DNA from: Kribbella kalugense
GTDB taxonomy: Bacteria > Actinomycetota > Actinomycetes > Propionibacteriales > Kribbellaceae
Assembly: GCF_004365875.1 (NCBI RefSeq)
Contig: NZ_SODF01000003.1
Span: 145,805-209,804 of the forward strand
Reading direction: 5' to 3'
DNA length: 64,000 nucleotides
The notes beneath the pieces are model-generated. The model was given only the letters and a program-made list of their open reading frames with translations, did not search any database and was not told where the DNA came from. The position numbers were made by a program, and so were the translations under genes. The first letter of the stretch is position 1. Each line of letters begins with the position of its first letter. Shown piece by piece: positions 1 to 64,000 of this stretch.

Positions 1-441
1 GCCCTTGGCCTGGCGGTAGTCGCCGAACGCCTCGGTGTGCGAGGCGCTGATGTGGATCGCCGGCGGTTCGCCGCCGAGCGCGTCCGGGATGAGCGGGAGC
101 CGGACCTCGGTGTCGAGCGTGACGGTGACCGTCGACCCCGGCTGCAGACAGGCCGGGTCGCAACTGATCTTGAGGTCGTCGGAGCCGAGGTCGATGCCCT
201 GGTCCTTCATCGCCAGCTTCGCGGCGTCGAACGCGCGGGCTCGCGCCTCGTCCTCGGACACCCCGTCCGGCACGATGATGAACGCGCGGCCGGCAGCCCG
301 GGTCGCCGCGGTCGCGCCGTACGACGCCCGCTGTACGTCGAAGACGCCGAGCATCATGTAGACCAGCGGGACCATCAGCAGGATCGCCAGCCAGGAGAAC
401 TCGACGACCGCACTCCCGCGCTCGTCCCGCCGGCGGCTCAC
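1..441 (-). CDS. TadE/TadG-like pilus assembly protein, partial
   Basis: The gene runs off the left edge, so only the first 147 residues are visible. The N-terminus has the TadE pattern: basic residues, then GSAVVEFSWLAILLMVPLVY, a single membrane helix at about residues 11-32, followed by an extracytoplasmic part. TadE/TadG proteins are minor pseudopilins of Tad (Flp) pilus systems and sit in the cytoplasmic membrane. The start is a GTG whose bases overlap the TGA of the upstream TadE gene (GTGA), which implies translational coupling. It is the last visible gene of the Tad operon. Two cysteines (CDPAC, near residue 91) lie in the exported part. Its exact role among the TadE paralogues cannot be told. 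Confidence 0.75.
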   Translation of the reverse strand, partial: MSRRRDERGSAVVEFSWLAILLMVPLVYMMLGVFDVQRASYGATAATRAAGRAFIIVPDGVSEDEARARAFDAAKLAMKDQGIDLGSDDLKISCDPACLQPGSTVTVTLDTEVRLPLIPDALGGEPPAIHISASHTEAFGDYRQAKG

Positions 442-824
442 TCGCCCGTCTCCTTCACTGCGTGCCCTTGGACGCTGAACGAGATGCCTGGACCCCACAG
501 CCCGAGCGGCGGCATGTGTCCCTGGACGGTGACCTCGACGCCGGGCTGTCCGTCGATGTCGGTCTCGTCCGCCGACACCGAGTCGATCAGCTGGTCCCGC
601 ACCACGCCGCTGATCAACTCCCGGGTGCGCGCCTCACCGTCGGCCGGCTCCCGGTTGAGCACGGCCGCGTAGTGCGCACCCTCGGAGGCCGCGGCGGTCA
701 CGGTGTTGCGCACGTACAGGAACAGGCCGACCTGGAGGATGCCGAGGAACAGCGGGACCAGGATCGTCGAGACCAGGACGAAGTCGACGACCGCCGATCC
801 CCGCTCGCCGCGGGCTTTCCGCAT
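438..824 (-). CDS. TadE family pilus assembly protein
   Basis: This 128-residue protein begins with basic residues, then GSAVVDFVLVSTILVPLFLG, the typical TadE-like N-terminal helix (about residues 9-32), and continues into a short exported domain. TadE proteins are pseudopilin-like components of the Tad pilus machine, processed at the inner face of the membrane. It starts one base into the stop codon of the small Flp-like gene and its own stop overlaps the next TadE gene, so the three minor components are co-translated. The family is recognised by topology and the conserved helix; there is no catalytic residue to check. Confidence 0.8.
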   Translation of the reverse strand: MRKARGERGSAVVDFVLVSTILVPLFLGILQVGLFLYVRNTVTAAASEGAHYAAVLNREPADGEARTRELISGVVRDQLIDSVSADETDIDGQPGVEVTVQGHMPPLGLWGPGISFSVQGHAVKETGE

Positions 825-1021
825 TACTTGTTGGCGACCGACGACAAGGCATTCCTGAGCATGGTGGCGAGTTGGTCACCGGCGAGTGTCCAGATCGCGA
901 CGACCAGACCGGCCGTCATCACCGTGATCAGCACCCAGCCGGGTACGTCGCCGCGCTCCTTCCGCGCCGGGCGTGGCCTCAGCAGCAACGCCACGAACAG
1001 TCTCGTCAGGTGTAGGGACAT
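824..1021 (-). CDS. small Flp-pilin-like membrane protein
   Basis: This 65-residue protein has a basic segment (residues 12-23) followed by one membrane helix, PGWVLITVMTAGLVVAIW, at about residues 27-45. Size, position between tadC and tadE, and the late hydrophobic helix fit a Flp-type pilin or pilin-like small protein of actinobacterial Tad loci. The usual Flp sequence (G followed by x4-E-Y before the helix) is not obvious: where a Glu would be expected there is DVPGW. It may therefore be a divergent major pilin or an accessory protein. The ATG at 1021 has GAGGTC a few bases upstream, and tadC ends 14 bases before it. Confidence 0.65.
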   Translation of the reverse strand: MSLHLTRLFVALLLRPRPARKERGDVPGWVLITVMTAGLVVAIWTLAGDQLATMLRNALSSVANK

Positions 1022-1035
1022 GACCTCTCCTCGAT

Positions 1036-1974
1036 TCATCCGGCGATCAGCCGGATTCCGACAGCGCCTGGGTAGAAGGCGAAGGCGATGGTCACCGGGA
1101 GGACCAGAAAGATCACCGGCACCATCATGGCTACTTCGCGGCGCGCACCGGACTCGATCAGCTCGCGGCGCCCCGCTTCCCGGATGTCGCCGGCCTGCGC
1201 CCGCAGTACGTCGGCCAGCGGGGTGCCGCGCTCCAGCGCCACCGCCAACCCGTCCGCGAACCGCGACAGCGCCAGCAACCCGGTGCGGTCCGCGAGCGCG
1301 TCGAGCGCGCGGACCAGTGTCTCCCCCGCCCTGGTCTCTGCCAGGACCCGTTTCAGTTCGTCGGCCAGGTCGCCCCGGCACGATCGCGTCACCCGGTCGA
1401 GGGCGGCCGCCGGACCCTCTCCGGCCGCGACCGACAGCGCCAGCAACTCGGCCACGGTCGGCAGCTCGGCGAGCAGTCGCCGCTCACGCCGCCGTACCTG
1501 TGTGGTCAGGAAGGTGTCGCGACCGAGGACTCCGACGACCCCGAGGACCAGGCAGAAGACCAACATCGCCACCGGGTTGCCGACGCCGAACGCGACGGCG
1601 ACGATCGAGATCACCAGACCACCGCCGAAGGCCAGCGTCCCCCAAAGCAGCTGCTCGATCCGGAACTCCTCCACGGTCCGCTCGATCCCGGCCCGCTGCA
1701 TCCGTCGCCGGATCGTGCCCGCCCCGCCGAGGATCCGCTCCAGCCGTCGCGCCGCCGAACGCAGCGACGGGCCGAACAGCCGCAGGATCGCGTAGAACGG
1801 CGACCGCGAGTCCACTACCCCGACGAAGACGTCCGGCGCCCCGAGATCCTGCAGGTACGGCGAGATCCGCTCGTCCACCGAGGGTTTGCGCAGGAACGGC
1901 AGCCGCAGTACGGCGAGCAGCAGGCCGGCGCCGAGCAGCGCGCCGAGGGAACCACCGATCAGCATCGGGCTCAT
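1036..1974 (-). CDS. tadC: TadC-like type II secretion F-domain membrane protein
   Basis: 312 residues. The protein has an N-terminal membrane helix (about 5-25), a cytoplasmic region, two helices near the middle and two near the C-terminus, with the T2SSF (GspF) domain covering the second half (LLALSVAAGEGPAAALDRV and the matching FADGLAVALERGTPLADVL segment). In Tad systems TadB and TadC form the membrane platform that the CpaF/TadA ATPase works on. The ATG overlaps the tadB stop (ATGA), which fixes the start. Length is normal for the family. Confidence 0.88.
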   Translation of the reverse strand: MSPMLIGGSLGALLGAGLLLAVLRLPFLRKPSVDERISPYLQDLGAPDVFVGVVDSRSPFYAILRLFGPSLRSAARRLERILGGAGTIRRRMQRAGIERTVEEFRIEQLLWGTLAFGGGLVISIVAVAFGVGNPVAMLVFCLVLGVVGVLGRDTFLTTQVRRRERRLLAELPTVAELLALSVAAGEGPAAALDRVTRSCRGDLADELKRVLAETRAGETLVRALDALADRTGLLALSRFADGLAVALERGTPLADVLRAQAGDIREAGRRELIESGARREVAMMVPVIFLVLPVTIAFAFYPGAVGIRLIAG

Positions 1975-2831
1975 CGCAGCACCCGCTCCGGCTCGGGCAA
2001 CCGGCCGATCCGCAGCATCACCCGGTACGCGATCACGCAGATGACCGCACCCAGGCCGATGATCACCGCGCCGACCGGAGTGTTGTACCGCTGGATCACG
2101 TCGCCCTGGAAGGACAGCAACGCCAGCACCAGCCACGGCGCTGCGACCGCGACCCGGGCCCCGTTGACCGACCACGACTGCCGCGACTCGAGCTCGGACC
2201 GGGTCCGCGCATCGTCGCGCAAAAACGTCGACAGCGACCGAAGCAGCCGGCCAAGGTCGCCACCACCCACCTCACGCGCGATCCGCAGCGCCTCGACCAC
2301 CCTGTCGCCGACCGGATCCGCCAGCCGTGCCTTCAACCGGTCCAGCGATTCGGCGAACCGGCCCGTCGACGCGTAGTCCGCACCGAACCGCCGGAACGGC
2401 TCCCGCAGCTGCACCGGCCCGCGCTCACCCACCTGAGCCAATGCCTCGGACAACGACAGGCCGGCGCGGACCGCCGACGCGACGTTGTCCACCACGTCCG
2501 GCCACAACTCGCGGAACTCGCCCAGCCGCCGACGAGCCCTGGACCGCACCAACGCGATCGGCATCCAGCCCGCCATCAACCCGAACACCGCGCCGACCGG
2601 CAATGCGCGGGAAACCAGGAACATCAGCAGGAACCCGGCCACGCCGGTGATCAAACAGGCACCGATGAACGCACCCGGCGTCAGGCCCTCGATGCCCGCA
2701 CTCGCGAGCAACTCGCGGCTCTTCGCCCGCAGCCACCCCTCCTTGTCGGGACCGGCCTCGGCCGGCGCAACGAACGCCGCGATGATCAGCAGCAGCCCGA
2801 CACCGAAGAACAGCCCGATCAGAAGTCCCAT
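1971..2831 (-). CDS. tadB: TadB-like type II secretion F-domain membrane protein
   Basis: 286 residues with a first helix at residues 2-20, a pair near 50-90 and the C-terminal helix pair. The T2SSF domain is visible from VVDNVASAVRAGLSLSEALA to the LGRLLRSLSTFLRDDARTR region. It is the inner-membrane platform partner of TadC in the Tad pilus. The ATG at 2831 overlaps the cpaF stop codon by one base (TGATG), and the 3' end overlaps tadC by four bases, so cpaF, tadB and tadC form one translationally coupled unit. Confidence 0.88.
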   Translation of the reverse strand: MGLLIGLFFGVGLLLIIAAFVAPAEAGPDKEGWLRAKSRELLASAGIEGLTPGAFIGACLITGVAGFLLMFLVSRALPVGAVFGLMAGWMPIALVRSRARRRLGEFRELWPDVVDNVASAVRAGLSLSEALAQVGERGPVQLREPFRRFGADYASTGRFAESLDRLKARLADPVGDRVVEALRIAREVGGGDLGRLLRSLSTFLRDDARTRSELESRQSWSVNGARVAVAAPWLVLALLSFQGDVIQRYNTPVGAVIIGLGAVICVIAYRVMLRIGRLPEPERVLR

Positions 2832-4108
2832 CAGCCCGCGACCCCCGGCAACTCGGTCAGCAGCCCGGCCAGGTTGTACCCCGCCTGCTGGAACCGCTCC
2901 GGGTGCGGCAACTGGCCCTCGGCCCGGCGCAGATACCCGTCGTACGTCGCGAAGATCGTCTCGGTCTCGATCGTCTGCTCCTCGAGCCGCCCGGTCACCG
3001 CCACGATCTCCCGCACCCGCCGTCGCCCGTCGGCCGCGATCCCGAGGTGTACGACGACGTCGACGCAGCCGGCCACCGTCGGCAGCACGAACCTTGAGCC
3101 GATGTTCTCGCCGGCCAGCAGCGGCAGCGTGCACATCTTGGTCAACGCCTCGCGGGCCGAGTTCGCATGGATCGTGCACATGCCGGGGAGGCCGCTGTTC
3201 AGCGCGAGCAGGAGGTCGAGGCACTCCTCGCCGCGGACCTCGCCGACGATCAGCCGGGACGGCCGCATCCGCAGCGACTCCTTGACCAGGTCCCGCAGCC
3301 GCACCTCGCCCGTACCCTCGAGACCGGCCTGCCGGGTCTGCATCGACACCCAGTCGGGGATCGGCAGCTTGATCTCGAAGACCTCCTCGCAGCTGATCAC
3401 CCGCTCGCTGCCGGGGATCGAACCGGCCAGCGCGTTCAGCATCGTGGTCTTGCCGGCCTGCGTGCCGCCGGAGACCAGGACATTGAGGCCGACGGCGACG
3501 GATGCCTCGAGCACCGCGGCCGCGTGCGGTGTCAGCGAACCCAGCTGGACCAGGTCGCTGATCCGGGTCGCCCGGACGGTGAACTTGCGGATGTTGATCG
3601 CGGCGTACCGCTGGGTGATGCCGCCGAGGACGATGTGCACCCGGCTCCCGTCCGGCAGCCGGGCGTCGGTGAACGGCTGCGACACGTCGATCCGGCGGCC
3701 GGTGGTCTTGAGCATCCGCTCGACCAGGTCGCTGACCTCTTCCTCGGTCAGCACGGTCGTGGTCAGCTCGTGCCGGCCCTCGCGGGCGATGAACACCCGG
3801 CTCGGCTCGTTGATCCAGATCTCCTCGACGGACGGGTCGTCCAGGTAGCGCTGCAGCGGCCCGAAGCCCGCGACCCGGTCGTGCACCTCCCGGCTGACCG
3901 CCTCGAGGTCGCCGATCGGCGGGACCACGCCGGACAGGCTGCGCTCGTCGTACTCACGGACGACGAGCGCGACGATCGCGTTCACCGCGCCGGGGTCGCG
4001 CAGCGGGTCGATGCCTTCGCGGCGCACCACGTCGCGCACCTGGGCGTCGATCAGCTCGATGGCACCGTCCCAGCCGGATCGGTGCGCGTCGAGCCTGTCC
4101 GCTGTCAT
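2831..4108 (-). CDS. cpaF: CpaF/TadA family secretion ATPase
   Basis: 425 residues. The protein powers Tad pilus assembly by ATP hydrolysis at the inner face of the membrane. Walker A is SGGTQAGKTT at about residues 213-222, the Asp-box/Walker B region includes LIVGEVRGEECLDLL, and the His-box is GMCTIHANSA. The N-terminal domain has the family signature DDPSVEEIWINEP. The ATG at 4108 is preceded by GGGGAG with a short spacer and is preferred over an in-frame start 117 bases upstream. It is the first gene of the minus-strand operon and is divergent from the sigma factor gene at 4358. No CpaE/TadZ or prepilin peptidase gene is visible. Confidence 0.92.
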   Translation of the reverse strand: MTADRLDAHRSGWDGAIELIDAQVRDVVRREGIDPLRDPGAVNAIVALVVREYDERSLSGVVPPIGDLEAVSREVHDRVAGFGPLQRYLDDPSVEEIWINEPSRVFIAREGRHELTTTVLTEEEVSDLVERMLKTTGRRIDVSQPFTDARLPDGSRVHIVLGGITQRYAAINIRKFTVRATRISDLVQLGSLTPHAAAVLEASVAVGLNVLVSGGTQAGKTTMLNALAGSIPGSERVISCEEVFEIKLPIPDWVSMQTRQAGLEGTGEVRLRDLVKESLRMRPSRLIVGEVRGEECLDLLLALNSGLPGMCTIHANSAREALTKMCTLPLLAGENIGSRFVLPTVAGCVDVVVHLGIAADGRRRVREIVAVTGRLEEQTIETETIFATYDGYLRRAEGQLPHPERFQQAGYNLAGLLTELPGVAG

Positions 4109-4273
4109 CGATCTCCCCGTGTGTGTCCCGTCTGGCGACCACGCGGTCACCATGCGCGACCATCCTTTCAACCCTGGGGCACCCGGCGCCACTCGCATCC
4201 GGGGCCCTGTGGACAACCGTGACACGCCAATGGCTCACTCACCGTATCCATCGCCTCACGAACAGGTCCAGGA

Positions 4274-4293
4274 AATTGCAGGTTGTTGCAATT
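4274..4293. promoter_or_regulatory. inverted repeat between cpaF and the sigma factor gene
   Basis: A perfect 7-bp inverted repeat, AATTGCA and TGCAATT, is separated by GGTTGT. It stands out as AT-rich sequence in a high-GC background and lies 65 bases before the sigma factor start and 166 bases before cpaF. The position fits an operator for either divergent transcript. Which regulator would bind is unknown. Confidence 0.4.
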
Positions 4294-4357
4294 CGTAGGT
4301 AACAGAACCCGGACTCGTGGCGTCGAACCGGTTGTAAGTGACCTCGGGAGGGTGGCT

Positions 4358-4858
4358 TTGACACGGTCGACGCAGGACTTCGAGGAGTTCGCCAAGGCGC
4401 GGACCCCGCAGTTGTACCGGTCAGCATGGCTGCTGGCCGGTGAGCACCACCTGGCCGAGGACCTGGTCCAGGAGACGCTGGCCAAGCTGTACCGGGCCTG
4501 GCGGCGAGTGGAGCAGGTCGACAACCCGGCGGCGTACGCCCAGACCGTGCTGGCGCGGACGTACATCTCCCAGCGGCGACGCAGGAGCTCGACCGAGCGG
4601 CCGGTGGAGCGGACGCCCGACCGCGCGGACCAGGTGGGCGACCACGAACTGCGCCTGTCCTTGCTGCAGGCAATGGCCGAGCTGTCCCCACTGGACCGCG
4701 CAGTGCTGGTACTGCGGTACTTCGAGGACCGCAGTACCGAGCAGGTCGCGCAGGACCTCGGTAAGAACACCGGTGCGATCAGGACACGCACATCACGGGC
4801 TCTGGTCCGCCTACGGGCGGTCCTGGGCGACGAAGCCGTCCACCTGACCGCACATTGA
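4358..4858 (+). CDS. SigE-family RNA polymerase sigma factor
   Basis: 166 residues from the chosen TTG start. Region 2 is RSAWLLAGEHHLAEDLVQET with KLYRAW following; region 4 is LSPLDRAVLVLRYFEDRSTE with the helix-turn-helix QVAQDLGKNTGAIRTRTSRA. This matches the short ECF-like SigE family of actinobacteria, which directs RNA polymerase to a small regulon. GGGAGGG lies five bases before TTG 4358; an in-frame GTG at 4352 is the alternative. The downstream membrane protein gene begins 16 bases after the stop and may encode its regulator. The target promoters are unknown. Confidence 0.88.
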   Translation: MTRSTQDFEEFAKARTPQLYRSAWLLAGEHHLAEDLVQETLAKLYRAWRRVEQVDNPAAYAQTVLARTYISQRRRRSSTERPVERTPDRADQVGDHELRLSLLQAMAELSPLDRAVLVLRYFEDRSTEQVAQDLGKNTGAIRTRTSRALVRLRAVLGDEAVHLTAH

Positions 4859-4874
4859 TCTGGGAGCAACGCAA

Positions 4875-5612
4875 ATGACCGACCTTCACGACAGCCTCCC
4901 CGACCTGATGCGGCGGGCCACCGAGGACCTCGAGCCGGCCACCCCCGAGCTGGTTGCCCGGGGCATCAGTCGCGGCAAGGTATTGCGCCGTCGCCGGACC
5001 GCCCTGGCCAGTCTGTCCGGCGCAGCCGCAGTACTAGCCACCGTCTGCATCATCGTCGGCAGCACACAGTTCCTCCAGCATGGCGCCGCGCCGACTGTCG
5101 CTCCCGCCGGCCCACCGACCTCGCGACCAGCGAAGAAACATCCCGTGACTCCCGCGGAGTCGTTGGCCACGCTCGCCCAGCTGCTGCCTTCCGGCCTGCG
5201 TGCGACGGAGCCGACCTCGTCCGGCGGCAACGGATCGAACATGAACGACGCCACGATCCGGCTCGACGACGGCAAGGGATCCTCACTGCTCACCCTGAGC
5301 GTCTCGACCGGCGACCCGATCACCGACTGCAACCCGTTCCCGCCAGGCTCCTGCACAGTCCAGCCCAACCGGTCCGTGTACGTCGTCCGCGACAACAAAC
5401 CGCTCTACACCGACCAGCCGAACCCCGGTGGGCTCAGGCAGACCGCAGTCGAGCTCTTCCATCCGGACGGCACCCAGATCAGCCTGACCAGCTACAACGC
5501 GCCGAAGGACAAAGGTGTCGAGCACAGCAGACCACGTCCGCTGTTGACGGTCGCGCAGCTGACGCAGATCGCCTACAGCAAGCAGTGGGCGTACCCACCG
5601 CGGGCCTCTTAG
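4875..5612 (+). CDS. membrane protein, candidate anti-sigma partner of the SigE-family factor
   Basis: 245 residues. The N-terminal 40 residues are cytoplasmic and end in a basic cluster (KVLRRRR). One membrane helix follows at about residues 44-64, then a Pro/Thr-rich linker and an exported domain with two cysteines (NPFPPGSC). This topology, and the position 16 bases after a sigma factor gene, fit the membrane proteins that accompany SigE-family sigma factors and often act as anti-sigma factors. No zinc-binding HxxxCxxC anti-sigma motif is present, so the role is inferred from context. The 3' end overlaps the convergent gntR gene by four bases. Confidence 0.6.
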   Translation: MTDLHDSLPDLMRRATEDLEPATPELVARGISRGKVLRRRRTALASLSGAAAVLATVCIIVGSTQFLQHGAAPTVAPAGPPTSRPAKKHPVTPAESLATLAQLLPSGLRATEPTSSGGNGSNMNDATIRLDDGKGSSLLTLSVSTGDPITDCNPFPPGSCTVQPNRSVYVVRDNKPLYTDQPNPGGLRQTAVELFHPDGTQISLTSYNAPKDKGVEHSRPRPLLTVAQLTQIAYSKQWAYPPRAS

Positions 5613-6352
5613 CGGTGAACCAGCGTGTGCTCGAAGGAGTAGCGGCTGGCTCGGTACAGGTGGGAGCCGTACTCGACCGGCTGACCATGGTCGTCGTACG
5701 TGATGCGGGTGGTCGCGAGAAGCGGTGAACCGGGCTCCTCCGACAGGAGCCGGGCCTGCTCGGCTGTGGCGGGGATGGCGGAGATCGTCTGGTGCGCCAC
5801 CTTCAGCCGAACGCCCTCGGCCCGGAGCAGCTGGTAGAGACCACGCTCGGCCAGTGTGGCCGGGTCGGTCTCCAGGAGGTCGGGCGGGAGCCAGTTCCGC
5901 AGCAGGGCGAGTGGCTCGCCGTCTGCCCGTCTGAGTCGCTCCAGCCTGAGCACCCGGTCGCCCTGCTCGCACTGCAAGGCTGTGGCGACTTCAGCGGTCG
6001 CGGGCGAGATCCCGAAGCGCAGCACCTCGGTTTCCGGCTTACGGTGCGCTGCGGTCAGGTCGTCGTACAGGCTGGTCAGCTCGAGGGAACGGCGTACCTG
6101 GCCGGAGTTCCCGACCACCTGGGTGCCGACGCCGCGTTTGCGGACCAGCAGGCCCTGGTCGACCAGGCGGGCGATCGCTTGCCGCACCGTTGGCCGGCTG
6201 AGCCCGTACGCCTCGGCCAGGTCGACCTCGTTGCTGAGCCGCGACCCGACCGGCAGTTCACCGCCCTGGATGGCCGCTTCGAGCTGCTGCGCCAACTGCA
6301 CGTGCAACGGCGTACGGCTGTTCCGATCGACCTGGACCTGGACGGTACTCAT
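5609..6352 (-). CDS. GntR family regulator with UTRA effector domain
   Basis: 247 residues. The winged helix occupies residues 10-75 (LSNEVDLAEAYGLSRPTVRQ), and the UTRA ligand domain about 90-245. It is a HutC-subfamily repressor that would respond to a small metabolite. ATG 6352 is preferred over the GTG two codons earlier because AGGA lies seven bases upstream. It lies just downstream of an AraC gene on the same strand. The protein is clearly paralogous to the inositol-cluster GntR at 27263: both share LTSLYDDL, R-N-W-L-P-P and a V-E-Y-G-x-H-x-Y-R-A C-terminus. The effector may therefore be a related polyol or sugar. Confidence 0.88.
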   Translation of the reverse strand: MSTVQVQVDRNSRTPLHVQLAQQLEAAIQGGELPVGSRLSNEVDLAEAYGLSRPTVRQAIARLVDQGLLVRKRGVGTQVVGNSGQVRRSLELTSLYDDLTAAHRKPETEVLRFGISPATAEVATALQCEQGDRVLRLERLRRADGEPLALLRNWLPPDLLETDPATLAERGLYQLLRAEGVRLKVAHQTISAIPATAEQARLLSEEPGSPLLATTRITYDDHGQPVEYGSHLYRASRYSFEHTLVHR

Positions 6353-6405
6353 GGGCACATCCTGAACGCTGGACCAGCTTCCGTCGACCCACCACCCGGA
6401 TTTGA

Positions 6406-7125
6406 TCAGACCTGACTGGTCCTGCGGTACTGCGACGGCGAACTGCCTGTCTGTGAAGTGAACACCCGACTGAGGTAGAAGGCGCTGCGGTAGCCGGTCT
6501 GCTCGGCAATCGCTTGCACCGTGGCATCGGTACTGCTGAGCAGGTCACGCGCCTTCTGCAGCCGCAGGGTTCGCAGGTAGGCGACCGGAGTGACGCCGTG
6601 CGCAGCCCGGAACCGCCGGGACAGCTGTGAGGGGCTGATCCCCACCAGGGCCGCCACCCCTGCAAGCGAGAGATCCGGCTCGGCGTAGTTCTCCAGCAGG
6701 TACGACGTCGCGCTGCGAACCACCTGGTCCACTGGGGCCTCGGTGCGGTCGCGTAGCAGCATCAGGACGAGGTCGGCGACGACATGTGCAGCAGTAGAGC
6801 TGTCGAGCATGGCGAGGTTGCCGCGGAGACGGTCGACGTCACGTACCCGGGTGCAGCCGGTCGGCGGTTCGAGCTCGGTGGTGAAGCGGGCGTGGAAGAA
6901 CGCGGTCGACGTCCGCATCCGGCGTCGGAGCGTGCCGCCGGGCGGGCAGACGACGATGTCGCCGAACCTCGCCACGCCACGCGCGTCCCCGACCTCGAAG
7001 TCGAACGAACCTGTGACCGGCAGCAGCAGACACCAGTCGTCGTAGCTGTCGAAGCTCAGGCTGAACTGGGGCCGGCGGGGCGCCAGGAGGTAACCGGTCA
7101 GGCCGATCATGGCAAGAAAGTACAT
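6406..7125 (-). CDS. AraC family transcriptional regulator
   Basis: 239 residues. The N-terminal half (residues 15-90) looks like a cupin-type ligand domain, and the C-terminal 95 residues carry the two AraC helix-turn-helix motifs (LSLAGVAALVGISPSQLSRR and AIAEQTGYRSAFYLSRVFTS). AraC regulators of this form usually activate sugar catabolic genes. The gene is divergent from the FAD-dependent oxidoreductase at 7182, with 56 bases between, so that gene is the likely target. The start could be the first ATG or the Met five codons later; no strong ribosome binding site separates them. Confidence 0.85.
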   Translation of the reverse strand: MYFLAMIGLTGYLLAPRRPQFSLSFDSYDDWCLLLPVTGSFDFEVGDARGVARFGDIVVCPPGGTLRRRMRTSTAFFHARFTTELEPPTGCTRVRDVDRLRGNLAMLDSSTAAHVVADLVLMLLRDRTEAPVDQVVRSATSYLLENYAEPDLSLAGVAALVGISPSQLSRRFRAAHGVTPVAYLRTLRLQKARDLLSSTDATVQAIAEQTGYRSAFYLSRVFTSQTGSSPSQYRRTSQV

Positions 7126-7181
7126 GCAGCTGCTCAGAACCGCTATTTTCTTGGCGAGCTCTCTGTTCCAGAGTGCATGCC

Positions 7182-8684
7182 ATGATCGATGTCTGTGTCT
7201 ACGGCGGTACGGCGGCTGGTTGCGTCGCCGCGATCACCGCACACCAAGAGGGTGCTTCGGTCGTCCTGATCGAACCCGGCCGCTGGCTCGGCGGCATGCT
7301 GAGCGCGGGCATCAAGCCCGCGCAGGACGCCCCGATCCGGACCGCTGCCGGCGGCCTGACCCGGGATGCCATCTTCACCTTCGGCGACAACCCGTACGAC
7401 GTCTTGCAGGCCTTCCGCGGCTGGATTGCCGCCGCGGGGATCGAGGTCGTCCTCGAACGGCGCGTGCGTTCGGTGACCCGATCTGGCAACCGCATCACGG
7501 CGATCCAGCTGGAGACCTCGCAGCCGGACGAGTGGGGTGTGCCGTTGCCGGCGTCGGAGTCCGTGGCCGACCGCTTCGTGGAGGCGTCTGTCTTCATCGA
7601 CGCGTCGTATGAGGGCGACCTGATGGCGCTGGCCGGCGTCCCGTACCGCACCGGACGCGAGTCCCAGGAGGCGTTCGGAGAGGACCTCGCCGGTGTCCGC
7701 CCGGTGACCAATTGGGCGCCGATCGACCCGTACGACAGCACGGGCAGACTGCTGCCACTCGTCGAGGAGGATCACGGTCTGCCCGTCGGTGCGGCCGACG
7801 ACTACACGCAGGCCTACAACTACCGCTTCTACGTGACAACAGACCCTGCGCACCGTGCGGAACTCACACCGCCCGCCGACTACTCCCCTGCCGACTACGA
7901 GCTGGTACGGCGCTACCTGTCGCACGCTTCAGACCTACACGACATCTTTCCGGGCTGGCTCAATTCTGGCGAGTACAACTACCAGCGTGATTCGCTGGTC
8001 ACCAACGCTCCGCTCGGACTCAGCCGCGAGTACCAGGAGGGCAGCTGGGACTGTCGCTCGCGCATCTGGCGCCAGCATCTCGATTACCTCCGTGGACTGC
8101 ACTACTTCCTCTCCACCGACCCCGACGTACCTGAGGCGTTCCGGGCGGAGACAGCGGCGTACGGCTTGGACGCCAGCGCTTTCCCTGAGACGGGTGGCTG
8201 GCCGCCACAGCTGTACGTCCGCGCGGCCAGGCGGCTCGTCGGCGACTACACCATCACCCAGGCCGACGTAGCGAACCAGGCTGTCGTGACTGACAGCATC
8301 GGCCTCGCCCTGTTCGGCGTGGACATCTATCCAGTACGCCGAATCGCCTGTCGGAATGACTCGGGTCAGCTGGGTGTCGCCACTGAGGGTGACATGTTCA
8401 TCGGCGGCCACCTCGGCACCGGTCAGCCCTACCCGGTCCCCTACCGAGCGATCACGCCGCAGCAGAACGACTGCGGGAACCTCCTGGTCCCGGTGTGCCT
8501 CTCCGCCACCCACATCGGGTACGCCGCCACCCGGATGGAGCCCGTGTTCTGCGTACTGGCCGAGTCCGCCGCTGTGGCCGCCGTACAGGCGCTCCGAGGA
8601 CAGACCGACGTACAGGACGTAAATGTCGAGAAACTGCAGGCTCGGCTCCTCGAACGCGGACAGGTACTCAGCTGGGCAGATTGA
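7182..8684 (+). CDS. FAD-dependent oxidoreductase
   Basis: 500 residues. The N-terminal Rossmann motif VYGGTAAGCVAAITA with the acidic end of the second strand (VVLIEPG) binds FAD, and the length and YEGDLMALAGVPYRTGRES segment match the FAD_oxidored family (PF12831 type). The substrate is unknown; members often sit in polysaccharide or polyol catabolic clusters. ATG 7182 is chosen over the GTG three codons earlier; the ribosome binding site is weak. It is divergent from an AraC regulator. CTCTG/CAGAG (7161-7173) forms a short inverted repeat directly before the start. Confidence 0.8.
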   Translation: MIDVCVYGGTAAGCVAAITAHQEGASVVLIEPGRWLGGMLSAGIKPAQDAPIRTAAGGLTRDAIFTFGDNPYDVLQAFRGWIAAAGIEVVLERRVRSVTRSGNRITAIQLETSQPDEWGVPLPASESVADRFVEASVFIDASYEGDLMALAGVPYRTGRESQEAFGEDLAGVRPVTNWAPIDPYDSTGRLLPLVEEDHGLPVGAADDYTQAYNYRFYVTTDPAHRAELTPPADYSPADYELVRRYLSHASDLHDIFPGWLNSGEYNYQRDSLVTNAPLGLSREYQEGSWDCRSRIWRQHLDYLRGLHYFLSTDPDVPEAFRAETAAYGLDASAFPETGGWPPQLYVRAARRLVGDYTITQADVANQAVVTDSIGLALFGVDIYPVRRIACRNDSGQLGVATEGDMFIGGHLGTGQPYPVPYRAITPQQNDCGNLLVPVCLSATHIGYAATRMEPVFCVLAESAAVAAVQALRGQTDVQDVNVEKLQARLLERGQVLSWAD

Positions 8685-8699
8685 ACGGGGTGATCGGCT

Positions 8700-8830
8700 G
8701 CAGGTTGCTCATGGCAGGGCGCACAGGCCCGGCCGATCACCCCGGCCCGGCCGTTCAGCACCTGGTCGACCGTCGTCTCACTCAGTCCGGCCTAGACCGC
8801 GATGTCGCGGACCCGATGCTCGCGGGCCAT
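8700..8830 (-). pseudogene. decayed LacI family regulator (N-terminal fragment)
   Basis: Read on the minus strand from ATG 8830, the sequence encodes MAREHRVRDIAV, a TAG stop, then AGLSETTVDQVLNGRAGV. This is the helix-turn-helix of a LacI regulator, whose usual form is V-R-x-I-A-x-x-A-G-L-S-x-x-T-V-x-x-V-L-N-G. The stop replaces one codon inside the DNA-binding helix, and after about 40 codons the similarity ends. The ligand-binding domain is absent. It is a relic between the FAD oxidoreductase and the dioxygenase gene, suggesting an earlier LacI regulator controlled this cluster. Confidence 0.75.
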
Positions 8831-8930
8831 CGGTGCCTCCCGGGAATGACGGGTTTTTGGTGGATTCAGGGGATTCCGAACCCTTCACCGAGCCACCAAT
8901 CTAGAACCATCGATCGAGAGGAGCCATCCC

Positions 8931-10067
8931 ATGTGGTTGAACCCCGCCGACGCCCGACTCGACGACTTGCTGACCGTGCTCAAGGACCAGACCGATCCCG
9001 CCGACTACCCGCACGCCGCGACCGTCGAACAGCAGGTCCCGGTGTACGACGCCGCCCGGATCCGGACCGCGGAGCCGCGGGCGGTCCAGACCGAGATCGT
9101 CCGGGCGTTCGCTAACGGCCCGGGGATCGTCGTCCTGAAAGGTGCCTTTAGCAACGACGTGGTCGACTCCACGACGGCCGAGTTCAACCTGCTGATCGAC
9201 GAGCAGCGCCGGTCCGGCGTCGTGGCCGGCGACCACTTCGCGAAGCCGGGCGCGAACGACCGGGTCTGGAACGCGCTCGAGAAGCTGGCGGTCAGTGCGC
9301 CTGAGGTATTCACGGCGTACTACGCGAACGACCTGCTCGCGTCGGTGTCGGCTGCCTGGCTCGGTCCGGCGTACCAGATCACCTCGCAGGTGAACGTGGT
9401 GAACCCGGGAGGCGAGGGGCAGACGGTGCACCGCGACTACCACCTGGGATTCCAGTCGGACGAGGTGGCAGCGCAGTACCCGGAGCATGTGCATCGGCTG
9501 TCGTCCGTGCTGACCTTGCAGGGCGCGGTCGCGCACTGTGACATGCCGGTGGAGTCGGGACCGACGCTGTATCTGCCGCACTCGCAGAAGTACGGCCTGG
9601 GATACCTGGCGTACCGGCGGCCCGAGTTCCAGGCGCATTTCGTCGACAACCACGTGCAACTGCCGCTGGAGAAGGGCGACGCGGTCTTCTTCAACCCGGC
9701 GCTGTTCCACGCTGCCGGGAGCAACCGTTCGGCGGACATCAAGCGGATGGCGAACCTGCTGCAGATCTCTTCCGCCTTCGGCCGGGCGATGGAGAGCATC
9801 GACCGGGCGCGGATGATCGAGGCGGTCTATCCCGAGTTGCTCGCCTTGACCGATCCGTTGGCGGCGGAGAACGTCATCGCGGCGACGGCCGAGGGCTACG
9901 CGTTTCCGACCAACCTCGATCGCGACCAGCCGATCGGCGGGCTCGCGCCGCAGTCCCAGGCCGACGTACTGCGCTCTGCCGTCACGGAGCGTTGGCACCC
10001 GGACAAGTTGCGGCAAGCACTCGACGACCACGCCGGCCGGCGTCAGACGCACGATAGAAACGCGTGA
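8931..10067 (+). CDS. phytanoyl-CoA dioxygenase (PhyH) family protein
   Basis: 378 residues. The iron-binding His-x-Asp is HRD at residues 167-169 (QTVHRDYHLGF). The distal His is likely H260 in FFNPALFHAAG, with a nearby Arg (R266 or R272) for 2-oxoglutarate. These mark a non-haem Fe(II)/2-oxoglutarate dioxygenase that hydroxylates a small molecule; the substrate is unknown. GAGAGGAG lies seven bases before the ATG. It follows the LacI relic and precedes a Gfo/Idh/MocA oxidoreductase on the same strand, with the FAD oxidoreductase further upstream, as in a carbohydrate catabolic cluster. Confidence 0.82.
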   Translation: MWLNPADARLDDLLTVLKDQTDPADYPHAATVEQQVPVYDAARIRTAEPRAVQTEIVRAFANGPGIVVLKGAFSNDVVDSTTAEFNLLIDEQRRSGVVAGDHFAKPGANDRVWNALEKLAVSAPEVFTAYYANDLLASVSAAWLGPAYQITSQVNVVNPGGEGQTVHRDYHLGFQSDEVAAQYPEHVHRLSSVLTLQGAVAHCDMPVESGPTLYLPHSQKYGLGYLAYRRPEFQAHFVDNHVQLPLEKGDAVFFNPALFHAAGSNRSADIKRMANLLQISSAFGRAMESIDRARMIEAVYPELLALTDPLAAENVIAATAEGYAFPTNLDRDQPIGGLAPQSQADVLRSAVTERWHPDKLRQALDDHAGRRQTHDRNA

Positions 10068-10238
10068 ACGTTCGGTGAACCACGTCCGGATCACGGGCAG
10101 GTGGTGTCGGATGGCGGTGATCGTCAGGCAGGATGGCGCGTTCGCAGTCCGGACGAAGGGCTACCCTTACCGGCGGAACACGCCCCTTGGACGAACCGCC
10201 GTGCGCCGCCCGTTCGGCCGACAATCGAAGGAGAAGGC

Positions 10239-11240
10239 ATGGAACCGCTGCGGATCGGCATCCTCGGTGCCGCCCGGATCGCCGGCCGGGCCATCGTCGA
10301 GCCGGCCAAGCTGACCGGTGCCAGGCTGGTCGCGGTCGCCGCGCGCGACGCCGACCGGGCCGAGGCCTTCGCCGCCGAGCACGGGGTCGAACGGGTCCAT
10401 GCGACGTACCAGGACCTGCTGGACGATCCGGAGATCGAAGCGATCTACAACCCGCTGGCCAACGGCCTGCACGGGCCGTGGAACCTGCGGGCGATTGCAG
10501 CGGGCAAGCACGTGCTGACCGAGAAGCCGTCGGCCAGCAACGCCACCGAGGCCACGCAGGTGCGCGACGCCGTCAGCTCGTCCGGACTGGTGTTCATGGA
10601 GGCGTTCCACTACGCCTACCACCCGGTGATGCGCCGGCTGCAGGAGCTGATCGCCAAGGGTGAGCTGGGCGACCTCCAGCACGTCGAGGCGACGATGGTC
10701 ATGCCTCCGCCGCCGGAGAACGACCCGCGCTGGTCGCTGCCGCTCGCCGGCGGGGCCGTGATGGACGTCGGCTGTTACGCGCTGCACGCGCAGCGAATGT
10801 TCGCGCCGTACGCCGGCGGTGCGCCGAAGCTGATCAGCGCCCGGGCCGGCGAGCGCAAGCGGCTGCCCGGCGTGGACGAGTGGCTGAACGCCGACCTGGA
10901 GTTCCCGAAGGGCGCGACCGGCACGGTGCGGACCAGCATGGCCGCCGACAACGTCGAGTTCAGCCTCAAGGTCGTCGGCAGCCGTGGCGAGGCCTTCGCA
11001 CCGTTCTACGTGCTTCCGCAGAACGACGACCGGGTGATCGTGACGACCAAGGAGGACACCTGGGTCGAGCACCTCGGCACCAGGACGTCGTACACGTATC
11101 AGCTGGAGGCCTTCACCGGGGCGGTGCGCAACGGCGCCCCGGTGATCACCGACGCCGACGACGCCCTGGCCACGATGGAGCTGATCGACGCCTGTTATCT
11201 GGCCGCCGGCATGGCTCCACGCCCGGTGACAGCCGTCTGA
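10239..11240 (+). CDS. Gfo/Idh/MocA family oxidoreductase
   Basis: 333 residues. The N-terminal dinucleotide-binding domain begins IGILGAARIAGRAI, and the family signature is present as HVLTEKPSASN, with the catalytic Lys in EKP. The C-terminal domain has GGAVMDVGCYALH, typical of the glucose-fructose oxidoreductase and dihydrodiol/xylose dehydrogenase branch. It would oxidise or reduce a sugar or polyol with NAD(P). AAGGAG lies five bases before ATG 10239, so upstream in-frame starts are not needed. The 171-base gap from the dioxygenase gene shows no clear promoter. Confidence 0.85.
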   Translation: MEPLRIGILGAARIAGRAIVEPAKLTGARLVAVAARDADRAEAFAAEHGVERVHATYQDLLDDPEIEAIYNPLANGLHGPWNLRAIAAGKHVLTEKPSASNATEATQVRDAVSSSGLVFMEAFHYAYHPVMRRLQELIAKGELGDLQHVEATMVMPPPPENDPRWSLPLAGGAVMDVGCYALHAQRMFAPYAGGAPKLISARAGERKRLPGVDEWLNADLEFPKGATGTVRTSMAADNVEFSLKVVGSRGEAFAPFYVLPQNDDRVIVTTKEDTWVEHLGTRTSYTYQLEAFTGAVRNGAPVITDADDALATMELIDACYLAAGMAPRPVTAV

Positions 11241-11243
11241 GCG

Positions 11244-12389
11244 CTACCAGCTCAGGAGTAGTTGCTCGAGGCCACTGCGGGTCATCGGCCGGTCCAGAAC
11301 GCCGACTGCTTCCCGCTCGGCGAAGGCTGCGTGGTCGGAGTCCTGCGGATCGATCGCCTCGCAGATCGCGTTGTACGCCCAGTTGAGCCAGGCGGTGATC
11401 GCCACACTGAACGACGACAGCTCCAGGGCCGGCCAATCGCCGTACCCCTCACGGAAGGCCGCCAGCGCCTTCGGGTTGACCGTCGGCCGCATCACCCACT
11501 GCGTCAGCGCCGACCCCAGTTCGAGCGCGGGCGTCATCGAGCCGGTGAAGTCCCACTCCATCACGATCAGCTCGTCGTCACGCCCCAGCCGGACATGCGT
11601 CGGGATCAGATTGCTGTTGCAGAGGATCAGCTCGCCCGGGTCGACCTCGGTCTCGATCGTCTGCAGATCGAGCCACAGCGGCAGAACCGCCTCCAGCCGA
11701 TCGGCCCACGGCTTGCCCGCGACCCGGGACCGTTCGAGCAGCTTGTCCCACTCGGACTCGGGCCGCCGCCAGACGATGTACGGATTCATCGGCGCCTCAC
11801 TGGGGATCGCCAGCGCATGCAGCTTCCCGTACGCCGCACCCGCCCGCCGGGCCACCGCCGCGGAGACAGGCAGCGCCGGCGACGGACCCACCTCGAGCCA
11901 TTCGTGGACGCGCCAGTTCTCACCCTGCACGCCCTCGACCAGCTGTCCCCGCGGACTCCGTACGGCGACCGGCGCGGCCACCCCGGTCGCCACAGCAGCG
12001 TCCCGCAGTCGCGCACCGAGCTCGGCCTGCTCGTTCGTGATCCAGTCGTACACGGTGATCGCCAGCCAGCGACCGCGGTCGGTGGTGACATCCCAGCAGC
12101 GCCCCATGGCCGTGAACGAAACAGGTTTGGGCGGGGCGATCACCGTGCCCAGACCGAAGGCTTCCGCCAGTGCTTGGGCCAGCCCGTCGGGTGCGGCGGG
12201 CGTCGTGGAGACCCGGCGTTCGACTTCGGCCTTCAGCGCGGGCCAGTCGCGGATGCCGTACTGCTCGGCCAGCGCCCGCTGGGCGTCCGCCAGCGAGGTG
12301 TCCGGCTTGGATTCGCGCAGTACCGCCAGGAGATCCTTGGCTTCCTTGCGCAGGTAGTCGATGCTCGGGCGATCCGGCAGCAGTTTCAC
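11244..12389 (-). CDS. phosphotransferase-fold protein with degenerate catalytic loop
   Basis: 381 residues. Residues 1-60 are a short helical domain (IDYLRKEAKDLLAVLRESKP and YGIRDWPALKAEVERR), seen in front of other actinobacterial domains. Residues 70-381 resemble the aminoglycoside phosphotransferase/choline kinase fold. The usual H-G-D-L-x-x-x-N catalytic loop reads NSNLIPTH (258-265), so the catalytic Asp is Asn and the metal-binding Asn is His. The usual D-W is EWDF (278-281). If the alignment is right, this is a pseudokinase or a diverged enzyme. The GTG start has AGGAC upstream. It is convergent with the oxidoreductase at 10239, with only three bases between. Confidence 0.7.
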   Translation of the reverse strand: MKLLPDRPSIDYLRKEAKDLLAVLRESKPDTSLADAQRALAEQYGIRDWPALKAEVERRVSTTPAAPDGLAQALAEAFGLGTVIAPPKPVSFTAMGRCWDVTTDRGRWLAITVYDWITNEQAELGARLRDAAVATGVAAPVAVRSPRGQLVEGVQGENWRVHEWLEVGPSPALPVSAAVARRAGAAYGKLHALAIPSEAPMNPYIVWRRPESEWDKLLERSRVAGKPWADRLEAVLPLWLDLQTIETEVDPGELILCNSNLIPTHVRLGRDDELIVMEWDFTGSMTPALELGSALTQWVMRPTVNPKALAAFREGYGDWPALELSSFSVAITAWLNWAYNAICEAIDPQDSDHAAFAEREAVGVLDRPMTRSGLEQLLLSW

Positions 12390-12621
12390 AACGCGTCCTC
12401 TCGTACCCGGACTCGCACGGGTCTCAAGAGAGCGTCACCAACCGCACTCGGCTCAAGGATTTGAGGTGGCTTCCAGCCTTCCGGCGAGTCTCGACGCGCC
12501 CTCACACGCACTCGTGACGGTACCCAACCCCGCGGTGGGGGTCAACGGGCAGCACCGGCCCCTCGGCCCCGGAGGATTCGGGACCGAGGAGTTTCGCGGG
12601 GCCGACTAGCCGAACTCTCTG
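12390..12621. other. intergenic stretch without a recognised gene
   Basis: This region lies upstream of the phosphotransferase-fold gene and downstream of the 37-residue gene. It contains GC-rich sequence with no convincing start codon and ribosome binding site pair on either strand. It may hold the promoter of the gene ending at 11244. No repeat or RNA gene was recognised. Confidence 0.5.
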
Positions 12622-12735
12622 CTACTTCCGCGCTTGTTTCGTGGGCGGAATGATCGCGCTGTCGCTCGGATTGGCTTTCGGCTGTTTGGGTTGCTTGGGT
12701 TTGCGGACTTCACGTCCACCTTTGTTCTTCGACAT
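12622..12735 (-). CDS. 37-residue basic protein
   Basis: The sequence starts MSKNKGGREVRKPKQPKQPK and ends KQARK, so it is strongly basic, Lys/Pro-rich and probably disordered. CGGAG lies six bases before ATG 12735, a good ribosome binding site. AAA and AAG codons are frequent, unlike the neighbours. Short proteins beginning M-x-K-N-K-G and rich in Lys and Pro are annotated as hypothetical in many bacteria. The composition suggests nucleic-acid or ribosome contact, but no function is known. It is transcribed alone; 109 bases separate it from iolA upstream. Confidence 0.7.
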   Translation of the reverse strand: MSKNKGGREVRKPKQPKQPKANPSDSAIIPPTKQARK

Positions 12736-12844
12736 GACAAACTCCGGAGCTTCGAGGATCGCGGACAGGCCAGCGGCCTTCGTACGCCGCGGTACTCCTC
12801 ATGCCCCGGGGGTTGCCTTCGACGCTACACCCAAGCGCGCGCTT

Positions 12845-14347
12845 TCAGTCGTGCGTCGGGAAGCCCAGATTGATGCCGCCGTGGGACGGATCGAGCCAGC
12901 GTGAGGTGACGACCTTGCCGCGGGTGAAGAAGTGCACGCCCTCGGTGCCGTGCGCATGGGTGTCACCGAACAGCGAGTTCTTCCAGCCGCCGAACGAGTA
13001 GTACGCCATCGGCACCGGGATCGGGACGTTGATCCCGACCATGCCGACCTCCACCTCGTTCTGGAACCGCCTCGCGGCGCCACCGTCGTTCGTGAAGATC
13101 GCTGTGCCGTTCCCGTACGGGTTGGCGTTGACTATGGCGAGGGCAGCGTCGTACGACGGTGTGCGCAGCACCGAGAGCACCGGGCCGAAGATCTCGTCGG
13201 TGTAGATCGACATCTCCGGAGCGACCTTGTCGAACAGCGTCGGACCGAGCCAGAACCCGTCGGCCGCACCGTCGAAGTCGCCCTCGCGCCCGTCGACGAC
13301 GAGCTCGGCGCCTTCCTCGACACCCGCGGCGACGTACCCGGCGACCTTGTCGCGGTGCTGGCCGGTGACCAGCGGACCCATGTCGCAGCCGCGCGTCCCG
13401 TCGCCGGTCTTCAGCTTCGCCATCCGGTCCTTGATCTTGCTGATCAGCTCGTCCGCGATCGGCTCGACCGCGACCAGCGCCGAGATCGCCATGCACCGCT
13501 CACCCGCCGACCCGAACCCGGCGTTCACGGCAGCATCGGCGGCCAGGTCGAGGTCCGCGTCGGGCAGCACGATCATATGGTTCTTCGCGCCGCCGAGCGC
13601 CTGCACCCGCTTGCCGTTCTTCGTGCCGTTCTCGTAGACGTACTTGGCGATCGGCGTCGATCCGACGAACGACACCGACTTGATGTCCGGGTGCTCGAGC
13701 AACCGGTCGACCGCCTCCTTGTCGCCGTGGACGACGTTCACCACACCGTCCGGCAGGCCGGCCTCCTTCCACAGCTCGGCCATCGCGTTCGCCGCCGACG
13801 GATCCTTCTCGGACGGCTTGATCACCACACTGTTGCCACAGGCAACCGCGATCGGGACGAACCACATCGGCACCATGGCCGGGAAGTTGAACGGCGAGAT
13901 CACCGCGCAGACCCCGAGCGGCTGACGGATCGAGTACACGTCGACCTTGGTCGAGACGCCCTCGCTGTACCCGCCCTTCATCAGGTGCGGGATCCCGCAG
14001 GCGAACTCGATCACCTCGAGGCCGCGGGTCACCTCACCGAGCGCGTCCGACAGCACCTTGCCGTGCTCCGCGGTGATGATCGCCGCGATCCGCTCCTTGT
14101 CCCGGTTCACCAGCTCGCGGTACGCGAACAGGACCTGGGCACGCTTGGTCAGCGACGTCTGCCCCCAGGTCTTCGACGTCTCGTGAGCGACCTTGACGAC
14201 CTCGTCGACGGTCGCCGCCGAGGCCAGATCCAGCTCACCGCTGACCTGACCGGTCGCGGGGTTGTAGACCTCGCTGGTCCGCTCGGCGACGCCGGTCCAG
14301 TAGCCGCCACCGACGAGGTGGGTGATCCGCTTGCTCTCAGTACTCAC
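12845..14347 (-). CDS. iolA: CoA-acylating methylmalonate-semialdehyde dehydrogenase
   Basis: 500 residues, normal for the MmsA/IolA family. The protein converts malonate semialdehyde (last step of inositol breakdown) or methylmalonate semialdehyde to acetyl- or propionyl-CoA with NAD and CoA. The nucleophilic Cys is in SAGERCMAIS (about residue 287), the NAD site includes ISPFNFPAMVPMW, and the family block ALGGAKNHMIVLPDAD is intact. The start is GTG with GAGGAAAC upstream. It is the last gene of the minus-strand inositol region, 31 bases after iolG. Valine catabolism is an alternative role, but the neighbours favour inositol. Confidence 0.92.
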   Translation of the reverse strand: MSTESKRITHLVGGGYWTGVAERTSEVYNPATGQVSGELDLASAATVDEVVKVAHETSKTWGQTSLTKRAQVLFAYRELVNRDKERIAAIITAEHGKVLSDALGEVTRGLEVIEFACGIPHLMKGGYSEGVSTKVDVYSIRQPLGVCAVISPFNFPAMVPMWFVPIAVACGNSVVIKPSEKDPSAANAMAELWKEAGLPDGVVNVVHGDKEAVDRLLEHPDIKSVSFVGSTPIAKYVYENGTKNGKRVQALGGAKNHMIVLPDADLDLAADAAVNAGFGSAGERCMAISALVAVEPIADELISKIKDRMAKLKTGDGTRGCDMGPLVTGQHRDKVAGYVAAGVEEGAELVVDGREGDFDGAADGFWLGPTLFDKVAPEMSIYTDEIFGPVLSVLRTPSYDAALAIVNANPYGNGTAIFTNDGGAARRFQNEVEVGMVGINVPIPVPMAYYSFGGWKNSLFGDTHAHGTEGVHFFTRGKVVTSRWLDPSHGGINLGFPTHD

Positions 14348-14378
14348 GATGTTTCCTCACTGCCGGGGTGAATCGTTC

Positions 14379-15404
14379 TCATCCAAGGACCTTGCCGCGG
14401 TCGGCCAGGGCGACGTCCACGGGCCTGCCTGTGGTCAGCGACTCGATGCCTGCCTCGCAGACGGCCGCCGCCGCGTAGCCGTCCCAGGCGCTCGGCCCGT
14501 CGATCTCGCCGCGTGCTGTCGCGTCGACCCAGCGCTGCACCTCAATGTCGTACGCCTGCTCGAACCGGACCCGGAAGTCGGCCGGCATCGCGCCGCCCCA
14601 CTGTCCACCGGCGCGGGTGAACACACCGGACCCGAGCCCGATCGTCGCACTGCCTCGCTCGGCGACAGCCTCACACCTGACCTCGTACCCGACCTGGAAG
14701 TTCACGAACACCTCCACGTCGGCCATCGCCCCGTTGGCCAGCTCGAACACCGCGAGCTGCGGATCGCGTACGCCGTCGCGCACCAGGCTGCTCGATGTCG
14801 GCGTGTGCACGGTGATCCGGGTGATCTCCTCACCGAACAACCACCGAGCGATGTCGACCTCGTGCACCATCGAGTCCCGGACGATCATCTCGCTCCGGAA
14901 CGTCGGCGGGACCGACTTGTTCCGATGCACGTTGTGCAGCAGCAACGTCCGCCCGAGCTCACCGGAGTCGAGCAGCTCCTTCAAAGCGGCGTACTCCGGA
15001 TCGAAGCGGCGCATGAATCCGACCTGGATCAGCTGCCGTCCGAGCTTGTGCTCGGCCTCCACCACTCGCAGCGCAGACTCGGCGTCCATCGTCAGCGGCT
15101 TCTCGCACAGCACCGGCTTGCCATGATCGATGCACGCAAACAACTGCTCGGCATGCGCGAATCCGGGCGAGGCGAGAATCACCGCGTCGATGTCATCAGC
15201 TGCGATCAGATCCAGCGAATCCTCAACGACCCGGACACTCTGCGTCGGACCCGCCGAGAGCCTCTTGGCGAGCTCCTCGGCGCGCGGCTGATCGGCGTCG
15301 GAGACCGCGACCAAGCGCGCTCCCGCGGTCTTGCGCACCACCCGGTCGGCATGGTCGGCGCCCATCACCCCGACGCCGACGACCCCGACCCGCAGCTCGG
15401 TCAT
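14379..15404 (-). CDS. iolG: inositol 2-dehydrogenase-like Gfo/Idh/MocA oxidoreductase
   Basis: 341 residues. The Rossmann motif VGVVGVGVMGADHA is at the N-terminus and the catalytic signature is PVLCEKPLTMD. The Tyr/His-Asp region reads MVHEVDIARWLFGE, as in IolG. It would oxidise myo-inositol to scyllo-inosose, or act on scyllo- or D-chiro-inositol, using NAD. The ATG overlaps the ABC ATPase stop by four bases. A second IolG-like protein lies at 26001, so the two probably differ in inositol isomer. Confidence 0.87.
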   Translation of the reverse strand: MTELRVGVVGVGVMGADHADRVVRKTAGARLVAVSDADQPRAEELAKRLSAGPTQSVRVVEDSLDLIAADDIDAVILASPGFAHAEQLFACIDHGKPVLCEKPLTMDAESALRVVEAEHKLGRQLIQVGFMRRFDPEYAALKELLDSGELGRTLLLHNVHRNKSVPPTFRSEMIVRDSMVHEVDIARWLFGEEITRITVHTPTSSSLVRDGVRDPQLAVFELANGAMADVEVFVNFQVGYEVRCEAVAERGSATIGLGSGVFTRAGGQWGGAMPADFRVRFEQAYDIEVQRWVDATARGEIDGPSAWDGYAAAAVCEAGIESLTTGRPVDVALADRGKVLG

Positions 15405-16258
15405 GTCCTGTCCTCCTCAACTGCAGTGTCCACGACCACCTCGGCGTCGATATCGCGGAGCTCGTGACTGAGTGCCTCCAGCTCGGATCCGCCGGCCATC
15501 TCCGTGGTCAACTGCTCCAACGTGATCTCCGACCGGTGCGTGTCGAGCGCTACCCGACCGAGCTTCAGTACGACGAAATGATTCCCGACCAGGTACGCGT
15601 GGTGCGGGTTGTGGGTGATAAAGATGACCCCGATACCGGCGTCCCGGGCCTTTACGACGTACTTCAGCACCACGCCGGACTGGTTCACCCCGAGCGCCGC
15701 GGTCGGCTCGTCGAGGATCAGCACCTTCGCCCCGAAGTGGATCGCCCGCGCGATCGCCACGCACTGGCGCTGACCGCCCGACAGCTTCCCGACCGGCTGC
15801 TCGAGATTCGGGATCGAGATCCCCATCTTCGCCAGTTCCTCCTGCGCGATCCGCTTCATCGTCGCCGAGTCCAGCTGCCGGAACGGTCCCTTCGTCAGCT
15901 CGTTGCCGAGGAAGAAGTTCCGCCAGACCGACATCAGCGGCGCGAGCGCGAGGTCCTGGTAGACGGTCGCGATCCCGCTGTCCAGCGACTCGCGCGGCGA
16001 GGAGAAGTGCCGCTCCTCGCCGTTCACCGACATCCGGCCCGAGGTGTAGTCGTGCAGGCCGGCGATGATCTTGATCAGCGTCGACTTGCCCGCGCCGTTG
16101 TCGCCGAGCACGCAGGTGATCTCGCCCTGCCGGACCGACAGCGACACCCCGCGGATCGCATGGATGCTGCCGTAGCTCTTGCCGATCTCCTCCAGCATCA
16201 CGATCGGCGTGTTCGGGCTGGCCGACGCCTCGTCGGCGAACGACTTCGTGGTGGTCAT
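15401..16258 (-). CDS. ABC transporter ATPase, sugar (inositol) importer
   Basis: 285 residues with one nucleotide-binding domain: Walker A GDNGAGKST (52-60), signature LSGGQRQ, Walker B VLILDEPTAAL and a switch His in FITHNPHHA. It belongs to the ribose/monosaccharide importer family, but many members (RbsA, MglA) are about 500 residues with two domains. This one has a single domain and would work as a homodimer. It energises inositol uptake with the permease at 16255 and binding protein at 17311, and overlaps the permease by four bases. The substrate is inferred from the inositol genes on both sides. Confidence 0.9.
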   Translation of the reverse strand: MTTTKSFADEASASPNTPIVMLEEIGKSYGSIHAIRGVSLSVRQGEITCVLGDNGAGKSTLIKIIAGLHDYTSGRMSVNGEERHFSSPRESLDSGIATVYQDLALAPLMSVWRNFFLGNELTKGPFRQLDSATMKRIAQEELAKMGISIPNLEQPVGKLSGGQRQCVAIARAIHFGAKVLILDEPTAALGVNQSGVVLKYVVKARDAGIGVIFITHNPHHAYLVGNHFVVLKLGRVALDTHRSEITLEQLTTEMAGGSELEALSHELRDIDAEVVVDTAVEEDRT

Positions 16259-17301
16259 CGTGCCTCCGCCTGCCGCCGGACGACCAGGTTGACGATGGTT
16301 GCCAGCAGCAACATCACACCCAGGAACGTCTTGAACCAGTCCGCGTTCCAGCCGGCGTACACCACACCGAGCTGGACCATGCCGAAGATCAGCGCACCGA
16401 CCGCCCCGCCGACGACGGACCCGTAGCCGCCGGTGAGCAGGCAGCCGCCGACGACGGCCGCGATGATGAAGAGGAACTCCTTGCCGACACCTTCGCCGGA
16501 CTGCACCACGCCGTTCTGCACGAACAGCAGCTGCATACCGGCGAACCAGGCGAAGAACCCGACCGCCATGAACAGCCCGATCTTCACCTTCTTCACCGGT
16601 ACGCCGACCGCCCGCGCGGCTGCCGCGTCACCGCCGACCGCGAAGATCCAGTTGCCGATCTGCGTCCGCAGCAGCACCCAGGCGGCGATCGCGACGAACA
16701 CGATCCACCAGACGACGATGATCTTGATCGTCACGCCACCCAGCTTGAACTCCGACGCGAACACAGCCTTCGCCGAGCTGAACCCGTCCATGTCGCTGAT
16801 CGAGTTCGACGCGACCGCGCCGGAGGTCAGCCGGGTGACCGCGATGTTGAGGCCTTGCAGGATGAAGAAGGTGCCCAGGGTCACCAGGAAGCTGGGCAGT
16901 CCGGTCCGCATCAACAGCCAGCCGTTGAACGCGCCGATGGCCAGCGAGAGCGCCAGGGCGACGATCAGTCCGACCCAGACGTTCAGGCTGAGCTGGTAGG
17001 CGAAGATGCCGGCGGTCAGACCGGACGTCGTCACCGCGACGCCGGCCGACAGGTCGAACTCGCCACCGATCATCAGCAGCGAGACGGGCACCGCCATCAC
17101 ACCGATCAGCGCGGCCTGGTAGAGGATCGTGCCGGTGTTGTTGATATCGCGGAACGGCGGCGCGGCGATCAGGAAGAACACCAGGATCACGGCCGCGCCG
17201 ACGAGCGATCCGATCTCCGGCCGGCTGAGCAGCCGGGCGCCGATGGATCGGCTGGAGACGCGGTCGTCCGCCGAGGCCGGTGAGGTGATGGTCGATGCCA
17301 T
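16255..17301 (-). CDS. ABC transporter permease, sugar (inositol) importer
   Basis: 348 residues and about ten membrane helices, of the RbsC/BPD_transp_2 type. The conserved GLTAGIFAYQLSL and AFNGWLLMRTGLPSFLVTLG segments (RbsC: N-G-x-L-x-x-x-x-x-x-P-x-F-I-x-T-L) are present. It forms the membrane channel for the sugar importer. The gene begins nine bases after the binding-protein stop and overlaps the ATPase gene by four bases. Confidence 0.9.
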   Translation of the reverse strand: MASTITSPASADDRVSSRSIGARLLSRPEIGSLVGAAVILVFFLIAAPPFRDINNTGTILYQAALIGVMAVPVSLLMIGGEFDLSAGVAVTTSGLTAGIFAYQLSLNVWVGLIVALALSLAIGAFNGWLLMRTGLPSFLVTLGTFFILQGLNIAVTRLTSGAVASNSISDMDGFSSAKAVFASEFKLGGVTIKIIVVWWIVFVAIAAWVLLRTQIGNWIFAVGGDAAAARAVGVPVKKVKIGLFMAVGFFAWFAGMQLLFVQNGVVQSGEGVGKEFLFIIAAVVGGCLLTGGYGSVVGGAVGALIFGMVQLGVVYAGWNADWFKTFLGVMLLLATIVNLVVRRQAEAR

Positions 17302-17310
17302 GGCGCTACC

Positions 17311-18306
17311 TCAGCGCGTCCCGGCTTCGGCGTACTTCAGCACCGCCGCGATGTTGGACTTGTCGATGAACGCCGGCCCGGTCAGCGTCGCCTCGCCACC
17401 ACCGATGGTGTCGCCGTTGTTCTTGTAGAGCCAGATTGCGTCGACCGCGAGGTAGCCCTGCAGGTACGGCTGCTGGTCCACGGCGAACTGCACGGTGCCG
17501 TCCTGGACCGCCTTGGCCATCTCCTTGCTCATGTCGAAGCTGCCGATCTTCGCCGACGAACCGGCGTCCTTCGCCGCCTGCACCGCGGTCAGCGCGATAC
17601 CCGCGTTCAGCGCGACGACATAGTCGGCAGTCTTGTCCTGCTGCAGCTTGGAGGTCAGCGTCGCCTGCGTCCCCGGCTGGTCGGTCCCGTTGACGTTCAC
17701 GTTCTCGGTGCTCGGCAGCTTGTCCTTGATGCCCTGGCAGCGGGCCTCGAGGCTGACGTTGCCCTGCTCGTGGATGACGCAGATGACCTTCTTGGCGCCG
17801 AGCTGCTTGAGCTTCTCACCGGTCGCCTGGCCGGCGATCCGCTCGTCCTGGCCGAAGTACCCGATCGCGCCGGTGGACTTCCACTGGTCGAGACCGCCGT
17901 TCAGGACGGTCACCGGAATGCCGGCCGCGACCGCCTTCTTGACGTTCGGGATCACCGCGTCGGGCTTGTTCAGCGTGACGGCGATGCCGTCGACCTTGGA
18001 GTCGATCGCGGTCTGCACCAGGTTCGCCTGGGCCGCACCGTCCGGGTCGGCGGAGTACTGCAGCTCGATGTTGTCCTTCTTCGCCGCCGCCTCGGCTCCG
18101 CGCCGGACGATGTCCCAGAACGTGTCGCCGGGACCCGAGTGGGTGATCAGCGCCACCTTCATACGTGGGGTGTCGGCGACGTTGCCGCCGCTGCCGGAGG
18201 AGCTCTGCTCCGTCTGCTTGCCCCCGGACGAACTGCAGGCCGCCAGTGCCGCGGCGAGCGCGACCGCGGCCACCGCGGCTACCGCCTTCTTCTGCCACCG
18301 AACCAT
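17311..18306 (-). CDS. sugar ABC transporter substrate-binding lipoprotein
   Basis: 331 residues. The signal peptide (residues 2-23) ends in a lipobox LAAC with Cys24, so the protein is lipid-anchored outside the membrane. The mature part is a periplasmic binding protein of the ribose type (Peripla_BP_4), with TPRMKVALITHSGPGDTFWD at the start and IDSKVDGIAVTLNKPDAVIP in the first lobe. It delivers inositol or a related cyclitol to the permease. ATG 18306 is chosen because GGAAG lies just upstream and the signal peptide begins there. An 82-base gap separates it from iolE, so an internal promoter is possible. Confidence 0.9.
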   Translation of the reverse strand: MVRWQKKAVAAVAAVALAAALAACSSSGGKQTEQSSSGSGGNVADTPRMKVALITHSGPGDTFWDIVRRGAEAAAKKDNIELQYSADPDGAAQANLVQTAIDSKVDGIAVTLNKPDAVIPNVKKAVAAGIPVTVLNGGLDQWKSTGAIGYFGQDERIAGQATGEKLKQLGAKKVICVIHEQGNVSLEARCQGIKDKLPSTENVNVNGTDQPGTQATLTSKLQQDKTADYVVALNAGIALTAVQAAKDAGSSAKIGSFDMSKEMAKAVQDGTVQFAVDQQPYLQGYLAVDAIWLYKNNGDTIGGGEATLTGPAFIDKSNIAAVLKYAEAGTR

Positions 18307-18388
18307 GACTTCCAACCAGCCTTTCGGACATACCGCGGCGACTCCGCGGACTTGCGTGGGACCAGAGAGTTTCACACTCCACTGGCCT

Positions 18389-19282
18389 TCATCTCGATGC
18401 GCCACCCCCAGCGGCCGTCAGATATGCCAGCGTCCGCTCCGCGATCGGCAGCGGTACGTCGGGCCGGCACGGGTACATGTCCTGCTCGACGATCCCGAAC
18501 ACGTCCAGGTCGAGCGCAGCCAACGCGTCCAGGACCGGCGGAAGCTCAGGTATGCCGTTGGGCGGCTCGCACATCACGCCCCGCCGGACCGCCTCGTCGA
18601 CGCTCAGGCCCTCGGCCTCGACCTCCGCCAGGACCTTCGGATCCACTTGCTTGAGGTGAACGTAGCCGATCCGGTCCGGGTACTTCTGGATGAGCTCGAG
18701 GTTGTCGCCACCGCAGTAGCTGATGTGACCCGTGTCCAAGCACAGGTTCACGTGTGCGCCGTCGGTCTCCTCGAGGAAGCGCTCGACGGTGTCCTGCGTG
18801 TCGACATGTCCATCCGCATGCGGGTGGTACTGCGTCTGCAGCCCGAACTCCTCCGCCAGCCGGCGCCCGAGCTCGGTCACCGCCTGCCCGTGCCGCGCCT
18901 GACCCTCGTGGTCCAATCGCTCCTCGACGAGCTCGCCGTTGTCACCGCGCCACATCGACGGCATGACGACGAGGTGTTTGGCACCCATGGCCGCTGTCAG
19001 CTCGGCCGTCCGGGCGACGTCACGCCAGGTCGACTCCCAACCGTCCGGGCGGTGCAACTGCTCGAACGTCGTACCGGCGGTCATCGTGAGACCGCGCTGG
19101 TCCAGCTCGTCCTTCAACCTGACCGGATCGGTCGGCAGGTAGCCGTACGGTCCGAGCTCGATCCGGGTGTATCCGGCCGCGGCGACCTCGTCGAGGAACC
19201 GGGTCCACGGGGTCTGCTGCGGATCATCGGCGTACCAGACTCCCCAGGAGTCCGGCGCCGTACCGATGTTGATCTTGCCCAT
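18389..19282 (-). CDS. iolE: myo-inosose-2 dehydratase (IolE) or related TIM barrel
   Basis: 297 residues of the sugar phosphate isomerase/epimerase (AP endonuclease 2) TIM-barrel family. The start MGKINIGTAPDSWGVW fits IolE. Metal-binding residues are visible in ELGPYGYLP, LCLDTGHISYCGGD, HLKQVD and the C-terminal VEQDMYP. IolE removes water from 2-keto-myo-inositol to give the trihydroxycyclohexanedione that IolD hydrolyses. Its ATG overlaps the iolD stop by one base (TGATG), so the two consecutive steps are coupled. The paralogue at 25107 leaves open which of the two is the main dehydratase. Confidence 0.85.
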   Translation of the reverse strand: MGKINIGTAPDSWGVWYADDPQQTPWTRFLDEVAAAGYTRIELGPYGYLPTDPVRLKDELDQRGLTMTAGTTFEQLHRPDGWESTWRDVARTAELTAAMGAKHLVVMPSMWRGDNGELVEERLDHEGQARHGQAVTELGRRLAEEFGLQTQYHPHADGHVDTQDTVERFLEETDGAHVNLCLDTGHISYCGGDNLELIQKYPDRIGYVHLKQVDPKVLAEVEAEGLSVDEAVRRGVMCEPPNGIPELPPVLDALAALDLDVFGIVEQDMYPCRPDVPLPIAERTLAYLTAAGGGASR

Positions 19283-21195
19283 CAGCTGTCTCCCTCGGAG
19301 GGAGTCAGATACGGACGCTGAGCCTTCTTGTTCTCCTCGTACGTCGCTGCTGCGGACTGGGTCGATTGCAGCTCGGACACCTCGCTGACCGGGACGTCCC
19401 ACCAGGAATCGCTGTCAGGCCCACCGATCAACGGGTCGGTGGTGACGTGGATCGCGATCGGCCCGGTCGCCGCCTTCGCGGTGCCGATCGCCTTCTCCAG
19501 CTCGGCGCGGCTGTGCACGTCGATCACCTCGAGGCCGAAGCTGCGAACGTTCGCGGCCAGATCGACGGGCAGGTAGTCGCCGTCGAGCCGTCCGTCGCCC
19601 GTGCGCTTGCGGTACGCCGTGCCGAACCGTTGGGAGCCGAGCGACTCCGAGAGTGCGCCGATCGACGCGAAGCCGTGGTTCTGCACGAGAACCACGATGA
19701 TCTTGAGGTTCTCCTGGACCGCGGTGGCAAGTTCGCTGGACATCATCAGGTACGACCCGTCGCCGACCATGACGAACACGTCGCGGTCCGGTGCGCCGAG
19801 GCGGACGCCGAGGCCGCCGGCGATCTCGTATCCCATGCAGGAGAAGCCATATTCGACGTGGTATCCCTTCGGATCGCGCGTGCGCCACAGTTTGTGGAGC
19901 TCACCCGGCATCGAGCCGGCCGCACAAACAACCACATCAGACGCCGCCGACAATTCGTTGACGGCACCGATCACCTCGCCCTGCGTCAGCAGGCCTTCGG
20001 CGAGTTTCGCGGTCACCTCGGCGGAGGGCCGGAAAACTGCGTCCACAGTTCCGTTCCAGTTCCTTGCGAGTTCCGTGGCTCGGGCTGTGTACTTGGCGTC
20101 CACGGACCAGTCACCGAGCGCGGATGCCAACGAAACAAGGGCTTCCCGCGCATCGGCAACGAGAGGAAGGCCGGCATGTTTACCACCGTCGAAGCGCGCC
20201 ACGTTGATGTTGAGGAACCGGACCCGCGGGTTCTGGAAGGCGGTCCGCGAGGCCGTTGTGAAGTCGCTGTAGCGGGTGCCGATCCCGATCACCAGGTCGG
20301 CTTCGCGGGCCAGGGCGTTGGCTGCCGTGGTCCCGGTCGAGCCGACTGCGCCAACCGACTGCGGGTGGTCATAGCGGAGCGATCCCTTACCTGCTTGGGT
20401 TTCCGACACCGGGATGCCAGTGCGCTCGGCAAACTCACGCAGCGCCTCCTCGGCGCCGGAGTAGTGCACGCCCCCGCCGGCGACGATCAACGGTCGCTGC
20501 GCGGACCGTAGGAGAGCTGCCGCCTTGTCGACAATTGATGCCTCGGGCAAGGGTCGCGCGACGTACCAGGTGCGCTCTGCGAAGAGCTCGTCCGGCCAGT
20601 CGTAGGCCTCTGCCTGGACGTCCTGGGGCAGGGCCAGCGTCACCGCGCCGGTCTCGACCGGATCCGTCAGCACTCGCATGGCGTTCATGAGTGCCGAGGG
20701 CAACTGTTCCGGCCGCCAGACGCGATCGAAGTACTTCGACACCGGTCGGAAGGCGTCGTTGACCGAGACGTCGCCAGCGCCGAAGCTCTCCAGCTCCTGC
20801 AGCACGGGGGTCGACACCCGGGTCGCGAACACATCCGAAGGGAGGATCAGTACCGGTAGGCGATTGATCGTCGCGAGGGCGGCGCCCGTGACCATGTTGG
20901 TCGAGCCTGGGCCGACGCTTGCCGTGCAGGCGTAGGTCTGGAGCCGGTCACGGGTGCGCGCGAAGGCGGACGCGGTGTGCACCATGGCCTGCTCGTTGCG
21001 GGACAGGATGTACGGCAGCGCCTTGGGATCCTCGAGCTCGGACTGCAGCAACGCCTGACCGACGCCGGCCACGTTGCCGTGCCCGAAGATGCCGAGACAA
21101 CCGGCGATCAACCGCTGCCGGACCCCGTCCCGCTCCGAGTACTGGACGCTCAGGAATCGCACCAGGGCCTGGGCGACCGTGAGACGCACCGTCAT
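19282..21195 (-). CDS. iolD: 3D-(3,5/4)-trihydroxycyclohexane-1,2-dione acylhydrolase
   Basis: 637 residues, as expected for IolD. It is a thiamine diphosphate enzyme that opens the cyclohexanedione ring to 5-deoxy-glucuronate. The ThDP motif is GDGSYLMMSSELATAVQEN followed by NHGFAS, and the N-terminal region has GCLGIFGHGNVAGVGQAL. The gene overlaps iolB by four bases upstream and iolE by one base downstream. It defines this region as an inositol cluster, because IolD has no other common pathway. Confidence 0.95.
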   Translation of the reverse strand: MTVRLTVAQALVRFLSVQYSERDGVRQRLIAGCLGIFGHGNVAGVGQALLQSELEDPKALPYILSRNEQAMVHTASAFARTRDRLQTYACTASVGPGSTNMVTGAALATINRLPVLILPSDVFATRVSTPVLQELESFGAGDVSVNDAFRPVSKYFDRVWRPEQLPSALMNAMRVLTDPVETGAVTLALPQDVQAEAYDWPDELFAERTWYVARPLPEASIVDKAAALLRSAQRPLIVAGGGVHYSGAEEALREFAERTGIPVSETQAGKGSLRYDHPQSVGAVGSTGTTAANALAREADLVIGIGTRYSDFTTASRTAFQNPRVRFLNINVARFDGGKHAGLPLVADAREALVSLASALGDWSVDAKYTARATELARNWNGTVDAVFRPSAEVTAKLAEGLLTQGEVIGAVNELSAASDVVVCAAGSMPGELHKLWRTRDPKGYHVEYGFSCMGYEIAGGLGVRLGAPDRDVFVMVGDGSYLMMSSELATAVQENLKIIVVLVQNHGFASIGALSESLGSQRFGTAYRKRTGDGRLDGDYLPVDLAANVRSFGLEVIDVHSRAELEKAIGTAKAATGPIAIHVTTDPLIGGPDSDSWWDVPVSEVSELQSTQSAAATYEENKKAQRPYLTPSEGDS

Positions 21196-22106
21196 GACTC
21201 ATCTCCTCCGAAAGACTCAGCAGCTTCCCCGAAAGGCAGGCGAGGATCGATATGTTGGGAGTTCCACAACTCACGGACCCAGGCATGCTGTGGGTCGTCG
21301 GTGATCAGCCACTGGCGTTCGGTGCCGGGACCGGCCATCACGTTGAGGTAGTACATGTCGTAGCCGGGCGGCGCCATCGCCGGACCGTGCCACCCGTGCG
21401 GGACCAGCACCACATCGCCACTGCGGACCTCGGCCAGCACGTCGATCGGACGCTCTTCGGTGCCGTAGACCCGCTGGTAGCCGATCGGATCGTTGCCCTT
21501 GACACCTTCCGGTACGTCGTCGGACAGCTGCAGCTCGAAGTAGTAGATCTCCTCGAGCTCGCTCTCCTTACCCGGCCGGTGCTCGTCGTGCTTGTGCGGC
21601 GGGTACGACGACCAGTTGCCGGCCGGCGTGATCACCTCGCAGGCGATGATCGAGTCGGCGTCGAGGACTCCCGGCGTACCGAAGTTGCGGACCTGGCGAG
21701 AGGCGACGCCGGCGCCGCGCAGCTCGGTCTCCACCTCCTCGACCCCGATCCGCCGGAACGGGTGGTCGGTGACCGCCTTCGCATTGGGGAAGGCGATCCG
21801 TGCCCCACCGGCGCTGACCACCGCGAAGGTCGTGTTGCGGGGTACGTAGGCGAGGTCCGTCGCGCCTGCGAAGACATCGGCCCGCCCACCGAGCGGGACC
21901 GACTCACCGTCGATGATCACCTCGGCCGAACCACTCAACGGAAGGACGATGTACTCGCAATCGCCGGTGTCGATCTCGACGGACTGGCCTGGACGCAAGG
22001 TCCGCACCATCAGGCCGCTGTGATGCCAGCCCGGGTCTCCCGGCCGTACCACGAACTCGAACCCGTCGCGCGCCGCAGTCCCCGCCGGCCGAACCCACTC
22101 ACTCAT
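21192..22106 (-). CDS. iolB: 5-deoxy-glucuronate isomerase
   Basis: 304 residues. IolB is a bicupin isomerase that converts 5-deoxy-glucuronate to 5-dehydro-2-deoxy-D-gluconate. Cupin metal ligands are seen in SSYPPHKHDEHRPGKESELE, and LVPHGWHGPAMAPPGYDMYY marks the second conserved block. It is transcribed with iolD, and 66 bases separate it from the aldolase-like gene upstream. Those bases show no obvious terminator or promoter. Confidence 0.95.
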   Translation of the reverse strand: MSEWVRPAGTAARDGFEFVVRPGDPGWHHSGLMVRTLRPGQSVEIDTGDCEYIVLPLSGSAEVIIDGESVPLGGRADVFAGATDLAYVPRNTTFAVVSAGGARIAFPNAKAVTDHPFRRIGVEEVETELRGAGVASRQVRNFGTPGVLDADSIIACEVITPAGNWSSYPPHKHDEHRPGKESELEEIYYFELQLSDDVPEGVKGNDPIGYQRVYGTEERPIDVLAEVRSGDVVLVPHGWHGPAMAPPGYDMYYLNVMAGPGTERQWLITDDPQHAWVRELWNSQHIDPRLPFGEAAESFGGDES

Positions 22107-22172
22107 CCCGACCTCGCTCCACTAGAACCCGATGCTCAACCACCTGCACACCCGCCGAACCCAACCGGCCGG

Positions 22173-24134
22173 TCATTCCGCGCCGCCGTGGACGAGATAG
22201 GCGGCGTGGTCGACCGCTGCCCCTACGTCCCCGTCCGGCGGGAACAACAGCGCCCGCCCGACCACGAGTCCGCGGACCGAGGGCAGGTCGAGCGCCTTAC
22301 CCCACGAGGCGTACGTCGCTTCCGGCGCGACCGTCGGATCACCGCCGAGCAGGAGCGTCGGGAGAGTTGTTGCCTCCATCACCCGATCGAGCTCGTCCAC
22401 CACCGGCAGCTTGAGCCACGTGTAGGCACTCGTCGCGCCGAGACCGGAGGCGATCTGGATGGACTTGATCACCGAGTCGGGGTCGAGCAGGTTGGTGACC
22501 CGCCCGTCCTCGCCGCGCGTCGACCAGAACGGCTCCACCATCGCCATCAGCTTGTGCTCGGCAAGCCCGGTCACTGCCGCAGCGCTGCTCTCCAACGTGG
22601 CCACGGTTCCCGCGTCTCCGAGATCGATCCGGGTCAGGATCTTCCCGCCGTCGAGCCGCCGCACCGCGAGCTCGTCTGCGGTCCGGTAGGCCGTAAACCG
22701 ATCATCGAGTTCGAACGCCGCACCCTGCAGACCGCCCCGGTTCATGGAGCCGATGACGACCTTGCCCTCCAGCGCTCCCAGCAGCAGCAGGTCCTCCAGC
22801 ACGTCCGGGGTAGCGAGCACCCCGTCCACACCGGGCCGCTGCAACGCGATCATCAACCGAGCAATCAGATCGGCCCGACTACCCATGGCCATCCGATCCC
22901 CGCGCACTCCGAGCGCCCCCCGAGCCGGATGATCAGCAGCCACAATCAAAAGCCGCCCGTCATTCCCCACCAAAGCCCGAGTCCGCCGCCGCAACCACCC
23001 CTCAGCCACCCGCTCCGGATGCCGAACCCGAACCTCAGTCAACTCCGCCAACCGCCCCCCAAACTCCCCCCACCGACTAACCCGCTGAGCGGCGGCCCCC
23101 ACAGCCCCAGCCGACCCCTCAACAGATCCGCCCGCCCCAGAGCCTCCATCCAGCACCGGAACGCGCCCCTGATCTGACGGGCTCGCCGCTGCACTCTTTT
23201 CCTGCCCCGCCGGCACCGAGCCACTGACCTGCTGCTCCCCAGGCACCGGCGTACCTGCCTGGTGCTCCCTGGGAACCGCCGCACCTGCTTGCTGCTCCGC
23301 AGAGACCGGGCCGCTTGCGCGCTGCTCCGCAGGTACCGGCGCGCTTGCTTCGTGGTCCGCAGGAACTGCAGGCCTGCCGGTTTGCTCGACGGGGAGTTCG
23401 AGGCCTGCGATCACCGTCGTCTGCCCATCAGGACCGGCGGGAACCGAGTCGGCAACCGACTCCTGCGAATCACCCATCACAACAGTCGCGTCCTCAGGCC
23501 CGGGTACACCCGGACGACGTACGGCAACCGTCGGATCGTTCACCCCCGAGTACCCACCACCCACGTCCGGATCATCCGAACGGCGCGAGCCCCGATCATC
23601 CGGAGCCGCGTACGCCGCGACCGTCGGGTCGTCGGGAGCGGCGTAGGCCGTGGCACGCGCGTCGTTCGGGCCCTGTGCTGGATACGTGGCTGCGTTCGGG
23701 ACGGGGTTCTGGTGTGCGAAGACCGTGGGATCGTCGGGGCCCGTTGGAGCAGCGTGATGGGCGGGCGGCTGGGCACTCGCACCAGCGCGCTGGCCTGACG
23801 ACGGAGCGGGGTACTGGCCCGACGCCGGGGTGTTCGGGCGCGCGTGCTGATCCAGCGCAGGGCCGGGACGCTGGCTCGACGCCGAGGCCGGGTGCTGGCC
23901 GGGTGCTGGGGCGGGCGAACGTGGCGGGGTTGCGCGGTTGGCTATGACCGTTGGGTCGTTGGGACCGGGCGTCAGGATCGTGGCGTCGTTGGGGGCTGGG
24001 GTTATGACGGTGGTGTCCTGGGATGGGGTGTGGGTTGTGGGGTCTTCTTCGGGGGAGGCGGGGTGGCGTGGGGGGCGTTGGATGGGGATGGGGCGGGCGT
24101 CTTCGGAGTATGGGTCTTGGTCTCGGGTGGTCAT
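22173..24134 (-). CDS. Cgl0159-type aldolase candidate with a long disordered N-terminus
   Basis: 653 residues. Residues 352-653 resemble the Cgl0159-type (beta/alpha)8 proteins that accompany iolC in actinobacterial inositol clusters and probably cleave 2-deoxy-5-keto-gluconate 6-phosphate in place of IolJ. Visible blocks are LIVAADHPARGALGVRGDRM, KVVIGSMNRGGLQGAAFELD and LLLGGDPTV. Residues 1-350 are a Pro/Ala/Gln-rich, low-complexity extension with eight D-x-T-V/I-like motifs and six 10-residue repeats. The start is firm: ATG 24134 overlaps the iolC stop (ATGA) and GGGAGG lies upstream. The family is usually near 300 residues, so the extension is unusual. A fusion by misassembly is unlikely because the frame is open throughout. 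Confidence 0.85.
   Translation of the reverse strand: MTTRDQDPYSEDARPIPIQRPPRHPASPEEDPTTHTPSQDTTVITPAPNDATILTPGPNDPTVIANRATPPRSPAPAPGQHPASASSQRPGPALDQHARPNTPASGQYPAPSSGQRAGASAQPPAHHAAPTGPDDPTVFAHQNPVPNAATYPAQGPNDARATAYAAPDDPTVAAYAAPDDRGSRRSDDPDVGGGYSGVNDPTVAVRRPGVPGPEDATVVMGDSQESVADSVPAGPDGQTTVIAGLELPVEQTGRPAVPADHEASAPVPAEQRASGPVSAEQQAGAAVPREHQAGTPVPGEQQVSGSVPAGQEKSAAASPSDQGRVPVLDGGSGAGGSVEGSAGAVGAAAQRVSRWGEFGGRLAELTEVRVRHPERVAEGWLRRRTRALVGNDGRLLIVAADHPARGALGVRGDRMAMGSRADLIARLMIALQRPGVDGVLATPDVLEDLLLLGALEGKVVIGSMNRGGLQGAAFELDDRFTAYRTADELAVRRLDGGKILTRIDLGDAGTVATLESSAAAVTGLAEHKLMAMVEPFWSTRGEDGRVTNLLDPDSVIKSIQIASGLGATSAYTWLKLPVVDELDRVMEATTLPTLLLGGDPTVAPEATYASWGKALDLPSVRGLVVGRALLFPPDGDVGAAVDHAAYLVHGGAE
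23187..23366 (-). repeat. six tandem 30-bp (10-residue) repeats in the aldolase extension
   Basis: Residues 257-316 are six successive decapeptides: VPADHEASAP, VPAEQRASGP, VSAEQQAGAA, VPREHQAGTP, VPGEQQVSGS and VPAGQEKSAA. The consensus is VPxEQxASGP. The DNA repeats with a 30-bp period, which suggests growth by slippage or unequal exchange, so copy number may vary between strains. Confidence 0.85.
23406..24017 (-). repeat. eight D-x-T-V/I motifs in the aldolase extension
   Basis: Residues 40-243 contain DTTVITP, DATILTP, DPTVIAN, DPTVFAH, DPTVAAY, DPTVAVR, DATVVMG and QTTVIAG. The Thr follows an acidic residue by one position (except in the last) and precedes Val or Ile. Such motifs resemble sites of actinobacterial Ser/Thr kinases and ligands of FHA domains; that reading is an inference. 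Confidence 0.6.
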
Positions 24135-25072
24135 GCTTCGCCTCCCAGTTGGGAGAAGACTTCTTCGGTCGTGGGCATGGCGGTGGAGCATTCGAGGCGG
24201 GAGGCGACGATCGCCCCGGCCGTGTTGGCGAAGCGGATGATCTTCTCGAGTGGCCAACCGGACAACAGTCCGTGACACAAAGCCCCGCCGAAACCGTCGC
24301 CGGCGCCTAAGCCGTTGACCACCTCGACCGGGAACGGCGGTACCTCGACACGCTCGTCCCGAGTGCGAGCGAGCGTGCCGCGCGGGCCTTGCTTCACGAC
24401 CGCCAACTCCAACCCGCGATCCAGAAGCGCCTGCGCCGCCTTGTCGGGATCGGTCTCGCCGACGGCGACCTCGCACTCCTCACGGTTGCCGACGGCAACC
24501 GTGCAGTACTCCAGGGCCCGCGACACCTGCTCGTGCGCCTCGCTCGGGTCCGCCCAGAACATCGGGCGGTAGTCCAGGTCCAGTACCGTGATCGGCTTCC
24601 GGCCCCGGGTTTCCCAGGCGGCGAAGTGCGCCGAGCGGGACGGCTCGGCGGAGAGACCGGTCACCGTGGACCAGTAGATCCGCGCGTCCCGGATCGCGTC
24701 GAGGTCGAGTTCCGACGGGTTGATGACCAGGTCGGGCGCCTTCGGGAAGCGGTAGAAGTACAGCGGGAAGTTGTCCGGCGGGAAGATCTCGCAGAACGTG
24801 ATCGGCGTCGGCAGTCCGTCGACCGGCGTCACGAACCGGTCGTCGACGCCGAGTTCGAGCAGCGTGCGGTGGATGAACGTGCCGAACGGATCGTTCCCCG
24901 TCCGGCTGATCACCGCCGTCTTCCGCCCGTGCCGCGCTGCCGCCACCGCCACGTTCGTCGCGCTCCCACCGAGGAACTTCCCGAACGAGGTGACATCCTC
25001 CAGATGCGTTCCGAGCTGAAGCGGGTACAGGTCGACCCCGATCCGCCCGATCGTCAGTACGTCGTCCACCAT
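24131..25072 (-). CDS. iolC: 5-dehydro-2-deoxygluconokinase
   Basis: 313 residues of the PfkB sugar kinase family. The first signature is GGSATNVAVAAARHG (about residues 34-48) and the second, with the catalytic Asp, is NGLGAGDGFGGALCHGLL (about residues 254-271). IolC phosphorylates 5-dehydro-2-deoxy-gluconate with ATP. The length is that of a kinase alone, so the aldolase is not fused to it, consistent with the separate Cgl0159-like gene overlapping its stop. A 34-base gap separates it from the IolE-like gene upstream. Confidence 0.93.
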   Translation of the reverse strand: MVDDVLTIGRIGVDLYPLQLGTHLEDVTSFGKFLGGSATNVAVAAARHGRKTAVISRTGNDPFGTFIHRTLLELGVDDRFVTPVDGLPTPITFCEIFPPDNFPLYFYRFPKAPDLVINPSELDLDAIRDARIYWSTVTGLSAEPSRSAHFAAWETRGRKPITVLDLDYRPMFWADPSEAHEQVSRALEYCTVAVGNREECEVAVGETDPDKAAQALLDRGLELAVVKQGPRGTLARTRDERVEVPPFPVEVVNGLGAGDGFGGALCHGLLSGWPLEKIIRFANTAGAIVASRLECSTAMPTTEEVFSQLGGEA

Positions 25073-25106
25073 CAGACCATCCCATCCGCGCGGGTCGGAG
25101 CAAACG

Positions 25107-25991
25107 TCATCGCACGGCCGTCACGATCGACTGCAGGTGCGCGATGCTGGCACGTACGTCGGCCACCGGCCCCTCGTCGGTGGGCCGGGACTGGAGGATG
25201 GTGTCCTGTTCGAGGACGTACCAGCCGGTGTAGCCGGAGCTCTCCAGCGTGCCGATGATCGTCGTGATGTCGATGTCCCCGTCGCCCAGCGGGCGATACA
25301 TACCTTGCCGTACGGCGTCCGTGTAGGTGACCTCACCGGACTGGACTCGAGCCGCCCATGAGGCGTCCACGTCCTTCAAATGGGTGTGGCGGATGCGGTC
25401 CGTGTGATTCACGGCGAGCGCAACCGGATCGACCCCGCCGATCAACAGATGGCCGGTGTCCAGCGCCAAGCCGATCGACGAACCGCTCAGGACGCGGTCG
25501 ACATCGCCCGCATTCTCGACCATCGTGCCGACATGCGGGTGAATCGTCGCCAGGACTCCACGATCGGCCGCCAGCGCAGACAGCTTGTCGAGGTTGGCGA
25601 GCAACGTGGCCCAACCAGACGAGTCCAGCACCGGCCGGTCGTCGTACCCATCCCGACCGGTCGCGGCAGCGAGGACCAGCGTGCCGGCGCCGGCGGCCAC
25701 AAACCCTTCGAGTGCGGCAGCAACCTCAGGCGAAGGGTCGTACGACGGATCGTGCAGGACGACCGGTACGAATCCGCCGACCGCCCGAAGACCCACGTCT
25801 GCAAGGGTTTTCGCCTTGTCTGAAGGATCGTCCGGGAGGAACCCGTCCGGCCCGAACTCGGTCGCGGCCAGTCCGACCGCACGCATCTCGGCGAGGACGG
25901 TCTCGACGTCGTACTGCCATCCCCAGCCCGGAACCTCGGACACACCCCACGAGATCGGCGCACCGGCGATCCGGCCAGAAAACTCAGTCAT
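25107..25991 (-). CDS. IolE/IolI-like sugar phosphate isomerase/epimerase
   Basis: 294 residues of the xylose-isomerase-like TIM-barrel family. It starts GRIAGAPISWGVSEVPGWGW and has metal-site blocks TEFGPDGFLPDD, ALDTGHLLIGG, HTHLKDVD and VLEQDTI. It is a paralogue of the IolE at 18389. It may be a second inosose dehydratase or an inosose isomerase (IolI role) acting on other inositol isomers. ATG 25991 is chosen because GAGGGG lies upstream; a TTG one codon earlier is unlikely. It is the second gene of the operon, nine bases after the iolG-like gene. Confidence 0.82.
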   Translation of the reverse strand: MTEFSGRIAGAPISWGVSEVPGWGWQYDVETVLAEMRAVGLAATEFGPDGFLPDDPSDKAKTLADVGLRAVGGFVPVVLHDPSYDPSPEVAAALEGFVAAGAGTLVLAAATGRDGYDDRPVLDSSGWATLLANLDKLSALAADRGVLATIHPHVGTMVENAGDVDRVLSGSSIGLALDTGHLLIGGVDPVALAVNHTDRIRHTHLKDVDASWAARVQSGEVTYTDAVRQGMYRPLGDGDIDITTIIGTLESSGYTGWYVLEQDTILQSRPTDEGPVADVRASIAHLQSIVTAVR

Positions 25992-26000
25992 CAAATCCCC

Positions 26001-26987
26001 TCAGAGCGTGACGATGCGGTTCTCGTGCCGGGACAGTTCGCAGGCGTCGGCGATCCGGAACGCGGCCAGCGCATCCCGGACCGTGCACGGCACTTCGCGA
26101 CGCCCGGCGACGACCTCGGTGAAGGCGGTCAGCTCGGCGACGTACGCCGGCTGGAAGCGATCCATGAACGTCATATGCGGCTTCCCGTCCGGGAAACTGA
26201 CGCCCGGTTCGGCGGATCTAAGCGCGGTGTGGGAGTCGAGCCCGACGGCGATCGAGCCGAGGCTGCCGTGCAGTTCCATCCGTACGTCGTGACCCGCGCC
26301 GTTGTACCGCGTCCCGCTCACCGCGACGAACGTGCTGTCATCCAGCGTGAGCAGAGCCGCCGCCGAGTCCACGTCGCCGTACTCACCGAAGAACGCCTCG
26401 CCCCGGTTCGCCCCGGTTGCGTAGACGCTGACGACCTCGCGACCGGTCACGTACCGGATGATGTCGAAGTCGTGCACGGTGCAGTCCCGGAAGAATCCGC
26501 CGCTCTGCGGGATGTACTCACGGTGTGGCGGGAAGGCATCGTTCGTGTTGGACCGGATGTGGTGGACGAACCCCAGCTCACCCGACTCCACCGCCGCCCG
26601 CGCAGCCTGGTAGCCGACGTCGAACCGCCGCTGGAAACCGATGTGTACCGGGACGGAAGACGCCTCGACCAACGCGACCACCTGCGAGGTCTCCGCCAGG
26701 TCCAGCGCCACCGGCTTCTCGCAGAACGTTGGTACGCCGGCCGCGACGCCCGCCGCAATCAGCTCCGCATGCGCCGACGTCGCCGCCGCGATCACGAACC
26801 CGTCCACGCCGCTGCCGAGCAACCGCTCGACGTCCGGCGCGAACTCGAGGCCCAGCTCCTTCGCGACCGCCTCGGCCCGGGCGGGGTCCGCGTCGGCGAC
26901 GACCACCTGATCCACCGCCGGCAAATTCTTGAGCGTCGCGGCGTGGAACGCCCCGATCCGCCCGACCCCGACCAACCCGATCCGCAT
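26001..26987 (-). CDS. iolG: inositol 2-dehydrogenase (Gfo/Idh/MocA family)
   Basis: 328 residues. The Rossmann motif is IGLVGVGRIGAFHA, the catalytic signature is PTFCEKPVALD, and FRDCTVHDFDIIRYVTG carries the conserved Asp/His pair. It is the first gene of the inositol operon and probably makes the first oxidation, myo-inositol to scyllo-inosose with NAD. ATG 26987 has GAGAGAGG upstream; the in-frame start 90 bases earlier lacks a binding site. It is divergent from the GntR gene, with 275 bases of regulatory sequence between. Confidence 0.88.
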   Translation of the reverse strand: MRIGLVGVGRIGAFHAATLKNLPAVDQVVVADADPARAEAVAKELGLEFAPDVERLLGSGVDGFVIAAATSAHAELIAAGVAAGVPTFCEKPVALDLAETSQVVALVEASSVPVHIGFQRRFDVGYQAARAAVESGELGFVHHIRSNTNDAFPPHREYIPQSGGFFRDCTVHDFDIIRYVTGREVVSVYATGANRGEAFFGEYGDVDSAAALLTLDDSTFVAVSGTRYNGAGHDVRMELHGSLGSIAVGLDSHTALRSAEPGVSFPDGKPHMTFMDRFQPAYVAELTAFTEVVAGRREVPCTVRDALAAFRIADACELSRHENRIVTL

Positions 26988-27082
26988 CCGCGCAGCCTCT
27001 CTCGAAGTACAGGCGCGCCACGACCCGGCGACGCGCTGGTTGCCGTCAGCTTTCCGGGCGCGTACCGGGGGTGTCAATACTT

Positions 27083-27090
27083 TGTTAACA
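27083..27090. promoter_or_regulatory. candidate operator of the divergent inositol promoters
   Basis: The palindrome TGTTAACA sits in an AT-richer stretch between iolG and gntR, flanked by GTGTCA (27071-27076) and TGACAC (27112-27117), themselves an inverted pair. This is the only place near both promoters with such symmetry, so it is a plausible binding site for the GntR regulator. No experimental consensus is known to me for this protein. Confidence 0.4.
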
Positions 27091-27102
27091 CATTCTCACG
27101 TC

Positions 27103-27131
27103 GGGACATACTGACACCACAGTTGTAGCAT
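27103..27131 (+). promoter_or_regulatory. candidate promoter for the gntR leader
   Basis: GGGACA (27103-27108) and TAGCAT (27126-27131) are separated by 17 bases, matching the -35 and TAnnnT -10 layout of actinobacterial housekeeping promoters. Transcription would begin near 27138, which is the A of an ATG. The -35 match is partial, so the call rests mainly on spacing and the -10. Confidence 0.45.
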
Positions 27132-27137
27132 CCGCTC

Positions 27138-27266
27138 ATGAATGCGGTGCTTTTGGCCGGGCCTCCGGCGCCGGCGTGGTCATGGGGCTGTAACTCCCGG
27201 CCTTCCCTCGTCGCTCCGGTCGCTTCGCTCCCTGCGTTCCTCAGTCCAGGCCGGGAGGCCCCATGA
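27138..27266 (+). CDS. candidate 42-residue leader peptide upstream of gntR
   Basis: The ATG at 27138 lies six bases after a TAGCAT -10 element, so the mRNA could start on this codon and be leaderless. The frame stays open for 42 codons (starting MNAVLLAGPPAPAWSWGCNS) and its TGA overlaps the ATG of gntR (ATGA). Ribosomes finishing it would reach the regulator start and open the hairpin that covers it. The sequence is not a known family, and its codons include WSWGC near the middle. It could be chance reading through a palindromic repeat. Confidence 0.45.
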   Translation: MNAVLLAGPPAPAWSWGCNSRPSLVAPVASLPAFLSPGREAP

Positions 27267-27268
27267 CC
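27178..27268 (+). promoter_or_regulatory. mRNA hairpin masking the gntR ribosome binding site and start
   Basis: GGTCATGGGGC (27178-27188) pairs exactly with GCCCCATGACC (27258-27268), and CTCCCGGCCT (27194-27203) with AGGCCGGGAG (27248-27257). Only five unpaired bases on the 5' side interrupt the 21-bp stem. The GGGAGG ribosome binding site and ATG 27263 of gntR are both inside it. The 44-base loop contains CGCTCCGGTCGCTTCGCTCC. This could be a translational switch or a mobile palindromic repeat inserted at the gene start. Confidence 0.7.
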
Positions 27269-27997
27269 CTGCCCATCCAGCTTGATCGGTCCAGCCCGGT
27301 TCCGCTGTACCACCAGCTGGCCGAGCAGCTGACCGCCGCGATCACCGACGGCCGGTTGCGGCCGGGTGATGCGTTCGAGAATGAGATCGGGATGTCCGAC
27401 CGGCTCAGCCTGTCCCGCCCGACCGTACGGCGGGCGATCTCCGAGCTGGTCAACCAGGGTCTGCTGGTCCGCCGCCGCGGCATCGGCACCACGGTTGCGA
27501 ACCAGATGGTGCACCGCAAGGCCGAGTTGACCAGCCTGTACGACGACCTCGCCCGAGAGGGTCGTACCCCGCGGACCGAGGTGCTGTCCCTCGACTGCGA
27601 GGCGCACGACGACCGCGCCGCCGCCGTCCTCGAACTCCCGCCCAGCACGCCGCTCGTCGCGATCGTCCGGCTCCGCTACGCCAACGATCTCCCGCTCGCG
27701 ATCATGCGCAACTGGTTGCCCCCGGCCCTCAACGACCTCACCCTCGAGCAACTCACGAGCGACGGCCTGTACGCCGTACTCCGGGCTCGCGGTATCCGCC
27801 CGACGGTCGCCCGCCAGCGCATCGGCGCCCGCAACGCGACCGCCGAGGAACGCCGAACCCTGCACATGTCCAAGGCCGAACCCCTCATCACCATGACCCG
27901 CTCGGCGTACGCCGCCGACGGCTCACCGGTCGAGTACGGCAACCACTGCTACCGAGCTGACCAGTACTCCGTCGACGTCGTCGTCTCCGAACGCTAG
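27263..27997 (+). CDS. GntR/UTRA regulator of the inositol cluster
   Basis: 244 residues. The winged helix is at residues 5-72 (FENEIGMSDRLSLSRPTVRR) and the UTRA domain at about 90-240. It is divergent from the inositol operon, so it is the likely repressor, playing the role of IolR; the effector would be an inositol intermediate. The start codon overlaps a short upstream frame and lies in a strong hairpin. It is a close paralogue of the GntR at 5609. Its TAG and the TAG of the convergent glutamate dehydrogenase share the palindrome CTAG. Confidence 0.88.
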   Translation: MTLPIQLDRSSPVPLYHQLAEQLTAAITDGRLRPGDAFENEIGMSDRLSLSRPTVRRAISELVNQGLLVRRRGIGTTVANQMVHRKAELTSLYDDLAREGRTPRTEVLSLDCEAHDDRAAAVLELPPSTPLVAIVRLRYANDLPLAIMRNWLPPALNDLTLEQLTSDGLYAVLRARGIRPTVARQRIGARNATAEERRTLHMSKAEPLITMTRSAYAADGSPVEYGNHCYRADQYSVDVVVSER

Positions 27998-30900
27998 GCC
28001 TGGTTGACGATCAGGGTGCGGACGAGGCGAAGTCCCACTGAGAGCTGAGCGAGTTCGGGGCCTTCGGTTTCGACGATCTCCTCCAGCATCGAGGCTGCCC
28101 GGGACAGGGCTACTGCGTTCTGGTCCTGCCAGGTGATGACTCGGTCTTCGGGCTCGGCCGACGCGTCGGTGGTGGCAAGCACCTGGTGGGTGAGGCGGGC
28201 GTGGACGGCGTGCAGGTCGTCGCGGAGCGCGGCGCGGGCCATCGTCTGCCACCGGTCGGTGCGCGGCAGGGCGATGATCCGCTCCAGGAAGCGGCCGAGT
28301 TGCAGCCGCTCACCGAGCGCGAAGTGGACCTTGGCGACCTCGAGGATGTCGATGTCGTCGCGGGACGCGGTCTCGACGATGCCGAGGCCGGCGTACGCCG
28401 GAGGCAGTACGGCGATCCGAGTAGCGAAATCGTCCGAAACCCCCTTCTGCACAAGGCTTTCCCGGCGCTGCTCGAACAGGGCCAGCTCGCGACCCCGCAG
28501 TACCTCAGGCAGCGCGTTGGTCAGCTTCGCGATCCCCGGACCGAAGAACTCGATGAGCTCCTCGATGTCGACCGGAGGCCGTCGGTTGCTGACCAGCCAG
28601 CGGGTCGCGCGCTCGACCAGCGTCCGGGTCTCCAGCCGCATGTGGGTCTGGGTCTCGGCGTCGACGATGTTGTCCAGGTCAGCGTTGCGGGCCAGCAGTT
28701 CGGGCTGCGAGAAGATCCGCGAGGCGGCCAGGTTCGCCCGGACCACATCCTCGACGGTCCCGCCGGTCTCCAGCGAGAGCCGGTGGTACGCCGTGATGCC
28801 GGACGTGTTCACGAACTCGTTGACCACCTGCGTCGTGATGATCTCGCGGCGCAGCTGGTGGCTCTGGATCTGGTCACCGAACCGCTCCTGGATCGCCTTC
28901 GGGAAGTAGCTGGCCAGCTTGTGCTTCAGGAACGGGTCGTCCGGAAGCGAGGTCTTCAGCAGCTCCGCTTCCATCACGATCTTGCTGTAGGCAATCAATA
29001 CCGACAGCTCCGGCGAGGTCAGCCCACGCCCCTCCGCCTTACGCCGCTTGAACTCCGTGACGCTCGGCAGGAACTCCAGCTCGCGGTCGAGCAGTCCTTG
29101 CCTCTCCAGCCGCCGCACCCAGTCCTGGTGGACGTGCATGAGCGCCGCCGCTTGCGCGCTCGCGTTGGCGAGGGCGATGTTCTGCCGGTAGTTGCTCTTC
29201 AGCACCAGCGCGCCGACCTCGTCGGTCATCGACGCGATGATGTCGTTGCGCTGCTTCTCGGTCAGATCGCCGTCAGCAACCACCTTGTCCAGCAGGATCT
29301 TGATGTTCACCTCGTGGTCGGAGGTGTCCACGCCGGCCACGTTGTCGATGAAGTCGGTGTTGATCCGGCCGCCGGCTTGGGCGTACTCGATCCGGCCCAG
29401 CTGGGTGAAGCCGAGGTTGCCGCCCTCACCGACCGCGCGGGCCCGCAGCTCGGAGCCGTTGATCCGGATCGGGTCGTTGGCCTTGTCGCCGACGTCGGCG
29501 TTGGACTCGCCGGCCGACTTCACGTAGGTGCCGATGCCGCCGTTCCAGAACAGGTCGACCGGCGCCTTCAGGATCGCGTTCATCAGCTCGGCCGGCGTCA
29601 GCGTCGCCGGGCTGCCCTCGATCCCGAGCGCTTCGCGAACCTCGGTGGAGATCGGGATCGCCTTGTCGGTCCGCGGGAAGATGCCGCCACCGGCCGAGAT
29701 CAGCTCCCGGTTGTAGTCCGCCCAGGACGACCGCGGCAGCTCGAACAGCCGCCGCCGCTCGGGGAACGACGTGGCCGCGTCCGGGGTCGGGTCGAGGAAG
29801 ATGTGCCGGTGGTCGAAGGCCGCAACCAGGCGGATGTGCTCCGACAGCAGCATCCCGTTGCCGAACACGTCACCGGACATGTCGCCGACACCGACGACGG
29901 TGAAGTCCTCGTTCTGGCAGTCGTGGCCCATTTCGCGGAAGTGCCGCTTGACCGACTCCCAGGCGCCGCGGGCGGTGATGCCCATCACCTTGTGGTCGTA
30001 GCCGACCGAGCCGCCGGACGCGAACGCGTCACCCAGCCAGAAGCCGTAGTCCTTCGCGACTCCGTTCGCGATGTCCGAGAACGTCGCCGTACCCTTGTCC
30101 GCGGCAACGACCAGGTAGGCGTCGTCACCGTCGTACCGCACCACGTCGCGAGGCGGAACGATGTCACCGGCAACGATATTGTCGGTGATGTCCAGCAGCC
30201 CGGAAATAAAGGTCTTGTACGACGCGATGCCCTCGGCCAGCCAGGCGTCCCGGTCGACCGAAGGATCCGGCAGCTGCTTGGCGTAGAACCCACCTTTCGC
30301 ACCGACCGGCACGATCACCGAGTTCTTCACCATCTGCGCCTTGACCAGGCCGAGCACCTCGGTCCGGAAATCCTCCCGCCGGTCGGACCAGCGCAGCCCG
30401 CCGCGCGCGACCGCGCCGAACCGCAGGTGCACACCCTCGACCTTCGGCGAGTAGACGAAGATCTCGTACGCCGGCCGCGGCTGCGGCAGGTCCGGGATCG
30501 CCTTCGGCTCCAGCTTCAGCGAGAGGTACGAGCGTGGTTGTCCGTCCGCATCCGGCTGGAAGTAGTTCGTCCGCAGCGTCGCCTTCATAACGGTCAGGTA
30601 CGACCGCAGGATCCGGTCCTCGTCCAGGCTCTGCACAGTGTCCAGCGCGGCCAGGATCTCCTTCTCCAGCTGGTCCGTCCGCATGGTCCGGTCCGGGTCG
30701 TCAGCCGGTCCGCGGGCCGGGTCGAAGCTGGCCTCGAAGAGCTGGACGAGCAGCTTCGCGACGTCCACGTGGTTCAGGAAGGTGTTCTGGATGTAGTCCT
30801 GGCTGAACGGCGTACCGCCCTGGCGGATGTAACGCTGGTACGCGCGCAGGATCGAGACCTGCCGCCAGCTGAGGCTGCCGCGCAGCACCAGCGCGTTCAG

Positions 30901-32856
30901 CTTGTCGGACTCGGCCTTGCCCTGCCAGACCGCCTGGAACGTGTCGGAGAACAGCTTGCGCAGCTCCTCGCGCTCCTCGGTGTCCACCGGCGCCTTCAGG
31001 CCGAAGTCGTAGATGTAGGCCATCACGCCGTCGTCGCAGCGGATCTCGTACGGCCGCTCGTCGATCACCTCGACACCCATCGCGGTCAGGTGCGGCAGCA
31101 CCTGCGACAGCGACAGCGCCGACCCGGTCCGGAAGACCTTGAAGCGACGCTCGCCCTCCCACTCCTCGTCGATCGGGCTGTAGAGCGACATCGACAGACC
31201 GTTGTCGGCCGGCAGGCTCTCCAGGACACGTACGTCGTTGACCGCGACGCGGGCGTCGAAGTCCTCCTTGTACGCCTCCGGGAACGCGTGCGCGTACCGA
31301 CGGAACAGCTTGGTCACGGCACCGTCGCCGCCCTGGGCGTGCAGTGCCGCGGTGAAGTCGTCCTCCCAGGCACGGGTCGCCTCGATCACCTGCTGCTCGA
31401 GCAGGTCCGCGTCGAACTCCCCGACCGTCTCGCCCTGCTTCATCCGGACCACGAAGTGCACCCTGGCCAGCACGGACTCGGTGACGTAGGCGGCGTACGT
31501 GACCGACTCGGCGCCGATCGCGTCCTTCAGGATCTGCTGCATCTTCAGCCGGACCGCAGTGGTGTAGCGGTCGCGCGGCAGGTACACCAGGCAGGACAGG
31601 TAGCGGTTGTAGACATCACGCCGTACGAACAGCTTGACCGCACGCCGCTCCTGCAGGTGCAGCACCGACTGCACGATCGGCAGCAGGTCCTCCACCGGGG
31701 CCTGCAGCAGCTCGTCGCGCGGGTACGTCTCCAGTACGTCGAGGAGGCCCTTGCCGCTGTGGCTGTTCGGGTCGAAGCCGGTCAGGCGGAACAGCTCCAG
31801 CGCCTTGCGCCGCAGCACCGGCACCTGCATGACGCTCTCGGTGTACGCCGTCGACGAGAGCAGACCGATGAACCGGCACTCCCGGATCGCCTCGCCCTTC
31901 TCGTCGAACTGCTTGATCCCGACGTAGTCCAGGAAGGTCGACCGGTGCACGGTGGACCGCGAGTTCGCCTTGGTCAGGATCAGCAGCTTCTGCTCCTGGG
32001 CCTTCGCGCTCACCTCGGGCGGCAGCTTGCCGGAGCCGGGCTTCGGGTCCGGCCGGAGGATGCCCAGTCCGGTCCCGGGCCGGCCGCGCAGGATGCCCTG
32101 CGTGCCCTCCATGGTGAAGTCGTACTCGCGGTATCCCAGGAAGGTGAAGTGCTCGTCGGCCAGCCACTCCAGCAGCTCGCGGGCCTCCTCCACCTCGTTC
32201 TCGGAGACCGGCAGACCGGTGGCGTTCAGCCCGGCGGCGATGCTGACCGCCTTCTCGTGCATCTTCGGCCAGTCCTCGACCGCCTCACGGACGTCGTTCA
32301 GCACCTTGAGCAGCTCCTGCTCGAGGGCGCGGTGCTCGGCGACGTCCGCGATCCGCTCGATCTCCAGGTGCATCCAGCTCTCGCGGACCAGGTCGTGCCC
32401 GTCCGCGGCGGTGCTGTCGTCCAGGACCTCCTGCAGCGTGCCGGCGACGTCACGGCGCACCACGAACTGCGGGTGGATCAGCAGCTGCAGCTCGAGGCCG
32501 CGGTCGGTGATCGTCATCGAGGCGCTGTCGACCAGGAACGGCATGTCGTCGACGACGATCTCGACCACGGTCCGCCCGCTCGCGGACCAGCCGTGCTCCT
32601 CGAGGGTGGGGGTGAAGACGTGCACCTTCGCCGTACCCTGCGGGCGCGACATCGCGGACTTGTAGTGGTGCCGCGCGGCGCCCAGGCAGTCGTTCGGCTG
32701 GCGCTCGGCGACATCCTCGGCGGCGACGTGCCGGTAGTACTGCTCGAGGAACGTCCTCAGCTTGTCCGGGTCGACCAGTTTGTCGTGCCCATGGGTGCCC
32801 GCGGCCACCGCCTTGGCGAGCACATCTGCCTTCTGGACGTCCAGCTTGCTCTGCAT
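27994..32856 (-). CDS. gdhB: large NAD-specific glutamate dehydrogenase
   Basis: 1620 residues, the size of the 180-kDa GDH class. The enzyme deaminates glutamate to 2-oxoglutarate with NAD in the cytoplasm. The catalytic core follows a long N-terminal regulatory region; conserved blocks are ARGGLRWSDRREDFRTEVLG, KNSVIVPVGAKGGFYAKQLP and VGVGDMSGDVFGNGMLLSEH. ATG 32856 is used, with GGTGGGG before it; an in-frame start 66 bases upstream is possible but lacks a site. A TAATCT element lies about 80 bases upstream of the start. The gene is single and convergent with gntR. Confidence 0.95.
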   Translation of the reverse strand: MQSKLDVQKADVLAKAVAAGTHGHDKLVDPDKLRTFLEQYYRHVAAEDVAERQPNDCLGAARHHYKSAMSRPQGTAKVHVFTPTLEEHGWSASGRTVVEIVVDDMPFLVDSASMTITDRGLELQLLIHPQFVVRRDVAGTLQEVLDDSTAADGHDLVRESWMHLEIERIADVAEHRALEQELLKVLNDVREAVEDWPKMHEKAVSIAAGLNATGLPVSENEVEEARELLEWLADEHFTFLGYREYDFTMEGTQGILRGRPGTGLGILRPDPKPGSGKLPPEVSAKAQEQKLLILTKANSRSTVHRSTFLDYVGIKQFDEKGEAIRECRFIGLLSSTAYTESVMQVPVLRRKALELFRLTGFDPNSHSGKGLLDVLETYPRDELLQAPVEDLLPIVQSVLHLQERRAVKLFVRRDVYNRYLSCLVYLPRDRYTTAVRLKMQQILKDAIGAESVTYAAYVTESVLARVHFVVRMKQGETVGEFDADLLEQQVIEATRAWEDDFTAALHAQGGDGAVTKLFRRYAHAFPEAYKEDFDARVAVNDVRVLESLPADNGLSMSLYSPIDEEWEGERRFKVFRTGSALSLSQVLPHLTAMGVEVIDERPYEIRCDDGVMAYIYDFGLKAPVDTEEREELRKLFSDTFQAVWQGKAESDKLNALVLRGSLSWRQVSILRAYQRYIRQGGTPFSQDYIQNTFLNHVDVAKLLVQLFEASFDPARGPADDPDRTMRTDQLEKEILAALDTVQSLDEDRILRSYLTVMKATLRTNYFQPDADGQPRSYLSLKLEPKAIPDLPQPRPAYEIFVYSPKVEGVHLRFGAVARGGLRWSDRREDFRTEVLGLVKAQMVKNSVIVPVGAKGGFYAKQLPDPSVDRDAWLAEGIASYKTFISGLLDITDNIVAGDIVPPRDVVRYDGDDAYLVVAADKGTATFSDIANGVAKDYGFWLGDAFASGGSVGYDHKVMGITARGAWESVKRHFREMGHDCQNEDFTVVGVGDMSGDVFGNGMLLSEHIRLVAAFDHRHIFLDPTPDAATSFPERRRLFELPRSSWADYNRELISAGGGIFPRTDKAIPISTEVREALGIEGSPATLTPAELMNAILKAPVDLFWNGGIGTYVKSAGESNADVGDKANDPIRINGSELRARAVGEGGNLGFTQLGRIEYAQAGGRINTDFIDNVAGVDTSDHEVNIKILLDKVVADGDLTEKQRNDIIASMTDEVGALVLKSNYRQNIALANASAQAAALMHVHQDWVRRLERQGLLDRELEFLPSVTEFKRRKAEGRGLTSPELSVLIAYSKIVMEAELLKTSLPDDPFLKHKLASYFPKAIQERFGDQIQSHQLRREIITTQVVNEFVNTSGITAYHRLSLETGGTVEDVVRANLAASRIFSQPELLARNADLDNIVDAETQTHMRLETRTLVERATRWLVSNRRPPVDIEELIEFFGPGIAKLTNALPEVLRGRELALFEQRRESLVQKGVSDDFATRIAVLPPAYAGLGIVETASRDDIDILEVAKVHFALGERLQLGRFLERIIALPRTDRWQTMARAALRDDLHAVHARLTHQVLATTDASAEPEDRVITWQDQNAVALSRAASMLEEIVETEGPELAQLSVGLRLVRTLIVNQA

Positions 32857-32971
32857 TCCCCACCGTCTCCACACGTGACTTCGGCGTCGCTCTCGCCGGA
32901 CCGCACGACGTTGTGCAGTCACTCAGAGATTAGTCCACCTTTGTCACTGGTGTGGTGTCGGGACGGGCCTG

Positions 32972-33169
32972 TCATCGATTGTTGAGGCGCAGTGCCAGAG
33001 CCGGACATGCGAGGACTGCGCGGCGCGCATCCGGTAGCTCACCGGCGGTGATTTCGCGGCCGCGGAGGACCGGGAATCCCCACTCGTCGAGCAGGACGTC
33101 GTCGGGCAGCAGACCTGCGCAGAGGCCGTGACCGTCGCACCTGGTCCAGTCGATCTCGAGCTTGTTCAT
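32972..33169 (-). CDS. small single-cluster ferredoxin
   Basis: 65 residues. The iron-sulfur ligands are CDGHGLC (Cys11 and Cys17, with a non-Cys in between) and a distant CP (Cys55). This is the C-x2-H-x2-C pattern of [3Fe-4S] ferredoxins or of [4Fe-4S] types with a replaced ligand. It is a cytoplasmic electron carrier. The ATG overlaps the stop of the NuoF-like gene, so the two are translated together, and it probably passes electrons to or from that flavoprotein. Similar ferredoxins serve P450s, but none is encoded here. Confidence 0.85.
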   Translation of the reverse strand: MNKLEIDWTRCDGHGLCAGLLPDDVLLDEWGFPVLRGREITAGELPDARRAVLACPALALRLNNR

Positions 33170-34365
33170 CGGGCCCCTCCAAGGAGTCCCAGGACCGGTC
33201 GGCCGCACCCGCGACCTGACAGGTGCCGCTGTACGTCGTCGTCGAACACCTCGAGCGCCGACGTGAGGAATCTCGCAGTCCCGTCCGGGTGCGCGCAGGC
33301 TCCCCGCCCCGGGACCAGACCGAGGTGCCGATGGGCGTCGTGCCAGCCCTGCGGATCGCCGACCGTCAGCCTGGCGAAGTCGTCGACGAGGGCCGCCAGG
33401 CCGAAGACACACGGCCCGCACTGCCCGGCCGACTGACTGGACAGCCACTGGGCGACACGAGTGACCTCACCGAGCGGACAGGTGGCGGGCCCGAGCGCCA
33501 GGATAATGCCGGCCGACACCTCTGGCCGCTGGAGCGTCACTCCGTCCGTCTGCTCGAGCCAGCGACCGTGGTACCCACCGAGCAGGACAGGCCCCGGCTC
33601 AGCACCGGCGTACTGCAGGACGGTGTCCAGAGGTACGCCGGTCGGCGCCTCGATCACACCGGGCCACTGCACTGCTCCGTCGACCGTCAGTAGCTGTGTG
33701 CCGGGCTCACTGATCAGTCCGGTGCTGCTGAACCCGCGGGATCCGAGCCTCGCGAGTACTGCGAGCTGCGCGAACGTCTCCACGTTCGAAAGGAACGTCG
33801 GCCGCCGGTGGTACCCCTTCCGCGTCGGCAGCACCCTCCGACCGGGTGGTACGGCGAGACCGCCCTCCAGCGCGCTCAGTACGGCACGGGCCTCCCCCGC
33901 GACGAACCGACCTGGAGTCTCACGAACCTCGACCGCCAGCCCGTCGTCACGCTCCATCAGCGCTTCCCGGACCGACAGAGCAGCCGCCGGGTCGTGTACG
34001 GCGATCAGCACGTGAGGCGCACCCAGTGCGTGCGCCAGGCCGACCGCACCATCCAGAACGAGATGTGGCGACTGGGTGAGGAGCAGGCGGTCCTTCCGGC
34101 TGACCGGCTCACTCTCGGAGCCGTTGACCACTACGGCCTCCACACCGCGAGCCGGCAGGTCCTGCAGCTTCAGTGCGACCGGGAAGGCCGCCCCGCCACG
34201 TCCTCTGAGTCCTACTGCTTCAGACAGGTTGGTGTAGTCCGCACGGGTCAGCTGCGGCTGATCTCCGTGAGTCAAGAGGTGGCGCTGGAGGTCCAGGCGG
34301 CCCTGGTCGAGTCCGGCGAGGACTCTGGCCTCACCGATGACCCTGATCTCTTCGACAGTAATCAC
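33166..34365 (-). CDS. NuoF-like NADH-binding flavoprotein
   Basis: 399 residues related to the 51-kDa subunit of complex I. The FMN/NADH glycine loop is GLRGRGGAAFPVALKLQ, an SLBB-like domain follows, and the C-terminal cluster site is SAGQCGPCVFGL plus GRGACAHPDG. Complex I NuoF has C-x2-C-x2-C with a fourth Cys further on; here the first is Ala, so three remain. The protein lacks NuoE and NuoG partners, so it is not part of complex I. It probably transfers electrons between NADH, the ferredoxin and the membrane haem protein. GTG 34365 overlaps the upstream stop (GTGA). Confidence 0.85.
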   Translation of the reverse strand: MITVEEIRVIGEARVLAGLDQGRLDLQRHLLTHGDQPQLTRADYTNLSEAVGLRGRGGAAFPVALKLQDLPARGVEAVVVNGSESEPVSRKDRLLLTQSPHLVLDGAVGLAHALGAPHVLIAVHDPAAALSVREALMERDDGLAVEVRETPGRFVAGEARAVLSALEGGLAVPPGRRVLPTRKGYHRRPTFLSNVETFAQLAVLARLGSRGFSSTGLISEPGTQLLTVDGAVQWPGVIEAPTGVPLDTVLQYAGAEPGPVLLGGYHGRWLEQTDGVTLQRPEVSAGIILALGPATCPLGEVTRVAQWLSSQSAGQCGPCVFGLAALVDDFARLTVGDPQGWHDAHRHLGLVPGRGACAHPDGTARFLTSALEVFDDDVQRHLSGRGCGRPVLGLLGGAR

Positions 34366-34913
34366 TGAGCCCTCCAGGCACGGGTGAGTTTCGGGGTCGC
34401 ATTGAGGCGATACGCGGCCGCAGTGGCGACTGCGGCCAGACAGCCGATGGTGATGCCGAGCATCCACGGCGTACTGCGATCAGTGCCGGCGAGCAGCGCA
34501 TGCCCGATGGACAGCAGCCAGCCGACCGACGCGGCGATGTGGAGCTTGCGCCAGTACTTCGTGAAGGAGGCAGACGCGGCCAACCGACCACGGGACGCTC
34601 CGACGAGGGACGCCAGTACCAGGCCGTAGAAGGCCAGGACACCGACAGCCACCGCGAACGGTCGGTAGCCAGAGCCGAACGGCCAGACCAGAACGGCCGG
34701 ACTGATGTTCACGTAGGCGTCGGTGATCACTGCGACCACGTGGGTTGCCAAGAGAACCAGCCCGGTCACTGCGGCCGAGCGGTGCACGTACTGCAGCCAG
34801 AACCGTCGCTCTGGTCGACGCAGGCCAGGCATGACCATGCCCAGCGCGGCCGACAGCGTGAACATGATCATCGCGACCACGCCGGCTGCACGGGCGAGGT
34901 ACCACAGCGTCAT
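34362..34913 (-). CDS. two-haem ferric reductase-like membrane protein
   Basis: 183 residues with about five or six membrane helices. Histidine pairs His44/His58 (YVHRSAAVTGLVLLATH) and His125/His138 (KLHIAASVGWLLSIGH) lie 14 and 13 residues apart in two helices, the arrangement that holds two b haems in ferric reductase-like domains. It would carry electrons across the membrane. There is no C-terminal FAD/NAD domain, so the electrons must come from or go to another protein, most likely the NuoF-like protein inside and a flavinylated partner outside. The gene overlaps both neighbours. Confidence 0.85.
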   Translation of the reverse strand: MTLWYLARAAGVVAMIMFTLSAALGMVMPGLRRPERRFWLQYVHRSAAVTGLVLLATHVVAVITDAYVNISPAVLVWPFGSGYRPFAVAVGVLAFYGLVLASLVGASRGRLAASASFTKYWRKLHIAASVGWLLSIGHALLAGTDRSTPWMLGITIGCLAAVATAAAYRLNATPKLTRAWRAQ

Positions 34914-35821
34914 CAGGCAGCCCTGCTCGCTGCGGGCCAGCCCGACAACTCGGTGATGTCGCCGTCGGCGCCGATCAACCGGGCCGGGTGACTGGCCAGC
35001 TTCAGTCGACCCAGTGCCGCCTCGCCAGTGGCGACGAGTGCAGTGCTGAACGTATTCGCCCGTACGGCGGTTGGCGCCCAGACGGACGCGGTCCGGTACG
35101 GGCCTGCGGCCGGTAGTCCGGTGCGTGGGTCGATGACGTGGTGGCCGTAGCCGGTCGGGGTCTGCCAACGCCGTACCGTCCGGGTCGACGTGGTCAGGCC
35201 GCCGTGGGCCAGCGTGACGAGGACGCCCTGGTCACCGGCGCGCTCGGCGACGGTGACGACCCACGGCTTCTTCGGCGTACCCGCTGCCCGCAGATCGCCG
35301 CCGATCTCGACCAGGACGGCACAGCCGTAGCGCTTGCTGATCACGTTGGCGGCCCGGTCCGCGGTCCAGGCCTTGGCGGTGGCACCTAGGTCGAGGGCGC
35401 AGTCCGTGGGTACGCCGAGCAGCGCGAGCTTCCGGTTGAGGCGGACCTCCTGCCAGCCCGCGATCGGCCCCGGTTCGTCGGGAGGTTGCGGGAAGCGGCG
35501 TCGTACCGCCTCGATGTCGGCGTCGTACCCGGCCGCGATCACAGCTGGGCCGACGGTCGGGTCGACCGCGCCGCCACTCATCTGTGCTGCGACCAGACTG
35601 ACGTCGACCAGGTCGACGAGCAGGCGCGACACCGGTACGAGCGCACCGGCCCGGCTGTTCACGACCGACAGCTCCGAGTCCGGGCGGAACCGACTCGCCG
35701 CCTTGTCGACGCGGTCCATCAGAGCCTTGAGCTCACCGCACGCCGCACCCAGTACGGCGGGGTCGTCGACGGTCAGGCGGACCGTGCAACTCCACGCGGT
35801 CCAGGTCCGGGAGGCGGTCAT
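34913..35821 (-). CDS. apbE: FAD:protein FMN transferase (ApbE family)
   Basis: 302 residues. ApbE attaches FMN from FAD to a Thr or Ser of an exported target protein. Family blocks are AVDPTVGPAVIAAG, DLGATAKAWTADRA, VLVEIGGDLRAAG and GYGHHVIDPRTGLPA with the metal-binding Asp/Thr. No clear signal peptide is seen, so the enzyme may act inside, or be exported by a route not visible here. The ATG overlaps the stop of the Ser-rich gene (ATGA), and the stop overlaps the two-haem gene, which ties flavin attachment to this electron chain. Confidence 0.92.
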   Translation of the reverse strand: MTASRTWTAWSCTVRLTVDDPAVLGAACGELKALMDRVDKAASRFRPDSELSVVNSRAGALVPVSRLLVDLVDVSLVAAQMSGGAVDPTVGPAVIAAGYDADIEAVRRRFPQPPDEPGPIAGWQEVRLNRKLALLGVPTDCALDLGATAKAWTADRAANVISKRYGCAVLVEIGGDLRAAGTPKKPWVVTVAERAGDQGVLVTLAHGGLTTSTRTVRRWQTPTGYGHHVIDPRTGLPAAGPYRTASVWAPTAVRANTFSTALVATGEAALGRLKLASHPARLIGADGDITELSGWPAASRAA

Positions 35822-36093
35822 GAGCCGTTGCTCCCACCTTGCGAGGTGGAGCCCGAGCTGGACGAGCCCAGCCCGCTCGAGCTGTCGTCCGAGCTGGAAC
35901 CGCTGGAGCTGGAGTTCGAGTCGTCGGAGCTGCTCGAGGTTGCCGTCGTACCGGAGCTGCTGGAGTGCTTCGACGAGACGACCGCGACCGAGATCCCGGT
36001 TGCCCCGACCCCGAGGACGGCGGTGGCTATGGCTGCCGCGGACGCCCGGTGCAACCAGCGTCGGCGGGTGGAAGCTGCATCTGAGGTGACCAT
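35818..36093 (-). CDS. Ser-rich membrane-anchored protein, possible flavinylation target
   Basis: 91 residues. A basic N-terminus and a helix at about residues 18-40 anchor the protein; the rest is exported and almost all Ser, Gly, Asp and Thr. SGTTATS at residues 47-53 resembles the S-G-A-T-x-T-S site that ApbE flavinylates in FMN-binding domains, but no folded FMN_bind domain is present. As first gene of the operon and coupled to apbE, it may be a minimal flavin carrier. It could instead be only a linker-like surface protein; the motif match is partial and the region is Ser/Thr-rich. Confidence 0.6.
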   Translation of the reverse strand: MVTSDAASTRRRWLHRASAAAIATAVLGVGATGISVAVVSSKHSSSSGTTATSSSSDDSNSSSSGSSSDDSSSGLGSSSSGSTSQGGSNGS

Positions 36094-36184
36094 GCGCCAA
36101 GACTCGCCGCAGGCTCCTCAGCCGCACTCCAAGAGAAGATCAAGCCACCGTCAAGTTCTCCTGAAAGCTGTCTGAGAGCTTCCC

Positions 36185-36676
36185 TCAGGATGTACCGCGA
36201 ACCTCAGGCGGGCAGTCGGTGTCGCAGTGCTTGCCGATGGTCGCGACGATCTCGTCCGAGACCTCGCCGAGCACCGCCAGCCGCTCCGGACCGAACACGT
36301 CCACGAAGAACTCCCGGACCCGGGCCGCATGCGCCGGCGCACATTCCTTGATCGCGGCCAGGCCCTGCTCAGTGATGGCGATCTCCGGGTAGCGGGACTC
36401 GCAGGCCTCCTTGCGGATCAAGCCGCGCTTCTCCATCCGGGTCAGGTGGTGCGACAGCCGGCTCTTCTCCCACTGGGTCGACCGGCTCAGCTCGAACGCC
36501 CGCATCCGGCCGGACTCCGACTCGGACAGGTTGACCAGGATCTCGAAGTCCGACTTGGACAGGCCGAACTCTCGCTGGAGGTGGCGCTCGAGGTGCGTCT
36601 CCAGCGTCCGGTTCATCAGCAGATAGCTCCGCCACGCCTTCTGCTCGTCGTCGTCGAGCCACGGTTCCTTGGTCAC
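36185..36676 (-). CDS. MarR family transcriptional regulator
   Basis: 163 residues. The winged helix is at about residues 35-110 (SKSDFEILVNLSESESGRMR, STQWEKSRLSHHLTRMEKRG). GTG 36676 gives the usual VTKEPWLDDDEQKAWRSYL start; TAGGAT lies seven bases before it, so the mRNA may be leaderless. ATG 36685 and 36706 are alternatives, but 36706 lies inside an operator. It is divergent from the NmrA-like gene and should repress both through the two GTTGA-N4-TCAAC sites. The signal is unknown; the NmrA target suggests redox or electrophile stress. Confidence 0.88.
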   Translation of the reverse strand: MTKEPWLDDDEQKAWRSYLLMNRTLETHLERHLQREFGLSKSDFEILVNLSESESGRMRAFELSRSTQWEKSRLSHHLTRMEKRGLIRKEACESRYPEIAITEQGLAAIKECAPAHAARVREFFVDVFGPERLAVLGEVSDEIVATIGKHCDTDCPPEVRGTS

Positions 36677-36697
36677 GAACCCCATCCTACCCGCCTG

Positions 36698-36713
36698 GGT
36701 TGACACATCAACC
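36698..36713. promoter_or_regulatory. MarR operator 1
   Basis: GGTTGACACATCAACC is an inverted repeat (GGTTGA/TCAACC around CACA). It covers the -35 of the rightward promoter and lies just upstream of the marR start. An almost identical copy is centred 36 bp away. Confidence 0.75.
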
Positions 36714-36727
36714 AGACGCGCTACGAT
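36700..36727 (+). promoter_or_regulatory. promoter of the NmrA-like gene
   Basis: TTGACA (36700-36705) and TACGAT (36722-36727) are 16 bases apart, a good housekeeping promoter. The -35 lies in operator 1 and operator 2 lies just after the expected transcription start, so a bound repressor would block both binding and escape of polymerase. Confidence 0.7.
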
Positions 36728-36733
36728 CGGTCA

Positions 36734-36749
36734 GGTTGACACATCAACT
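36734..36749. promoter_or_regulatory. MarR operator 2
   Basis: GGTTGACACATCAACT repeats operator 1 with one change at the last base. The centre-to-centre distance of 36 bp is about 3.5 helical turns. It lies at the start of the NmrA-like transcript. Confidence 0.72.
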
Positions 36750-36772
36750 CAACTCATCGGGAGTGCACGGAT

Positions 36773-37750
36773 ATGACTGACAAGAAGCTGATCGCCGTCG
36801 TCGGTGCGACCGGATCGCAGGGCGGCGGGCTGGTCCGCGCGATCCTCGCGGACAAGTCCGGCGAGTACGCCGTCCGGGCGCTGACCCGGAACCCGGACTC
36901 CGGCTCGTCGAAGGAACTCGCCGCGGCCGGCGCCGAGGTGGTCGCGGCCGACCTCGACGACGAGGCGAGCGTGCGGGCTGCGTTCGACGGCGCGTACGGC
37001 GCTTTCGTGGTGACGAACTACTGGGCCGCGCTGACACCCGACGAAGAGGCCGCCCGGACCCGCGCCGAGATGGAGCTCGCCCAGGCCGAGAACGCCGCCC
37101 GCGCCGCTCGTGACGCCGGCGTCAAGCACCTGGTCTGGTCGACACTCGAGGACACCCGGCCGTTCTTCGACGGACGCGACGACGTACCGGATCTGGACGA
37201 CGGCCGCTACAAGGTCCCGCATTTCGACGCCAAGGGCGAGGCGGACGAGCTGTTCACGAAGTACGGCGTACCCACGACGTTCCTGCGGACCACGTTCTAC
37301 TTCGATGCCTTCCTCAACGGCATGCCGCCGACCCGGAACGCCGACGGCAAGCTGACGATCACCCTGCCGATGGGCGACCGTCGACTGTCCGGCGTCGCCT
37401 CGGAGGACATCGGCCGGAGCGCCTTCGCGATCCTCAAGCGGCCCGACCTAATCGGCGAAACCGTCAGCATCGCCGGCGACCACCTCACTGGCAAGGAGTA
37501 CGCCGCCGCCCTGAGCGACACTCTCGGCGAAGAGGTCGTCTACCACGCCCCCACCTGGGAAGAGTTCCGCACCTACCCCTTCCCCATGGCCATCGAAATG
37601 TCCAACATGTTCCAGTTCTACGCCGAGAACCACGACCGGTTTACCGGGGAGCGTGACATCGAGAAGGTTCGTGAGCTGAACCCTGAGCTCGAGTCGTTTG
37701 CGACGTGGGTCGAGAAGCACCGTGAAGAGCTCAAGGCTGCACAGAGCTGA
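36773..37750 (+). CDS. NmrA-like NAD(P)-binding protein
   Basis: 325 residues. The N-terminal Rossmann motif is VVGATGSQGGGLVRAIL, typical of NmrA-type atypical short-chain dehydrogenases, which sense NAD(P) or act as reductases. There is no clear Y-x3-K catalytic pair. The region FLRTTFYFDAFLNGMPPTRN and the C-terminal PTWEEFRTYPFPMAIEMSNM fit the family. Expression is likely controlled by the divergent MarR regulator through two operators. The 3' end overlaps the convergent phosphotransferase gene by 20 bases. Confidence 0.87.
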   Translation: MTDKKLIAVVGATGSQGGGLVRAILADKSGEYAVRALTRNPDSGSSKELAAAGAEVVAADLDDEASVRAAFDGAYGAFVVTNYWAALTPDEEAARTRAEMELAQAENAARAARDAGVKHLVWSTLEDTRPFFDGRDDVPDLDDGRYKVPHFDAKGEADELFTKYGVPTTFLRTTFYFDAFLNGMPPTRNADGKLTITLPMGDRRLSGVASEDIGRSAFAILKRPDLIGETVSIAGDHLTGKEYAAALSDTLGEEVVYHAPTWEEFRTYPFPMAIEMSNMFQFYAENHDRFTGERDIEKVRELNPELESFATWVEKHREELKAAQS

Positions 37751-38690
37751 GGAGGGTTTGGGCTTGGGCTTCGGTGGTTTGGCGGAGGGCTTTTAGGTTG
37801 GGGGGTGCGGTGTCTGGGGCGCGGCAGGTGCGGAAGGTCAGGTCTATTAGGCGGCGGGTGAAGAGTAGGGCGGGGAGGCGGGCGCGTTCCTCGTCGGTCA
37901 AGGTGACTACTCGGGTGTAGCCCTTCAGGAACGGGGTCGCGGCCCAGCCTGACTTCAGAACGAGCGTCATCGACGGCAGTCGTGGGCCGCGGCCGGCGGA
38001 GGTCCAGTCGACCAGGACCGGGCCGTCCGCGGTGAAGATGACGTTCTTCGGGACGGGATCGGGGTGGACGAAGCCCTCGGGCAGCCCGTCTCCACCATCG
38101 GCGGACGACAGGGCAGTCCGGAGGGCATCGACCGCTGGGCTCGCCTCGACAGACTCGAGCCAGTCGGCGGCAGCCCGGAGTTCGTCGGCCAGCGTTCCCT
38201 CGGCGAAGTGGTGCAGGGCGCCTGCGGGCCGGTCGCCGTCGGCCGGCCCCGGCAGGGCGCCTGCGGGGCGGTCAGTGACGGCCGGCCCGGGGAGGCCGTG
38301 TAGTCGGCCGATCATCGCGCCGAGGCGGACGATCGGGTACGGCGGGCGCTTCGCCTTCGGGGTCTGCTTGATGAATTCGGTGACCAGCACGGCCTGGCCG
38401 GCGTGCCTGGTCAGCGGCCCGTCGCCGTACGGACGCTCCGCCGGGAAGCCGAGCTCGGCGAGATACCGCAGTACGGCGAGATCACCCTCGGCGGCGGCGT
38501 ACGAACGGTCTGCGGAGAACAGCCGCGCGACCAGCGGCGTTCCCTTGTCGCTTCGGTCGACCCTGAACACACCGACGTCGAGCTGCGTCACCTTCGCGAT
38601 GGCGATCCCGTAGGTCGTCTCGAGGTGTGCGGGCAGGGTGTCGATGCTCTCGCGCTGGTACATCCGGCGAAGGACCGCGTCGAACCCCAC
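37731..38690 (-). CDS. aminoglycoside phosphotransferase-fold kinase
   Basis: 319 residues. The catalytic loop HPDPVPKN (209-216) has the Asp and Asn of the kinase fold, and VLVDWTSAG (D228) is the metal-binding motif. It is a small-molecule kinase of the APH family with an unknown substrate; homology to resistance enzymes does not show resistance. The linker at residues 140-159 has an internal repeat (DRPAGAL twice). It is transcribed alone, and its last 20 bases overlap the convergent NmrA-like gene. Confidence 0.82.
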   Translation of the reverse strand: MGFDAVLRRMYQRESIDTLPAHLETTYGIAIAKVTQLDVGVFRVDRSDKGTPLVARLFSADRSYAAAEGDLAVLRYLAELGFPAERPYGDGPLTRHAGQAVLVTEFIKQTPKAKRPPYPIVRLGAMIGRLHGLPGPAVTDRPAGALPGPADGDRPAGALHHFAEGTLADELRAAADWLESVEASPAVDALRTALSSADGGDGLPEGFVHPDPVPKNVIFTADGPVLVDWTSAGRGPRLPSMTLVLKSGWAATPFLKGYTRVVTLTDEERARLPALLFTRRLIDLTFRTCRAPDTAPPNLKALRQTTEAQAQTLLSSVQP

Positions 38691-38752
38691 TTTCCCAACT
38701 CTACAAGCGCACTCAGGGGGCTATCAGGTTGGCGGTACTAGCCTGCGAGCCC

Positions 38753-39547
38753 ATGCGAACTCGCGTGTTCTCGGCCCCGAAGGTCCCCGCGGTCTTTCTT
38801 TTGTTCTGGGTGGTCAAGTTGCTGACCACCGGGATCGGCGAGACGGGCTCGGACTTCCTCGGCACCGTCAGCATCCCGCTGGCCGCCGTCATCGGGGTCG
38901 GCTTCTTCTCCGTCGCTCTCTACCTGCAACTCAAGTCCGACACGTACCACCCGGTGCGCTACTGGGCCGCAGTCCTCAGCGTCGCCGTCTTCGGCACGAT
39001 GATCGCCGACGGACCACACGTCGCGCTCGGTACGCCGTACTGGTTCGACTCCATCGTGTACTTCGTGCTGCTGTGCGGCCTGCTGATCTGGTGGCGGCGC
39101 AGCGAGGGCACCATTTCGGTGCACTCGATCACGACCGCCCGCCGCGAGCGGTTCTACTGGGGCGTCGTGCTGATGACCTTCGGCCTCGGTACGGCGGTCG
39201 GCGACGCGACCGCGATCGACTTCGGTCTCGGCTTCACCTGGTCGATCCTGCTCTTCGCCGTGCTCATCGTCGTACCGCTCGGGCTGCGGAAGCTCGGCCT
39301 CAACGTCACGGTCGCCTTCTGGGCGTCGTACGTGCTGACCCGACCGCTCGGCGCCTCGGTCGCCGACTGGCTCGGCAAGGGCACCCACGACGGCGGCGTC
39401 GGCTGGGGCACCGGTCCGGTCACCGCGATCGGGCTGCTTCTCTTCGTGGCGCTCGTCGCCTACCTGACCATGACCCACAGCGACGTCGACCACGCGGCCG
39501 TCCACGCCCGTGACTCGGCTGCCCACGAACCCGACCTAGTCCCCTAG
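38753..39547 (+). CDS. DUF347 repeat membrane protein
   Basis: 264 residues, mostly membrane helices. Three to four copies of the DUF347 motif are visible: FWVVKLLTTGIGETGSDFL, FYWGVVLMTFGLGTAVGDAT and AFWASYVLTRPLGASVADWL, each an f-W-x-x-k-x-L-x-T-x-x-G-E/A-x-x-x-D pattern. The family (COG4705) has no settled function; transport has been suggested. TACTAG, 11 bases before ATG 38753, may be a -10, giving a very short leader. The end overlaps the convergent VOC gene by 12 bases. Confidence 0.85.
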   Translation: MRTRVFSAPKVPAVFLLFWVVKLLTTGIGETGSDFLGTVSIPLAAVIGVGFFSVALYLQLKSDTYHPVRYWAAVLSVAVFGTMIADGPHVALGTPYWFDSIVYFVLLCGLLIWWRRSEGTISVHSITTARRERFYWGVVLMTFGLGTAVGDATAIDFGLGFTWSILLFAVLIVVPLGLRKLGLNVTVAFWASYVLTRPLGASVADWLGKGTHDGGVGWGTGPVTAIGLLLFVALVAYLTMTHSDVDHAAVHARDSAAHEPDLVP

Positions 39548-39940
39548 ACCTACCCGGAGAGCGGCCTCTGTGGTGACCGGGGTGAACAGGTTGACCAGGT
39601 TGCCGTCCGGGTCGCGGAGCACGATCGACCGGTTGCCCCAGGGCATCGTGGTTGGTTCCTGGACAAACTCCAGATCGCGCAGCCGGTCGAACTCGGCATC
39701 GACGTCCGGCACCAGGAACTCCAAGAACACCGTGTGATTGTCGGCCGCGCGGACCACCTCCGCGCCGTACAACTGGTCCGTCAGCCGGCTGCTGGAGATC
39801 GCGAGCGTGCCCGCGGTTGTCCGCAGCTCGGCGAACACCGGGACGGGCCGGCTTGCAGTCAGACCGGTGACGTGTTCGTAGAAGGCGGTCAGCCGATCGA
39901 CGTCGTCGGTGACGATACGGACCGAGGCGAAGCTGGTCAT
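39536..39940 (-). CDS. VOC (glyoxalase/dioxygenase fold) protein
   Basis: 134 residues forming two beta-alpha-beta-beta-beta units: SVRIVTDDVDRLTAFYEHVT at the start and VPDVDAEFDRLRD with RSIVLRDPDGNLVNLFTPV in the second half. Such proteins detoxify or bind small molecules, often with a metal; the substrate is unknown. GGAGAA lies before the ATG. It is divergent from the WYL regulator at 40026, with a palindrome between, so it is probably its target. Confidence 0.85.
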   Translation of the reverse strand: MTSFASVRIVTDDVDRLTAFYEHVTGLTASRPVPVFAELRTTAGTLAISSSRLTDQLYGAEVVRAADNHTVFLEFLVPDVDAEFDRLRDLEFVQEPTTMPWGNRSIVLRDPDGNLVNLFTPVTTEAALRVGLGD

Positions 39941-39989
39941 GAGGGGTTCTCCAACTCTCAGGATGCGATGTCGTTCCGAGGCTAGAACC

Positions 39990-40016
39990 AATACCGGACA
40001 GGACCCGCCCGGTATT
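39990..40016. promoter_or_regulatory. palindrome upstream of the WYL regulator
   Basis: AATACCGG and CCGGTATT form a perfect 8-bp inverted repeat with 11 bases between. The right arm merges with TATTCT (40013-40018), a likely -10 that would start transcription at about the ATG at 40026. A protein bound here would block that promoter, as in autoregulation by the WYL protein and control of the divergent VOC gene. Confidence 0.55.
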
Positions 40017-40025
40017 CTCGAGATC

Positions 40026-41009
40026 ATGACGAGACCGACGTCACGGGTGCTCGCGCTGCTCGAGTTGCTCCAGAGCGGCGGCACCCGTCGCGTCGCGGAC
40101 CTCGCCGATCGGATCGGCGTCGACGAGCGGACCATCCGGCGGTACGCCGAACACCTGGCCGACCTGGACATTCCGATTCGTTCAGTCCGTGGCCGGTACG
40201 GCGGCTACCGGCTCGCACCGGGCTTCCGGATGCCGCCGCTGATGCTCACCGACGACGAAGCTGTCGCGGTGGCGATCGGGCTCGTTGTCGGCCGGCGGGC
40301 CGGATTGGTACCGGAGTCAACCGCGTCGGACAGCGCGCTGTCGAAACTCCGCCGCGTACTCCCCGCCCGGTTGGCCGACCGGCTCGGCGCCTTGCTCTCA
40401 ACCTCGTCGTTCACCGCTCCACCGCGATCCGGCCCGCCCACCGACACCGGCGTACTGCTCACAATCGCCGAGGCCGCGCGGGACCGACGGGCGGTCGAGA
40501 TCGACTACACCGACCGCCGCGGACAGCGCAGTACGCGCACGATCGCGCCGTACGGCGTGGTTGGGCACGCCGGCCATTGGTACGTCGCGACTGATGACCG
40601 CACCTTCCGGCTAGACCGGATCATCTCCGCATCGTTGCTTACGGCAACCACAGAGAAGGCCCCGGGCGATGATCCGGCTCGTGCCGTGCTGGAGTCGCTC
40701 GCGACGGCGCCGTGGGCACACACAGTGTCGGTGCGGGTGCTTGGCACGGTGGACGACATACAGCGTCGGCTCCCGCTCGGCCTGGCTGTGGTCACTCCAC
40801 TCGGAAGCGAGGTCCGGGTCGAGCTCCGGGCTGAGCGGCTCGACTGGGTGCCCGCACTGCTAGCTGGTCTGGACCGGCCGTTCGTGATCGAGGAGCCCGC
40901 CGAACTGCGCGGGAAGGTGGCCGACCTGGCAAATCGGCTCGCCAGCTGGGCCGAACATGGGGCCGGCCCCCAAGGCCGGCCCCACGGAACGCCGCGGCTG
41001 CGGGGCTGA
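40026..41009 (+). CDS. HTH and WYL domain regulator (YafY type)
   Basis: 327 residues. An N-terminal helix-turn-helix (residues 5-60, RVADLADRIGVDERTIRRYA) is followed by the WYL region (about 130-220, including PYGVVGHAGHWYVATDDRTF and FRLDRI) and a C-terminal extension. WYL regulators bind small ligands or nucleic acids and control defence, stress or metabolic genes. No defence genes are adjacent, so a metabolic role with the divergent VOC gene is more likely. The ATG may be the transcription start. Confidence 0.88.
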   Translation: MTRPTSRVLALLELLQSGGTRRVADLADRIGVDERTIRRYAEHLADLDIPIRSVRGRYGGYRLAPGFRMPPLMLTDDEAVAVAIGLVVGRRAGLVPESTASDSALSKLRRVLPARLADRLGALLSTSSFTAPPRSGPPTDTGVLLTIAEAARDRRAVEIDYTDRRGQRSTRTIAPYGVVGHAGHWYVATDDRTFRLDRIISASLLTATTEKAPGDDPARAVLESLATAPWAHTVSVRVLGTVDDIQRRLPLGLAVVTPLGSEVRVELRAERLDWVPALLAGLDRPFVIEEPAELRGKVADLANRLASWAEHGAGPQGRPHGTPRLRG

Positions 41010-41129
41010 ACCGCCGCGTTCTCAGATCCGGCACGCCTGCAGACAGCCGGTCACTGTCTCATTCCGGTGCCCATTGCGAATGAGCCCAATCGCCCCGCGA
41101 ACCTACTGTTTTCGCCGACATGCGCGACG

Positions 41130-41900
41130 ATGGGCAGCATGGAACAGCAGGTACTGGAGTTGGCGCAGGAGTTGGCCGAGATCGGCCGCCTGGTCGACGA
41201 CGACGATGTGGTCACGACCCTCGACCGGTTCGTCACGCGGGTGGTACTCAGCGTGCCCGAGTGTGAAGAGGCCGCGATCACGGCGCTTACGCAGGACACG
41301 CCCGAAATCCTCGCTCGGCACCACAAGACCGCGGATCAGGTCGCCGAACCGTCGCGGGCCGCCCTGGCCGCACAACTGACCGCGTCCGGCGGCCCGCTCC
41401 ACGATTCCCTGCTGTACGGCGAGCCGCGGCGGATCGGCGACCTGGCCGCGGACCACCGCTGGCCGGAATTCGGCGCTGCCGCGATCAACGCCGGCTACCG
41501 CAGTTGCGTGTTTCTCCCGCTTCCGGCCGGAAGTATCGCGGCGGCGTTCAGCCTGTTCTCCGTCAAACCGGACGCGTTCAGCAGTTCGTCGTACGACCTC
41601 GTGCTGCTCTTCGCGCTGCATGCAGGCGTCGCCTTCGACAACGTGACGCTCTACGAGAACAGCACGAAGCTGATCGAGCACCTCCAGGCCGCGCTGCACA
41701 CCCGAACGACCATCGGACAGGCCCAAGGCGTCCTGATGCACCGGTACGGGGTCACCTCCGACGTCGCGTTCGACGTCCTCAAGCGCGCGTCACAGGACCA
41801 GAACGTGAAGCTCAGGACCGTGTCCCTGAACGTCGTCGAAGCCCAGAACACCGGCAACCTCGCAGAGGTCCTGAAGAAATACGGCCTGGCCCTCGGCTGA
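41130..41900 (+). CDS. GAF and ANTAR domain regulator
   Basis: 256 residues. A GAF-type sensor (about residues 10-180) is followed by an ANTAR domain (about 195-250, HTRTTIGQAQGVLMHRYGVT, SQDQNVKLRTVSLNVVEAQ). ANTAR proteins bind paired hairpins in nascent RNA and prevent termination. The signal bound by the GAF part is unknown. No pair of ANTAR hairpins was recognised nearby, so the targets lie elsewhere. ATG 41130 or 41139 may be the start; neither has a strong binding site. Confidence 0.85.
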   Translation: MGSMEQQVLELAQELAEIGRLVDDDDVVTTLDRFVTRVVLSVPECEEAAITALTQDTPEILARHHKTADQVAEPSRAALAAQLTASGGPLHDSLLYGEPRRIGDLAADHRWPEFGAAAINAGYRSCVFLPLPAGSIAAAFSLFSVKPDAFSSSSYDLVLLFALHAGVAFDNVTLYENSTKLIEHLQAALHTRTTIGQAQGVLMHRYGVTSDVAFDVLKRASQDQNVKLRTVSLNVVEAQNTGNLAEVLKKYGLALG

Positions 41901-41914
41901 GCCGCTTATGTACC

Positions 41915-41944
41915 TTGACGGTTACGTACCCAGATGGGTACATT
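41915..41944 (+). promoter_or_regulatory. arsR-type promoter with embedded operator
   Basis: TTGACG (41915-41920) and TACATT (41939-41944) are 18 bases apart. Between them GTACCC-AGAT-GGGTAC (41926-41941) is a perfect 6-bp inverted repeat overlapping the -10. Transcription would begin at or next to the ATG at 41951, so the mRNA is probably leaderless and autoregulated. Confidence 0.65.
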
Positions 41945-41950
41945 GCTCGC

Positions 41951-42277
41951 ATGGAAGCTGTGTTGCGCGCATTGGCCGACGAGAGCCGGCGTACGGTCCT
42001 CGAGGCCTTGGCCGACGGAGAAGCGACCGCAGGTGAGCTGGTGGCTCTGCTGCCGATTGCCCGGCCGGGCGTGTCCCGGCACTTGCGGGTACTGCGTGAG
42101 GCCGGGCTGGTCGACGTTCGCCAGGAGGCGCAGCGGCGCATCTACAGCATCCGCCCGCAACCTCTCGCCGAGGTCCATCAATGGCTCGAGCGATACCAGA
42201 CCTTGTGGGAGCAGCGGCTGGACGCCCTGCACACCGAGGTCGCCCGAGGAAAGCACGAACGGAGGCAGACGAAATGA
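41951..42277 (+). CDS. ArsR family HTH repressor
   Basis: 108 residues, one winged helix (MEAVLRALADESRRTVLEAL, PGVSRHLRVLREAGLVDVRQ). There is no Cys-rich metal site, so it belongs with the ArsR regulators paired to SRPBCC (AHSA1) genes. The following SRPBCC gene overlaps by four bases, which supports this. An operator sits in its own promoter. The inducer is unknown. Confidence 0.88.
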   Translation: MEAVLRALADESRRTVLEALADGEATAGELVALLPIARPGVSRHLRVLREAGLVDVRQEAQRRIYSIRPQPLAEVHQWLERYQTLWEQRLDALHTEVARGKHERRQTK

Positions 42278-42798
42278 CCGGTACCAGCGTCCTGGGCACA
42301 CTAGGGTCCGCGGACGGCGCAGGCGTCGTACGCATCGAGGACCGCTACGACACCGACATCGACGACTTGTGGTCCGCCCTCATCGATCCGCGCCGGCTGG
42401 CCCGCTGGTACGGCGAGATCGAGGGTGACCTGCGTCGCGGCGGGCAGTTCACCGTGTGTCTCGAAGCCGCCGACTTGCACGCGGTCGGGCAGGTGGACGT
42501 GTGCGAACCGCCGCGACGGCTGCAGGTGACGACCAGGGAGACCGACGAGTCGGCGCAGAACGGTGGCGCGCGGCCCTTCGACCAGCTCACCGAGGCCACT
42601 CTGACCGCCGACGGCGGCCAGACGGTCCTGGTCCTAGAGATCCGCGGCCTGCCCTTGGGCAAGCTCGCGGCCTACGGGGCCGGCTGGCAGATCCACGCCG
42701 AAAACCTGGCTGCCTACCTCGCCGGCGGCAAGCCCGGCGACACCGCGGCACGGTGGGCCGAACTCGCTCCTGCCTATCAGCAGCTGGCAGTCGACTGA
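42274..42798 (+). CDS. SRPBCC (AHSA1-like) ligand-binding protein
   Basis: 174 residues with the helix-grip start DRYDTDIDDLWSALIDPRRL and RWYGEIEGDLRRGGQF, typical of the AHSA1/START superfamily. The fold binds hydrophobic ligands; function unknown. It is translated with the ArsR regulator through an ATGA overlap, as in many actinobacterial pairs. Its end overlaps the convergent GH32-type gene by 22 bases. Confidence 0.85.
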   Translation: MTGTSVLGTLGSADGAGVVRIEDRYDTDIDDLWSALIDPRRLARWYGEIEGDLRRGGQFTVCLEAADLHAVGQVDVCEPPRRLQVTTRETDESAQNGGARPFDQLTEATLTADGGQTVLVLEIRGLPLGKLAAYGAGWQIHAENLAAYLAGGKPGDTAARWAELAPAYQQLAVD

Positions 42799-44186
42799 GT
42801 TAGCTCGACGAGGTTGAGGCTTCCGTCCGTGACGAAGAGGCCGAGGTGGCCGTCGCCTTGGTCGTAGCGGCGGAAGGTCAGAGCGACGCGATTGTCGACG
42901 ACCACCTGGCCGGTGGTGCCGTTCAGGAGGACCTGGATGACGTGCCGACCAGGTGGCAGCGGGCAGGGCCGTTCTAGCTCCACGACGTGCGGTACGTCGC
43001 CTTCGACCTGCCACTGCGCCGGACCGGTGCGTCCACGCGGCCAGCTGTCGAGGACGACGCGGTCGCGTTGAGGCTCAAGCCTCAGGACGGTTGCTTCCTC
43101 GCCGTTGGCGGTTGCGTGGAGCAACAATCCGAAGGCCTGCGTGCCGGCGTCGACGTCAACCGTCAGAGAGATCAGGCATCGTTCGGGCACGGGGTCTCCG
43201 AGCCAAGCGGCGTACCGATCGAGCGCTCCCTGCCCCGGCTCGGCCGCCGCGCCGTCGACCGGTGACAGCTTCACCTGCTGTACGTCGGAATACGCCGCGC
43301 GAACCTCCGCCGGCAGGGCGAAGGCGAGCGTCCCGTCGCCCTCCTGATGCGCCTCGAGTACGGCGAGATCGCCGGCCCACTGCCACGGCCCGTCGTCGGA
43401 ATCCCCTTGTTTCGTTGGGATCCAGCCGATGAAGAACCGCCGCCCGTCGTGCTCGACGGACTTGGCCGCATAGAACGCGCGACCGTCGACGGTGTCGCGA
43501 CCGGGCGCGAGCCACGGCCCGTCCGGATGCCGCGCGACCCGGTAGCGCGTCTGGAACGCATCGCTGAACTCCGAATACACGAGATACCACCAGTCGCCCC
43601 ACTGAAACACGTCGGGACACTCCTGGGTAATGAACCGGTGCGGTTCCCACAGCGGCTCCGCGATCGTCCACTTCTCCAGGTCGGTCGACGTCAACCTCGC
43701 GACGACACCACATCGACGATCCGGCCCATCGGCGTACCGCGCCGCGAGGACCAGCTGCCACGGCTCACCGGGAGCAGTGCGATAGACGAACGGGTCTCGC
43801 CAGTCCTGCGGCACATAGCCGGCAGCCGCGCCGAAGGTGAGCTCAGGCCTCTTGGTCCATCGAGTCGGATCACCGTCGCTGACAGCGTGACAGACCACCT
43901 GGAACGAGCCAGCCGCGTCCCCGCGGCGCGGATTGTGGCCGGTGTAGAACAGGTGCAGCTGAGAGCCGTCAGCAATCACGCACCCCGTGTAGCAGTCGAA
44001 GTCGACCGCATCCCGATCACCGGCAGGCAGTACGACGCCATGGTCGGTGTACTGCACGAAGTCGGTGGTCGACACCAAAGCCCACGGCATACCGGTCGGA
44101 TCGTCCGATCGCTCGTCGAGCAAGTAGAACAACCAGATCCGGCCGTCATAGCTGAACGGGATGACGTCGCCGACATACCCGCTCAT
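42777..44186 (-). CDS. GH32-type glycosidase, divergent
   Basis: 469 residues. The five-bladed propeller of GH32 is visible through WRDP (129-132, transition-state stabiliser) and ECPD (189-192, acid/base Glu). The usual W-M-N-D-P-N-G nucleophile motif is replaced by GDVIPF at residues 6-11, with Asp7 in the nucleophile place. A C-terminal beta-sandwich covers about residues 300-469. There is no signal peptide, so it acts inside the cell on imported fructosides. The ATG overlaps the lacI stop, so regulator and enzyme are cotranscribed. It may be a fructan enzyme with a different linkage preference. Confidence 0.8.
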   Translation of the reverse strand: MSGYVGDVIPFSYDGRIWLFYLLDERSDDPTGMPWALVSTTDFVQYTDHGVVLPAGDRDAVDFDCYTGCVIADGSQLHLFYTGHNPRRGDAAGSFQVVCHAVSDGDPTRWTKRPELTFGAAAGYVPQDWRDPFVYRTAPGEPWQLVLAARYADGPDRRCGVVARLTSTDLEKWTIAEPLWEPHRFITQECPDVFQWGDWWYLVYSEFSDAFQTRYRVARHPDGPWLAPGRDTVDGRAFYAAKSVEHDGRRFFIGWIPTKQGDSDDGPWQWAGDLAVLEAHQEGDGTLAFALPAEVRAAYSDVQQVKLSPVDGAAAEPGQGALDRYAAWLGDPVPERCLISLTVDVDAGTQAFGLLLHATANGEEATVLRLEPQRDRVVLDSWPRGRTGPAQWQVEGDVPHVVELERPCPLPPGRHVIQVLLNGTTGQVVVDNRVALTFRRYDQGDGHLGLFVTDGSLNLVELTQSTASC

Positions 44187-45223
44187 GGACGTCGCGGCGG
44201 GTCGCCGACCGAGTCACGCTCGATCAGCTCGCAGTCGACGATCACCCGTTCGGGCGCGCCGTCGGGCTCGGCCAGCACCAGTTCGCCGGCCCGGCGGCCC
44301 AGCATCAGGTGCGGCAACGCCGCGGTCGTCAAACCTGGACGGACCTGGTCCGCGACATCGGGCTGATCGTCGAAGCCGACGATGCTGACGTCCTGCGGGC
44401 AGGTCAATCCCATGGCCTGCAGGGAAAGAAGAGCCCCGATCGCCATCCGGTCGTTCCCGCAGACGAGTGCGGTCGATCCGTGCTCGGTCACCACCTCGGT
44501 CGCCAGGTCGTAACCCGATCCGATCTGGTAGTTGCCGTACCGATGCACGAGGCTCGCCGGACGCAGACCGGCGGCCCGGGCGGCGTCGTCGAACCCGCGC
44601 CGGCGTTCCTTGCAGGCGTAGTCGTTCCGCGGGCCGCCCAGGAAGGCCACCTCGCGATGTCCGCGCTCGAACACGGACGCGGCGGCGGCCCGGCCACCGG
44701 CGTACTCGTCGGCCAGCAGGACCGTGTCGGCACTGCCCTCCTCCGGCCAGCAGTTGACGAAGATCGTCCGGATCCCGTCGAGCCTCGGACTCCGGTGCAG
44801 CGGCTTGGGCGACAGCGACGCATACACGATCGCGGCGACTCCCTGCCCGACCAGGCTCGCCACTGCAGCGTCGCCCTGCTCGGGATCGTCGGTCGTGTCG
44901 ACGACCATGCACACGTAGCCGGCCGGTTGGACGACCTGCTGCAGGCCGAGCACGATCAGACCTGCGTACGGCTGGGAGACGATCCCGCTGGTCACGACGC
45001 CGACGGTGAAGGACCGGTTCGACCGCAGCGACTGGGCCGCGCGGTTCGGCACGAACTCGAGCTCGGCCGCGGCCTCGAGCACGCGGCGCCTGGTCTCCTC
45101 GGCCACCGCGACGTCGCGGCGGTCGTTCAGCACGAACGAGACCGTCGGCTGGGAGACGCCGGCGCGGCGAGCGACGTCGGTCATCGTGACCCGTTTCGGC
45201 CGGCCGACTGGTTGCTTGGCCAT
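44183..45223 (-). CDS. LacI family repressor of the fructan locus
   Basis: 346 residues. The helix-turn-helix is MTDVARRAGVSQPTVSFVLN, followed by the periplasmic-binding-type ligand domain. It probably represses its own operon and the divergent importer/GH32 operon through two CAATACGTATTG sites. The inducer is likely a fructoside or sucrose-like sugar. ATG 45223 has GGGGGA upstream. The sequence RSNRSFTVGVVTSGIVSQPY begins the ligand domain. Confidence 0.92.
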   Translation of the reverse strand: MAKQPVGRPKRVTMTDVARRAGVSQPTVSFVLNDRRDVAVAEETRRRVLEAAAELEFVPNRAAQSLRSNRSFTVGVVTSGIVSQPYAGLIVLGLQQVVQPAGYVCMVVDTTDDPEQGDAAVASLVGQGVAAIVYASLSPKPLHRSPRLDGIRTIFVNCWPEEGSADTVLLADEYAGGRAAAASVFERGHREVAFLGGPRNDYACKERRRGFDDAARAAGLRPASLVHRYGNYQIGSGYDLATEVVTEHGSTALVCGNDRMAIGALLSLQAMGLTCPQDVSIVGFDDQPDVADQVRPGLTTAALPHLMLGRRAGELVLAEPDGAPERVIVDCELIERDSVGDPPRRP

Positions 45224-45283
45224 GGTCCCCCTTCACCGTTCGCGGCCTCGGTGCCGCGGCAAATTTTCTATCACACAGCGGCC

Positions 45284-45295
45284 CAATACGTATTG
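45284..45295. promoter_or_regulatory. LacI operator 1
   Basis: CAATACGTATTG is a perfect 12-bp palindrome with the central CG typical of LacI sites. It lies between the divergent lacI and importer genes; an identical copy is centred 46 bp away. Confidence 0.8.
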
Positions 45296-45329
45296 CGCCC
45301 TACCGTACACCGCTGCTACCGTCCCGGGT

Positions 45330-45341
45330 CAATACGTATTG
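45330..45341. promoter_or_regulatory. LacI operator 2
   Basis: A second identical CAATACGTATTG, closer to the importer operon. Two sites in a 160-base intergenic region allow cooperative binding or DNA looping by a tetrameric or paired dimeric repressor. Confidence 0.8.
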
Positions 45342-45382
45342 GGTGGCACGCCGGGCCGCCCGAACGGTGAAGGAGGAACCCC

Positions 45383-46792
45383 ATGACAGGCATCCATTCC
45401 CCCGGTGGCTCGATCGCCCGCCGCACCGTGCTGAAGGCCGGAGCGGCCGGCGGACTCGGGCTGGCGGGGCTGGCCGACCTGGCCGCCTGCGGCAACAGCA
45501 GCGGCGGCTCGTCGTCGAAGTCACTCAAGATGCTGTACTTCGGAGAGCAGGCGGCGGCGACCCAGTTGCAGAACCGGTTGCAGCCGCAGATCTCCAAGCT
45601 CGACGCAAACATCAAGTTCGAGATCACGGCCATCAACGGCACCGACTGGAACGACTTCCTCGCCAAGGTGCTCACCCAGGTCGCGGCCGGCACCCCGCCG
45701 GACATCATCAGCGTCGCCACCGAGGGCCTGCAGCTGATGGCGTCCAAGGAGCTCGCGGTCCCGCTCGACGACTACGTCACCAAGGACCTGGCCGCGCTGA
45801 AGGAGTACTTCGCCGACATCCACCCGGCACTGATCGAGTCGATGATGTACCAGGGTCATCTCTGGGAGCTGCCGGACAGCTTCAACGCCGGGAACATGTT
45901 CTACAGCACCGAGCTCTTCCAGCGCGCCGGCGTCGTACCGCCGAGCGAAGGCTGGACTCTCGACGACTTCGAGTCGGCGGCGACCAAGATCGCCAAGTTC
46001 AAGGGCATCAACGCGTTCGGCTGGGTGGTCCGTCTCTGGGGCAGCTGGACGTCGTTCATGTACGCCAACAACGCGAACCTGCTCGAGGAGGGCAAGTACG
46101 ACGGCGGCGACTGGCTGTGGAACAAGGCGTACGCCGGTGACGCGGCTGCCGCCGGCCGTAAGGGCGGCTGGAAGTGGGGCGCACCGACCGCCAACTCCGA
46201 AGGCACCGTCGAGGCCCTGAACTACATGATCGAGCTGACCAAGAAGGGCCTGTCGCCGTCGCCCGACGTCGGCGGTGGCGGCACGCTGCAGGGGCTGTTC
46301 GCGTCGAACCGGATCGGCATGTCGATCGGTGGCGGCTTCTGGGCCGGCGGCCTGACCAACGCCGGGATGAAGAACGGCAGCTTCGACGTCACGATGTTCC
46401 CGAAGTGGAAGAGCCAGCGGCACCTGTTCGGCGCCGGCGGGTACGCCATCTTCAAGTCGTCGAAGAAAAAGGACCTGGCCTGGGAGGTCCTGAAGCTGCT
46501 GGTGAAGCCGGAGACGTTCGACCTGGTCTTCCCCGGCAACGTGACCACGCCCGGCCGCAAGTCCCTGGTGACGGCCGAGCGGTACGCCAAGACCGGCCCG
46601 AAGCACTGGTCGGTCTTCTACGAGACGCTGACCAAGCACCCGGACACCGCTCCGATCCCGGCCCCGCCGTACTACAACGCGCTCGCGACCGCGCTGAACC
46701 AGCGCACCACTCAGGCGATCTCCTCCGGTAACGCGAAGGCCGCTCTGGACGGGCTGCAGGCGGATCTCGAGAAAGCCGCGGGGGCGAGCTGA
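45383..46792 (+). CDS. extracellular solute-binding lipoprotein (sugar importer)
   Basis: 469 residues. An RR motif (ARRTVLKAG, residues 12-20) and a lipobox LAAC with Cys36 indicate Tat export and lipid anchoring. The rest is a cluster-B binding protein of the maltose/oligosaccharide type (SBP_bac_1). It would capture fructo-oligosaccharides or sucrose-like sugars. AAGGAGG lies six bases before the ATG. It opens the importer-GH32 operon under LacI control. Confidence 0.92.
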   Translation: MTGIHSPGGSIARRTVLKAGAAGGLGLAGLADLAACGNSSGGSSSKSLKMLYFGEQAAATQLQNRLQPQISKLDANIKFEITAINGTDWNDFLAKVLTQVAAGTPPDIISVATEGLQLMASKELAVPLDDYVTKDLAALKEYFADIHPALIESMMYQGHLWELPDSFNAGNMFYSTELFQRAGVVPPSEGWTLDDFESAATKIAKFKGINAFGWVVRLWGSWTSFMYANNANLLEEGKYDGGDWLWNKAYAGDAAAAGRKGGWKWGAPTANSEGTVEALNYMIELTKKGLSPSPDVGGGGTLQGLFASNRIGMSIGGGFWAGGLTNAGMKNGSFDVTMFPKWKSQRHLFGAGGYAIFKSSKKKDLAWEVLKLLVKPETFDLVFPGNVTTPGRKSLVTAERYAKTGPKHWSVFYETLTKHPDTAPIPAPPYYNALATALNQRTTQAISSGNAKAALDGLQADLEKAAGAS

Positions 46793-47724
46793 TGTCCGCC
46801 GTCGCCGCGGATGTACCGAAGGCGGTCGCGCAGCGCCGAAGCCACCCGACCGCGCACGGGGAAGCGCGGTTCGGGTTCGCGATGATCGCCCTGTCGGTGC
46901 TGTTCGTCGCGGTCTTCACCGCGATCCCCATCATCGCCTCGCTCGGGCTGTCGTTCTTCTCCTGGGACGTGATCTCGACCCCGCAGTACGTCGGGTTGAA
47001 GAACTACCAGCAGCTGTTCAACGACGGTCCAGTGCTCAAGTCGTTCGGCGTCACGCTCGGGATGGCGCTCGCGATCGTCGTACTGCAGCTGACCGTCGGT
47101 CTCGCGCTCGCGGTCCTGGTCAACCAGCGCAAGCTGGTGTGGGTGCGGACGCTGTTCCGGACCGCGTTCTACCTGCCGCTGCTGGCGTCGACGGCGGCCG
47201 TGTCGATCTTCATGGGCTACCTGTTCGACTACAAGTTCGGCGTCGTGAACTACTACCTCGGTCTGCTCGGCATCCCGAACGTACCGTGGCTGACCAGCGG
47301 TTTCGGTGCGGCCGCGACGATCGTGCTGATCGCGGTCTGGCAGCAGCTGGGGTTCACGTTCGTGCTGTTCGTCGCCTCGTTGATGTCGGTCCCCACCGAT
47401 GTGCTCGAGGCCGCGCAGATCGACGGGGCCGGGCCGTTGCGGACCCTGTTCCGGGTCAAGATCCCGCTGATCAGCCCGACCATCCTGTTCGCCGCGGTCG
47501 TTGCCTTGATCAACGCGATGCAGCTGTTCGACCAGCCGTACATCATGACCAAGGGCGGTCCCGGATCGGCGACCACGACGGTCACGATCACGATGTACCA
47601 GAAGGGCTTCCAGAACCTGCAGTTCGGGTACGGCTCGGCGATCGCGATCGTCCTGCTGGCGGCGATCCTGATCATCACCGGGCTGCAGTTCCTCGCGGCA
47701 CGAAAGCTGGTGTTCTACCAATGA
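46792..47724 (+). CDS. ABC sugar permease, MalF type
   Basis: 310 residues with six membrane helices and the EAA-like loop EAAQIDGAGPLRTLFRVKIP. It forms the first half of the importer channel. The ATG overlaps the binding-protein stop by one base and the stop overlaps the next permease by four bases. No ATPase gene lies in the locus, so a shared MsiK-like ATPase encoded elsewhere probably drives it. Confidence 0.92.
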   Translation: MSAVAADVPKAVAQRRSHPTAHGEARFGFAMIALSVLFVAVFTAIPIIASLGLSFFSWDVISTPQYVGLKNYQQLFNDGPVLKSFGVTLGMALAIVVLQLTVGLALAVLVNQRKLVWVRTLFRTAFYLPLLASTAAVSIFMGYLFDYKFGVVNYYLGLLGIPNVPWLTSGFGAAATIVLIAVWQQLGFTFVLFVASLMSVPTDVLEAAQIDGAGPLRTLFRVKIPLISPTILFAAVVALINAMQLFDQPYIMTKGGPGSATTTVTITMYQKGFQNLQFGYGSAIAIVLLAAILIITGLQFLAARKLVFYQ

Positions 47725-48560
47725 TCAACTCGACCGGAACACTCGCCCGGATCGGCCGCATCACCGGCGTCCTGATCCTCGTCCTCGCCGCAATGGTTGC
47801 CCTCGGCCCGTTGTTGTGGACGGTCACCACCTCGCTCCGGACGCCGGCCGAGGCGTTCGGAAACCCACCGCAGTGGATCCCGCTGCACCCGGACTTCTCC
47901 AACTACAGCGCGGTGTTCGACAAGATCCCGATCGGCCGGTTCTTCTTCAACAGCGTGATCGTGACCGGGCTGATCGTGGTCGGCCAGACGATCACCTGCA
48001 CGCTGTCCGGCTACGCGTTCGCGATGGTCAGCTTCCCCGGCCGCTCGGTGATCTTCGGGATCTTCCTGGCCACGATGATGGTGCCGCTGCAGACGATCAT
48101 CATCCCGGTGTTCGTGATCATCCGGTACCTCGGACTGTCGGACAGCCCGTTGTCGCTGGTGGTCTCGGCGCTGGGCAGCGCGTTCGGCACGTTCCTGATG
48201 CGCCAGTACTTCATGCAGATGCCCAGGGAGCTGGGAGAGGCGGCCCGGATCGACGGCGCCGGCCACTTCCACACCTTCCTGCTGATCTACGCCAAGATGG
48301 CCGGTCCGGCGATCGCCACCCTCGCGATCCTGAACTTCTCCGGCTTCTGGGCGGAGTTCTACCGGCCGCTGATCTTCCTGCAGAACCAGGACAACTTCAC
48401 CCTGCCGCTGGGCCTCGTCGGCCTGCAGGGAAACCTCGGCACCGGCTCGATCTCGGTGGTGCTGGCCGGCGTCGTACTGGCCATCCTGCCGAGCGTCGTG
48501 CTGTTCATCTTCGCCCAGCGGTACTTCATCGCGGGCATCACGGCAGGAGCCTCACGTTGA
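47721..48560 (+). CDS. ABC sugar permease, MalG type
   Basis: 279 residues and six helices, with the EAA loop EAARIDGAGHFHTFLLIYAK. It is the second half of the channel. The start overlaps the first permease (ATGA), and the stop overlaps the TTG start of the GH32 gene, so uptake and hydrolysis are coupled. Confidence 0.92.
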   Translation: MINSTGTLARIGRITGVLILVLAAMVALGPLLWTVTTSLRTPAEAFGNPPQWIPLHPDFSNYSAVFDKIPIGRFFFNSVIVTGLIVVGQTITCTLSGYAFAMVSFPGRSVIFGIFLATMMVPLQTIIIPVFVIIRYLGLSDSPLSLVVSALGSAFGTFLMRQYFMQMPRELGEAARIDGAGHFHTFLLIYAKMAGPAIATLAILNFSGFWAEFYRPLIFLQNQDNFTLPLGLVGLQGNLGTGSISVVLAGVVLAILPSVVLFIFAQRYFIAGITAGASR

Positions 48561-49879
48561 CCCAGACTCAGTCCGCACACCGGTCCGGAACGGCGGCATA
48601 CCTCCGCCCCGTGTACCACGTCCGGCCGCCGCGCGGATATCTCAACGACCCGAACGGGCCGATCGAGCACGGCCATGGCGTACAGCTGTATTTCCAGTCG
48701 CGGCCGACTCTCGACCAGCACGTCCCGGTCGAGTGGGGCCACGCCTCCTCGGCGGACTACGTGCGCTGGACCCTGCATCGGCCGGCGATGGCTCCGCAGC
48801 CGGGTGGGCCGGACACCGACGGCTGCTGGTCCGGCAACACCGTGCTCGACGAGGGCCGGATCCGGGCCTTCTACTCGGGGCGGGTCGAGGGGCGCCCGTA
48901 CCAGTCCGTCCTCACGGCCGTGTCCGACGACGGCGGCGCGTCCTTCGGGCCGCCGCACCAAGTCGTCCCCGACCCGGTCGATCAGGCGATCATGTTCCGC
49001 GATCCCTTTGTTTGGAGGGAAAACGGCACCTGGTGGATGGTGGTTGGAGCCGGGTACGCCGATCGCGGTGCGAGCATCGCGTTGTACCGGTCGCCGGACC
49101 TGGAGAACTGGACAGCCGCCGGTTCACTGGCGGAACTGCCGCGTGGCCTCGCGGACGGAGAGGACACCGGGGCGGCGTGGGAGTGTCCACAAGTGCTGAC
49201 CCTCGACGGGCGCCGGATCGCCGTCGTGTCGGCGTGGTCGCCCGAAGGCGGACCTGATCAGGTGCTGTCCTTCGATGTCGACGTACCGCTGGAACCGCGG
49301 CGCGTCGATCACGGGACGAACTTCTACGCGGCGTCTGCCTTGCGTGACAGCCGCTTCGGGCCGTTGCTGTTCGGCTGGCTGACCGAAGGCCGCGATCGAT
49401 CAGGGTGGACCGATTGGGCGGGCGTCATTTCGCTGCCGCGGGTCGTCCGGCTCGGTCCGGAGTCGTCACTCCGCAGCGCGCCGGTCCCGACCGTGGACAG
49501 CCTGCGTGTCGGCCCCGGCGTACCCGCTGATGGTGTCTCGACGGGTCCGCAGTGCGAGATTGCCGTATCAGAAGGGCGCGTGGTCATTCACTTCAGTGAC
49601 CAGGAGCGTCTGGAGATCGAGCTGGACGCCGACTCTCTGACGATCGACCGGAGCCACGCCAGTCTCGATGAGCACGCCCACGGTGGGCGGATGCAGGTGA
49701 CGGACGCCTTCGATCCGTCGTCGCGTCTGCCGGCGGCTCGGATCTTCCTCGACGGATCGGTGGTCGAGGTCTTCACCAGCGCCGGCCGCGTCCTCAGCAC
49801 TCGCATCTACCCGACTACCCCGCCCCCATGGCGAGTCGAGGCCCCAGAGAACGCACAGCACTGGGAGCTCGCTCACTGA
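48557..49879 (+). CDS. GH32 beta-fructosidase (sucrose/levan/inulin hydrolase)
   Basis: 440 residues. The nucleophile motif YLNDPNG (28-34, Asp31), transition-state RDP (148-150) and acid/base WEC (Glu209) are all present. A C-terminal beta-sandwich covers about 300-440 and ends near FLDGSVVEVFTSAGR. No signal peptide, so it cleaves fructosides after import. The start is TTG 48557, overlapping the permease stop (TTGA), with AGGAG seven bases upstream. A strong terminator follows. Confidence 0.9.
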   Translation: MTQTQSAHRSGTAAYLRPVYHVRPPRGYLNDPNGPIEHGHGVQLYFQSRPTLDQHVPVEWGHASSADYVRWTLHRPAMAPQPGGPDTDGCWSGNTVLDEGRIRAFYSGRVEGRPYQSVLTAVSDDGGASFGPPHQVVPDPVDQAIMFRDPFVWRENGTWWMVVGAGYADRGASIALYRSPDLENWTAAGSLAELPRGLADGEDTGAAWECPQVLTLDGRRIAVVSAWSPEGGPDQVLSFDVDVPLEPRRVDHGTNFYAASALRDSRFGPLLFGWLTEGRDRSGWTDWAGVISLPRVVRLGPESSLRSAPVPTVDSLRVGPGVPADGVSTGPQCEIAVSEGRVVIHFSDQERLEIELDADSLTIDRSHASLDEHAHGGRMQVTDAFDPSSRLPAARIFLDGSVVEVFTSAGRVLSTRIYPTTPPPWRVEAPENAQHWELAH

Positions 49880-49886
49880 CGCGAAC

Positions 49887-49920
49887 AGCCGGGGACACCG
49901 CGAAAACGGTGGCCCCGGCT
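49887..49920. terminator. bidirectional hairpin terminator
   Basis: AGCCGGGG then CACCG pair with CGGTG then CCCCGGCT around a CGAAAA loop, with one mismatch. It lies between the convergent GH32 gene and the secreted-protein gene, so it can stop both transcripts. No U-run follows, as is common in high-GC actinobacteria. Confidence 0.8.
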
Positions 49921-49933
49921 GACGTGTTCGGTG

Positions 49934-50899
49934 TTACTCGCCGACCAGCTGGTCGTAGTGGGTGGTGATCGAGACGTGGTCCACGCCGTTGAAGACGGCG
50001 GGGATCTTGCCGTACGACGTGATTGCGGTCCCGGCGCCGTTCGCCTTGCTCATCGCGTAGAGCGTGCCGGACTGCGTGTTGTTGTCGATAGCGGCGATCA
50101 GCGAACCACCGCGGGTGCCACAGCCCTGGACGACCAGCGACTCGTAGTCGGCCCAGCCGGAGGAGCGGATCAGCTTGAGGACCGGCTTGGCCCCGGCGGC
50201 GACCGGGATGTGGACTGACCACAGGGCGCCCGCGTTCGTGGTCATCAGCAGGGTGTCGTACGTCGCGGTCTCACTGATGACCGTCATCGCCTTGAAACCC
50301 TTGAAGCCCGGGAGGGGGCCGAGGGCACGGAAGCCGGCACCGACGATCTGGTACCGGTACAGGCTGCCGTTGGTGTTCAGGCCGTACAAGTACGCGTGCG
50401 TGGGGCCGGCGACGCTGTAGTTCGAGGTGGCGATGGACTTGAAGCTGGTCCAGCCCGTGCCGACCTTCTTGAAGGTGGACGACCAGGCGCCGGCATCGCC
50501 GTTGTCACGCACCAGCGACGTGTGCCGGTACAGGTTCGCCCCCTGCAGCAGCAGGCCGTAGAAGTAGACCTGCGTGCCCGACGCGTTCACGGCGCCGTAC
50601 CAGGTCGTGTCGGCGCGGGTGCCGACGAACTTGGACGGCGTGTCCGAGTAGGACTCGATGTGGCGGCCCGGAACGCTGTCGATCTCCTGCACGGTGCCCG
50701 CGGCCGTGGGGACCATGACCGCGCTGAGGCACGGCTCGCCGGCGTCGGCGGCCTTGGTCTTGATCTTGTTCGGCTGGACGTTCTTGACGAACGTGTGCGC
50801 CTTCGGGTCGGGCTTTCCGGCGAAGGCCGGAACCGACGAGACAGATGCGGCCAGCAGGCCGGCACCGGCCAATGCGAGCGCAAAACGCTGCAATTTCAT
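49934..50899 (-). CDS. secreted propeller-like protein
   Basis: 321 residues. A Sec signal peptide (MKLQRFALALAGAGLLAASV, cleavage near ASVSSVPAFA-G) is followed by a domain with repeated W/Y-F and AYLYGLNTNGSLYRYQ-like blades. This resembles tachylectin-2-type or other beta-propeller carbohydrate-binding domains. No enzyme motif is recognised. It is transcribed alone towards the terminator at 49887. AGGAG-like sequence (TAGGAGTTCC reading on + is the complement side) was not clear, so the ATG is chosen from the signal peptide. Confidence 0.65.
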   Translation of the reverse strand: MKLQRFALALAGAGLLAASVSSVPAFAGKPDPKAHTFVKNVQPNKIKTKAADAGEPCLSAVMVPTAAGTVQEIDSVPGRHIESYSDTPSKFVGTRADTTWYGAVNASGTQVYFYGLLLQGANLYRHTSLVRDNGDAGAWSSTFKKVGTGWTSFKSIATSNYSVAGPTHAYLYGLNTNGSLYRYQIVGAGFRALGPLPGFKGFKAMTVISETATYDTLLMTTNAGALWSVHIPVAAGAKPVLKLIRSSGWADYESLVVQGCGTRGGSLIAAIDNNTQSGTLYAMSKANGAGTAITSYGKIPAVFNGVDHVSITTHYDQLVGE

Positions 50900-51028
50900 A
50901 GGAGTTCCCCCTCCAGTGATGCCTCGATTAGCTCGAGATCGCGCTGAGTGTAACCGAGCGAAGGGGCAACAACCGCATGCATTACACCCTGATGTAAACC
51001 GGTATAGCGATCAACCAGCGCAGGGCCC

Positions 51029-51060
51029 GACGCCCTCCAGTCCGTCAACTGGAGGGCGTC
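51029..51060 (-). terminator. terminator of the DUF11 repeat gene
   Basis: GACGCCCTCCAGT and ACTGGAGGGCGTC form a perfect 13-bp stem around CCGTCA, eight bases after the stop of the gene at 51069. It is placed to end that transcript and to shield the secreted-protein gene. Confidence 0.85.
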
Positions 51061-51068
51061 GGAGCTGG

Positions 51069-54000
51069 TCAGGACCGGCTTCGGCGGGACCGCGTCGCAG
51101 CGATCACACCGATGCCGGCCGCGATCAAGGCCAAAGCGGCCAGGAAAAGGGCCGGGCTGACCGGGCTACCGGTGTTGCCCAGGTCGCCGCCCGGCTTCTG
51201 CGGCGGCGGGGTCGGACGGCCCGGCTGGGGCGGTGTGACCTTCACCGTGACCGAACTGCTGTTGTCGGTCGGATCCGGGTCCGGCGTGGTCGCCTTGACG
51301 GTCGCTCCGTTCGTCACGGAGGTCCCGCCGTACGACGTGTCGATCAGGACGTCCAGCGTGACCCGGGCCGTCGTACCGGGGTCGATCCGGCCGACTGCAC
51401 AGGTGACCTTCTGGCCGTCCGCGGTGCAGTGGTCCGGCTTGCTGGTGAGTCGGAGTCCGTTCGCGAGTACGTCGGTGACCGTCACGCCGGCCGCTGACGA
51501 CGGACCGGTGTTGTGTACGGCGATGTCGTACCGCAGCGCGTGCCCGGCGATGACCGTCTTGGCCGACGCGGTCTTGACCACGCTGAGGTTCGCGGACTGC
51601 GTCGTACGGCCGCTGACCTTCGCCTCGTTGTTCGCGATCACCGGGTCCGGCGTGGCGGAGCCGACACGGGCGATGTTCTCCAGCATGCCGCTGAACCCGG
51701 GTACGACGGTTGCGGTGATCGTGACCGTGATCGTGGCGCCTTCGGCGAGCAACGCCGTACCGCATTGGACGGTGCCGGCCTCAGGAGCATCCGGTGCTCC
51801 AGGCGCGAGCGGCGGCAGGATGATGCACCCGGGAGCGCTGACCTTGGTGAGGCCGCGGGGCAGTTCGTCGGTGATGTCGACCATGCGGGCGTCTGACGGG
51901 CCGTTGTTCTTCACGGTCAGCAGGTACTTCACCGACCCACCGGACACCGGCTCGGCCGGGGACATCGTCTTGGTGATCGCCAGATCCGCCAGCGCGGTCA
52001 CCGGCGACTCGACCGTGCCCGTGTTGTTGTCCGGGTTCGGATCGGGCGTCGACGACGTCTCGGTCGCGGTGTTCGTCAGGCTCGAACCGTCGTACCCGGA
52101 GGCCAGCCGGACTTGGACCGAGATGATGGTCTGTCCGATCGGCAGGTCACCCAACTCGCAGCGAACCGTACGGCCATTGATGGTGCAGCCCGTCGACGCC
52201 GAAATGACAGTCAGCCCAGCCGGCACCGTGTCGGCCAGCACGACTGCCCGTGCGGTCGACGGACCGGCGTTGGTCACGACGATCGTGTAGTCGAACGTGC
52301 TGCCCGGGGTGACCCCGGAAGGATCCGAGGTTTTCGTGACGCTCAGCTCCGCACGGGTCTCGACCGGGATCGTCACCGTGGAACTGTTGTTGCTCTCGTC
52401 CGGGTCAGTCACCGGTGAGATCGCCCTGGCGGTGTTGGCCAGCGACTTCCCGGTGTACGCCGGATCGAGAGCGGCCGTGATCACGACGGTCGCGGTCTTG
52501 CCCGCGGCGATCGTGCCAAGGTCACAGCTGACGTTCTGACCGGCCGTCGTACAAGTGCCCTGGTCGGGGTCTGCCTTGGTGAGCGTCAGCCCTGTCGGCA
52601 AGGTGTCCGCAGCGGTCACAGCAGTGGCATCCGACGGGCCGTGGTTCACGACCGTGAGCCGGTAGGTCACCCCACCACCGGCCGCCGCGGACGCCTCGTC
52701 GCTGGTCTTGATGACCTCGATATCGGCCACCCGCTGCACGTCGGTCGTCACCGAGTCGTCGTTGTTCGACGGATCCGGATCGGACGTCGTACTCGTCACC
52801 GAACCGGTGTTGGTGATCGCCGCGGTCTGCGCCGCCGCGACCGCAACCCGGATCACAACCACCGCATTGCCACCCGCTGCGATCGTCCCGAGAGAACAGC
52901 TCACATTCGACCCGGACGTCGGACACGTACCGTCCGCACTCGTTGCCTCCAGCACCGACAGCCCAGCCGGTACGGCGTCCGACACCGACACGGCCTGAGC
53001 CGTGGACGGACCGGCGTTGTGCACCGTCAGTGTGTAGACCGCCTCACCACCGGCAACCAGCGTTGTCGGCTGCACGGCCTTCACCATTGACAGGTCGGCG
53101 GCCGTGGTCACCTTGGTCTCGGCCGAGCCGTTGTTGTTCTGGTCGTTCGGGTCCGGCGTCTGCGAGCTGGCCGTCGCGTGGTTGACCAGAGTCTCGGCCG
53201 GCTGGTCCGGCGAGACCTTCACGACGACGGTGACGGTCGCGTCATCACCCGGAGCCAGCTGGCCGACCGGGCACATGACCACCGGCTCGGACAGCGTCGG
53301 GTCCTGGGTGCAGTCGCCACCAGGGCCCGTCCCGCTGACGAACGTCGTACCCGCGGGAAGCGTGTCGGAGACCACTGCACCGACCGCGTCGGACGGGCCG
53401 GCGTTGTGTACGGTCAGGGTGTAGGTCAGCTCGTTGCCTGCGACAACTGTCGCGGGCGCCGTCTTGGTGACGGACAAGTCAGCCTGCGCATCAACACTGG
53501 GGGTAGTAGTCGAGGTGTTGTCGGATCTGGTCGGGTCGGTAGGCGTCTGTGCGGTCGCCGTCGCGGTGTTGACCAGCTCTCCTGGCTTGGTGGAGGCGGC
53601 AACTGTTCCGCTCACCGTGACCACGAAATTGTCCCCAGCCGCGAGAGTCGCCGCCAGGCAGCGCACCTGACCGCCGGCTGCCGTGCAGGTCGCACCACCG
53701 GTCGCACTCGCTGTCACTCCCGTGACTGCGTCAGGTACGTCGTCCACCACGGAGACACCCTGTGCGTCCGACGGACCCGTGTTGCTGACCGTCAGCTTGA
53801 AGGTGATCGCCTTACCAGCCACGACCGGGTCCGGCGAGGCCGTCTTGGTGATCTTGATGTTGGCCTGCGCACCGGTCATCAGCGTGTACGTCGCCGAGTT
53901 GTTGTCGTCGACCGGATCTGGAGTGGGCGACGAGACGGTCGCCGTGTTGTCGAGGTTGTTCGGCGGCGTACCCGACGGGACGTTCGCGACCACTGACACC

Positions 54001-56873
54001 GTGACGACGTCGCCCGGTGCCACAGTGCCGACCGCACAGGTGACCGTGCCGGCCTCCTCGGTGCAACTGCCACTCGACGGCGTCGCCGACACGTACTGGA
54101 GCGGCGCCGGCACAGGGTCGGACACCTTGACCGACTCCGCTGCCGACGGCCCGTTGTTCGTCACCGTCAACGTGTAGGTGACCGGACGGCCAGCCTGGAC
54201 AGGGGTTGGCTGCGCGGTCTTGGTGATCGCCAGATCGGCGCTGGTCGTCAGGTCATCCGTGGTCCGGCCAGTGTTGTTGCTGGTGTCCGGGTCCGACGTC
54301 GAACTGGTCGCGGTTGCCGAGTTCGTCAGCTGCCCGATCGCCTTGGCTGACACGGTTCCTGTCACCGTGATCGTCGCCGTCGATCCAGCCGTCAGATCGC
54401 CGAGCGCACACTTCGCCTGCGTCGAATCGACCGTGCACGACCCTGCGGAACTGTCCGCGGTCACCCCGGTCAACGCACTTGGTACGTCGTCCGTCAGCTG
54501 CACCTTGCGGGCATCGGACGGCCCGTCGTTGCGGACGCTGATCCGGTAGGTGACCGGCTGCCCGGCAACGACCAGCTTGCTCAGCGTTTCCTTGGTGACA
54601 ACGAGATCGGCCTTGGCAGCACCCGGAGTCACTGTCACGGTGCCGGTGTTGTTCGAGTCGTCCGGGTCCGGGGTGTCGCTGGTGACCTTGGCCGTGTTGG
54701 TCAGCGCACCGCCCTGATAGCCGGCGTCCAGGGTTGCGGCGATCTTGACCGCGACACCCGAACCGGCCGCGATCTTCGCCAGCGTGCAGTTGACGTCCTG
54801 TCCGGCCGTCGTACAGTTCGCGGCGGACTCGACGCCGGTGATCGCGAACCCGGCCGGGATCGTGTCGGCGACCCGGACCTGCTCGGCGTCGGACGGCCCA
54901 TTGTTGCGAATGGCAAGGGTGAACACGACCGACTCACCCGGCGCCGGAGCACTTGGCGCGACAGTCTTCTCCAGCGAGAGGTCCGCCGTACGCGTCACGT
55001 CTGTCGTGACTGACGACGTGTTGTTGTCCGGGTTCGGGTCCGAGGTCGAGGTGGTTACCGTGGCCACGTTGGTCAGGCTGGTCGCCGTACTCGCCGCGGG
55101 CACGCGTACGACCACGGTGATCGTGGCGCTCGAACCGGACGCGATCGTGCCGAGCGAGCAGGTGGTGGACGCACAGGACCCTTGCGTCGGTGTGGCGGAC
55201 ACCAGGTCGACGCCGTCGGGCAGGGTGTCGGTGACGGTCACGTCCTGCGCCGGACTCGGACCGTTGTTGTGGGCAACCAACGTGTAGGTCAGGTCGCCGC
55301 CGGCAGGGATCGGGTCGGGCTTGGCGGTCTTGGTGATCGACACGTCGGCCGACGCCGCGACCGGAGTGTGCACCTCGTCCGTGCGGTACGTGAACGGCTT
55401 CTTGAGCGTCTCGGCCGTGTAGTCGAGCAGGCCCGTGTTGTCGAGCGTCGTACCCGCTGCGGCCTGGTCGACGGTGACGCGGAAGCGGATCGTAGTGCTC
55501 TGGTTCTTCTTCAACCGGCCACCGGTCGTCGCGTTCGCACCGGTGCCGACCCGGAACCGGACCATCTTCGCGTTGCCGTCGTACTCCGCCTGGTCGTCGC
55601 CCGGCCGATCGGTCTTGGCACCCGATCCGGCCCCGGAGGTCTCGACGAGCGAGCCGGGAACGTACGTCGTGTTCGGCGGCAACGAGTCGCGGACCGTCGA
55701 GCGGAGCGCGTCGTCGTCCCCGGTGTTGCTGTAGCTGAGCGTGTATTCGAGGGTGTCGCCAACCTTCGCCGGGTCGTTGCCGGCCAGGTTCCGTACCGTC
55801 TTCGTGCCCAGGATGGTCGGCGCATACAGGTCGATCTGGGTGGTCAGCGCGGCCGGGTAGTAGACGTCGCCGGTGCTGGCGAAGGTGAGCTGGGCGCTGG
55901 TCGCGTTGTTCGGGACGATGCCGGCAGCGTCGACCACCTTGGCGTCGACGCCCAGGTTGTTCAGGCTGGCCGGCGTCCGGTCGGTGAGGTTCGACCCACC
56001 GTCGGTGATCCGGCTGCCGTAGAAGTTCGCCGACGGGTTCTGCGCGTCGGCGAGCCGGGTGCCGTTGACCGCGAAGTAGTCACCGCTGATCCCGGCGTCG
56101 CCTTCGTACGTGACGCTGCCGAACCGGGCGTTGACCGCACCGCTCGGCGGCGCGAGGAAGCCGGAAATGCTGGCCCTCACCGGCTCGCCGCTGCTCACCT
56201 TGGCGTACCCGTTGAAGACGCTCAGGTCGCGCAGCGGCTCGCTCGCCTGCTGGTACGCGATCACCAGGCTCCACCCGGCGTACCGGTCGGCGCCCGTCCC
56301 GGTCGGCACGTCGGCGCCCCAGTACTCGCCGTTGCCGCCGGCCCGGACGAGATCGGTGACGTCGAGGTACGACGAGTAGTCGTTCTTCGACCCGGTGTTC
56401 AGCAGGTCGGTCTTGCTCGCAGTCACAGTCTGGTACGCCGCCTGACCCGGCAGCCGGAACCGCATCGTCGTACCGTCGTCAGGGGTGGACGTCCCGCCCT
56501 TGCCTGCCCCGCGGGCGGCGCCCCAGAACAGGCCGGCGTACAACACCTGGGCGCCGGACGGCAGGTCGACCGACGCGCCGGACGAGGACTTGGTCGACGG
56601 GTCGGAGTCCGTGTCCAGGAGATCCATGGTCCAGTCGTTGTTGTTCGACGTGGAAGTCCCGCCGGCCAGCGCCGCACGACAGGCCGCCGACGACCGGTCG
56701 CAGGTCAGCACACTGTTGCCGGTGATCCGGATCGCACCGTTGGTCTGCGCACCGAACACCTTGCCGAAGTCACGCACCGTGTCGGCCCTGGCCGTTGCCG
56801 GCAGCACCAATCCGGACACGAGCACCAGTAGGAGTGCAAGCAAGATCCGCGGCGCGCGGACACGAGCGGCCAT
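51069..56873 (-). CDS. giant surface protein with tandem DUF11 repeats
   Basis: 1934 residues. A signal peptide covers residues 1-30. Residues 31-350 form an N-terminal domain with YAGLFWGAARGAG, and 350-500 a divergent first repeat. Eleven clear DUF11 repeats of about 125 residues follow (about 507-1880), each with a D-L-x-x-x-K-T start, N-x-G-P-S-x-A and a G-x-C block. The end has a Pro-rich linker, an LGNTG sequence at residue 1898, a helix and RSRRSRS, like a sortase signal with a variant motif. It is probably displayed on the wall as a stalk or adhesin. A hairpin in its leader covers the ribosome binding site. Confidence 0.88.
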   Translation of the reverse strand: MAARVRAPRILLALLLVLVSGLVLPATARADTVRDFGKVFGAQTNGAIRITGNSVLTCDRSSAACRAALAGGTSTSNNNDWTMDLLDTDSDPSTKSSSGASVDLPSGAQVLYAGLFWGAARGAGKGGTSTPDDGTTMRFRLPGQAAYQTVTASKTDLLNTGSKNDYSSYLDVTDLVRAGGNGEYWGADVPTGTGADRYAGWSLVIAYQQASEPLRDLSVFNGYAKVSSGEPVRASISGFLAPPSGAVNARFGSVTYEGDAGISGDYFAVNGTRLADAQNPSANFYGSRITDGGSNLTDRTPASLNNLGVDAKVVDAAGIVPNNATSAQLTFASTGDVYYPAALTTQIDLYAPTILGTKTVRNLAGNDPAKVGDTLEYTLSYSNTGDDDALRSTVRDSLPPNTTYVPGSLVETSGAGSGAKTDRPGDDQAEYDGNAKMVRFRVGTGANATTGGRLKKNQSTTIRFRVTVDQAAAGTTLDNTGLLDYTAETLKKPFTYRTDEVHTPVAASADVSITKTAKPDPIPAGGDLTYTLVAHNNGPSPAQDVTVTDTLPDGVDLVSATPTQGSCASTTCSLGTIASGSSATITVVVRVPAASTATSLTNVATVTTSTSDPNPDNNTSSVTTDVTRTADLSLEKTVAPSAPAPGESVVFTLAIRNNGPSDAEQVRVADTIPAGFAITGVESAANCTTAGQDVNCTLAKIAAGSGVAVKIAATLDAGYQGGALTNTAKVTSDTPDPDDSNNTGTVTVTPGAAKADLVVTKETLSKLVVAGQPVTYRISVRNDGPSDARKVQLTDDVPSALTGVTADSSAGSCTVDSTQAKCALGDLTAGSTATITVTGTVSAKAIGQLTNSATATSSTSDPDTSNNTGRTTDDLTTSADLAITKTAQPTPVQAGRPVTYTLTVTNNGPSAAESVKVSDPVPAPLQYVSATPSSGSCTEEAGTVTCAVGTVAPGDVVTVSVVANVPSGTPPNNLDNTATVSSPTPDPVDDNNSATYTLMTGAQANIKITKTASPDPVVAGKAITFKLTVSNTGPSDAQGVSVVDDVPDAVTGVTASATGGATCTAAGGQVRCLAATLAAGDNFVVTVSGTVAASTKPGELVNTATATAQTPTDPTRSDNTSTTTPSVDAQADLSVTKTAPATVVAGNELTYTLTVHNAGPSDAVGAVVSDTLPAGTTFVSGTGPGGDCTQDPTLSEPVVMCPVGQLAPGDDATVTVVVKVSPDQPAETLVNHATASSQTPDPNDQNNNGSAETKVTTAADLSMVKAVQPTTLVAGGEAVYTLTVHNAGPSTAQAVSVSDAVPAGLSVLEATSADGTCPTSGSNVSCSLGTIAAGGNAVVVIRVAVAAAQTAAITNTGSVTSTTSDPDPSNNDDSVTTDVQRVADIEVIKTSDEASAAAGGGVTYRLTVVNHGPSDATAVTAADTLPTGLTLTKADPDQGTCTTAGQNVSCDLGTIAAGKTATVVITAALDPAYTGKSLANTARAISPVTDPDESNNSSTVTIPVETRAELSVTKTSDPSGVTPGSTFDYTIVVTNAGPSTARAVVLADTVPAGLTVISASTGCTINGRTVRCELGDLPIGQTIISVQVRLASGYDGSSLTNTATETSSTPDPNPDNNTGTVESPVTALADLAITKTMSPAEPVSGGSVKYLLTVKNNGPSDARMVDITDELPRGLTKVSAPGCIILPPLAPGAPDAPEAGTVQCGTALLAEGATITVTITATVVPGFSGMLENIARVGSATPDPVIANNEAKVSGRTTQSANLSVVKTASAKTVIAGHALRYDIAVHNTGPSSAAGVTVTDVLANGLRLTSKPDHCTADGQKVTCAVGRIDPGTTARVTLDVLIDTSYGGTSVTNGATVKATTPDPDPTDNSSSVTVKVTPPQPGRPTPPPQKPGGDLGNTGSPVSPALFLAALALIAAGIGVIAATRSRRSRS
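51234..55355 (-). repeat. eleven tandem DUF11 repeats (about 375 bp each)
   Basis: Residues 507-1880 hold eleven repeats with D-L/I-x-x-x-K near the start and N-x/H-G-P-S after about 25 residues. Repeat starts include DVSITKTAKPDP, DLSLEKTVAPSA, DLAITKTAQPTP, DLSVTKTAPATV and DLAITKTMSPAE. They differ enough that recent slippage is not evident, so the array is old. Confidence 0.85.
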
Positions 56874-56932
56874 CTGAAGTCCCCGTTTCTGTCAGCAGTC
56901 GCCCGCAAGGCATACCACAGAAAGGACTTCAG
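56874..56932 (-). promoter_or_regulatory. leader hairpin covering the DUF11 gene ribosome binding site
   Basis: On the transcript, CTGAAGTCC and TTTCTGT pair with ACAGAAA and GGACTTCAG. The 16-bp stem is broken only by a CGG bulge, and the loop has 24 bases. The stem ends directly before ATG 56873 and includes GGGGAC, the only ribosome binding site. Translation should be low unless the hairpin is opened. It matches no riboswitch class that I recognise. Confidence 0.7.
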
Positions 56933-56957
56933 AGTAACCGAACGACTACCGTGTGTC

Positions 56958-56972
56958 GCAACAACTTGTTGC
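56958..56972. promoter_or_regulatory. palindrome upstream of the DUF11 gene
   Basis: GCAACAACTTGTTGC is a perfect 7-bp inverted repeat around one central base. On the minus strand it runs into TTGCGA, a possible -35 with GTTACT 17 bases on. It may be an operator for the surface protein gene, or a weak terminator after the CoA-transferase gene at 56990. Confidence 0.4.
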
Positions 56973-56989
56973 CAGTGGCACATATTCCG

Positions 56990-57742
56990 TCAACGGACGG
57001 TGCGTTTCTCGATGCTCTTCCGCTCGGCCTGCTCGGCAGTGAGCGGTACGACGCGTTGCACGAAAACGCCGGGCAGGTGGATCGTGTCCGGCCCGAGCTC
57101 ACCGACCTCGACGACGTGCTCGGCCTCCACGATCGTCACCCGGCCGGCCATCGCGGCGACCGGGTTGAAGTTGCGGGCGGCGGCGTGGAAGACGCAGTTG
57201 CCGGCCCGATCGGCGACCGCTGCGCGGACCAGCGCGATATCGGTCACGATCGCCTCCTCGAGCAGCATCTCCCGGCCCTGGATCGTCCGGACCTCCTTGG
57301 GCGGTGAGGCGGCGGCGACCGTGCCGTCGACGGCGTAGCGCCAGGGCAGCCCGCCGTCGGACACCATCGTACCGACCCCGGTCGGGGTGAAGAACGCGCC
57401 GATCCCGGAGCCACCCGCACGCAGCCGCTCGGCCAGCGTGCCCTGCGGGGTCAGCTCGACGGTCAGCTCCCCGGCCAGATACTGACGGGCGAACTCCTTG
57501 TTCTCCCCGACGTACGACGCGATCACGCGGCTGATCCGTCGTTGCTCCAGCAGCAGTCCGAGGCCGGCGCCGTCGACGCCGCAGTTGTTCGAGACGACGG
57601 TCAGCTCACGCGCACCCTGCTCGAGCAGGGCCTCGATCAGGAACCACGGGATGCCGGCCAGGCCGAACCCGCCGACCGCCAGGCTGGCCCCGTCCGGAAT
57701 GTCGGCGACCGCGTCCGCCGGTGTCGCGACGACCTTGTCCAT
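56990..57742 (-). CDS. scoA: CoA-transferase subunit A, without subunit B
   Basis: 250 residues, the normal length of the A subunit of 3-oxoacid CoA-transferases. Conserved blocks are VGGFGLAGIPWFLIEALLEQ, NCGVDGAGLGLLL, REMLLEEAIVTDIALVRA and the end IEKRTVR. The catalytic Glu lies in subunit B, which normally follows within a few bases. Here the next gene is the unrelated surface protein, so the partner must be elsewhere, or be lost. It is divergent from a LysR gene that may control it. Confidence 0.88.
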   Translation of the reverse strand: MDKVVATPADAVADIPDGASLAVGGFGLAGIPWFLIEALLEQGARELTVVSNNCGVDGAGLGLLLEQRRISRVIASYVGENKEFARQYLAGELTVELTPQGTLAERLRAGGSGIGAFFTPTGVGTMVSDGGLPWRYAVDGTVAAASPPKEVRTIQGREMLLEEAIVTDIALVRAAVADRAGNCVFHAAARNFNPVAAMAGRVTIVEAEHVVEVGELGPDTIHLPGVFVQRVVPLTAEQAERKSIEKRTVR

Positions 57743-57821
57743 GCCTCGACGGTAGGCCGAGTGGACCGATAGGGAGAAATACCGGCTTGCGCGGGATCCA
57801 GACTCTGCAAGTATCAATCCC

Positions 57822-58706
57822 GTGGAGCTACGCCATCTGCGGTACTTCGTCGCCGTCGCCGAGGAGCGGCACTTCGGTCGCGCCGCGGCCCGCCTGCACA
57901 TCGCCCAGCCGCCGTTGTCCCAGCAGATCCGCCAGCTGGAAGGCGAGCTGGGTCTACAACTCCTCCGCCGTACGACGCGTCGCGTCGACCTCACGCCCGC
58001 CGGCGAGGCCTACCTGCTGCGGGCCCGGCAGATCATCGCGGCGGTCTCGTCGGCCGCAGGCGAGGCTCAGCGCGTCGCGGTCGGACTGCAGGGTCGCTTG
58101 GTGATCGGCTGCGTCGGCTCGGCGACGTACAGCCTGCTGCCGCAGCTCGTGCGGACTCTGCGCGAGGAGCTGCCCGATCTCGAGGTCGCGGTGCAGGGCG
58201 AGATGCTCGCACCCGATCAGGCGCGGGCGTTGCTGGAGGGGCGGATCGATCTCGGGTTGCTCCGGCCGCCGGTCGACGAGGAGTCGCTGCGAGTCGACGT
58301 ACTGCGGGCCGATCGGCTGATCGTGGCTGTGCCGGATGGGCATCGGCTGGCCGGGCGGAGGCGGGTCCGGCTGGCGGAGCTGGCCGATGAGGATTTCGTG
58401 ATCCACGCGGGCGGTGGGCGGTCGGTGATGCACGACACGGTCGTGGAGCTCTGCCGGGAGGCGGGGTTCGAGCCGCGGGTTCGGCATGAAGTGGCGGAGA
58501 CGTCGACATTGGTGACGTTCGTGGCGGCCGGTCTCGGGATCGCCGTCGTACCGGCGCCGGTGGCGGAGCTGATGGTCCCGGGGGTTGCGTATCGCGCGCT
58601 CAGCGGGCGGGCGAGTGTTGAGTTGGCGGCGGCGACGCGAGCGGATGATGATGCGCCGTACTTGGAGCGTGTGCTGGCGGTCCTGGCTGGATTGGTCAGG
58701 ACCTGA
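57822..58706 (+). CDS. LysR family transcriptional regulator
   Basis: 294 residues. The helix-turn-helix is at residues 1-60 (MELRHLRYFVAVAEERHFGR, QPPLSQQIRQLEGELGLQLL) and the substrate-binding domain at about 88-290. The N-terminal sequence is that of the CatR/BenM-like branch that controls aromatic or beta-ketoadipate genes. The 79 bases shared with the divergent scoA suggest that scoA is its target. The start is GTG. Its last 11 bases overlap the convergent sensor kinase gene. Confidence 0.9.
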   Translation: MELRHLRYFVAVAEERHFGRAAARLHIAQPPLSQQIRQLEGELGLQLLRRTTRRVDLTPAGEAYLLRARQIIAAVSSAAGEAQRVAVGLQGRLVIGCVGSATYSLLPQLVRTLREELPDLEVAVQGEMLAPDQARALLEGRIDLGLLRPPVDEESLRVDVLRADRLIVAVPDGHRLAGRRRVRLAELADEDFVIHAGGGRSVMHDTVVELCREAGFEPRVRHEVAETSTLVTFVAAGLGIAVVPAPVAELMVPGVAYRALSGRASVELAAATRADDDAPYLERVLAVLAGLVRT

Positions 58707-59994
58707 GGGTCAGCTCGACCTCGTTGCGGCGGAGGGTGAGGTTGCCGCCCGCGGCCTCGGCGCAGCGGCGGGCGATGTCCAGGCCCAGGCCGGTGGAGCC
58801 GCGGTCGCTGCGACCGCGTTCGCCGGCACCCAACGGGATGCCGGGTCCTTTGTCAGCGACAACGATCCGTACGCCGGTCTCCGTGTGGGCCAGCGTGATC
58901 CGGGCCGGGGTGCCGTCGGGCGTGTGCGCAACGACGTTCTCCACCAAGGCATCCAGAGCGGCACCGAGATCCTCCGCCGACGAGCGCACCATCGCCGGCT
59001 CATCCGGAAGATCGAGCGCCAACTCCCGCCCCTGGTCCTCGAACAACGGTTCCCAGAAGGCCGCCCGCTGACGCGTCACCTCGACCGCGTCGCAATGCGG
59101 CACCCGTCCTTCCCGCTGCGGTCGCCGCGCCGCACTGATCACCGCGGTCAGGGTCCGCTCCAGACTGCTGACCTGGGTGTTCAACTCCTCGGCACGCTCT
59201 CGGTCAGGCATCGCTTCGACCTGCAGTCGTAGCGCGGTCAACGGCGTACGCAACCGATGCGACAGGTCCGCGACCGCCTCACGCTCGACCGCGATCACCT
59301 CGTCGATCCGATCCGCGAGGCCGTTCAACGCGGCACCGACCTTCGCGACCTCGGCAGGACCGGTGGTCGGAGCTCGGGCATCCATGTCGCCCCGAGCCAG
59401 GCGGGCCGCCGTATCCGCGGTCTCCTCCAACGGTCGAGCCAGCCGCCGCGACACCAGCTCGGCGCCGACGATGCTGAGGAGCAGTACGAGCAGGCTCCCG
59501 CCAACGAGGATCAGCACCCGCGGCACCAACCCGTCGTACAGCTCGGCGTCGGTCAGGTAGAGACAGATGGAGGCCGGGCCGTTCGGCGTATCGACACCGA
59601 TGTCGACCGCGAGTCCGCCACCGACGTTCCGGTAGTCGGCATCACCGACCTTCGGCGGCCCCTTGTGGTCGTCTCCGTCGTCGTCCCCCGCCGGCACGTC
59701 CTTCGGCGTCGGCACCCCACCGGGCGGAGGCTTGCCCAGCGTCGTCCCGTCGGGCATCAGGACCGAGATGTTCCCCGGCCCGTCGTTGCTGAGCCCATCG
59801 AGGTACGCCGTGATGTCGTCGGCGGTGTGGTCCCTGTCGCCGACGTAGTACGCGACGCTCTCGGCCCGGTACCGCGCCTTGTCCTTCGACTCGTTGGCCG
59901 TCGTAGTGCGCAGCAGAATCACCAGCGGTACGGCGAACGCGAGCACGACCAACGTGGTCATGCCGACCGAGAGAAAGAGGATCCGGCGACGCAT
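58696..59994 (-). CDS. two-component sensor histidine kinase
   Basis: 432 residues. Membrane helices at about 5-28 and 157-180 flank an exported sensor part that includes a very acidic/Pro-rich stretch (GDDDGDDHKGPPK). A HAMP domain follows, then the H-box LSHRLRTPLTAL (His246), N-box LVENVVAH and G boxes DKGPGIP and GSTGLGLDIARR. It phosphorylates the response regulator at 59997, two bases upstream. The acidic loop might bind a cation or cationic peptide; this is a guess. Confidence 0.92.
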   Translation of the reverse strand: MRRRILFLSVGMTTLVVLAFAVPLVILLRTTTANESKDKARYRAESVAYYVGDRDHTADDITAYLDGLSNDGPGNISVLMPDGTTLGKPPPGGVPTPKDVPAGDDDGDDHKGPPKVGDADYRNVGGGLAVDIGVDTPNGPASICLYLTDAELYDGLVPRVLILVGGSLLVLLLSIVGAELVSRRLARPLEETADTAARLARGDMDARAPTTGPAEVAKVGAALNGLADRIDEVIAVEREAVADLSHRLRTPLTALRLQVEAMPDRERAEELNTQVSSLERTLTAVISAARRPQREGRVPHCDAVEVTRQRAAFWEPLFEDQGRELALDLPDEPAMVRSSAEDLGAALDALVENVVAHTPDGTPARITLAHTETGVRIVVADKGPGIPLGAGERGRSDRGSTGLGLDIARRCAEAAGGNLTLRRNEVELTLRS

Positions 59995-59996
59995 GC

Positions 59997-60680
59997 TCAG
60001 CCGTCCGCCGCGAGCTTGATCCCGACCCCGCGGACGCTGTGCAGGAACCGCGGCTCGGCCGCCGTCTCACCCAGCTTCCGCCGCAACCACGACAGGTGTA
60101 CGTCGACGGTCCGGTCGCCACCGCCCCACGGCAGTCCCCAGACCTCCGCGAGCAGCTCCCGCTTGGTCACCACAGCCCCCGGCCGCCGCGACAACGCCAA
60201 CAGCAGATCGAATTCCTTGCGGGTCAGCTCGACCGGCGACCCGTCGACCGTCACCTCGCGACTGCGCGGATCGATCCGCAGTCCGCCGACCTCGACCGTC
60301 GACTCACCCTGCTGGTCCTTCCCGAGCCTCCGCAGTACGGCGCGAATCCGGGCGTCCATCTGGGCCGCGCTGAACGGCTTGATCACGTAGTCGTCGGCGC
60401 CGGCGTCGAGCAGCCGCACCACGCTCGCGTCATCGTCCCGCGCCGTCGCCACGATCACCGGCACGTCGCTGACCGACCGAACCATCGCGAGCACGTCCCG
60501 CCCGTCCAGATCCGGCAGCCCCAGGTCCAGCAACAACACCTCAGGCCGCTCCCGGGCCACCGCCGCCACCCCGTCGGCACCGGCCGCGACCGCGGAGACG
60601 ACATGCCCGGCCGCCGTCAGGGACTTCCCCAACGACACCCGAATCGCATCATCGTCCTCGATCAGCAGTACCCGCGCCAT
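59997..60680 (-). CDS. OmpR family response regulator
   Basis: 227 residues. The receiver has acidic residues in LLIEDDDAIR, phosphorylation site Asp52 (LLLDLGLPD) and Lys in VIKPFSAAQ. The C-terminal winged helix includes LTRKEFDLLLALSRRPGAVV and VDVHLSWLRRKLGE. It is coupled to the kinase gene downstream. A hairpin-like direct/inverted repeat of TCAGGCT and TCAAGGC/TCAAGCC lies upstream and may be its own binding site. Confidence 0.92.
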   Translation of the reverse strand: MARVLLIEDDDAIRVSLGKSLTAAGHVVSAVAAGADGVAAVARERPEVLLLDLGLPDLDGRDVLAMVRSVSDVPVIVATARDDDASVVRLLDAGADDYVIKPFSAAQMDARIRAVLRRLGKDQQGESTVEVGGLRIDPRSREVTVDGSPVELTRKEFDLLLALSRRPGAVVTKRELLAEVWGLPWGGGDRTVDVHLSWLRRKLGETAAEPRFLHSVRGVGIKLAADG

Positions 60681-60693
60681 GGTGCCGAGCCTA

Positions 60694-60722
60694 GCTTCAG
60701 GCTGCTCAAGGCAGCCTCAAGC
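60694..60722. promoter_or_regulatory. inverted repeat upstream of the response regulator
   Basis: GCTT-AGGCTG and CAGCCT-AAGC pair with one mismatch column around a 7-base centre. The same bases also read as three near-direct repeats of TCA(A)GGC. It sits between the response regulator start (60680) and the membrane-protein stop (60728), so it may be an autoregulatory site or a terminator of the upstream gene. Confidence 0.5.
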
Positions 60723-60727
60723 CGCCG

Positions 60728-61339
60728 TTAAAGCGAGGGTGGTTTGAGGCCGCTGGTGCGGAGCTCGAGGGTGGCGAGTTTGTTGATGACGGCTCGGTCG
60801 CCGTCGCGCCAGGCTGTGACCGGGTCGTCGGAGATCTTCGCGAGCTTGTGCATCGGCTGGTTCGCCATCGCCCGCAGCGCGAACAGGTCGAGGTCGGCCG
60901 CGTTGTCGATGAACTTCTGCGCGGCCGTGGCCCGCCGTGAGAACCGGATCCGCCGCGGCAACCAGATCAGTACGGCGAACAGCACCGGCAACGCGATCGT
61001 CACGCCCGCGAGCAAGTACGCCAACTGCTCGACCGCATGCGCCATGTCCCGCCCGGCCTGCGCCATCTGCCCGGCCGCCCCCGCGGCCCCGTCGACCGGC
61101 GACCGGAGCTGATCCCCGACCGCCGGTACCTTCCCGAGCGGCTCCGACAGCCGGCGCAGCTGCCCCGCCAACCCGTCTCCCGCCGAGGCGGCCTTCCGCC
61201 CCGGCAACCCCAACGCGTTGGTGATCTTGAAGACGATCAGCCCCAGCTCGACACACACCCAGACCCAGGCCACGAACACCAGATCCCCGAGCAACTGCCC
61301 GAACCGCTGCGGGCCCACATCGGAATAGAGCTTCACCAC
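60728..61339 (-). CDS. two-helix membrane protein of unknown function
   Basis: 203 residues. Helices are at about 14-38 (LLGDLVFVAWVWVCVELGLIV) and 107-128 (LAYLLAGVTIALPVLFAVLIW). Between them is an Ala/Gly-rich amphipathic segment likely outside the membrane, and the C-terminal 75 residues are cytoplasmic and basic. No known domain is recognised. It precedes the two-component genes on the same strand but is separated by 47 bases that include an inverted repeat, so a shared role is uncertain. Confidence 0.75.
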   Translation of the reverse strand: MVKLYSDVGPQRFGQLLGDLVFVAWVWVCVELGLIVFKITNALGLPGRKAASAGDGLAGQLRRLSEPLGKVPAVGDQLRSPVDGAAGAAGQMAQAGRDMAHAVEQLAYLLAGVTIALPVLFAVLIWLPRRIRFSRRATAAQKFIDNAADLDLFALRAMANQPMHKLAKISDDPVTAWRDGDRAVINKLATLELRTSGLKPPSL

Positions 61340-61431
61340 TCAGATCCCTTCACCGACGCGCCGCCGACACCGTGCGTGGTGACCCTAGCGCCCACGGTCG
61401 CCACCGTGAACACCTCCGAAGACCGCAGTCG

Positions 61432-62253
61432 TCAGAGGGCGCTGCGGAGGTGCCAGAGGAGGGGGTAGTAGCGGAGGTCGAGGCGGCTGCGGAGGTAGTT
61501 TGCTCCGGACGATCCGCCGGTGCCCGGTTTGGTGCCGATCATGCGTTCGACCATGACCACGTGGCGGGCTCGCCAGGCGGCGGCGAGTTCGTCGTGCTGA
61601 AGGAGGGCCTCGGCCAGCTCCCAGATGGCGGCGTACTGCGAGCGGTCGCCGGCGATCTTGCGGAGGGCGTTGCGGACGGAGTCCTCGGAGTCGGTGTCGA
61701 AACCGGCCTTCCGCAGTACTTCGAGATACGCGTCCCAAAGCGTTGGCTCCTCGAGCCGGCGAGCCAGGCGATCCTGCTCTACCGCGGTCAGCCCGCGGAA
61801 CCGGCGTACGAACGACGGGTCCTTCGCTCCGGAGAGGAACTCGATCTCGCGGAACTGCACCGACTGGAACCCCGACGCCGGCGACAACCGGTGCCGGAAC
61901 TCGCCGAAGTCCTGCGGCGTCATCGTCTCCAGGATGTCGACCTGCTGAGTCAGCACCCGCTCGATCGTGTGGACCCGGCGCAGCAGGTGCTCGGCCAGCC
62001 AGAGTTCGCCGGACAGCATCGCGTCTCGGGACGCAGTCAGCTCGTGCAAAACCTGCTTGAACCACAGCTCGTATACCTGGTGGATCGTGATGAACAGCAG
62101 TTCGTCGTGCGCCGGCGGCTCGGACTCCAGCCGCTGCTGGTCCAGGAGCTCCGGCAGCCGCAGATAGCTGCCGTAGGTGAGCCGCCCGCCCTCCTCACCG
62201 AAATGCACATCGGACCCGCCCCACTGCCCCGCAACCCCGTCACCAGTGCTCAT
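61432..62253 (-). CDS. kynA: tryptophan 2,3-dioxygenase
   Basis: 273 residues, the normal length. The haem enzyme opens the indole ring of tryptophan to N-formylkynurenine, the first step of the kynurenine route. Signatures are LTYGSYLRLPELLDQQ, ELLFITIHQVYELWFKQVLH, SPASGFQSVQFREIE and the proximal haem His in WRARHVVMVERMIG, followed by GTGGSSG. No kynureninase or formamidase lies next to it. A GACCAGT/ACTGGTC palindrome is just upstream of the start. Confidence 0.95.
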   Translation of the reverse strand: MSTGDGVAGQWGGSDVHFGEEGGRLTYGSYLRLPELLDQQRLESEPPAHDELLFITIHQVYELWFKQVLHELTASRDAMLSGELWLAEHLLRRVHTIERVLTQQVDILETMTPQDFGEFRHRLSPASGFQSVQFREIEFLSGAKDPSFVRRFRGLTAVEQDRLARRLEEPTLWDAYLEVLRKAGFDTDSEDSVRNALRKIAGDRSQYAAIWELAEALLQHDELAAAWRARHVVMVERMIGTKPGTGGSSGANYLRSRLDLRYYPLLWHLRSAL

Positions 62254-62269
62254 GACACGGAGACTAACC

Positions 62270-62288
62270 GACCAGTTCGTGACTGGTC
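62270..62288. promoter_or_regulatory. palindrome upstream of tryptophan dioxygenase
   Basis: GACCAGT and ACTGGTC form a perfect 7-bp inverted repeat with five bases between. It lies 17 bases before the dioxygenase ATG and 47 before the divergent gene at 62335. The form fits a TetR- or GntR-type operator for both genes. Confidence 0.55.
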
Positions 62289-62334
62289 AGTGATTCGTTC
62301 GTTGGACCTCAGGTACGCCGAGTTGAGGAGATGC

Positions 62335-62796
62335 ATGTCCGCCACGGTCGAGACGCCGATCGTTCCCGGGCCGGTTCAGGGGCCGACCAGGGAAGAGCCG
62401 TTGATCGAGGCGTTGCTGCTCGACGAATACCGGTCGCTCGTCCACCTCGCCTATCTGATCCTCCCGCCTGCGATCAGCCGGGCGAGGCGGGTGGCGGCCG
62501 CGCATGCGGTAGTTCAGAGGGCACTCCCCGCAGACCTCGCCGTTCCGGCGATGAAGCGACGGGAGTTTCTGCGGGATCGCGTCGTACAGGAAGCGACTCG
62601 GCAGGCGGCGGAGCGTTCGCTGCTCGCCCGGCTCGGCAGCGTCATCGCGCCGGCCGACGGCCTCGGGTTCGAGCCGTGCACGATCCGCCCGGACCGCTCC
62701 ACCATCACCCGCCGCTGCGCCCGCGGCCGCCGGCTGACGGTTCTCGTGACGTTGCTGCTCACGGCCGGGATCCTCGCCGGGCTCCTCTTGACCTGA
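62335..62796 (+). CDS. small tail-anchored protein with sigma region-2-like start
   Basis: 153 residues. Residues 25-60 (LLDEYRSLVHLAYLILPPAI, ARRVAAAHAVVQRAL) resemble region 2 of SigE-type sigma factors, but the acidic residues that contact DNA are not evident and no region 4 is present. The C-terminus is basic (RRCARGRR) followed by one helix (LTVLVTLLLTAGILAGLLLT), so the protein may be membrane-anchored with its N-terminus inside. It could be a degenerate sigma-like protein or an unrelated helical domain. ATG 62335 has GAGGAG upstream. Confidence 0.6.
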   Translation: MSATVETPIVPGPVQGPTREEPLIEALLLDEYRSLVHLAYLILPPAISRARRVAAAHAVVQRALPADLAVPAMKRREFLRDRVVQEATRQAAERSLLARLGSVIAPADGLGFEPCTIRPDRSTITRRCARGRRLTVLVTLLLTAGILAGLLLT

Positions 62797-62802
62797 ACAC
62801 GA

Positions 62803-62890
62803 GGACCGCCAGGCCATCACAATCGTCCGCTGCGGGCGGATCCCAGCGTGCCGCTGCCCGTCGACCGCGATTGTGATGGCCTGGCGGTCC
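62803..62890. repeat. 88-bp element with 23-bp perfect inverted repeats
   Basis: The left arm starts GGACCGCCAGGCCATC and the right arm ends GATGGCCTGGCGGTCC; all 23 bases of the arms pair (62803-62825 with 62868-62890). The 42-base loop contains CCGCTGC near both ends. The position after a stop codon and before another promoter fits a terminator, but the stem is unusually long and no T-run follows, so a small mobile palindrome is also possible. Confidence 0.8.
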
Positions 62891-62972
62891 GGCATGACAT
62901 CTTGACGTAGTGTTTCGCCCCGCCTACCTTCGGTGACACCGCTCTCTTCCTACCGCCCCAGGGAGATCCGTG

Positions 62973-64000
62973 ATGTCCGTTGGAATCGTTTCCAGCCTTG
63001 CCCTGCTCATCGCACCCCTCGGCGCGCCCGTACCGGCGCCGGCGACCGAGACACCCCCGGTGAACATGTCCACTCAGGCAACGATCTGCAACAAGTACTG
63101 CGACGCCCGCGACCCCGGCCTAGCCACGAAGGACCGCGCTCCGGTCTCCTCGACCCTCTTCGGCCGCACGATCGCTCTGCACATCGACGACGACGCCGCG
63201 ATGGGCTGGGCCACGATCGACAACGGCAACCCCGGCGACGAGGTCTGGCTCGACCGCTCGATGGACGGCGGCCGGACCTGGTCCGACGGCAGCCGCCTCG
63301 GCAACACCGCGATCCCGACCGGGCAAGGCGGCTGGCGCACGCAGATGTACAACGTCGACGACTGGAACAACCTCGGCGTCGGCGCCCTCCGCGCGTGCGG
63401 CAAGGCCGGCGACCGCGCCGACATCGCCTGTACGACGTGGGCCCGGACAACGTGGAACGCCTGGGACCGCCGTACCGCGGCTGCGACCGCGCTCATGCAG
63501 GACTACAACCTGTCGACGGGCCTCTTCGACACCACCGGCTGGTGGAACTCGGCCAACGCGCTGAATGCACTGATCGACAACATCCGGGTCAGCGGCATGC
63601 ACAGCTACGAGTACGCGATCGCGCGGACCTATGACCTGAACCTCAACGCCCAGGAAGGCCAGTTCCGCAACGACTACATCGACGACACCGGCTGGTGGGG
63701 TCTCGCGTGGGTTGCGGCGTACGACCTGACCGGTGACAGCAGGTACCTCCAGACGGCTCGCGCCGACGCGGACCACATGGCGGCGTACTGGGACAACACC
63801 TGTGGCGGCGGGGTCTGGTGGAGTGAGGCGAAGACGTACAAGAACGCGATCTCGAACTCGCTCTACATCCAGCTCAACGCCCAGTTGCACACGCGCGTCT
63901 CCGGCGACACGACGTACCTGCAACGCGCGCAGGCCGGCTGGACCTGGTTCCAGCAGACCGGGATGATCAACGGCTCGAACCTGGTCAACGACGGCATCGA
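62973..64000 (+). CDS. secreted GH76-type alpha-1,6-mannanase, partial
   Basis: The first 342 residues are visible; the gene continues past the window. A signal peptide is followed by a small Cys-containing domain ([10 protein letters not shown]) and then the GH76 (alpha/alpha)6 barrel: [35 protein letters not shown] with the catalytic Asp pair, and [18 protein letters not shown]. It would cut alpha-1,6-mannan outside the cell, such as fungal or actinobacterial wall mannan. ATG 62973 has GGGAG upstream; a GTG one codon earlier is the alternative. Confidence 0.85.

Follow-up and report, generated by a model that had tools for sequence, protein, structure and literature searches.

Pseudokinases of the APH fold are already known from spore coats, and actinobacteria likewise have known pseudokinases, of the protein-kinase type; Kribbella makes no endospores. 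Among the bacterial spore kinases (YtaA/CotI), several members have lost the catalytic Asp together with other motifs, as set out in the available part of the source (PMC2860764). These kinases share the fold of the family described here but are spore-coat proteins of endospore formers, and the same part of that source makes no mention of an N-terminal domain like the one present in this family (PMC2860764). ActPs1-3 and other bacterial Ser/Thr pseudokinases are, according to the accessible part of the report on them, actinobacterial and diverged in all catalytic motifs; ActPs1-3 are, however, of the protein-kinase type (bSTK), whereas the family described here is assigned to the APH type (PMC12599244). 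With the APH/choline-aminoglycoside-kinase group (PF01636), the family is alike in its profile fold and in the columns of G96, H191, W279, G283 and E290. Unlike that group, it never possesses the Lys, the catalytic Asp and the metal Asp together, and it adds both an N-terminal domain (N-domain) and a leader RNA. The N-domain in turn resembles the N-terminal part of Glyoxalase_8 (PF20066), the rest of that profile being unmatched.

As regards the leader, a structured autogenous leader is said to control the gene of its own binder in the case of ribosomal protein S15; such leaders offer a works-like comparison only, the N-domain being a putative binder. The cis-regulatory families of Rfam 15, which reportedly took up the motifs of a large survey of bacterial RNAs from 2017, are the same kind of element, and no family matches. 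Across the window, i.e. the whole stretch of 64,000 nucleotides of Kribbella kalugense DNA that was analysed, Rfam 15 produced no match at the gathering score and four matches at E ≤ 10, none of which overlaps the leader, while at E ≤ 1 none was obtained at the leaders of seven loci. Three surveys of RNA motifs in bacteria (PMC2864571, PMC6429828 and PMC11109978) contain neither 'ankyrin' nor 'Kribbella' in the available part of their main text, and no report of the pseudokinase family or of the leader was found in the open-access literature, as covered by titles and the beginnings of abstracts.

Domain organisation of the protein and definition of the family

A first-pass annotation had described the gene as encoding a kinase-fold protein with frame and fold intact. 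The frame is indeed open throughout (Table 1). For the fold, the claim is borne out by the PF01636 (APH) profile, which matches residues 122–323 with 30.5 bits (cut-off 23.2), but not by the predicted structure, as the full-length model, generated with nine sequences, is poor (mean pLDDT of 56.4). Foldseek analysis of this model placed macrolide, spore-coat (YtaA), ethanolamine/choline and aminoglycoside kinases at the top, with a best E value of 0.005 and no match reaching 0.001. A sequence search of the PDB identified one weak APH match (7s3l_A), with an E value of 0.023 that became 0.0009 when the family profile was used. As judged from these profile and sequence matches, the fold assignment of the kinase half is APH type. 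Among the family members tested, PF01636 scored above its cut-off in three of six, below it in one and was absent from two, and it was also above the cut-off in the one relative of a further scan; these patchy scores are taken as a mark of the divergence of the family. The window's own genome (G000) contains 67 APH-family matches.

Eight relatives of 63–89% identity belong to named Kribbella records. Searches of 391 genomes of the order, 394 genomes of the class and two more families (22 and 24 genomes) yielded 14 members from outside the genus, seven of them displaying 37–61% identity. Together with 26 full-length copies from the same genus, these make up the family set of 40 members. Two rows were dropped (G008b, the frame of which ends at the match, and the duplicate G060), while G754a, in which the loop is apparently frame-shifted, is included in the 40 and excluded from pairwise identities and from the count of conserved acids. 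This apparent frame-shift in the catalytic-loop region (locus L104) may be a sequencing error or real. The 34 kinase-only relatives used for comparison are best matches, a selection rather than all that exist.

The N-terminal part of the protein, annotated earlier as a helical domain of 60 residues, is confidently modelled by AlphaFold as a three-helix bundle (mean pLDDT of 92.8), in agreement with that description. PF20066 matches residues 7–61 with 24.9 bits (cut-off 23.7), covering positions 5–59 of the 143 in the profile; the relatives tested reach position 90 at most, and three of six score above the cut-off. No PF20066 match at E ≤ 0.01 was obtained in two ankyrin N-domain proteins that were scanned. 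Foldseek analysis of the N-domain retrieved no solved structure at E ≤ 0.001, and a PDB sequence search with it returned nothing convincing (best E value of 0.15). With the window protein as the sole query, 11 longer proteins from the same genus were found to begin with the N-domain, at 43–51% identity; two of these proteins were scanned with Pfam and proved to be ankyrin-repeat proteins, and it also heads a TPR-like protein in the window's own genome (TPR matches below cut-off). Its net charge ranges from 0 to +3 among eight domains, and this near neutrality makes it unlike a typical RNA binder. PADLOC produced no match for the pseudokinase or for the TPR-like protein. Two ankyrin N-domain proteins (loci L139 and L141) gave a weak to moderate PADLOC match to the candidate-defence model PDC-M72A, perhaps by way of the ankyrin repeats only.

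Table 1. Positions, in window coordinates, of the pseudokinase gene, its parts and its leader RNA.
Feature	Position	Strand	Basis or remark
Pseudokinase gene	11244..12389	-	Open frame, 381 aa, GTG start
N-domain, residues 1–61, three-helix bundle (helices 10–27, 33–43, 49–60)	12207..12389	-	Partial PF20066
Degenerate APH/choline-kinase-type half, residues 66–381	11247..12194	-	Pfam, alignment, Foldseek list
I111 in beta3 Lys column	12057..12059	-	K in 34/34 kinases, 0/40 family
Catalytic-loop remnant N258-S-N-L-I-P-T-H265	11595..11618	-	Alignment
E278 in DFG-type Asp column	11556..11558	-	D in 34/34 kinases, 1/40 family
Leader RNA, P1 to start codon	12387..12504	-	Conserved block, covariation, model search
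Leader P1, 5' strand (pairs with 12462–12466)	12500..12504	-	Covariation
Leader P1, 3' strand	12462..12466	-	
Pseudoknot 5' strand GACUCGC (pairs with 12410–12416)	12484..12490	-	Covariation
Leader P2 hairpin GGCU-GGA-AGCC	12468..12478	-	Covariation
P4 hairpin ACCCG...CGGGU; loop contains pseudoknot 3' strand GCGAGUC (12410–12416)	12405..12422	-	
GAGAGG ribosome-binding site region and GTG start	12387..12402	-	UCUCUUG just 5' of P4 complementary to CGAGAGG

Structure and covariation of the leader RNA

A leader block ahead of the start codon is common to 39 of the 40 family members, with 38 of 122 window positions invariant; in the remaining member, G058b, the N-domain is truncated and the locus gives no significant leader, and this member is counted among the 40 but lies outside the 39 leaders. 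The structure defined on this block comprises P1, P2, P4 and a pseudoknot of 7 bp. The invariant core nucleotides sit between the helices. In a MAFFT alignment of the 39 leaders, 98.0% of cells are paired and eight of the 21 pairs are changed on both sides, a result that was reached by none of 500 shuffles, while slid partners gave 26–46%. The leaders of ankyrin genes bring in further helix variants: their pseudoknot consists of GGUCCGC with GCGGACC or GCGGACA (as against GACUCGC:GCGAGUC in the pseudokinase leaders), and their P2 of GGGC/GCCC, GGGU/ACCC or GGAC/GUCC.

When leaders were read by an element parser (58 of 60 read, the other two added through a hand-typed pattern and one leader put into register again), 36 distinct sets resulted, with 97.5% of cells paired, 16 of 21 pairs double-changed and none of 500 shuffles reaching this on any of four measures; this count leans towards the proposed structure because the helices were placed by a script that seeks pairing. 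When 35 leaders, drawn from both kinds, were simply aligned with MAFFT and the count was restricted to P1, P2 and the pseudoknot, 96.3% of cells were paired (slid controls, 32–45%), with 118 double-changed cells against 40.2 after shuffling and a covariation score of 0.537 against 0.215. Two weaker measures were unremarkable in the same alignment, namely changed pairs (reached by 15 of 500 shuffles) and further pair types (382 of 500).

Genomes were searched with two leader models, an earlier, narrower one (R1) and a wider one comprising the pseudoknot and P2 (R2). P1 and P4 are not part of the R2 structure; of 11 new leaders found with R2, 10 could be parsed with P1 at 5/5 and P4 at 5/5, the script having tried several offsets. 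One leader (L183) carries G after P2 where the others carry A. RNAalifold, in which pseudoknots are disallowed, recovers P1 and P4 and pairs the core differently, while single-sequence folding of the window leader, again with pseudoknots outside the model, was unexceptional (z of −0.64, 51 of 200 shuffles being as good). On the strength of the alignments, the region upstream of the pseudokinase gene is a leader RNA that contains a pseudoknot and covaries strongly.

In many leaders, that of the window included (Table 1), the sequence preceding P4 shows complementarity of up to 11 bp with the ribosome-binding site, the longest pairing being that of ACCUCCUUUCU with AGAGAGGAGGU in Kribbella ankyrin genes. 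The best stem within one and the same leader has a mean length of 7.2 bp, compared with 5.8 bp in cross-matched leaders; in several leaders this pairing amounts to just 4–5 bp, and some best stems miss the site. This complementarity suggests translational control.

Association of the leader with the N-domain

A search of 240 genomes of the class with R2 returned 25 matches in 19 genomes of nine genera, each of which ends directly at the start of an N-domain gene. Thirteen of these leaders were part of the model and 12 were new to it. The genes behind them encode ankyrin proteins in 20 cases (above Pfam cut-offs), pseudokinases in four and a TPR-like protein in one; the variety of C-terminal halves is thus limited. 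R1, applied to 345 genomes of the class, gave six matches at E ≤ 0.01, four of them before pseudokinase genes and two without an N-domain in the locus, namely L149 (37.0 bits) and L147 (29.6 bits). The former, at 1501–1619 (+) of its locus and with a damaged P4, is perhaps a relic, and the latter, which lies inside an open frame, looks like a chance match. Strict filters applied in the searches with these models.

In the reverse direction, all 11 N-domain genes detected by protein profile in 148 genomes of the class carry the leader. Ten of these are non-pseudokinase genes, and R1 scored at E ≤ 0.01 upstream of seven (L134, L135 and L137–L141); for L136, L142 and L143 it was the element parser alone that detected a leader, and these three were later included in R2. 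Similarly, R1 found seven of 11 further ankyrin leaders from the same genus (E values of 0.0004–0.13) and missed four (L156–L159), which the parser recognised. The leader model was applied to nine of the 34 kinase-only loci and yielded no match at E ≤ 0.01 in any of them (best 0.3). The leader is the sole significant match of the leader model in the window, and the window's genome contains two more, at G000:C2:996248-996371 (+) and G000:C2:2758482-2758605 (+) (L180 and L184), preceding an ankyrin-repeat gene and a TPR-like gene, each with an N-domain. From these searches it appears that the leader follows the N-domain and not the kinase fold. In the broken pseudokinase copy of G002, the first half of the leader is kept (L036, 1445–1569, plus strand), while the ribosome-site hairpin and the first codons are gone.

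Such an association may also arise if the leader is a riboswitch for a metabolite or an ion and the N-domain proteins constitute its regulon, in which case the N-domain never touches the RNA. The compact pseudoknot beside the ribosome site, the invariant nucleotides of the core and the nearly neutral N-domain would all suit a riboswitch, and we regard this explanation as a serious contender, albeit one that falls somewhat short of being probable: every R2 match precedes one and the same domain family, while many of the riboswitches already known are located ahead of several gene families that are unrelated to each other. The leader and the N-domain may, alternatively, travel together as adjacent DNA that is copied as a block, the RNA being functionally independent of the domain. 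That the leader adjoins the N-domain in every R2 case, and that most of the leader genes are of the ankyrin kind, would be expected from block copying. P1, P2 and the pseudoknot have, however, changed on both sides after the subfamilies diverged, and such double changes show selection on the leader RNA itself, though not on the tie between RNA and domain; block copying is held to be unlikely.

Loss of the catalytic residues

The catalytic loop had been read as NSNLIPTH, with the catalytic base and a metal ligand replaced, and the same letters are found here in the context L-C-N258-S-N260-L-I-P-T-H265. Alignment with the 34 related kinases places N260 in the column of the catalytic Asp and H265 in that of the loop Asn, confirming that both are replaced, and reveals no other Asp in the catalytic position of the window protein. 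The kinase-only relatives have H-x-D in 34/34 and the loop Asn in 34/34. Also in accordance with the first-pass annotation, the other APH gene of the window (37731–38690, minus strand) keeps both residues, reading HPDPVPKN...VDW. Two losses come in addition to those originally recorded, namely that of the DFG-type Asp (E278) and that of the beta3 Lys (I111).

Beta3 Lys, catalytic Asp and metal Asp read KDD in all 34 kinase-only relatives and in none of the 40 family members. Taken singly, the Lys is present in 0/40, the catalytic Asp in 2/40 and the metal Asp in 1/40, and no member has two of them. The loss is conserved among orthologues, as HGD occurs in none of the 26 full-length copies of the genus. 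All of these have L-C-N in place of H-x-D and E-W-D-F at the DFG-type position; their catalytic Asp column is mostly N, with Y, A or V in single genomes. Other positions of the fold are retained, G96, H191 and W279 being present in 40/40 family members, while an acid, D or E, occupies position 280 (two residues past the metal Asp column) in 40/40 family members and in 34/34 kinases. Past residue 65, the acids conserved by identity in at least 92% of 39 members are E290 (38/39) and E152 (36/39); E290 and D/E280 correspond to acids in most or all kinases as well, whereas E152 is not shared with them.

These retained positions bear on the possibility that the protein is active with an altered chemistry, as happened in SelO or SidJ. 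The fold positions are retained, and since E278 is invariant among the full-length copies of the genus and D/E280 throughout the family, a different type of metal site is possible. On the other hand, the Lys, Asp and metal-Asp columns differ by lineage (VNE, SSG, GDH, RNG and others), and no new common catalytic acid is apparent, except perhaps E152. This pattern of conserved acids, together with the lineage-specific catalytic columns, argues against a common new phosphotransfer chemistry, while another activity is possible; altered chemistry is, on the whole, quite unlikely.

Phylogeny, selection and genomic context

In a tree of the kinase halves of 74 proteins, the 40 family members form one side of a branch with support of 98/93, and the same split is obtained without the catalytic columns (support of 74). 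By profile, the N-domain is present at 40/40 family loci and at 0/34 kinase-only loci. This distribution and the one-sided branch imply that the fusion of the N-domain and the loss of catalysis coincide, most simply as one event. Among 162 same-genus pairs with dS of 0.05–1, which are not independent of one another, dN/dS ranges from 0.10 to 0.38 (median of 0.25). The comparisons of coding sequence thus indicate that purifying selection acts on the family, which is a conserved pseudokinase. Conservation is higher in the N-domain than in the kinase half, with mean pairwise identities of 68% and 43%, respectively (11 of the 14 outside members), and this order holds in 55/55 outside pairs and in 682 of 703 pairs (38 members).

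Progressive decay and loss of a resistance or sugar kinase, for which it may be adduced that the gene is absent from nine and partial or broken in three (G002, G020 and G007) of 38 same-genus genomes, is very improbable, as the gene is full-length in the other 26 (own genome included), dN/dS is low, the same columns are lost in members of 37–44% identity from other families, and the leader is conserved. The suggestion made from the sequence at the outset, that of a pseudokinase sensor, therefore divides: the pseudokinase part stands on the residue counts (0/40 versus 34/34), the tree and dN/dS, while the sensor part is conjectural.

Within 1.5 kb, 14 of the 26 full-length copies (65–100% identical) adjoin mmsA and a short Lys-rich ORF, as do the broken copies of G002 and G020, whereas the other 12 (60–65%) are without these neighbours; given this split neighbourhood, no operon partner is inferred. 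The short Lys-rich ORF (MSKNKGGREVRKPKQPKQ...) is located at approximately 12625–12740 (-) of the window, between mmsA and the leader, and occupies the same place in the mmsA-linked loci, at 78–97% identity. Two loci (L040, 6129–7884, and L043, 6135–7835) possess two genes between the pseudokinase and a Gfo/Idh-like gene that are absent at this place in the window, one of them LysR-like by eye.

Discussion

The reading that we favour, and consider reasonably probable, is that of a dead APH-fold protein joined to a three-helix N-domain, with a pseudoknotted leader that gates its translation and that can mask the ribosome-binding site with its 3' part. Translation would switch as the leader opens or closes, and either the protein with the N-domain or a ligand on which it reports would act on the leader, amounting to autogenous control. 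The dead kinase pocket would bind a ligand or a partner without transfer of phosphate, and the kinase half may serve as a binding surface, in common with its ankyrin and TPR-like counterparts. Because the leader accompanies one domain with three kinds of C-terminal half (mostly ankyrin), the N-domain is the simplest candidate for the binder. Roughly the same likelihood as for the N-domain acting as the binder attaches to a metabolite switch over a small regulon of N-domain genes, and such a regulon would, in the window's genome, consist of three genes.

Autogenous control through the N-domain may tentatively be extended to a mobile module of RNA plus domain, in which a class of leaders is read by the N-domain encoded next to it, so that pseudokinase, ankyrin and TPR-like proteins would set their own translation and the dead pocket would signal to the leader through the N-domain; this broader scheme is possible, though doubtful. 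The pairing of leader and N-domain points to a control circuit that has not previously been described.

The family represents an APH-type pseudokinase family in actinobacteria for which active relatives are available for comparison. Its leader is a structured, strongly covarying element that is absent from Rfam 15 and that is tied to a domain without assigned function, and through this tie the function of the N-domain and of its ankyrin proteins becomes directly testable.

Follow-up and report, generated by a model that had tools for sequence, protein, structure and literature searches.

The operon described here encodes a 91-residue membrane protein whose C-terminus is conserved far outside the genus, lies in register with the target motif of ApbE flavin transferases, and is paired with an ApbE-family protein that keeps its active site except for an Asp-to-Asn change at the catalytic metal-binding position. 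We propose that this small protein is a minimal flavin carrier, bearing FMN on its C-terminal serine and modified by the ApbE of the same operon, a reading that the sequences make, on balance, the probable one. Gene order, co-occurrence, the C-terminal register and the state of the active site form a pattern that fits a substrate and its enzyme better than two unrelated genes, and FMN on the terminal serine is favoured for this reason. From the same pattern we infer the covalent FMN, the cofactor content of the chain, the path and direction of the electrons and an acceptor outside the cell.

The window, a stretch of 64,000 nucleotides, covers positions 145805 to 209804 of contig 3 of an 8.3 Mb genome whose nearest named relatives are Kribbella. 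Its five operon genes were found where the initial annotation had placed them, all on the minus strand (Table 1). They had been described as joined by stop/start overlaps, and all four junctions do overlap, as ATGA between the small gene and apbE, TGATG between apbE and the membrane protein gene, GTGA between the latter and nuoF, and ATGA between nuoF and the ferredoxin gene. The naming of the ferredoxin, the NuoF-like protein and ApbE was likewise confirmed, by matches to Fer4_15 (7.7e-11), PF01512 (Complex1_51K, 2.4e-32) and the ApbE family PF02424.

Table 1. Operon features and neighbouring gene, numbered by position in the window
Feature	Positions	Strand	Remarks
Small bitopic protein, 91 aa	35818..36093	-	Arg-rich N-terminus, one TM helix (~21-39), Ser-rich tail, conserved C-terminus
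QGGSNGS, C-terminal heptapeptide, residues 85-91	35821..35841	-	Proposed flavinylation/ApbE-recognition site; candidate acceptor Ser91
SGTTATS, residues 47-53	35935..35955	-	Site put forward by the initial annotation; not conserved beyond chance
ApbE-family protein, N-type, 302 aa	34913..35821	-	PF02424 5.5e-45; no apparent signal peptide
Asn256 codon	35054..35056	-	Position of the Mg-binding catalytic Asp (FmnB Asp301 / V. cholerae Asp285)
Five-helix two-haem membrane protein, FRD/STEAP-like	34362..34913	-	Four invariant His; model and fold matches; weak profile match to 8qt6
NuoF-like NADH:FMN protein	33166..34365	-	First Cys of 4Fe-4S motif replaced (SAGQCGPC ... GACAHPDG)
3-Cys ferredoxin, Fer4_15, probably 3Fe-4S	32972..33169	-	
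MarR-type regulator	36185..36706	-	Directly upstream of the operon

The NuoF-like protein retains the FMN/NADH domain and its motifs. It does not have the full set of cysteines for the N3 4Fe-4S cluster, the first being an alanine; the three others are kept, together with a conserved histidine two residues past the last. The membrane protein had been annotated as a two-haem protein, and this description stands in so far as His44, His58, His125 and His138, which form two pairs on transmembrane helices, are invariant across 21 diverse homologues and the model shows five long helices with fold matches to STEAP1/2, NOX5 and cytochrome b561, all at weak E-values. No confident Pfam match came with it, PF01794 being unmatched and PF01292 reaching only 4e-4, under the cut-off. 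A TGAT sequence inside the membrane protein of one locus (L072) was considered as a flavinylation motif and set aside, as it is not conserved.

No FMN_bind gene is present in the window operon, as had been noted, and the 91-residue protein gives no match to FMN_bind (PF04205). The core of ApbE, membrane protein, NuoF and ferredoxin recurs in nearly all of 40 loci collected at order level around the membrane gene, in which no operon protein carries a convincing [ST]GA[ST]x[ST] site. Across Actinomycetota the core recurs with no FMN_bind gene in the loci scanned, a result that is weak for the named Streptomyces loci, where the profile was built from three seeds only, and sound for the whole genomes searched with Pfam. 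FMN_bind occurs in only 18 of the 38 Kribbella genomes; in three that consist of a single contig (G010, G031 and G033) the operon is present and FMN_bind is absent throughout. DUF2271 and DUF3570 are absent from the seven genomes tested. Targets of these three kinds encoded elsewhere were rejected on these grounds. The view that the operon encodes a putative transmembrane NADH chain with an ApbE and without an FMN_bind partner is supported. The operon ApbE is an orphan as Meheust et al. (PMC8238504) understand the term, in whose survey 4% of genomes have apbE and no identified substrate.

Within the operon the 91-residue protein is the sole substrate candidate, as the initial annotation had held. 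Every Propionibacteriales locus read has a gene for a small transmembrane protein immediately upstream of apbE. These loci comprise 30 in one set and 48 in another, some of the latter repeating other loci; 46 of the 48 were recognised by script and the remaining two (L093 and L103) were settled by eye. Among the 38 Kribbella genomes 34 match the operon ApbE, 33 of them as clear orthologues, and the small gene is missing from the five genomes without the operon apbE and membrane gene. Kribbella genome G009 gave no more than a stray weak match. The membrane-NuoF-ferredoxin operon occurs without apbE in Streptomyces and others, and in L186, the one such locus that was read in detail, the small gene is missing. 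No recognisable small gene was seen in four loci with the N-type ApbE described below (L228, L237, L241 and L243). The small gene thus adjoins nearly every operon apbE and is absent along with it, in agreement with the paired loss that had been anticipated, in a sample of genomes that was not drawn at random. In 71 of 71 small proteins the positive charge is higher on the N side of the transmembrane helix than on the C side, which would place the tail outside.

The C-termini, taken from open reading frames that a script selected by a hydrophobicity threshold and in some cases read by eye, are conserved as [D/Q/H]-[A/G]-x-[S/T]-x-[A/G/S]-Ser-COOH, and the chain end stays fixed while the tails diverge freely and may be rich in Ser, Pro, Lys or His. 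Outside Kribbella 38 of 38 sequences end in Ser, with Ser or Thr at position -4 and Ala, Gly or Ser at position -2 in 37 of 38 each. The pattern [ST]x[AGS]S closes 36 of these 38 proteins and 33 of 33 from Kribbella, compared with 8.0% of internal tail windows for the non-Kribbella set. At position -7 the same 38 sequences have Asp in 8, Gln in 8 and His in 9, against backgrounds of 5.8, 6.8 and 1.4%. The terminal serine is encoded by TCA, TCG, TCC or, in L227 and L230 of a later set, AGC, and it is kept in seven loci where the genes do not overlap, so that selection acts on the protein. For the same reasons the ATGA overlap or a ribosome-binding site was rejected as the full cause of the conservation; it may add to it inside Kribbella, where the last codons of the small genes hold a Shine-Dalgarno-like GGGAG and part of this DNA probably doubles as the ribosome-binding site of apbE.

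The Asp, the Ser/Thr, the small residue and the final Ser fall at the same positions as in the target of ApbE, D-x-x-[S/T]-G-A-[S/T], and the conserved stretch that resembles such a target appears to be the C-terminal heptapeptide. Among related operons with a Glu-type ApbE, L253 ends in DATTGAS, L255 in DTSTGASG and L257 in HTKTGAS, and ends in SGGS or TGGS are found in related operons more widely in the phylum. The end of the window protein is degenerate; relatives end in DAGSNAS or RSGAS, and the exact DATTGAS comes with a Glu-type ApbE. Over the set, the Gly at -3 is usually replaced by Asn, His or Ser, the Ala at -2 is often Gly, and Asp at -7 is in the minority. Two N-type loci (L290 and L294) have differing ends.

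The model of the operon ApbE (AF2, pLDDT 94.8) best matches 1vrm (E 6.1e-22), with FmnB, Ftp and other FMN transferase structures also matching. Sequence and fold thus bear out its annotation as an ApbE family member; that it acts as an ordinary transferase appears doubtful, because the Mg-binding Asp is Asn. The equivalent residue of FmnB, Asp301, coordinates the two Mg ions, and FmnB loses much or all of its activity when metal-binding residues are changed to alanine (PMC8906456). Of the catalytic set Asp301, Ser257 and His273, every N-type sequence retains the Ser and His and has Asn for the Asp; the active-site residues kept, in the numbering of the operon ApbE, are Lys150, Ser212, Arg217, His228 and Thr260. 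The Asn was found in about 70 operon ApbEs of a first set, in 30 of 30 from a later class-wide set (three of which repeat earlier loci), and in 103 of 103 members of one clade (support 0.785) in a tree built without that column. By comparison, Asp is present in 22 of 22 control ApbEs encoded next to FMN_bind. In another set, of related operons, the residue is Glu, and on the tree these Glu-type sequences do not separate from the Asp type as one clade. The N clade arose once, so its correlation with the terminal Ser is one event and not many.

The small proteins differ with the type of their ApbE. A terminal Ser is present in 100 of 101 paired with the N type, whereas 14 of 34 paired with the Glu type carry one to seven residues past the motif; the difference in the full pattern has a Fisher p of 2.5e-8, calculated over related sequences of which the N type has one origin and includes three repeated entries. 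This contrast suggests that the terminal carboxylate may be of importance for the N-type enzyme. A more speculative step, which we regard as possible and rather unlikely, is that the N-type enzyme would work only on substrates in which the C-terminal Ser is the acceptor, the terminal carboxylate of the substrate replacing the missing Asp in a substrate-assisted flavinylation.

In the chain that we envisage, electrons would pass from NADH through the FMN and FeS centres of the NuoF-like protein to the three-Cys ferredoxin, the two-haem membrane protein of FRD type and finally a flavin on the outside, carried by the 91-residue protein. The ApbE variant would attach FMN to Ser91, probably in the cytoplasm and before the short tail crosses the membrane, giving a carrier built from a single helix and a flexible tail that is tipped with the flavin. 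A seven-residue tag is sufficient for flavinylation by ApbE and performs best at a terminus (PMC12052999), and in FMN_red proteins the flavin is attached to an unstructured extension at the C-terminus (PMC10979944). Besides the Asn, several points speak against this reading: the degenerate motif, the N-type loci in which no small gene is recognisable or its end differs, the probable double use of the C-terminal DNA in Kribbella, and the lack of a flavin-binding fold to hold the isoalloxazine.

The Asn at the catalytic position gives real weight to the main alternative, in which the N-type ApbE has given up transfer and holds FAD as a cytoplasmic electron-transfer or scaffold subunit, the C-terminus of the small protein only docking, unmodified, in the substrate tunnel. 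An invariant substitution in a monophyletic clade that otherwise keeps its active site would fit such a change of role, as would an ApbE without apparent signal peptide or FMN_bind target. However, related operons keep an acidic Glu together with C-termini that match the canonical target motif, and a tail that ends up outside could not remain docked to a cytoplasmic ApbE once exported. A cytoplasmic location is moreover normal in actinobacteria, where ApbEs beside FMN_bind genes also have no signal peptides, and it was dropped as an objection to flavinylation. We regard docking without modification as a serious explanation and still an unlikely one.

It is improbable that the protein flavinylated by the operon ApbE is encoded outside the operon and that the small protein serves some other function. 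FMN_bind genes do occur elsewhere in about half of the Kribbella genomes, the genome of the window included, but in the latter they lie near a second, Asp-type ApbE, and the absences from complete operon-bearing genomes given above also speak against it. We give as little credence to a C-terminus conserved for an unrelated reason, such as translational coupling, a signal for sorting or the glycosylation of a stalk rich in Ser and Thr. The overlapping genes, the GGGAG of Kribbella and the many Ser/Thr-rich tails would suit it; the codon variation, the loci without overlap, the same end on Pro-, Lys- or His-rich tails and the tight tie to apbE would not. The initial annotation had instead placed the FMN on Thr50 of SGTTATS, which is indeed present in the tail, resembles SGATxTS and could in principle serve, as ApbE can act on short tags (PMC12052999). 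Matches to [ST]Gx[ST]x[ST] are at chance frequency, in 23 of 33 Kribbella tails against 24.0 expected by shuffling and in 19 of 38 from other genera against 17.7, and strict [ST]GA[ST] is if anything depleted inside the tails. The exact string is found in 4 of 33 Kribbella orthologues, and its form is absent from 10 of these 33 and from 19 of the 38 others, the kind of loss in relatives that the annotation had itself named as telling against its site. SGTTATS was rejected on conservation and shuffling, and Thr50 as acceptor is very improbable.

Returning to FMN on the terminal Ser, the closest known systems are the 31 MsrQ-like flavinylation clusters with a NuoF-like PF10589 protein, mostly from Actinobacteria, that Meheust et al. 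(PMC8238504) described. They likewise have apbE beside a two-haem membrane protein of the FRD superfamily and a NuoF-like NADH donor. Those clusters, among which operons such as ours may be counted, typically include a gene for an FMN-binding domain; here the membrane protein does not match PF01794 and the small tail protein stands in the place of the FMN-binding gene. The operon ApbE shares the fold and most active-site residues of FmnB and other FAD:protein FMN transferases and differs in having Asn, or Glu in the related operons, for the metal-binding catalytic Asp. ApbE substrates other than FMN_bind (DUF2271, DUF3570, FMN_red and Flavodoxin_4) also have a motif like [S/T]GA[S/T] in the gene beside apbE (PMC8238504, PMC10979944), which in FMN_red lies on an unstructured C-terminal extension as well (PMC10979944). 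Those proteins are folded or larger, whereas here there is a transmembrane helix and tail alone, with the motif at the chain end. The Streptomyces operon (for example L186) has homologous membrane, NuoF and ferredoxin parts; unlike the operon here, its NuoF and ferredoxin are fused and it has neither apbE nor the small protein. We found no description of this arrangement in the literature searched, which took in few subscription papers.

If correct, the proposal would offer a specific and widespread actinobacterial answer to apbE genes without a substrate, in the form of a carrier without a flavin-binding fold, its flexible tail running from a helix to a terminal motif. The pairing of an ApbE clade that has a changed catalytic residue with a putative substrate ending at the acceptor also makes the enzyme mechanism directly testable. 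The MarR-type protein encoded upstream is possibly the regulator of the operon, and a gene of this type is also found near the operon in four further loci (L068, L136, L137 and L138).

The K. kalugense genome encodes a second ApbE, of the Asp type, at locus L006, with FMN_bind proteins lying ~4 kb away that carry the motifs DTVSGASFTS and DTVSGATFTS. This locus is a conventional flavinylation cluster, present alongside the unusual operon in the window.

In the NuoF-like proteins of these operons the first cysteine of the N3 cluster is replaced (SAGQCGPC), and a histidine is conserved two residues past the last cysteine (GACxHPDG), where it could possibly act as a substitute ligand.

The MarR-type regulator is also found near the operon at L068, L136, L137 and L138, and was not detected near it in the other genera checked. 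At L068, from one Kribbella (G017:C1:5921000-5930500), the membrane gene is interrupted by an in-frame TAG, and parts of the nuoF-like gene lie in different frames, reflecting either decay or sequencing error; apbE and the small gene appear intact.

In the apbE-less version at L186 and similar Streptomyces loci, which adjoins the leucyl-tRNA synthetase gene, NuoF and ferredoxin are fused and the membrane protein has an apparently disordered C-terminal extension of roughly 240 residues. At L290 and L294, both outside the class, the N-type ApbEs accompany small proteins with ends that depart from the pattern (SGGTGD* and SGSTVCS*); these may have branched off early in the N clade, or the genes may be misassigned. 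At L228 the small-gene position upstream of apbE is occupied by a longer protein with a tail ending KTTTT, preceded perhaps by a DUF5666-type domain, as judged by eye.

Coordinates of the features discussed
Feature	Location	Position	Remark
NuoF-like gene	window	33166-34365	
MarR-type regulator	window	36185-36706	just upstream of operon
Asp-type ApbE and FMN_bind proteins	L006 (G000:C1:854000-869000)	about 5049-5900 and 8803-10163	
apbE-less operon version	L186	4706-7590	also similar Streptomyces loci
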